From Marinobacter arenosus (GTDB lineage Bacteria > Pseudomonadota > Gammaproteobacteria > Pseudomonadales > Oleiphilaceae), in NCBI RefSeq assembly GCF_019264345.1, contig NZ_JAHVAO010000006.1:1-11507 (forward strand): 11,507 bases of DNA. Direction: 5' to 3'. Shown piece after piece: positions 1 through 11,507 of the stretch. Numbering within the stretch: position 1 is the stretch's first letter; every line of letters starts with the position of its first letter. The position numbers and the translations under genes were made by a program. Below the pieces are notes generated by a model. It saw only the letters and a program-made list of their open reading frames with translations, searched no databases and was not told the DNA's origin.

Positions 1-45
1 TTTTTACGGTTTTTACAGTCATTGAGGCAGAGCAATGCCTCTTAA
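1..45 (+). CDS. C-terminal tail of an upstream cassette gene (partial)
   Basis: Reading from base 1 in frame 1 gives FLRFLQSLRQSNAS followed by TAA at 43-45, inside the R'' box of the first attC. About half of the other genes in this array end the same way, which supports this frame. Frame 2 stops at base 24. Frame 3 stays open into the attC and cannot be excluded. The fragment is too short to identify. Confidence 0.4.
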   Translation, partial: FLRFLQSLRQSNAS

Positions 46-126
46 CAAGTCAATTAAGTTCGTTCCCGGCCTGGCGGCCGTCCACCGGACGCCCTAGTCG
101 GGCGCCGCTTATCATTGGCGTTATGT
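40..126 (+). repeat. attC site 1
   Basis: R'' box TCTTAAC at 40-46 and R' box GTTATGT at 120-126. The apex carries two hairpins, CGGCC/GGCCG on the left and CGCCC-TAGTC-GGGCG (90-104) on the right. It is nearly identical to attC sites 4 and 18. It closes the cassette cut by the left edge of the window. Confidence 0.92.
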
Positions 127-132
127 TTTTTG

Positions 133-501
133 ATGATGCGCAGAAATATATATCTAATTGCAGCAGCTCTTGTTGTGTTGGGGATGGTTGCCGCAACGAC
201 GCACCTGCCACTTCCTGATGGCATGAAGGAAAAGTACGAAAGAAAGGCTACTGTTCTGGCATGTGACATCGCAAAGCACAAAGGTGGAAAGATTGGTCCC
301 AACACGGAATTTGTAGGGGTCGAATTTACCGCTGAGAATGTTCCGTATTTGAGATGGAATCCCGAGGGTCTTGATCGAAAGCGAGTAGAGAGAATTTGCA
401 AACCTGGAACTCGTGTTTTAGTTAGGTACAGAGCACAAAGATTGCTCCTAAGGCCAGAAGTGAGTTTTTGGATTGATATCATTCGGGTCGTCGGAACATA
501 A
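133..501 (+). CDS. Membrane-anchored hypothetical protein
   Basis: I do not recognise this 122-residue protein. It opens with MMRRN and a hydrophobic stretch at about residues 5-22 (IYLIAAALVVLGMVAATT), which reads as an N-terminal membrane anchor or uncleaved signal. A mostly polar domain of about 95 residues follows, probably periplasmic, with two cysteines in the contexts LACDI and ICKPG and a short beta-rich end (VLVRYRAQRLLL). ATG 133 or 136 is preferred. An in-frame TTG at 115 lies inside the attC, and the ATG at 123 is in another frame. No good Shine-Dalgarno sequence precedes the start. The TAA stop at 499-501 is part of the next attC R'' box. This is the only gene of cassette 1. Confidence 0.72.
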   Translation: MMRRNIYLIAAALVVLGMVAATTHLPLPDGMKEKYERKATVLACDIAKHKGGKIGPNTEFVGVEFTAENVPYLRWNPEGLDRKRVERICKPGTRVLVRYRAQRLLLRPEVSFWIDIIRVVGT

Positions 502-573
502 CAAGCAGCATCACGGCGACCTATTTTCCGCCGCTTCGCGGCTCCAAATCGGCGCGTGTGCTGGGCGTTAGTC
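496..573 (+). repeat. attC site 2
   Basis: R'' box ACATAAC at 496-502 and R' box GTTAGTC at 567-573. The apex is CCGCCGCTTCGCGGC followed by TCCAAATCGGC. This is a different sub-family from site 1 and is closest to site 15, with which it shares CTCCAAATCGG. Confidence 0.9.
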
Positions 574-598
574 AGTTCACCAGCCTAGGAGTCAAGAG

Positions 599-1075
599 AT
601 GAAAAAAGCGGGGATTTTTCTCCTGGCACTCACTTTGATTGGGCTGCCGATTTTACTTTTGACAGGCTTTATCGAGCTGACGGTTTTTATCGCCATTGGT
701 GCCTTTTGGTTGGTCGGCTCTTTTGTACTGCTTCTCGGTCCCGAAACGATAAGCGAGGTAACGATCTGGAAAGCGTCAATCAAACGCGACGTAAAAGCAG
801 CCAGAGAAATCCGTGAGGAAATGGAATCTGTCCGTGAAGAGCTTCGTGCGATTACCAAACTCAGTGTTGAGAGCACCTATATAAACGCGGCTTGCAGTTT
901 CATGGCGATGGGGAGTGATCTACAAGCGAAAGAAAAACTCGAAGAAAATCTTCAAAAACTGTCCGAATTTGCAGAGTCAGATCCAGTCAAAAATGATGAA
1001 TTTTGGAGAAATACTAAAGGTCTTTTCGCGTACAGAGATGAGCTGGAATTTGAGAGTAGATCGGACAATGACTAA
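599..1075 (+). CDS. Two-TM protein with cytoplasmic coiled coil, function unknown
   Basis: This 158-residue protein starts at ATG 599, preceded by AGGAG at 587-591, which is a good ribosome-binding site. Two hydrophobic segments at about residues 4-22 and 27-47 form a membrane hairpin. A charged helical region at about residues 58-90 (KRDVKAAREIREEMESVREE) looks like a coiled coil. A second Lys/Glu-rich helical stretch lies around residues 105-127, and the C-terminus is acidic (ending SRSDND). There are no catalytic motifs and I cannot assign a family. The TAA stop at 1073-1075 lies inside the following attC R'' box. A membrane-tethered scaffold or sensor is possible, but that is only an inference from the layout. 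Confidence 0.8.
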   Translation: MKKAGIFLLALTLIGLPILLLTGFIELTVFIAIGAFWLVGSFVLLLGPETISEVTIWKASIKRDVKAAREIREEMESVREELRAITKLSVESTYINAACSFMAMGSDLQAKEKLEENLQKLSEFAESDPVKNDEFWRNTKGLFAYRDELEFESRSDND

Positions 1076-1141
1076 CCATGTGGTCAACGGGACGCCAACT
1101 ACGCTGCGCTTCGTTGGCGCCCATTACCACCGGCGTTAAAT
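1070..1141 (+). repeat. attC site 3
   Basis: R'' box GACTAAC at 1070-1076 and R' box GTTAAAT at 1135-1141. The apex hairpin is built on GCCAACTACGC and GCTTCGTTGGC. It is almost the same as attC 9, from which it differs at only a few positions. The R' box contains the ATG of the next gene. Confidence 0.92.
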
Positions 1142-1427
1142 GCTTATGAATATTCAGCACCGAGAAAGGTTGGACAAGCAATTTCGCCACCTTAGCCAAG
1201 GCGAGTGGTACGCAGTGCAGAGAGAGTTTTCCGACTACGATGGTGTAACCCATCCTGTTGGCGAGGTTTGGGAGTTCATAGGAAGCAACTTTGTTCCGTA
1301 CCACGATGGCCTGTCCTTGTTTGCCAGAATCAATGGTGAGGAAAAGCAGGTAAGGTTGCAGTGGTGTCCAGAGGAGCAAGCAACCGTGATCGAAGGGTTA
1401 GATGAGTACCTTTTGCCCTGTGCATAG
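1140..1427 (+). CDS. DUF3601-like small protein
   Basis: This is a 95-residue soluble protein. The run DYDGVTHPVGEVWEF (residues 32-46), then FVPYHDGLSLF (51-61), then LQWCPEEQ (73-80), matches my recollection of the DUF3601 family. That family is small, single-domain and of unknown function, with a conserved DYxG...G..W.F...F.PY..GL.L core. ATG 1140 overlaps the R' box of attC 3, so the cassette has no room for its own ribosome-binding site. An alternative is ATG 1146, two codons later. TAG at 1425-1427 ends the gene four bases before attC 4. The family name is from memory and needs a profile search. The reading frame itself is well supported. Confidence 0.75.
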   Translation: MLMNIQHRERLDKQFRHLSQGEWYAVQREFSDYDGVTHPVGEVWEFIGSNFVPYHDGLSLFARINGEEKQVRLQWCPEEQATVIEGLDEYLLPCA

Positions 1428-1430
1428 TTC

Positions 1431-1517
1431 ATTTAACCATTCATTCAAGTTCGTTCCCGGCCTGGAGGCCGTCCACCGGACGCCCTAGTCGGGCGCCGCT
1501 TAATATTGGCGTTATGT
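1431..1517 (+). repeat. attC site 4
   Basis: Perfect R'' box ATTTAAC at 1431-1437 and R' box GTTATGT at 1511-1517. The apex matches attC 1, with a CCTGGAGG left lobe and a CGCCC-TAGTC-GGGCG right lobe. The outer arm CCATTCATTCAAG is shared exactly with attC 18. Confidence 0.94.
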
Positions 1518-1537
1518 GCGCAATCAGTTATGACTAA
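1514..1537 (+). other. Mini-ORF seeded by the attC R' box (cassette 4)
   Basis: The GTTATG of attC 4 supplies an ATG that reads MCAISYD and stops at TAA 1535-1537, overlapping the first codons of the gene at 1530. It could couple or compete with translation of that gene. It could also be chance. Confidence 0.3.
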
Positions 1538-1880
1538 GTCTGAAGCGATCAAGAAGATTGAGCGGTCCATAGCTGAAGGGGCGCAACTGATTACCCCTAA
1601 GGGCAAAACTTACGAGGAGCACTTGGCCGAGGTATCACGAGCACTCTTTGAGCACGTAATTGATCCCATCCCGGTTACTGTCACCTCTGCTTGCTTTCCC
1701 GAGTACGATTTTGAGAAGTATAAAAGTTCAAAAGTGATAGCCATCGCGCACATGGATAATAGTTGGCTACTTACACTGGAGTCAGAAAATGAGTTCGCTT
1801 TGGGCTTCGGAGAATCGCCCGAAAACATCATGATGCACGGATTTTCATCCTCGGATGCAGTAGGAGAATGGTGTGCATAG
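1530..1880 (+). CDS. Hypothetical cytoplasmic protein
   Basis: I do not recognise this 116-residue protein. It starts MTKSEAIKKIERSIAEG, which looks like an amphipathic helix, followed by KTYEEHLAEVSRALFEHV (a second helix). The rest is strand-rich, with FEKYKSSKVIAIAHMDNSW and a final FALGFGESPENIMMHGF. There is no signal peptide or membrane segment. The small alpha-then-beta layout is common among cassette proteins and immunity-like proteins, but no motif proves this. ATG 1530 is chosen because the in-frame TTG at 1506 is inside attC 4. No clear Shine-Dalgarno sequence is present. TAG at 1878-1880 ends it six bases before attC 5. Confidence 0.72.
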   Translation: MTKSEAIKKIERSIAEGAQLITPKGKTYEEHLAEVSRALFEHVIDPIPVTVTSACFPEYDFEKYKSSKVIAIAHMDNSWLLTLESENEFALGFGESPENIMMHGFSSSDAVGEWCA

Positions 1881-1885
1881 TATTC

Positions 1886-1964
1886 ACATAACCAGGCGCA
1901 TCATTACGCGGCCGTTGGCCGCCGGACGCCACTGTCGTGGCGCCGCTGTGCTTCGGCGTTAATT
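1886..1964 (+). repeat. attC site 5
   Basis: R'' box ACATAAC at 1886-1892 and R' box GTTAATT at 1958-1964. Left lobe is GCGGCC-GTT-GGCCGC and right lobe is CGCCAC-TGTC-GTGGCG (1927-1942). It belongs to the same sub-family as attC 10 and 19. Confidence 0.93.
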
Positions 1965-1982
1965 GGTCTTATTGAATTGCTT

Positions 1983-2348
1983 ATGACTCTTACTGAACTG
2001 AAAAACCGAATCGATAACATGGTTGGTAGCCATAGAGACGACCTTTTGGAAATCGTGCTGTCGTTTTTAGGAAGACTGGCAACAGTTATCGCTGTAATAG
2101 TGGGGATTGGCGCTCTAATCAGCTACAGGGACGTGGTGCTTCCTACTGCTCCCGATTTCATCCTTGTTTCAGGGGTTGCGCTGGTCTTCGGGTGGTTCGG
2201 GTTGTTAGTTTGGGTAGCGATAAGCGGTTGGCACAAGCTGGCAGAAACCAGAGGTTACTCATGGAGTACGCATGCAATAGGGGCTGTAATTATGGTGTTC
2301 TCCATGTTCTTCATCATAGCTGGCGCTCATGCCGCGTTCGTCAATTAA
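1983..2348 (+). CDS. Three-TM hypothetical membrane protein
   Basis: This 121-residue protein starts MTLTELKNRIDNM with a short polar N-terminus. Three hydrophobic segments follow, at about residues 28-46 (FLGRLATVIAVIVGIGALI), 58-81 (FILVSGVALVFGWFGLLVWVAI) and 97-118 (AIGAVIMVFSMFFIIAGAHAA). No functional residues stand out and I do not recognise the family. ATG 1983 is preferred over the in-frame TTG at 1977. Neither has a clear ribosome-binding site. The TAA stop (2346-2348) is embedded in the R'' box of attC 6. The protein is expected in the inner membrane, with its job unknown. Confidence 0.75.
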   Translation: MTLTELKNRIDNMVGSHRDDLLEIVLSFLGRLATVIAVIVGIGALISYRDVVLPTAPDFILVSGVALVFGWFGLLVWVAISGWHKLAETRGYSWSTHAIGAVIMVFSMFFIIAGAHAAFVN

Positions 2349-2429
2349 CAAAGCCATTAAGTCTGTTCCGGGCCGATGGCCCTACACCGGACGTCCCTGT
2401 CGGGCCGCCGCTTATGGCTGGCGTTATGC
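2343..2429 (+). repeat. attC site 6
   Basis: R'' box AATTAAC at 2343-2349 and R' box GTTATGC at 2423-2429. Left lobe is GGGCC-GAT-GGCCC. The right lobe, around CCC-TGTC-GGG, is less perfect than in its relatives. The 3' arm CGCTTATGGCTGGCGTTA is shared with attC 21. Confidence 0.92.
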
Positions 2430-2449
2430 CTCAGAAAAGGAGCTATTAG
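2426..2449 (+). other. Mini-ORF seeded by the attC R' box (cassette 6)
   Basis: ATG 2426 in the R' box reads MPQKRSY and stops at TAG 2447-2449, four bases before the TTG start of the transporter gene. The AAGGAG ribosome-binding site of that gene lies inside this mini-ORF. Confidence 0.3.
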
Positions 2450-2453
2450 TACA

Positions 2454-3170
2454 TTGAGCGATTGGATCCTCATTCTTGTACTGACGCTGATACCAGGGAT
2501 CGCGATGCCGATCGGAGCGTCCTTTTCCGGGCTTGAACGTATTCGGCCACGCTGGCTTGAATCTGAGGTTCGCCACAGCGTAATCGCCTTTGGTGGTGGG
2601 GCGCTTTTGGCAGCAGTCGCGCTAGTTCTTGTTCCGGTGGGGATAAGAAACCTGGACCCACTGCTGATAGTCCTATGTTTTATGAGTGGTGCAGTGGCAT
2701 TCATGCTGCTCGACGTTCTCCTGGCTGCCAAGGCCACCCCAGTGAGTCAATTGGTAGCGATGTTATCTGATTTCATCCCCGAAGCTCTGGCACTTGGTGC
2801 AACTTTCGCTGTCTCGAAGGCGTCAGGGCTGTTACTTGCAGGAATTATTGCGCTACAGAATCTCCCGGAAGGTTTTAACGCCTGCGGGGAAGTTACAAAT
2901 TCGACCCATTATCGTGTTTCACAGGTGGTTGGCGCATTCACTCTGATGGCCTTGTTAGGTCCAATTTCGGGGCTAACCGGATATTTTGTCTTGTCGGGAT
3001 TTCCGGAACTTGTTTCTGCTATCTCGCTATTTGCCGCTGGCGGTATCCTGTACCTGATTTTTCAAGATATTGCGCCGCAGGCCAAACTGAAAAAGCACTG
3101 GGCACCCCCATTGGGCGCGGTAGCAGGTTTTTTACTCGGCGTTATGGGTAAAGTTGCAGTTGGCGCATAA
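2454..3170 (+). CDS. ZIP-family-like divalent metal transporter
   Basis: This is a 238-residue polytopic membrane protein with about eight hydrophobic segments, a usual size for bacterial ZIP/ZupT-like proteins. Two ZIP signature regions can be seen: SDFIPEALALG (residues 105-115, the TM4 motif) and LQNLPEGFNACGE (134-146, the TM5 motif). In ZupT-type members both motifs begin HN.PEG. Here the histidines are replaced by Asp and Gln while PE/PEG is kept, as in a divergent bacterial branch, so zinc specificity should not be assumed. The start is taken as TTG 2454, with AAGGAG at 2437-2442. The longer in-frame ATG at 2376 lies inside attC 6 and is rejected. About 185 bp follow the gene before the next attC and hold a possible small ORF. 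Confidence 0.8.
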   Translation: MSDWILILVLTLIPGIAMPIGASFSGLERIRPRWLESEVRHSVIAFGGGALLAAVALVLVPVGIRNLDPLLIVLCFMSGAVAFMLLDVLLAAKATPVSQLVAMLSDFIPEALALGATFAVSKASGLLLAGIIALQNLPEGFNACGEVTNSTHYRVSQVVGAFTLMALLGPISGLTGYFVLSGFPELVSAISLFAAGGILYLIFQDIAPQAKLKKHWAPPLGAVAGFLLGVMGKVAVGA

Positions 3171-3191
3171 AAGAATAGTGGTGGAACTGAA

Positions 3192-3401
3192 ATGTCAACG
3201 TTTGAAAGTAATGCACGAAGACCAGCCCCGGGAAGGCAGCGCGTTTGGAATGAAGGAAGAAACCCGGACAGGCACGTCCGTTCAGAACTTGGGCCAGCCT
3301 ACCAAAAGTTACTTTCGGCGTGTGACGAAGTCCTCCAACGAGGGCGGAAGACATTGCATAACAAAACGGTCAACCGGACATCAAAAGCGTACCGCTTTTG
3401 A
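3192..3401 (+). CDS. Possible second gene of the ZIP cassette, 69 aa
   Basis: The open frame starts at ATG 3192, 22 bases after the transporter stop, behind a weak GGTGG. It encodes a basic, Arg-rich 69-residue peptide (MSTFESNARRPAPGRQRVWN...) with no membrane segment. The frame misses the TAA of the R'' box (it reads CAT AAC) and continues to a TGA at 3399-3401 inside attC 7, so its last 14 or so codons are recombination-site sequence. It fills the only stretch of this cassette without a gene. I do not recognise it. The alternative is that 3171-3355 is non-coding or the remnant of a decayed gene. Confidence 0.35.
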   Translation: MSTFESNARRPAPGRQRVWNEGRNPDRHVRSELGPAYQKLLSACDEVLQRGRKTLHNKTVNRTSKAYRF

Positions 3402-3443
3402 TGTCCTCCGCTGGCGCTCCGGCCGGTTACTTTAGCGTTATGG
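3356..3443 (+). repeat. attC site 7
   Basis: R'' box GCATAAC at 3356-3362 and R' box GTTATGG at 3437-3443. The long apex hairpin is CATCAAAAGCG-TAC-CGCTTTTGATG, one of the most perfect stems in the array. A second pair is CCGG..CCGG. It is related to attC 14. Confidence 0.93.
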
Positions 3444-3478
3444 CTGAAAGACATGGATCAAGTATTTGGGCTGCTTGA
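3440..3478 (+). other. Mini-ORF seeded by the attC R' box (cassette 7)
   Basis: ATG 3440 reads MAERHGSSIWAA and stops at TGA 3476-3478. It overlaps the first eight codons of the gene at 3453 in another frame. Confidence 0.28.
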
Positions 3479-3905
3479 AGATTGGTTTCAAGTGGGGATC
3501 GCCCCGGCAATTCGCCGAAGAACAATTATTGGCGGGCTAATCATAGCTGGGTGTGTTGCTGGATCAATGTATTTTCAGTCGTGGCCACCCCTGGTTTTGG
3601 TGGCAATAGTTTTTGCTGAGAGGGTTTTCGAATTTGCGCATATCTCAAAGACCAAGCAGGTGGTTGGCTCTTTGACCGTGAGAGTGACTGAAAATAGCCT
3701 TGCTCTTGGCACTTCAGATACAAAAGAGGAAGTCGTCTATCCCTGGCGATCACTTGCTTACAGAGTGATTAACTCGAACGGTGGTGGGCCGGCGGCAATC
3801 TCGATAGAAGATTGCGACCGAAAAAACAGTAAGCAAAAGCTAGTTGGCTACGAGCGGATGAACGAGTTAGCCGCTCTGATTGCAGCCAATGCGAATAAGC
3901 CATAA
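3453..3905 (+). CDS. Two-TM protein with C-terminal soluble domain, unknown function
   Basis: This is a 150-residue protein. After an amphipathic N-terminus (MDQVFGLLEDWFQVG) and a positive patch (RRRT), two hydrophobic segments lie at about residues 24-42 and 46-60. A soluble domain of about 85 residues follows (SLTVRVTENSLALGTSDTKE, then VVYPWRSLAYRV). The strand-turn-strand pattern followed by a Trp-containing strand and a final helix (YERMNELAALIAANA) recalls YcxB-like or PH-like membrane-associated domains. That resemblance is my inference, not an identified family. ATG 3453 has only a weak GAAAG upstream. The TAA stop (3903-3905) lies in the R'' box of attC 8. Confidence 0.75.
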   Translation: MDQVFGLLEDWFQVGIAPAIRRRTIIGGLIIAGCVAGSMYFQSWPPLVLVAIVFAERVFEFAHISKTKQVVGSLTVRVTENSLALGTSDTKEEVVYPWRSLAYRVINSNGGGPAAISIEDCDRKNSKQKLVGYERMNELAALIAANANKP

Positions 3906-3959
3906 CAAGTCACAGCACCGGACGCCACTGTCGTGGCGCCGGTGTGTTTAGCGTTAGGC
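3900..3959 (+). repeat. attC site 8 (shortest, 60 bp)
   Basis: R'' box CCATAAC at 3900-3906 (imperfect at the first and third positions) and perfect R' box GTTAGGC at 3953-3959. It has lost the left lobe and keeps a single apex hairpin, CGCCAC-TGTC-GTGGCG, extended by CACCGGA/CCGGTG. Confidence 0.9.
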
Positions 3960-3977
3960 ATGAGGAGGTGCAGAGCT

Positions 3978-4427
3978 TTGGGAAAAATCGCGGACCTTTT
4001 TAATGCTGCTATTCATGGCGGCTCCCGAAGCTTCAACTCTGGGGAAAACGCTATTCTCGATGCGGTAGAAGCTGAATTGCCAGAGTCGGAGCGCGAGATA
4101 TTCTCGAAGCAGCGAAGCGCTGTAAATCTTGTGCAAAGGCAGCGTCCCGGAAAGCTCGTAGTGGCCTATTACGGAAAAGCGTCGAGTGTTCCTGAAATGC
4201 CATACCAATCATATGAATATTGCTTGGCAGAGGTCTGGCACAATCAAGGTAAGCAGCCTCGAAAAACCAATGTTGTGTTGCACAATGGCTTACTCCAAAG
4301 TCTTGAGCGCTCTGTTCCGAGATCCGAATCGGAAGTCAGAGAAATAGTCAGCGTTCTGCTCCACCCGCAGAGCTATCAGAGCTTACCGGAGGAGCTAGAT
4401 TCTGAGGAGCACGGCAACAATGCCTAA
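3978..4427 (+). CDS. Hypothetical soluble protein
   Basis: The product has 149 residues if started at TTG 3978, which follows an excellent AGGAGGTG at 3963-3970 with 9 bases between AGGAGG and the start. ATG 3960 (six codons upstream, itself overlapping that site) is the alternative. The GTG at 3933 is inside attC 8 and is rejected. The protein opens MGKIADLFNAAIHGGSRSF, continues with an acidic helical stretch (ENAILDAVEAELPESEREIF), then a strand-rich centre (GKLVVAYYGK, YEYCLAEVWH, KTNVVLHNGLL) and a C-terminal helix with an acidic tail. There is no signal peptide and no membrane segment. I do not recognise the family. The TAA stop (4425-4427) is inside the R'' box of attC 9. Confidence 0.75.
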   Translation: MGKIADLFNAAIHGGSRSFNSGENAILDAVEAELPESEREIFSKQRSAVNLVQRQRPGKLVVAYYGKASSVPEMPYQSYEYCLAEVWHNQGKQPRKTNVVLHNGLLQSLERSVPRSESEVREIVSVLLHPQSYQSLPEELDSEEHGNNA

Positions 4428-4493
4428 CAATGTGGTCAACGGGACGCCAACTGCGCTGCGCTCCGTTGGCGCCCATTACCACTGGCGTTAATG
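4422..4493 (+). repeat. attC site 9
   Basis: Perfect R'' box GCCTAAC at 4422-4428 and R' box GTTAATG at 4487-4493. The apex stem is GCCAACTGCGC/GCTCCGTTGGC. Near-identical to attC 3, although the cassettes they close are unrelated. Confidence 0.94.
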
Positions 4494-4704
4494 GCCAAGA
4501 CCCCGGAAGGATTCAGGCAGTAAAGCAGGGAGTTACTTTCAAATTTTCACTTCCATTCAACTCCTCTCCCCGCAAAACACTGCAAAATCTGATAGTTCCG
4601 TGTTCTGGTTCCTCGCGCCATGGGCTAGTTTAGGTGCAAGCTGTTTGGTAAAGGGCATTCGGGTTTGGGTGCCAGGGATAAATCGCCGGGTAACCGGCCA
4701 TTAA
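4491..4704 (+). pseudogene. Decayed copy of the small duplicated cassette gene
   Basis: This stretch aligns end to end with the intact 70-codon gene at 10223-10435, at about 92% identity by eye. Relative to that copy, codon 11 is TAA instead of TTG (reading MAKTPEGFRQ then stop) and one extra base in the run TTTCAAATTTT shifts the frame. Both changes destroy the product. Differences cluster in the first 90 bases, and the last 120 or so bases carry only about three substitutions. If the cassette instead works as a non-coding element, this copy could still be functional. The 373 bases from 4428 to 4800 otherwise contain only attC 9, attC 10 and a short leader. Confidence 0.7.
4685..4698 (+). 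other. Conserved GNRA-loop hairpin next to attC 10
   Basis: GCCGG-GTAA-CCGGC forms a five-pair stem capped by a GNRA-type loop, immediately upstream of the R'' box. It is identical in the second copy at 10416-10429. In RNA it would be a stable small hairpin. Confidence 0.5.
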
Positions 4705-4777
4705 CAAGGCGCATCAGTACACGGCCGGTGGCCGCCGGACGCCACTGACGTGGCGCCGCTGTGCTTCGGCGTTATGT
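4699..4777 (+). repeat. attC site 10
   Basis: R'' box CATTAAC at 4699-4705 and R' box GTTATGT at 4771-4777. Lobes are CGGCC-GGT-GGCCG and CGCCAC-TGAC-GTGGCG. It differs from attC 19 at only about four positions before the R' box, three of them in the left-lobe loop. Confidence 0.94.
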
Positions 4778-4791
4778 GGGCGTTCCCATAG
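4774..4791 (+). other. Mini-ORF seeded by the attC R' box (cassette 10)
   Basis: ATG 4774 reads MWAFP and stops at TAG 4789-4791, nine bases before the DUF3024 gene start. Possibly a leader peptide, possibly chance. Confidence 0.28.
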
Positions 4792-4800
4792 AGAATCCAG

Positions 4801-5148
4801 ATGGCATTCAGTGAGTTTGAATCAAAGAAAATTGAGCGGGCCGCTTCAGAGTTTCTGGAAAATCGGAGGCCTCCAGTCGAGATCCGAGCTAAGTTAGATT
4901 TAGACGTTCGGGTGTCTGGCCAAAGCGTGCAAATTGTCGAGATTCGCCCTCATTTCCGGGAGCCGTCCACGATCATTGAATCACCGGTAGCAAAAGCTAC
5001 CTACGTCAAAAAAGCGCAGCGCTGGAAAATCTACTGGATGCGTAGCGATCTGAAGTGGCATTCGTACACGCCAGAGCCTGAGTCACGATCCATCGAGGAA
5101 TTCTTTGCTATCGTGAATGCCGATGAGAATGGCTGTTTCTTCGGGTAG
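4801..5148 (+). CDS. DUF3024 family protein
   Basis: The 115-residue product matches the DUF3024 pattern from end to end. It starts MAFSEFESKKIERAASEFLE (helix) and continues RRPP (22-25), a strand pair ending VEIRP (46-50), PVAKATYV (62-69), YWMRSDLKWHSY (78-89), SIEEFF (97-102) and the terminal CFFG. In the family this is a stand-alone cytoplasmic protein of roughly this length and unknown function. I recall it as widespread in proteobacteria and often seen in accessory regions. ATG 4801 matches the family start. Upstream there is only a weak AGAGA. TAG at 5146-5148 precedes attC 11. The protein looks complete. Confidence 0.88.
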   Translation: MAFSEFESKKIERAASEFLENRRPPVEIRAKLDLDVRVSGQSVQIVEIRPHFREPSTIIESPVAKATYVKKAQRWKIYWMRSDLKWHSYTPEPESRSIEEFFAIVNADENGCFFG

Positions 5149-5149
5149 C

Positions 5150-5250
5150 ACATAACAAGGCGCTGTAGTTCGCGGCCTGCGGCCGCCGGACGCCCTTTTC
5201 ATTGCGGCTTCGCCTCCATTACAAGGTCGCCGCTAAGCTCAGCGTTAAGC
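5150..5250 (+). repeat. attC site 11 (longest, 101 bp)
   Basis: R'' box ACATAAC at 5150-5156 and perfect R' box GTTAAGC at 5244-5250. Left lobe is GCGGCC-TGC-GGCCGC. The right arm is enlarged by about 20 bases (CATTGCGGCTTCGCCTCCAT) compared with sites 5, 10 and 19. Confidence 0.93.
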
Positions 5251-5263
5251 AGTAATCGAAAAC

Positions 5264-5764
5264 ATGGAACAAGTGGTCATGATCAGGGATGTGATCTTTC
5301 CCAAAGATAGTGAAGAGTTGAGAGCGCTCATTCTTGAGTACGCGGATTGGCTGGATATCGACCTTTCTTATCAGGATTTTGAGGGAGAGATGGCCTCGCT
5401 CGAGGCTTTGTTCTCGCTTCCCAACGGCCAATATACGTTTGCTATTGTGCAATCGCAGGTGGCCGGTGGCGTTGGTTTTCGCCGACTTGATGAGCACACC
5501 GCAGAGGTGAAGCGGCTGTACGTTCGGCGCCAATATCAGGGTAACGGGCTTGGGCGCCGGCTAATGGACAACTTATTGGTTAAGCTGAAAGGTTTGGGGT
5601 ATACCCGAGTGGTCCTCGATGCCGTGCCTCCCACAAAAAAAGCTCAAGAACTATACGAGCTAATGGGCTTCCGGGAAATTGAGCCATATTTTTTCAATCC
5701 AACGCCCGACACTAAATTCTATGCATTTGATCTCCAGGACCATGCTTTGGAGAGCAATGCTTAA
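5264..5764 (+). CDS. GNAT family N-acetyltransferase
   Basis: This 166-residue protein has the GNAT fold signatures. Motif A is EVKRLYVRRQYQGNGLGRRL (residues 81-100), with the acetyl-CoA pyrophosphate-binding loop Q/R-x-x-G-x-G/A seen as QGNGLG. Motif B is KAQELYELMGF (126-136), followed by PYFFNPTPDTKFYAFDL, where many small-molecule GNATs have PYxxNPxPxxxxxxL. It should transfer an acetyl group from acetyl-CoA to an amine, substrate unknown. It is not one of the aminoglycoside acetyltransferases I can recognise. ATG 5264 is used. ATG 5279 (giving MIRDVIFPKD) is a plausible alternative, as neither has a strong ribosome-binding site. The TAA stop (5762-5764) lies in the R'' box of attC 12. 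Confidence 0.9.
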   Translation: MEQVVMIRDVIFPKDSEELRALILEYADWLDIDLSYQDFEGEMASLEALFSLPNGQYTFAIVQSQVAGGVGFRRLDEHTAEVKRLYVRRQYQGNGLGRRLMDNLLVKLKGLGYTRVVLDAVPPTKKAQELYELMGFREIEPYFFNPTPDTKFYAFDLQDHALESNA

Positions 5765-5819
5765 CAAGCCGCGTCACTCGGACGGCCTTGTCAGGCCGCC
5801 GGTGCGCTCAGCGTTAGCG
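5759..5819 (+). repeat. attC site 12 (61 bp)
   Basis: Perfect R'' box GCTTAAC at 5759-5765 and R' box GTTAGCG at 5813-5819. Single lobe CGGCCT-TGTC-AGGCCG (5783-5798). Like site 8 it lacks the left lobe. Confidence 0.91.
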
Positions 5820-5831
5820 AGCAAAGGAAAT

Positions 5832-6395
5832 ATGCGAATTCTAAGTATCTATCTCATCAGCGTTCTTCTCTTCGTTTCCTCTGCAAAGCTCTTCGCGGCA
5901 GATAGCCTGGACGAGCGTTTATTCTCTGAACTGCGACTAATCAATCAGTCCATGAGCAAGATGGTTTCGGAAAACGAGGCTTTTATCGGAGAGCTGGACA
6001 AGGAGCGTTGCTCTAAAGCAGCGTCGAAGGGGACATCCTGCGGGGAGCAATCAATTCGGCATTTGGCCGCTTTGGACGAGAGCAACCGAAAATCAGAAGT
6101 GTATGTAAAACAGATGGTTGAAGGGTGGGCCCAGGTCTACGGAATGCTGCGCGTGGCGCACATGCAATGTGGCCTAAATAGCATCAATTTTGAGGCGATG
6201 CCGGCTTCTCTGAGAGCGCAATCCAGATTAGTCGAACTAGATCCGGACAATGTCCTTTTGGAGTACATTGAGGCATCTGAAGGCGCATTGAAAGAGGATC
6301 TTAATGACCTTGATTGTGATGCGATCAAGTCGTTTACTGCCACTGTTCAACAGATAGTTATCGCGGCACGTCGGGCACAGGAAAAAATGCGCTAA
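5832..6395 (+). CDS. Secreted protein with four cysteines, unknown function
   Basis: The product has 187 residues, starting at ATG 5832 just after AAAGGA (5823-5828). The N-terminus MRILSIYLISVLLFVSSAKLFA is a classic Sec signal peptide with likely cleavage after Ala22 or Ala23 (LFA-ADS), so the mature protein is about 165 residues and periplasmic. The mature part is mostly helical and charged. It has four cysteines at 60, 70, 113 and 162, enough for two disulfides, the first pair in the context CSKAASKGTSCGE. I do not recognise the family. A longer open frame extends back to 5679 inside the GNAT gene, but that start crosses attC 12 and is rejected. The TAA stop (6393-6395) lies in the R'' box of attC 13. 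Confidence 0.83.
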   Translation: MRILSIYLISVLLFVSSAKLFAADSLDERLFSELRLINQSMSKMVSENEAFIGELDKERCSKAASKGTSCGEQSIRHLAALDESNRKSEVYVKQMVEGWAQVYGMLRVAHMQCGLNSINFEAMPASLRAQSRLVELDPDNVLLEYIEASEGALKEDLNDLDCDAIKSFTATVQQIVIAARRAQEKMR

Positions 6396-6473
6396 CAAGT
6401 GCAGGCACGGCGACGCCCACTACATTGCGCCTTTGGCTCCATTTCATGGGCGCGCATGCTGCAAGCGTTATAC
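6390..6473 (+). repeat. attC site 13
   Basis: R'' box CGCTAAC at 6390-6396 and R' box GTTATAC at 6467-6473. The apex combines GACGCCCACTACATTGCGCC with GGCTCCATTTCATGGGCGCG. It is a sub-family member with no close partner in this window. Confidence 0.87.
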
Positions 6474-6496
6474 CTACCAATGAATAGGAGAATGAA

Positions 6497-6862
6497 GTGA
6501 ATAGTTGTACCGTTTTTGTCCCGGCATCCCCCAAGGCTGTAGGCCGCGATAAGAAAGTAAAAAAAGGAACCGGTGAGTTTGAAAAGGGTTTCTTCGGCAA
6601 AAAAGAGAAAACTGTCACTGAGACCGAGTTCGAGCAAACAGGGTGGTCAGACAAAGAGATCGACGGTTTTCAACTTCAAAAAGACCTACAAAAAGCCCTC
6701 AATGATCTGAATAGGGACGGATTCGAAGTGGTAACGGTGACGCCGATTACCTCTGGGAATTATTCTTGGAAAACGGGGCCGCAAGGCAACATCGGCGGGT
6801 ATGGCTATGGGTATGGTTATAGTTATACAGAAGGACTACTCGTTACGGCCAAGAAGGTATAA
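6497..6862 (+). CDS. Tyr/Gly-rich hypothetical protein
   Basis: This 121-residue protein starts at GTG 6497 behind AGGAG (6486-6490, six bases away). The nearer ATG at 6492 reads only ATG AAG TGA. The N-terminal part is Lys-rich with KGFFGKKEKTVTETEFEQTGWSDKEIDG. A helix then runs LQKDLQKALNDLNRDGFEVV and leads into VTVTPITSGNY, and near the C-terminus the strip GGYGYGYGYSY (about residues 99-109) precedes EGLLVTAKKV. The order helix, DGFEVV, strand and final strand is reminiscent of DUF4177-type small proteins, but that is only a resemblance. It is probably cytoplasmic. The TAA stop at 6860-6862 lies in attC 14. Confidence 0.78.
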   Translation: MNSCTVFVPASPKAVGRDKKVKKGTGEFEKGFFGKKEKTVTETEFEQTGWSDKEIDGFQLQKDLQKALNDLNRDGFEVVTVTPITSGNYSWKTGPQGNIGGYGYGYGYSYTEGLLVTAKKV

Positions 6863-6946
6863 CCAGGTGGTCAACCGGACGCCAAAAGCGTGCCGCTTTT
6901 GGTGCCCTCCGCTGCGCTCCGGCGCCGGTTACCATCAGCGTTAAAT
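6857..6946 (+). repeat. attC site 14
   Basis: R'' box GTATAAC at 6857-6863 and R' box GTTAAAT at 6940-6946. Long apex stem CAAAAGCG-TGC-CGCTTTTG, plus GGTCAACCGG against CCGGTTACC. Related to attC 7, with the same stem apart from a few changes. Confidence 0.93.
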
Positions 6947-6958
6947 GTAAGGAAGTAC

Positions 6959-7534
6959 ATGGCCCAGAATCCATTCTATGTCTATGCATTGAAAGACCCT
7001 AGAGAGCGACCTGCAAAAGCCTTTTATATTGGTAAAGGCACAGGGAATCGTGCGTGGGAGCATCAGACGGTAGAAGATGACAGCGAAAAAGGGCAGGTCA
7101 TCAAGGCAATACATGAGTCTGGCCATTCGGTGCTGCATACAGTTATCACTGACAATCTTAATGAAGAACAGGCACTCAAAATTGAAGCCGAATTGATTGC
7201 CGCATTTGGTATTCGTTCGCGGGGTGGGTTACTGACAAACAGGGTTCAACCGAATCCAGAAACCATCTCGAAAAAGGTCAGAGTCAATATACCGGAAGGC
7301 TGTTACGAAAAGGCTCAAATGGGGCTCGGCATACTGAAAAGCGCGGTCATGGAGCTCGCCAAGGCCAATCCTGAAGGGATTAAAAACTCTGATGCTGCCA
7401 AATATCTCGGACTCCAATCAGATTACGGTGGCGGTTCCAAAGACTATCTAACATACAGCCTTCTAGGTTTGTTAATGAAAGAGGGTCGTGTCGAGCGGAC
7501 CGAGAAAAGAAGGCACGTGGCGAAGTCTGAGTAA
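6959..7534 (+). CDS. GIY-YIG nuclease with C-terminal winged-helix-like domain
   Basis: This 191-residue protein starts at ATG 6959 behind AAGGA (6949-6953). The N-terminal half is a GIY-YIG nuclease domain: YVYALKD (residues 7-13, the GIY strand), FYIGKGTGNRAWEH (22-35, the YIG strand with Arg31), an acidic helix EEQALKIEAELIAAFG (69-84, catalytic Glu at 75 or 77) and LTNR (92-95, the conserved Asn). FYIGKG with a nearby RAxxH is typical of LEM3-like GIY-YIG proteins. Residues 125-185 (VMELAKANPEGIKNSDAAKY, YLTYSLLGLLMKEGRVER) look like a winged helix, as in some restriction-type nucleases. A DNA-cleaving role in defence or repair is likely, with target unknown. No partner methylase is present. 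The in-frame upstream start at 6890 lies in attC 14 and is rejected. Confidence 0.86.
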   Translation: MAQNPFYVYALKDPRERPAKAFYIGKGTGNRAWEHQTVEDDSEKGQVIKAIHESGHSVLHTVITDNLNEEQALKIEAELIAAFGIRSRGGLLTNRVQPNPETISKKVRVNIPEGCYEKAQMGLGILKSAVMELAKANPEGIKNSDAAKYLGLQSDYGGGSKDYLTYSLLGLLMKEGRVERTEKRRHVAKSE

Positions 7535-7537
7535 AAC

Positions 7538-7615
7538 ATTTAACAAGGGGCTGCAGCGGACCGCTTTTCCGGCGCGTTGCGCCTCCAAATCGGCCGCTGA
7601 GCCCAGGCGTTACAT
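7538..7615 (+). repeat. attC site 15
   Basis: Perfect R'' box ATTTAAC at 7538-7544 and R' box GTTACAT at 7609-7615. The apex is GGCGCG-TT-GCGCC with flanking GCGGACCGCTTTTCC and AAATCGGCCGC. Closest to attC 2. Confidence 0.92.
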
Positions 7616-7649
7616 GTTCGAGTCGTTCATCAAAATAGGAACTAAATAA
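7614..7649 (+). other. Eleven-codon leader ORF abutting the DUF262-HNH gene
   Basis: ATG 7614, formed by the R' box, reads MFESFIKIGTK and stops at TAA 7647-7649. The next base begins the ATG of the nuclease gene, in the same frame. The layout recalls ORF-11 of attI1, a short ORF known to boost translation of the adjacent cassette, but here it sits inside the cassette. Confidence 0.4.
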
Positions 7650-9221
7650 ATGGCATCAAAATCAAATCTCGTTAATTTAGACGCTATGATAAAACGAGCT
7701 GACTTTGCCTCTGACGATGACGATAAATCAACATTTGAGACTTTTAATAGCATTCCCGCTAGAGAGCTAGCATCCGGAAATCCGATTGTTTCACTTCTGA
7801 GGAAGCCAGATTTTCAAAGAGAGACTAATCACTGGGCTCCCGATCAAGTGGTGTCACTTCTTGAGTGCTATATAAATGGTGATTTAATCCCGTCGGTCAT
7901 TCTATGGAAGTCCCCAACATATCTTTTTGTTATTGATGGCGGTCATAGGTTAAGCGTAATAAGGGCATGGATAGAAGATGATTATGGTGATGGCCCTATA
8001 TCGCATAAGCTCTTTGGTCATGATATTTCGCTAGAACAGAAAAAGGCAGCGGAAAAGACCAGAAAGCTCATAAATGAAAAAGTTGGCTCGTGGAATTACT
8101 ATAAAACTTTGTTAGATGATGACGAAAATATCACTCCTGAACAACGAAAGAGGCTGTCGACCATTACGACGAGGGGCTTATCTGTCCAGTGGGTAAAAGG
8201 AGATGCCGACAAAGCTGAAACGTCATTTTTTAATATCAATATGAAAGGCACGCCTCTCGACGATATTGAAGAAGTTCTTTTAAGAAACCGGAAAAGGCCA
8301 GTCCCTATAGCCGCGAGAGCGATAATTAGAGCGGGAAAGGGCCACAGGTATTGGTCTCGATTTAAACAAGAAAAAACTGACCTTATTGAAAGTGAGGCAT
8401 CGAAGCTTCATAAATTGCTGTTCAACCCTGAGATTGAGAAGCCTGTAAGAACCCTAGACCTACCTCTTGGTGGTTCTAAAGGTGTTCGTAATGCTGTGCA
8501 AGTGTTGATTGAGTTCATGCTGATTGCTAATCGACAACAACAAAAGCCTCTACCAAAAATTGATGGCTTTAATGAAGACAATGATGGTTCTTTGACTATT
8601 AATGTTCTGAAAAACGCGAAAAAACTTGCGAGCCGAATAACTGGAAATGGCGACGGAAGCTTAGGTCTGCATCCAGCAATATATTTTTACGGTCCATCTG
8701 GAAGGCATTCCAGCCCGATGTTTCTAGGGACTGTTTCTCTAATCGGTCAGAAGCTAGCCAATAACGACTCAGAATTCTTTAACAAGTTTACTTCGGTGCG
8801 ATCAAAGCTTGAACTTATTCTTATTGAAAATAAGGAGTTGATAGCTACTATCATTCAGAAGCATTTGAGCAGGAACAGAATTCCTAAATACCACGATTTT
8901 CTCCAAGTTCTAATAGATGCCCTCTACCGAAATAAGTCAGTAGAAGCTAATGATTTAGTAAAATTTTCTGAGCTTGAGGGAAAAATTATCGCAGGTGATT
9001 TTAAAAAGACTACGTCTAAAATCTCGGACGATACTAAAAGCAAAGTATTTATAAGTGTTGCCTTAAATAGCGCGCTCAAATGCCCAATTTGTGATGGATA
9101 CTTAGATATTGAGAAATCAGTTTCCTATGATCATATTGAAAGGGTAAGGGAGGGCGGTTCTGGCGAAGCGGAGAACTGTCAACTGACACATCCATATTGC
9201 AACCAGTCAGTTAAGAATTAG
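7650..9221 (+). CDS. DUF262-HNH nuclease, candidate anti-phage protein
   Basis: This is the largest gene of the window, at 523 residues. The N-terminal part is a DUF262 (ParB-like) domain: PDFQR at 53-57, a hydrophobic stretch to PSVILWK (81-87), then VIDGGHRLSVIRAW (94-107), where the D-G-x-x-R core is the nucleotide-handling signature of the superfamily. A mostly helical middle follows. The C-terminus is a zinc-type HNH endonuclease: CPIC (478-481), DHI with Asp494/His495, Asn509, His514 and CN (517-518), so both the CxxC and H..C metal ligands and the catalytic His are present. DUF262 joined to a His-Me finger nuclease is the arrangement of GmrSD-type restriction, but here the nuclease is HNH rather than DUF1524. 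ATG 7650 follows AGGA (7637-7640). The gene is visibly more AT-rich than its neighbours, which suggests a different source. Confidence 0.9.
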   Translation: MASKSNLVNLDAMIKRADFASDDDDKSTFETFNSIPARELASGNPIVSLLRKPDFQRETNHWAPDQVVSLLECYINGDLIPSVILWKSPTYLFVIDGGHRLSVIRAWIEDDYGDGPISHKLFGHDISLEQKKAAEKTRKLINEKVGSWNYYKTLLDDDENITPEQRKRLSTITTRGLSVQWVKGDADKAETSFFNINMKGTPLDDIEEVLLRNRKRPVPIAARAIIRAGKGHRYWSRFKQEKTDLIESEASKLHKLLFNPEIEKPVRTLDLPLGGSKGVRNAVQVLIEFMLIANRQQQKPLPKIDGFNEDNDGSLTINVLKNAKKLASRITGNGDGSLGLHPAIYFYGPSGRHSSPMFLGTVSLIGQKLANNDSEFFNKFTSVRSKLELILIENKELIATIIQKHLSRNRIPKYHDFLQVLIDALYRNKSVEANDLVKFSELEGKIIAGDFKKTTSKISDDTKSKVFISVALNSALKCPICDGYLDIEKSVSYDHIERVREGGSGEAENCQLTHPYCNQSVKN

Positions 9222-9222
9222 C

Positions 9223-9291
9223 ATGTAACAAGGTGCTGCTAGGGACAAATCTACGCTGCGCTCCGATTTGCCCCAGAGCACGGCGTTAAAC
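9223..9291 (+). repeat. attC site 16
   Basis: R'' box ATGTAAC at 9223-9229 (imperfect third position) and perfect R' box GTTAAAC at 9285-9291. Compact single stem GGACAAATC-TACGCTGCGCTCC-GATTTGCCC. It has the ordinary size and style of the array although its gene is AT-rich. Confidence 0.91.
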
Positions 9292-9305
9292 GTAAGGGAG
9301 TAAGC

Positions 9306-9662
9306 ATGAGGCTTGAGAAAGAAATCCTGCGGTACTCAAGACTAAATGGTTACCCAATAGACGAGTATGCGCCGGTTGTTTGTTCTTGTGGTTGCCGCGA
9401 ACTTCAATTGTTTTCGGATGATGATGAAGGCGGCGCTTTTGGTGTCTGTACTAAGTGCGGATCTGAGATCGATATCGAAAACAGCAAACGCTACATGGAA
9501 GAGACTTTTCAAAACCTCTGCCAATGCGACAACGACCGGATGGAATTGGGCGTGGGAACGTCCGTTTATCCCGACACTCACAATGCACGGTGGATCTACA
9601 TCGGCGCTCAATGCGGGAAATGTAATCTCGTGGGTGTTTACGTGGACTGGAAGGAATCCTGA
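9306..9662 (+). CDS. Cys-rich zinc-ribbon-like conserved hypothetical protein
   Basis: This 118-residue protein starts at ATG 9306 behind GGGAG (9296-9300). Nine cysteines are arranged as CSCGC (26-30), CTKC (48-51), CQCDND (72-77) and CGKC (103-106), enough for two zinc sites that pair 26-30 with 48-51 and 72-74 with 103-106. The end RWIYIGAQC...VGVYVDWKES resembles a small conserved hypothetical family in which the two zinc knuckles are followed by a terminal DWK(N/E), but I know no named function. There is no signal peptide, so it is cytoplasmic. A structural zinc role or binding of nucleic acid is possible. TGA at 9660-9662 precedes attC 17. Confidence 0.82.
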   Translation: MRLEKEILRYSRLNGYPIDEYAPVVCSCGCRELQLFSDDDEGGAFGVCTKCGSEIDIENSKRYMEETFQNLCQCDNDRMELGVGTSVYPDTHNARWIYIGAQCGKCNLVGVYVDWKES

Positions 9663-9668
9663 GACGGC

Positions 9669-9767
9669 GTTTAACAAGGCCATTAAATACGTTACGGCCA
9701 CGAACGACGTGGCCTCCACCGGACTGCCTACGCGTTGCTTCGGCAGCCGTTTATGGCGGCGTTAGAG
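9669..9767 (+). repeat. attC site 17 (99 bp)
   Basis: Perfect R'' box GTTTAAC at 9669-9675 and R' box GTTAGAG at 9761-9767. The left lobe, ACGGCCACGAACGACGTGGCC, is larger than in its relatives, and the right lobe is CTGCC-TACGCGTTGCTTC-GGCAG. The outer arms AAGGCCATTAA and TTTATGGCGGCGTT resemble attC 6 and 21. Confidence 0.91.
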
Positions 9768-9798
9768 CTTACTGACCGTACAGGGAGAGTCTGAATTT

Positions 9799-10143
9799 AT
9801 GGAATGGATTCCTCTTCTCGGTGCCGTCTGCACACTGGCTCTCGGGATTTTGGGCTTGGTGGCTCCCCGACAAGTCGCTGATCTTGTCGGAGTTGCTCCA
9901 GAGGGAGCGCTGGGGCTATCAGAGGTCCGTGCCACTTACGGCGGGCTTTTTGTCGGGTTGGGTTCGGCGTGTTTGTGGTTTCAGCAGTCAGAGGTATACG
10001 TTGCGGTTGGGTTGGCCTGGTTATTAGCGGCGGTATCCCGCATCGTCTCCATTTTTTTGGATCAGGCTTTCAGCGGCAAGAATGTGGGTGGGGTGATCGT
10101 GGAGGCAGGTATCGGCTCCTTGCTGGTCGCTGGCATGCTCTAA
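9799..10143 (+). CDS. DUF4345-like four-TM membrane protein
   Basis: This 114-residue, very hydrophobic protein has four predicted membrane segments, at about residues 4-22, 45-61, 66-86 and 97-113. The loop GLSEVRATYGGLFVGLG (39-55) carries the E-x-R-A-x-Y-G-G-L-F motif typical of DUF4345 proteins, a small inner-membrane family of unknown function and similar length. ATG 9799 lies about nine bases after AGGGAGAG (9782-9789), a reasonable ribosome-binding site. The TAA stop (10141-10143) overlaps the R'' box of attC 18. It appears complete. The family name rests on motif recall. Confidence 0.82.
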   Translation: MEWIPLLGAVCTLALGILGLVAPRQVADLVGVAPEGALGLSEVRATYGGLFVGLGSACLWFQQSEVYVAVGLAWLLAAVSRIVSIFLDQAFSGKNVGGVIVEAGIGSLLVAGML

Positions 10144-10225
10144 CCATTCATTCAAGTACGTTCCCGGCCTGGCGGCCGTCCACCGGACGCCCCTGTCGGG
10201 GCGCCGCTTAATATTGGCGTTAATG
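10138..10225 (+). repeat. attC site 18
   Basis: R'' box CTCTAAC at 10138-10144 and R' box GTTAATG at 10219-10225. Right lobe CGCCCC-TGTC-GGGGCG. It shares the outer arms of attC 4 (CCATTCATTCAAG and CTTAATATTGGCG) exactly, but closes an unrelated gene. Confidence 0.94.
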
Positions 10226-10435
10226 GCCAGGGACACGGAAGAATTCAGGCAGTTGAGCAGGGAGTTGCTTTCAATTATCACGTCAGTTCAACTCTTCTCC
10301 CCGCAAAACACTGCAAAATCTGAGAGTTCCGTGTTCTGGTTCCTCGCGCCATGGGCTAGGTTAGGTGCAAGCTGTTTGGTCAAGGGCATTCGGGTTTGGG
10401 TGCCAGGGATAAATCGCCGGGTAACCGGCCATTAA
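10223..10435 (+). CDS. Small hypothetical protein, intact copy of the duplicated cassette
   Basis: Seventy codons run from ATG 10223 to TAA 10433-10435. The product starts MARDTEEFRQLSRELLSI and continues with a Ser-rich part and a hydrophobic, Trp/Arg-containing second half (SSVFWFLAPWARLGASCLVKGI, ending RRVTGH). It has no signal peptide by the usual pattern. The ATG is formed by the R' box of attC 18 and has no space for its own ribosome-binding site. The cassette recurs in decayed form at 4491-4704. Because the second half is better conserved at the DNA level than the first, and ends in a GNRA-loop hairpin, a non-coding role of the 3' part is an alternative to a protein. Confidence 0.55.
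   Translation: MARDTEEFRQLSRELLSIITSVQLFSPQNTAKSESSVFWFLAPWARLGASCLVKGIRVWVPGINRRVTGH
10416..10429 (+). other. Conserved GNRA-loop hairpin next to attC 19
   Basis: Same GCCGG-GTAA-CCGGC element as at 4685-4698. In this copy it lies within the last codons of the 70-residue ORF, directly before the R'' box. Confidence 0.5.
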
Positions 10436-10508
10436 CAAGGCGCATCAGTACGCGGCCTTCGGCCGCCGGACGCCACTGACGTGGCGCCGCTGTGCTTCGG
10501 CGTTATAT
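10430..10508 (+). repeat. attC site 19
   Basis: R'' box CATTAAC at 10430-10436 and R' box GTTATAT at 10502-10508. Left lobe GCGGCC-TTC-GGCCGC (a C-TTCG-G loop) and right lobe CGCCAC-TGAC-GTGGCG. Partner of attC 10. Confidence 0.94.
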
Positions 10509-10522
10509 ACATAGAGAGAGTC

Positions 10523-10870
10523 ATGGACGATACATTCAAACCAACAAAGAAAAAGCTCTTAGCAACCCTGGCATTCCTGAGCTGCATCATCGTTTCCCTA
10601 TGGCTTGGGGGAAAGTTCGACAGCATCATGAATACTCAGGTCTATGAGGTAATGTCCTCATCTAGCGAGTCTGGACAGGCAACCAATAAAGTAGATGAAG
10701 GTGCGAAAGTCTTGGAGTCCGTGGCCGCCAGCATGAACGAAGAGCAAAAGGCGAAAGTAAAAGAAATTTACTATCAGTACTTTGCAATCAAATGGCTTGC
10801 ATACACAGTTGTTTCTTATCTCTTCGCATGTTTGCTTTTCAAACGGATAGGTATCAAAGAGACGGCATGA
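10523..10870 (+). CDS. Two-TM hypothetical membrane protein
   Basis: This 115-residue protein starts at ATG 10523, preceded by GAGAGAG (10514-10520). A basic N-terminus (FKPTKKK) is followed by a first membrane segment at about residues 11-29 (LLATLAFLSCIIVSLWLGG). A Ser/Glu-rich extracytoplasmic stretch of about 55 residues follows, with a short helix (EEQKAKVKEIYYQYFAIK), and then a second segment at about 89-106 (KWLAYTVVSYLFACLLFK) with a basic end. Both termini are predicted in the cytoplasm. I do not recognise the family. The in-frame start at 10481 lies in attC 19 and is rejected. TGA at 10868-10870 precedes attC 20. Confidence 0.78.
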   Translation: MDDTFKPTKKKLLATLAFLSCIIVSLWLGGKFDSIMNTQVYEVMSSSSESGQATNKVDEGAKVLESVAASMNEEQKAKVKEIYYQYFAIKWLAYTVVSYLFACLLFKRIGIKETA

Positions 10871-10877
10871 AGGTCGC

Positions 10878-10962
10878 ATATAACAAGTTGTTGTAGTCTG
10901 TTCCGGCCTGCGGCCTCCACCGGACGCCCCTGTCGGGGCGCCGCTAAACCAAGGCGTTAAAA
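10878..10962 (+). repeat. attC site 20
   Basis: R'' box ATATAAC at 10878-10884 and R' box GTTAAAA at 10956-10962. Left lobe GGCC-TGC-GGCC (10905-10915), right lobe CGCCCC-TGTC-GGGGCG (10925-10940). Confidence 0.93.
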
Positions 10963-10975
10963 TAAGGAGAATACA

Positions 10976-11299
10976 TTGAACTTAAATCAGTCCCCCACCA
11001 AAGATCAGCTTGTTTCCCTCATTGCGGAATGCGATGACATGGCAGGTCATCATGTCATATGGGTTAACTCGGCAGGTGACGTAAACATTGATGTCGTTCC
11101 GCAGAATTTGACTCCAGTCGGGTTTGAAGAATCAAAGCCTGAGATGCGGATGCGCTATCCAACTTTTGTTTGTGGCAACGACTACGTCGGCTCAGAAGCA
11201 GCAAAAGACGATATGCATGTTTCCCGCATCTTCAATAGCCTTGTCGAAATGTGGCCGATCGCAAAAGACAAGGCCACTGTTACCTACCTTGACGCCTAA
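10976..11299 (+). CDS. Hypothetical soluble protein with TTG start
   Basis: This 107-residue protein starts at TTG 10976 behind a strong AAGGAG (10964-10969, six bases away). It opens NLNQSPTKDQLVSLIAEC, a probable helix, then strand-like segments (HHVIWVNSAGDVNIDVVP), FEESKPEMRMRYPTFVCGNDYVG, and a helix SRIFNSLVEMWPIAK before the end. There is no membrane segment or signal peptide, and no catalytic motif that I can name. The family is not recognised. TAA at 11297-11299 is nine bases before attC 21. Another open frame at 11124-11393 overlaps it and is an artefact. Confidence 0.76.
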   Translation: MNLNQSPTKDQLVSLIAECDDMAGHHVIWVNSAGDVNIDVVPQNLTPVGFEESKPEMRMRYPTFVCGNDYVGSEAAKDDMHVSRIFNSLVEMWPIAKDKATVTYLDA

Positions 11300-11308
11300 T
11301 GAGCCGAG

Positions 11309-11395
11309 TTTTAACAAGGCCATCAAGGTTGTTCCGGGCCTTCGGCCCTCCACCGGACGCCCTTGTCAGGGCGCCGCTTATGGCTGGCGTTAGTT
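11309..11395 (+). repeat. attC site 21
   Basis: R'' box TTTTAAC at 11309-11315 and R' box GTTAGTT at 11389-11395. Left lobe GGGCC-TTC-GGCCC, right lobe CGCCCT-TGTC-AGGGCG (11358-11373), which covaries with the CGCCCC/GGGGCG of attC 20. Confidence 0.94.
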
Positions 11396-11410
11396 GCTAA
11401 AGGAGAGCGA

Positions 11411-11507
11411 GTGAGAGTCCTGCTGATCCTGAGTGCTTTTTTAGTAGGCTGCTCAAGTGAAGAAATACTTTATGTGCCGGGTCCTGATTTTTACCAGCGC
11501 GTGGATT
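11411..11507 (+). CDS. N-terminus of a putative lipoprotein (cut by window end)
   Basis: GTG 11411 follows AGGAG (11401-11405) at a good distance and reads MRVLLILSAFLVGCSSEEIL. The hydrophobic core followed by LVGC-SS is a lipobox, with Cys14 as the lipidated residue and Ser at +2, which predicts outer-membrane sorting. Only 32 codons are visible and the rest is beyond the window, so the function cannot be judged. It opens cassette 21, whose attC is not included. Confidence 0.75.
   Translation, partial: MRVLLILSAFLVGCSSEEILYVPGPDFYQRVD

Follow-up and report, generated by a model that had tools for sequence, protein, structure and literature searches.

The window, meaning the whole stretch of 11,507 nucleotides that was analysed, is a portion of an integron cassette array with 21 attC-like sites in 11.5 kb. 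A looser attC pattern recovered 12 of these 21 sites; stricter patterns, which picked out 0 and 2 distinct sites there, were discarded. The longest cassette gene in the window encodes a protein that joins a DUF262 domain to an HNH nuclease domain (Table 1). The first-pass annotation had described a complete gene with a DUF262 core and an intact zinc HNH, in a single cassette with its own attC, and the ORF, both Pfam domains, all the named motifs, the core sites and the folding of the attC bore this out. The gene was also correctly described as AT-rich, its GC content being 40% vs 49% for the window and 44–57% for the 17 other listed cassette ORFs.

Table 1. Features of the DUF262-HNH cassette and of other cassettes in the window
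Feature	Position	Strand	Basis
Duplicate cassette, first copy	4483-4775		93% identity to second copy over 293 columns
Cassette encoding LEM-3-like GIY-YIG domain protein	6959-7531	+	PF22945, E 6.3e-10
attC of preceding cassette, left boundary	7541..7614	+	Bottom-strand hairpin, z -4.43
Single-gene integron cassette of about 1.68 kb	7610..9285	+	GCGTTA core sites at 7607 and 9283
AGGA, candidate ribosome-binding site, 9 nt 5' of ATG	7637..7640	+	Sequence reading
523-aa DUF262-HNH gene	7650..9221	+	Complete ORF, ATG start; end-to-end family profile match
GmrSD_N/DUF262 (ParB/Srx-like) domain, aa 50-210, presumed NTP-dependent sensor	7797..8279	+	PF03235; fold rows BrxU, SspE, ParB/Noc
KPDFQR, 'QR' motif, aa 52-57 (PDFQR 53-57)	7803..7820	+	P53, F55, Q56, R57 in 69/69 members
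DGGHR, DGQQR equivalent, aa 96-100	7935..7949	+	D96, G97, H99, R100 in 69/69 members
FxxxN motif, aa 193-197	8226..8240	+	F193, N197 in 69/69 members
Helical middle region, aa 205-473, possibly linker or DNA recognition	8262..9068	+	Model aa 205-523, pLDDT 89.7
Zinc HNH nuclease, aa 478-521	9081..9212	+	PF01844, E 1.4e-5, above curated cut-off
Own attC of DUF262-HNH cassette	9226..9290	+	R''/R' boxes; bottom-strand hairpin, z -2.31
Duplicate cassette, second copy	10215-10506		See first copy

The genome, of 4.11 Mb, also carries an integron integrase close to the beginning of contig C5 (G000:C5:513-1448; TIGR02249, 427 bits, cut-off 265). The DUF262-HNH ORF, lying between attC sites in an array and with an integrase in the genome, therefore qualifies as an integron cassette. 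Contig C7 carries a second attC array (15 paired sites in 7 kb), and the window, this array and the contig C5 integrase may be pieces of one broken-up integron. A consensus scan of positions 7400–9400 gave five promoter-like sites vs 3.8 ± 1.8 in shuffled sequence. All five lay within the DUF262-HNH gene, so that expression of the cassette probably depends on the array. The next cassette upstream encodes a GIY-YIG protein, giving two adjoining nuclease-type cassettes. Elsewhere in the same array one cassette is duplicated, the longest listed ORFs of the two copies being 67 and 73 aa.

The DUF262 domain matched PF03235 with an E-value of 1.1e-11 (45.7 bits; curated cut-off 33.2). In its DGGHR motif, position 98 was Gly in 59 of the 69 aligned family members, and the form DG[G/A/C/S]HR was found in all 69. 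The HNH motif residues were C478-PI-C481, D494-H495, N509 and H514-PY-C517-N518. Of these, we take C478, C481, H514 and C517 to be the zinc ligands and D494-H495, N509 and N518 to form the active site. The motif and active-site residues were invariant across the 69 members apart from a single zinc ligand: in E. coli strain A10 (L089), H514 is replaced by proline, a change that would possibly represent a natural loss of function. The two other E. coli copies compared keep the histidine.

A hmmscan against Pfam-A up to E 10 listed only GmrSD_N and the HNH family PF01844, with no match to DUF1524 (PF07510). The contrast with DUF1524 is smaller than proposed, however, since DUF1524 has itself been placed in the His-Me/HNH superfamily (PMC4619093, in part). 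PADLOC gave no significant full-length model match; its best was NsnA (E 1.5e-4), covering aa 52–113 only, and no mention of NsnA turned up in a limited literature search. Whole-protein fold comparison indicated a weak likeness to BrxU, the top structural row, and to SspE and ParB, while a search of solved structures by sequence returned nothing significant. The model of the C-terminal part alone gave no convincing fold match beyond the HNH, which is not evidence of a new fold.

The family to which the protein belongs is large, sparse and mobile. The profile phrog_29172, a PHROG of unknown function, covered the protein from end to end (E 4.9e-245), and of 7998 proteins scored for the family 3093 passed E 1e-3. 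The family occurs in integrons, phages, plasmids and an E. coli island, which agrees with the earlier description of a single DUF262 and HNH protein carried on a mobile cassette. Full-length relatives included gp44 of phage KL3 (63% identity), a protein of the filamentous phage Pf8 (38%) and proteins in six plasmid records. In E. coli, 53 of 5426 genomes matched the window DNA at 60–80% identity, and 40 genomes carried the same gene at a level of at least 99%; in 39 the match spanned no less than 80% of the gene. The E. coli member is WP_021293132.1. The two E. coli copies with flanks were cargo adjoining a tyrosine recombinase between rcnR and thiM, both with an annotated TPP riboswitch on each side. 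Counting the window's own genome, the gene was present in only 2 of 58 relatives, in 3 of 369 genomes of the class sample (one being an HNH-only match) and in 3 of 398 genomes of the phylum sample (one as two fragments). Such a sparse distribution is the pattern of mobile accessory genes.

The whole DUF262-HNH architecture was conserved across phyla. The neighbours varied from locus to locus, many being ordinary chromosomal genes, and no constant housekeeping partner was seen. For other integron copies, the flanks of 20 loci were inspected by eye and three were folded. The attC of the Methylophilus copy (L011) folded clearly better than shuffles (z -2.82), that of L035 weakly so (z -1.64) and that of L007 no better (z +0.30). 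On the family tree, the four integron rows required four label changes, and the independent captures that this suggests are tentative because only one of the three folded copies clearly beat shuffles. The gene was cut near contig ends, perhaps by insertion, in Neptunicella (L022) and Marinomonas (L052 and L061). In Kushneria and Massilia (L004 and L020) it stands after a gene for GMP synthase, which may be a site of island insertion.

The first-pass annotation had suggested a survey of homologues for defence contexts, and some loci do lie beside restriction-modification, BREX or CBASS-like genes. On the Acinetobacter plasmid pARA2 (L094), about 3.5 kb separate a distant relative (25% over aa 44–365) from a BREX-type cluster (DUF1819, DUF1788, brxC) downstream of it; Acinetobacter accounted for 42 of the 48 plasmid records matched. 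Within the same genus as the window (L108, genome G030), a 39–40%-identical relative is followed by a protein matching the PADLOC candidate PDC-S49 (E 3.6e-19). On a Burkholderia glumae plasmid (L092), a relative with 34% identity is oriented divergently from a cluster of DncV-like cyclase, ThiF and Mov34 genes, in which no effector gene was obvious from the annotation. The idea that the family may supply CBASS effectors comes from this one locus.

The CBASS-like cluster in B. glumae and an AIPR neighbour in Andreprevotia are candidate partners for an abortive-infection nuclease, which would sense infection by another cue and cut host and phage DNA, perhaps under a partner system. In keeping with this, extreme toxicity was seen when two other GmrSD systems were expressed (PMC12373910, in part), and PFLU4242, a DUF262-DUF1524 protein, has been proposed to break DNA and trigger an SOS response when resident plasmids are present (PMC8544851, in part). 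The neighbour tallies contained no constant partner gene, however, and the cassette has one gene only. An abortive-infection role is accordingly given a small but real chance.

To describe the neighbourhoods, 61 of the 68 genome loci were used, leaving out the near-identical cassette L002, the split gene L022 and the fragments L061, L064, L065, L067 and L069. The scan covered 222 of 224 near-neighbour proteins (two were too long) and 134 of 166 far ones (size limit). Among the families listed, a C5 DNA methylase domain was present in 8 of the 222 nearest-neighbour proteins, and the second half of the near neighbours (119 proteins) contained four EcoRII-C and four Vsr domains. In the 134 proteins more than 6.5 kb away, PADLOC detected no methylase, though it did detect nine other defence families. 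With the KL3 methylase, Vsr and EcoRII-C as queries, 25 matches were obtained outside KL3, and 24 of these lay no more than 2.3 kb from the family gene. Sequence beyond 2.5 kb makes up 72% of the flanks (711 kb, vs 278 kb nearer the gene), yet a match that far away was found in one locus only. The binomial p for this near-clustering is about 8e-6, with the distance cut chosen post hoc and kinship ignored.

In total, 11 of the 61 loci, plus phage KL3, were linked by having a C5 methylase or Vsr gene within 2.3 kb, mostly as part of an EcoRII/Dcm-type module. A KL3-like methylase (48–65% identity) was present in 8 of the 11, with other C5 methylases in L044, L046 and L063; L044 also has an AIPR protein. 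With M for the methylase and R for the restriction enzyme, the gene order was M-Vsr-R-gene in KL3 and Luteimonas (L028, where R is poorly conserved), M-x-gene-Vsr-R in Thiobacillus (L036), M-R-gene-Vsr in Granulicella (L039) and gene-M-Vsr-R in a Rhodobacteraceae contig (L053), and in L041 and L042 the gene was convergent with R-(Vsr)-M. The stop codon of the family gene overlaps the Vsr start (TAATG) in L036 and L039. In L037, an MvaI/BcnI-type enzyme (PF15515) takes the place of EcoRII. Since the restriction enzyme varies between loci, it is the C5 methylase and Vsr, and not one restriction enzyme, that most often accompany the gene.

On the family tree, the 12 linked rows needed eight changes, seven of them forced by well-supported branches, yet the rows were more clustered than random, with 3 of 500 shuffles as low. 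The linkage is optional, 50 of the 61 loci being without KL3-type partners nearby. Conversely, no family gene was found within 5 kb of three annotated plasmid EcoRII modules (3/3), and no KL3-type methylase, Vsr or EcoRII match was found in 31 viral-contig and five plasmid or Pf8 loci (some contigs counted twice). The association with restriction-modification genes and the preservation of the whole architecture across phyla both argue against a role outside defence, as a selfish, homing-type HNH nuclease or a ParB-like partition accessory on mobile DNA. HNH domains are typical of homing nucleases, and the ParB-fold domain and the carriage by phages and plasmids would suit such a role, but it appears highly improbable.

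The KL3 paper gives the EcoRII-type module as three genes (gp45–gp47) and lists gp44 as unknown (PMC3091744, in part). A few text searches found no description of a methylase/Vsr/EcoRII linkage for the DUF262-HNH family, and the available portions of PMC3091744, PMC12707154 and PMC3710099 do not mention it. In a study of KKP, the part available includes a figure legend that names DNA_methylase, DUF262 and HNH among the domains near KKP loci, so the neighbourhood may have been noticed earlier by others without comment. The new part of the finding is the association of the DUF262-HNH gene with C5 methylase/Vsr modules. We tentatively propose, with less than even confidence, that Dcm/EcoRII-type systems (C5 methylase, Vsr and restriction enzyme) have in this family an optional fourth component that has gone unrecognised. 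It would be a nuclease that senses modification but tolerates 5mC, barring the escape of cytosine-substituted phages, and would repeatedly have become detached as a stand-alone integron cassette, phage or island gene.

To relate the family to 5-methylcytosine, C5 methylases were sought in the hosts of 50 of the 57 unlinked copies (leaving out L052, L058, L061, L064, L065, L067 and L069). They were present in 31 of the 50 hosts vs 120 of 200 background genomes, a comparison in which the hosts span several phyla and include some MAGs of unstated completeness and the background is from the window's phylum (Pseudomonadota). The other 19 hosts had none. The window's own genome has one C5 methylase (L106, G000:C1:2198000-2216000), where the KL3 EcoRII methylase gave no tblastn match; long unannotated ORFs of 513 and 1811 aa are located near it. 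With host methylase content no different from background and 19 hosts lacking any, 5mC probably serves neither as the target nor as a cofactor that the protein needs. Sharing an operon with a C5 methylase would in addition imply tolerance of at least that 5mC pattern.

These data bear on two further explanations. The first is a 5mC-dependent restriction nuclease, McrBC-like in its target, which would destroy DNA with foreign 5mC patterns. BrxU, the fold relative, cuts 5mC, 5hmC and glc-5hmC DNA (PMC8565348, in part), and some family members adjoin C5 methylases. In an operon with a C5 methylase, however, cutting at 5mC of that context would kill the cell itself; hosts of unlinked copies were not depleted of C5 methylases, and the window's genome has one itself. 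We regard this explanation as very unlikely. The second is an SspE-like effector that would need host cytosine methylation from the linked methylase as an activating or self mark. SspE, among the top fold rows, depends on host DNA phosphorothioation (PMC9646914, in part) and is described as arresting growth without its modification partner (PMC12707154, in part), and the methylase linkage arose in several lineages. The 19 hosts without a C5 methylase count against it, since, barring gaps in their genome sequences, at least the copies there should work without such an enzyme; such an effector is judged unlikely.

The reading that we favour, and consider reasonably probable from the sequence and the model, is that the cassette protein is a single-chain, GmrSD-like (type IV) restriction nuclease on an integron cassette. 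Its architectural relatives are type IV enzymes in which DUF262 uses NTP to control a C-terminal nuclease (PMC12137116 and PMC10952713, in part). The DUF262 domain would bind and hydrolyse NTP and respond to some property of the DNA that enters the cell. The likeliest signal is a modified base, for instance hydroxymethyl- or glucosyl-hydroxymethylcytosine, but not ordinary 5-methylcytosine. Sensing would release the HNH domain to cut or nick the incoming DNA. In some lineages the same protein would act as the fourth gene of an EcoRII/Dcm-type restriction-modification module, catching phages that evade the main enzyme through their modified cytosines, in the way that BrxU complements BREX. The cassette would then be the detached, mobile form, which stands alone in integrons, islands and phages.

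If this is correct, the type IV restriction enzymes would gain an HNH branch, and there would be a genomic clue to its specificity, since an enzyme in an operon with a C5 methylase must ignore the 5mC of that methylase. The substrate question would become testable, possibly yielding an enzyme that tells hydroxymethyl- from methylcytosine. The linked loci would represent a two-layer design, with type II and type IV in one module like BREX with BrxU, and the cassette suggests how one layer spreads alone in integrons.

Compared with canonical GmrSD (DUF262 with DUF1524), the cassette protein has the same N-terminal DUF262 with the QR and FxxxN motifs reported for GmrSD-type DUF262 (PMC12137116, in part). 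It differs in having a PF01844 zinc HNH in place of the DUF1524 nuclease (PF07510), and DGGHR in place of DGQQR, which is nearly 100% conserved in the canonical family (PMC4619093, in part), though the DGxxR pattern is common to both. Lacking these two canonical features, the protein was filed as GmrSD-like and not as GmrSD. A DUF262 domain and a C-terminal His-Me-superfamily nuclease in a single chain are common to the GmrSD/BrxU-type enzymes and the cassette protein; the family differs from those enzymes in that some of its members are linked to C5 methylase/Vsr modules. SspE and DndI are phosphorothioate-sensing effectors, whereas the cassette has no phosphorothioation genes. The KL3 EcoRII-type module, which gp44 adjoins, is likewise absent from the window's cassette.

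Single-gene ParB_n/DUF262 proteins with an HNH nuclease have already been described as type IV restriction architectures, and Enterobacteria have single-gene DUF262 enzymes whose nuclease is HNH or DUF1524 (PMC12373910, in part). In that study, representatives of 15 DUF262 groups were made, and five beyond the known three were active against T-even phages. The single-gene ParB_n-HNH variants of Enterobacteria (within CLS_001-020) have the same domain architecture as the cassette protein, the likeness being by description only. As in those variants, both domains lie in one chain with no obligate partner, in a single-gene cassette and, across the family, mostly without KL3-type genes nearby. Type IV restriction genes in integrons have also been reported (Darracq et al., as described in PMC12409362, in part). 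The integron-borne anti-phage cassettes of Darracq 2025 and Kieffer 2025 (via the same source) are likewise compact single-gene defence candidates in an attC array, type IV restriction included. With both in print, the proposal of a new anti-phage system was only partly supported: the intact, mobile DUF262-HNH module stood, but neither its architecture nor its integron setting is new. The cassette is thus a new member of a known architecture, in integrons already known as stores of defence genes, and it is the methylase/Vsr linkage, together with the strict HNH/DGGHR subfamily, that sets the family apart as a new variant.
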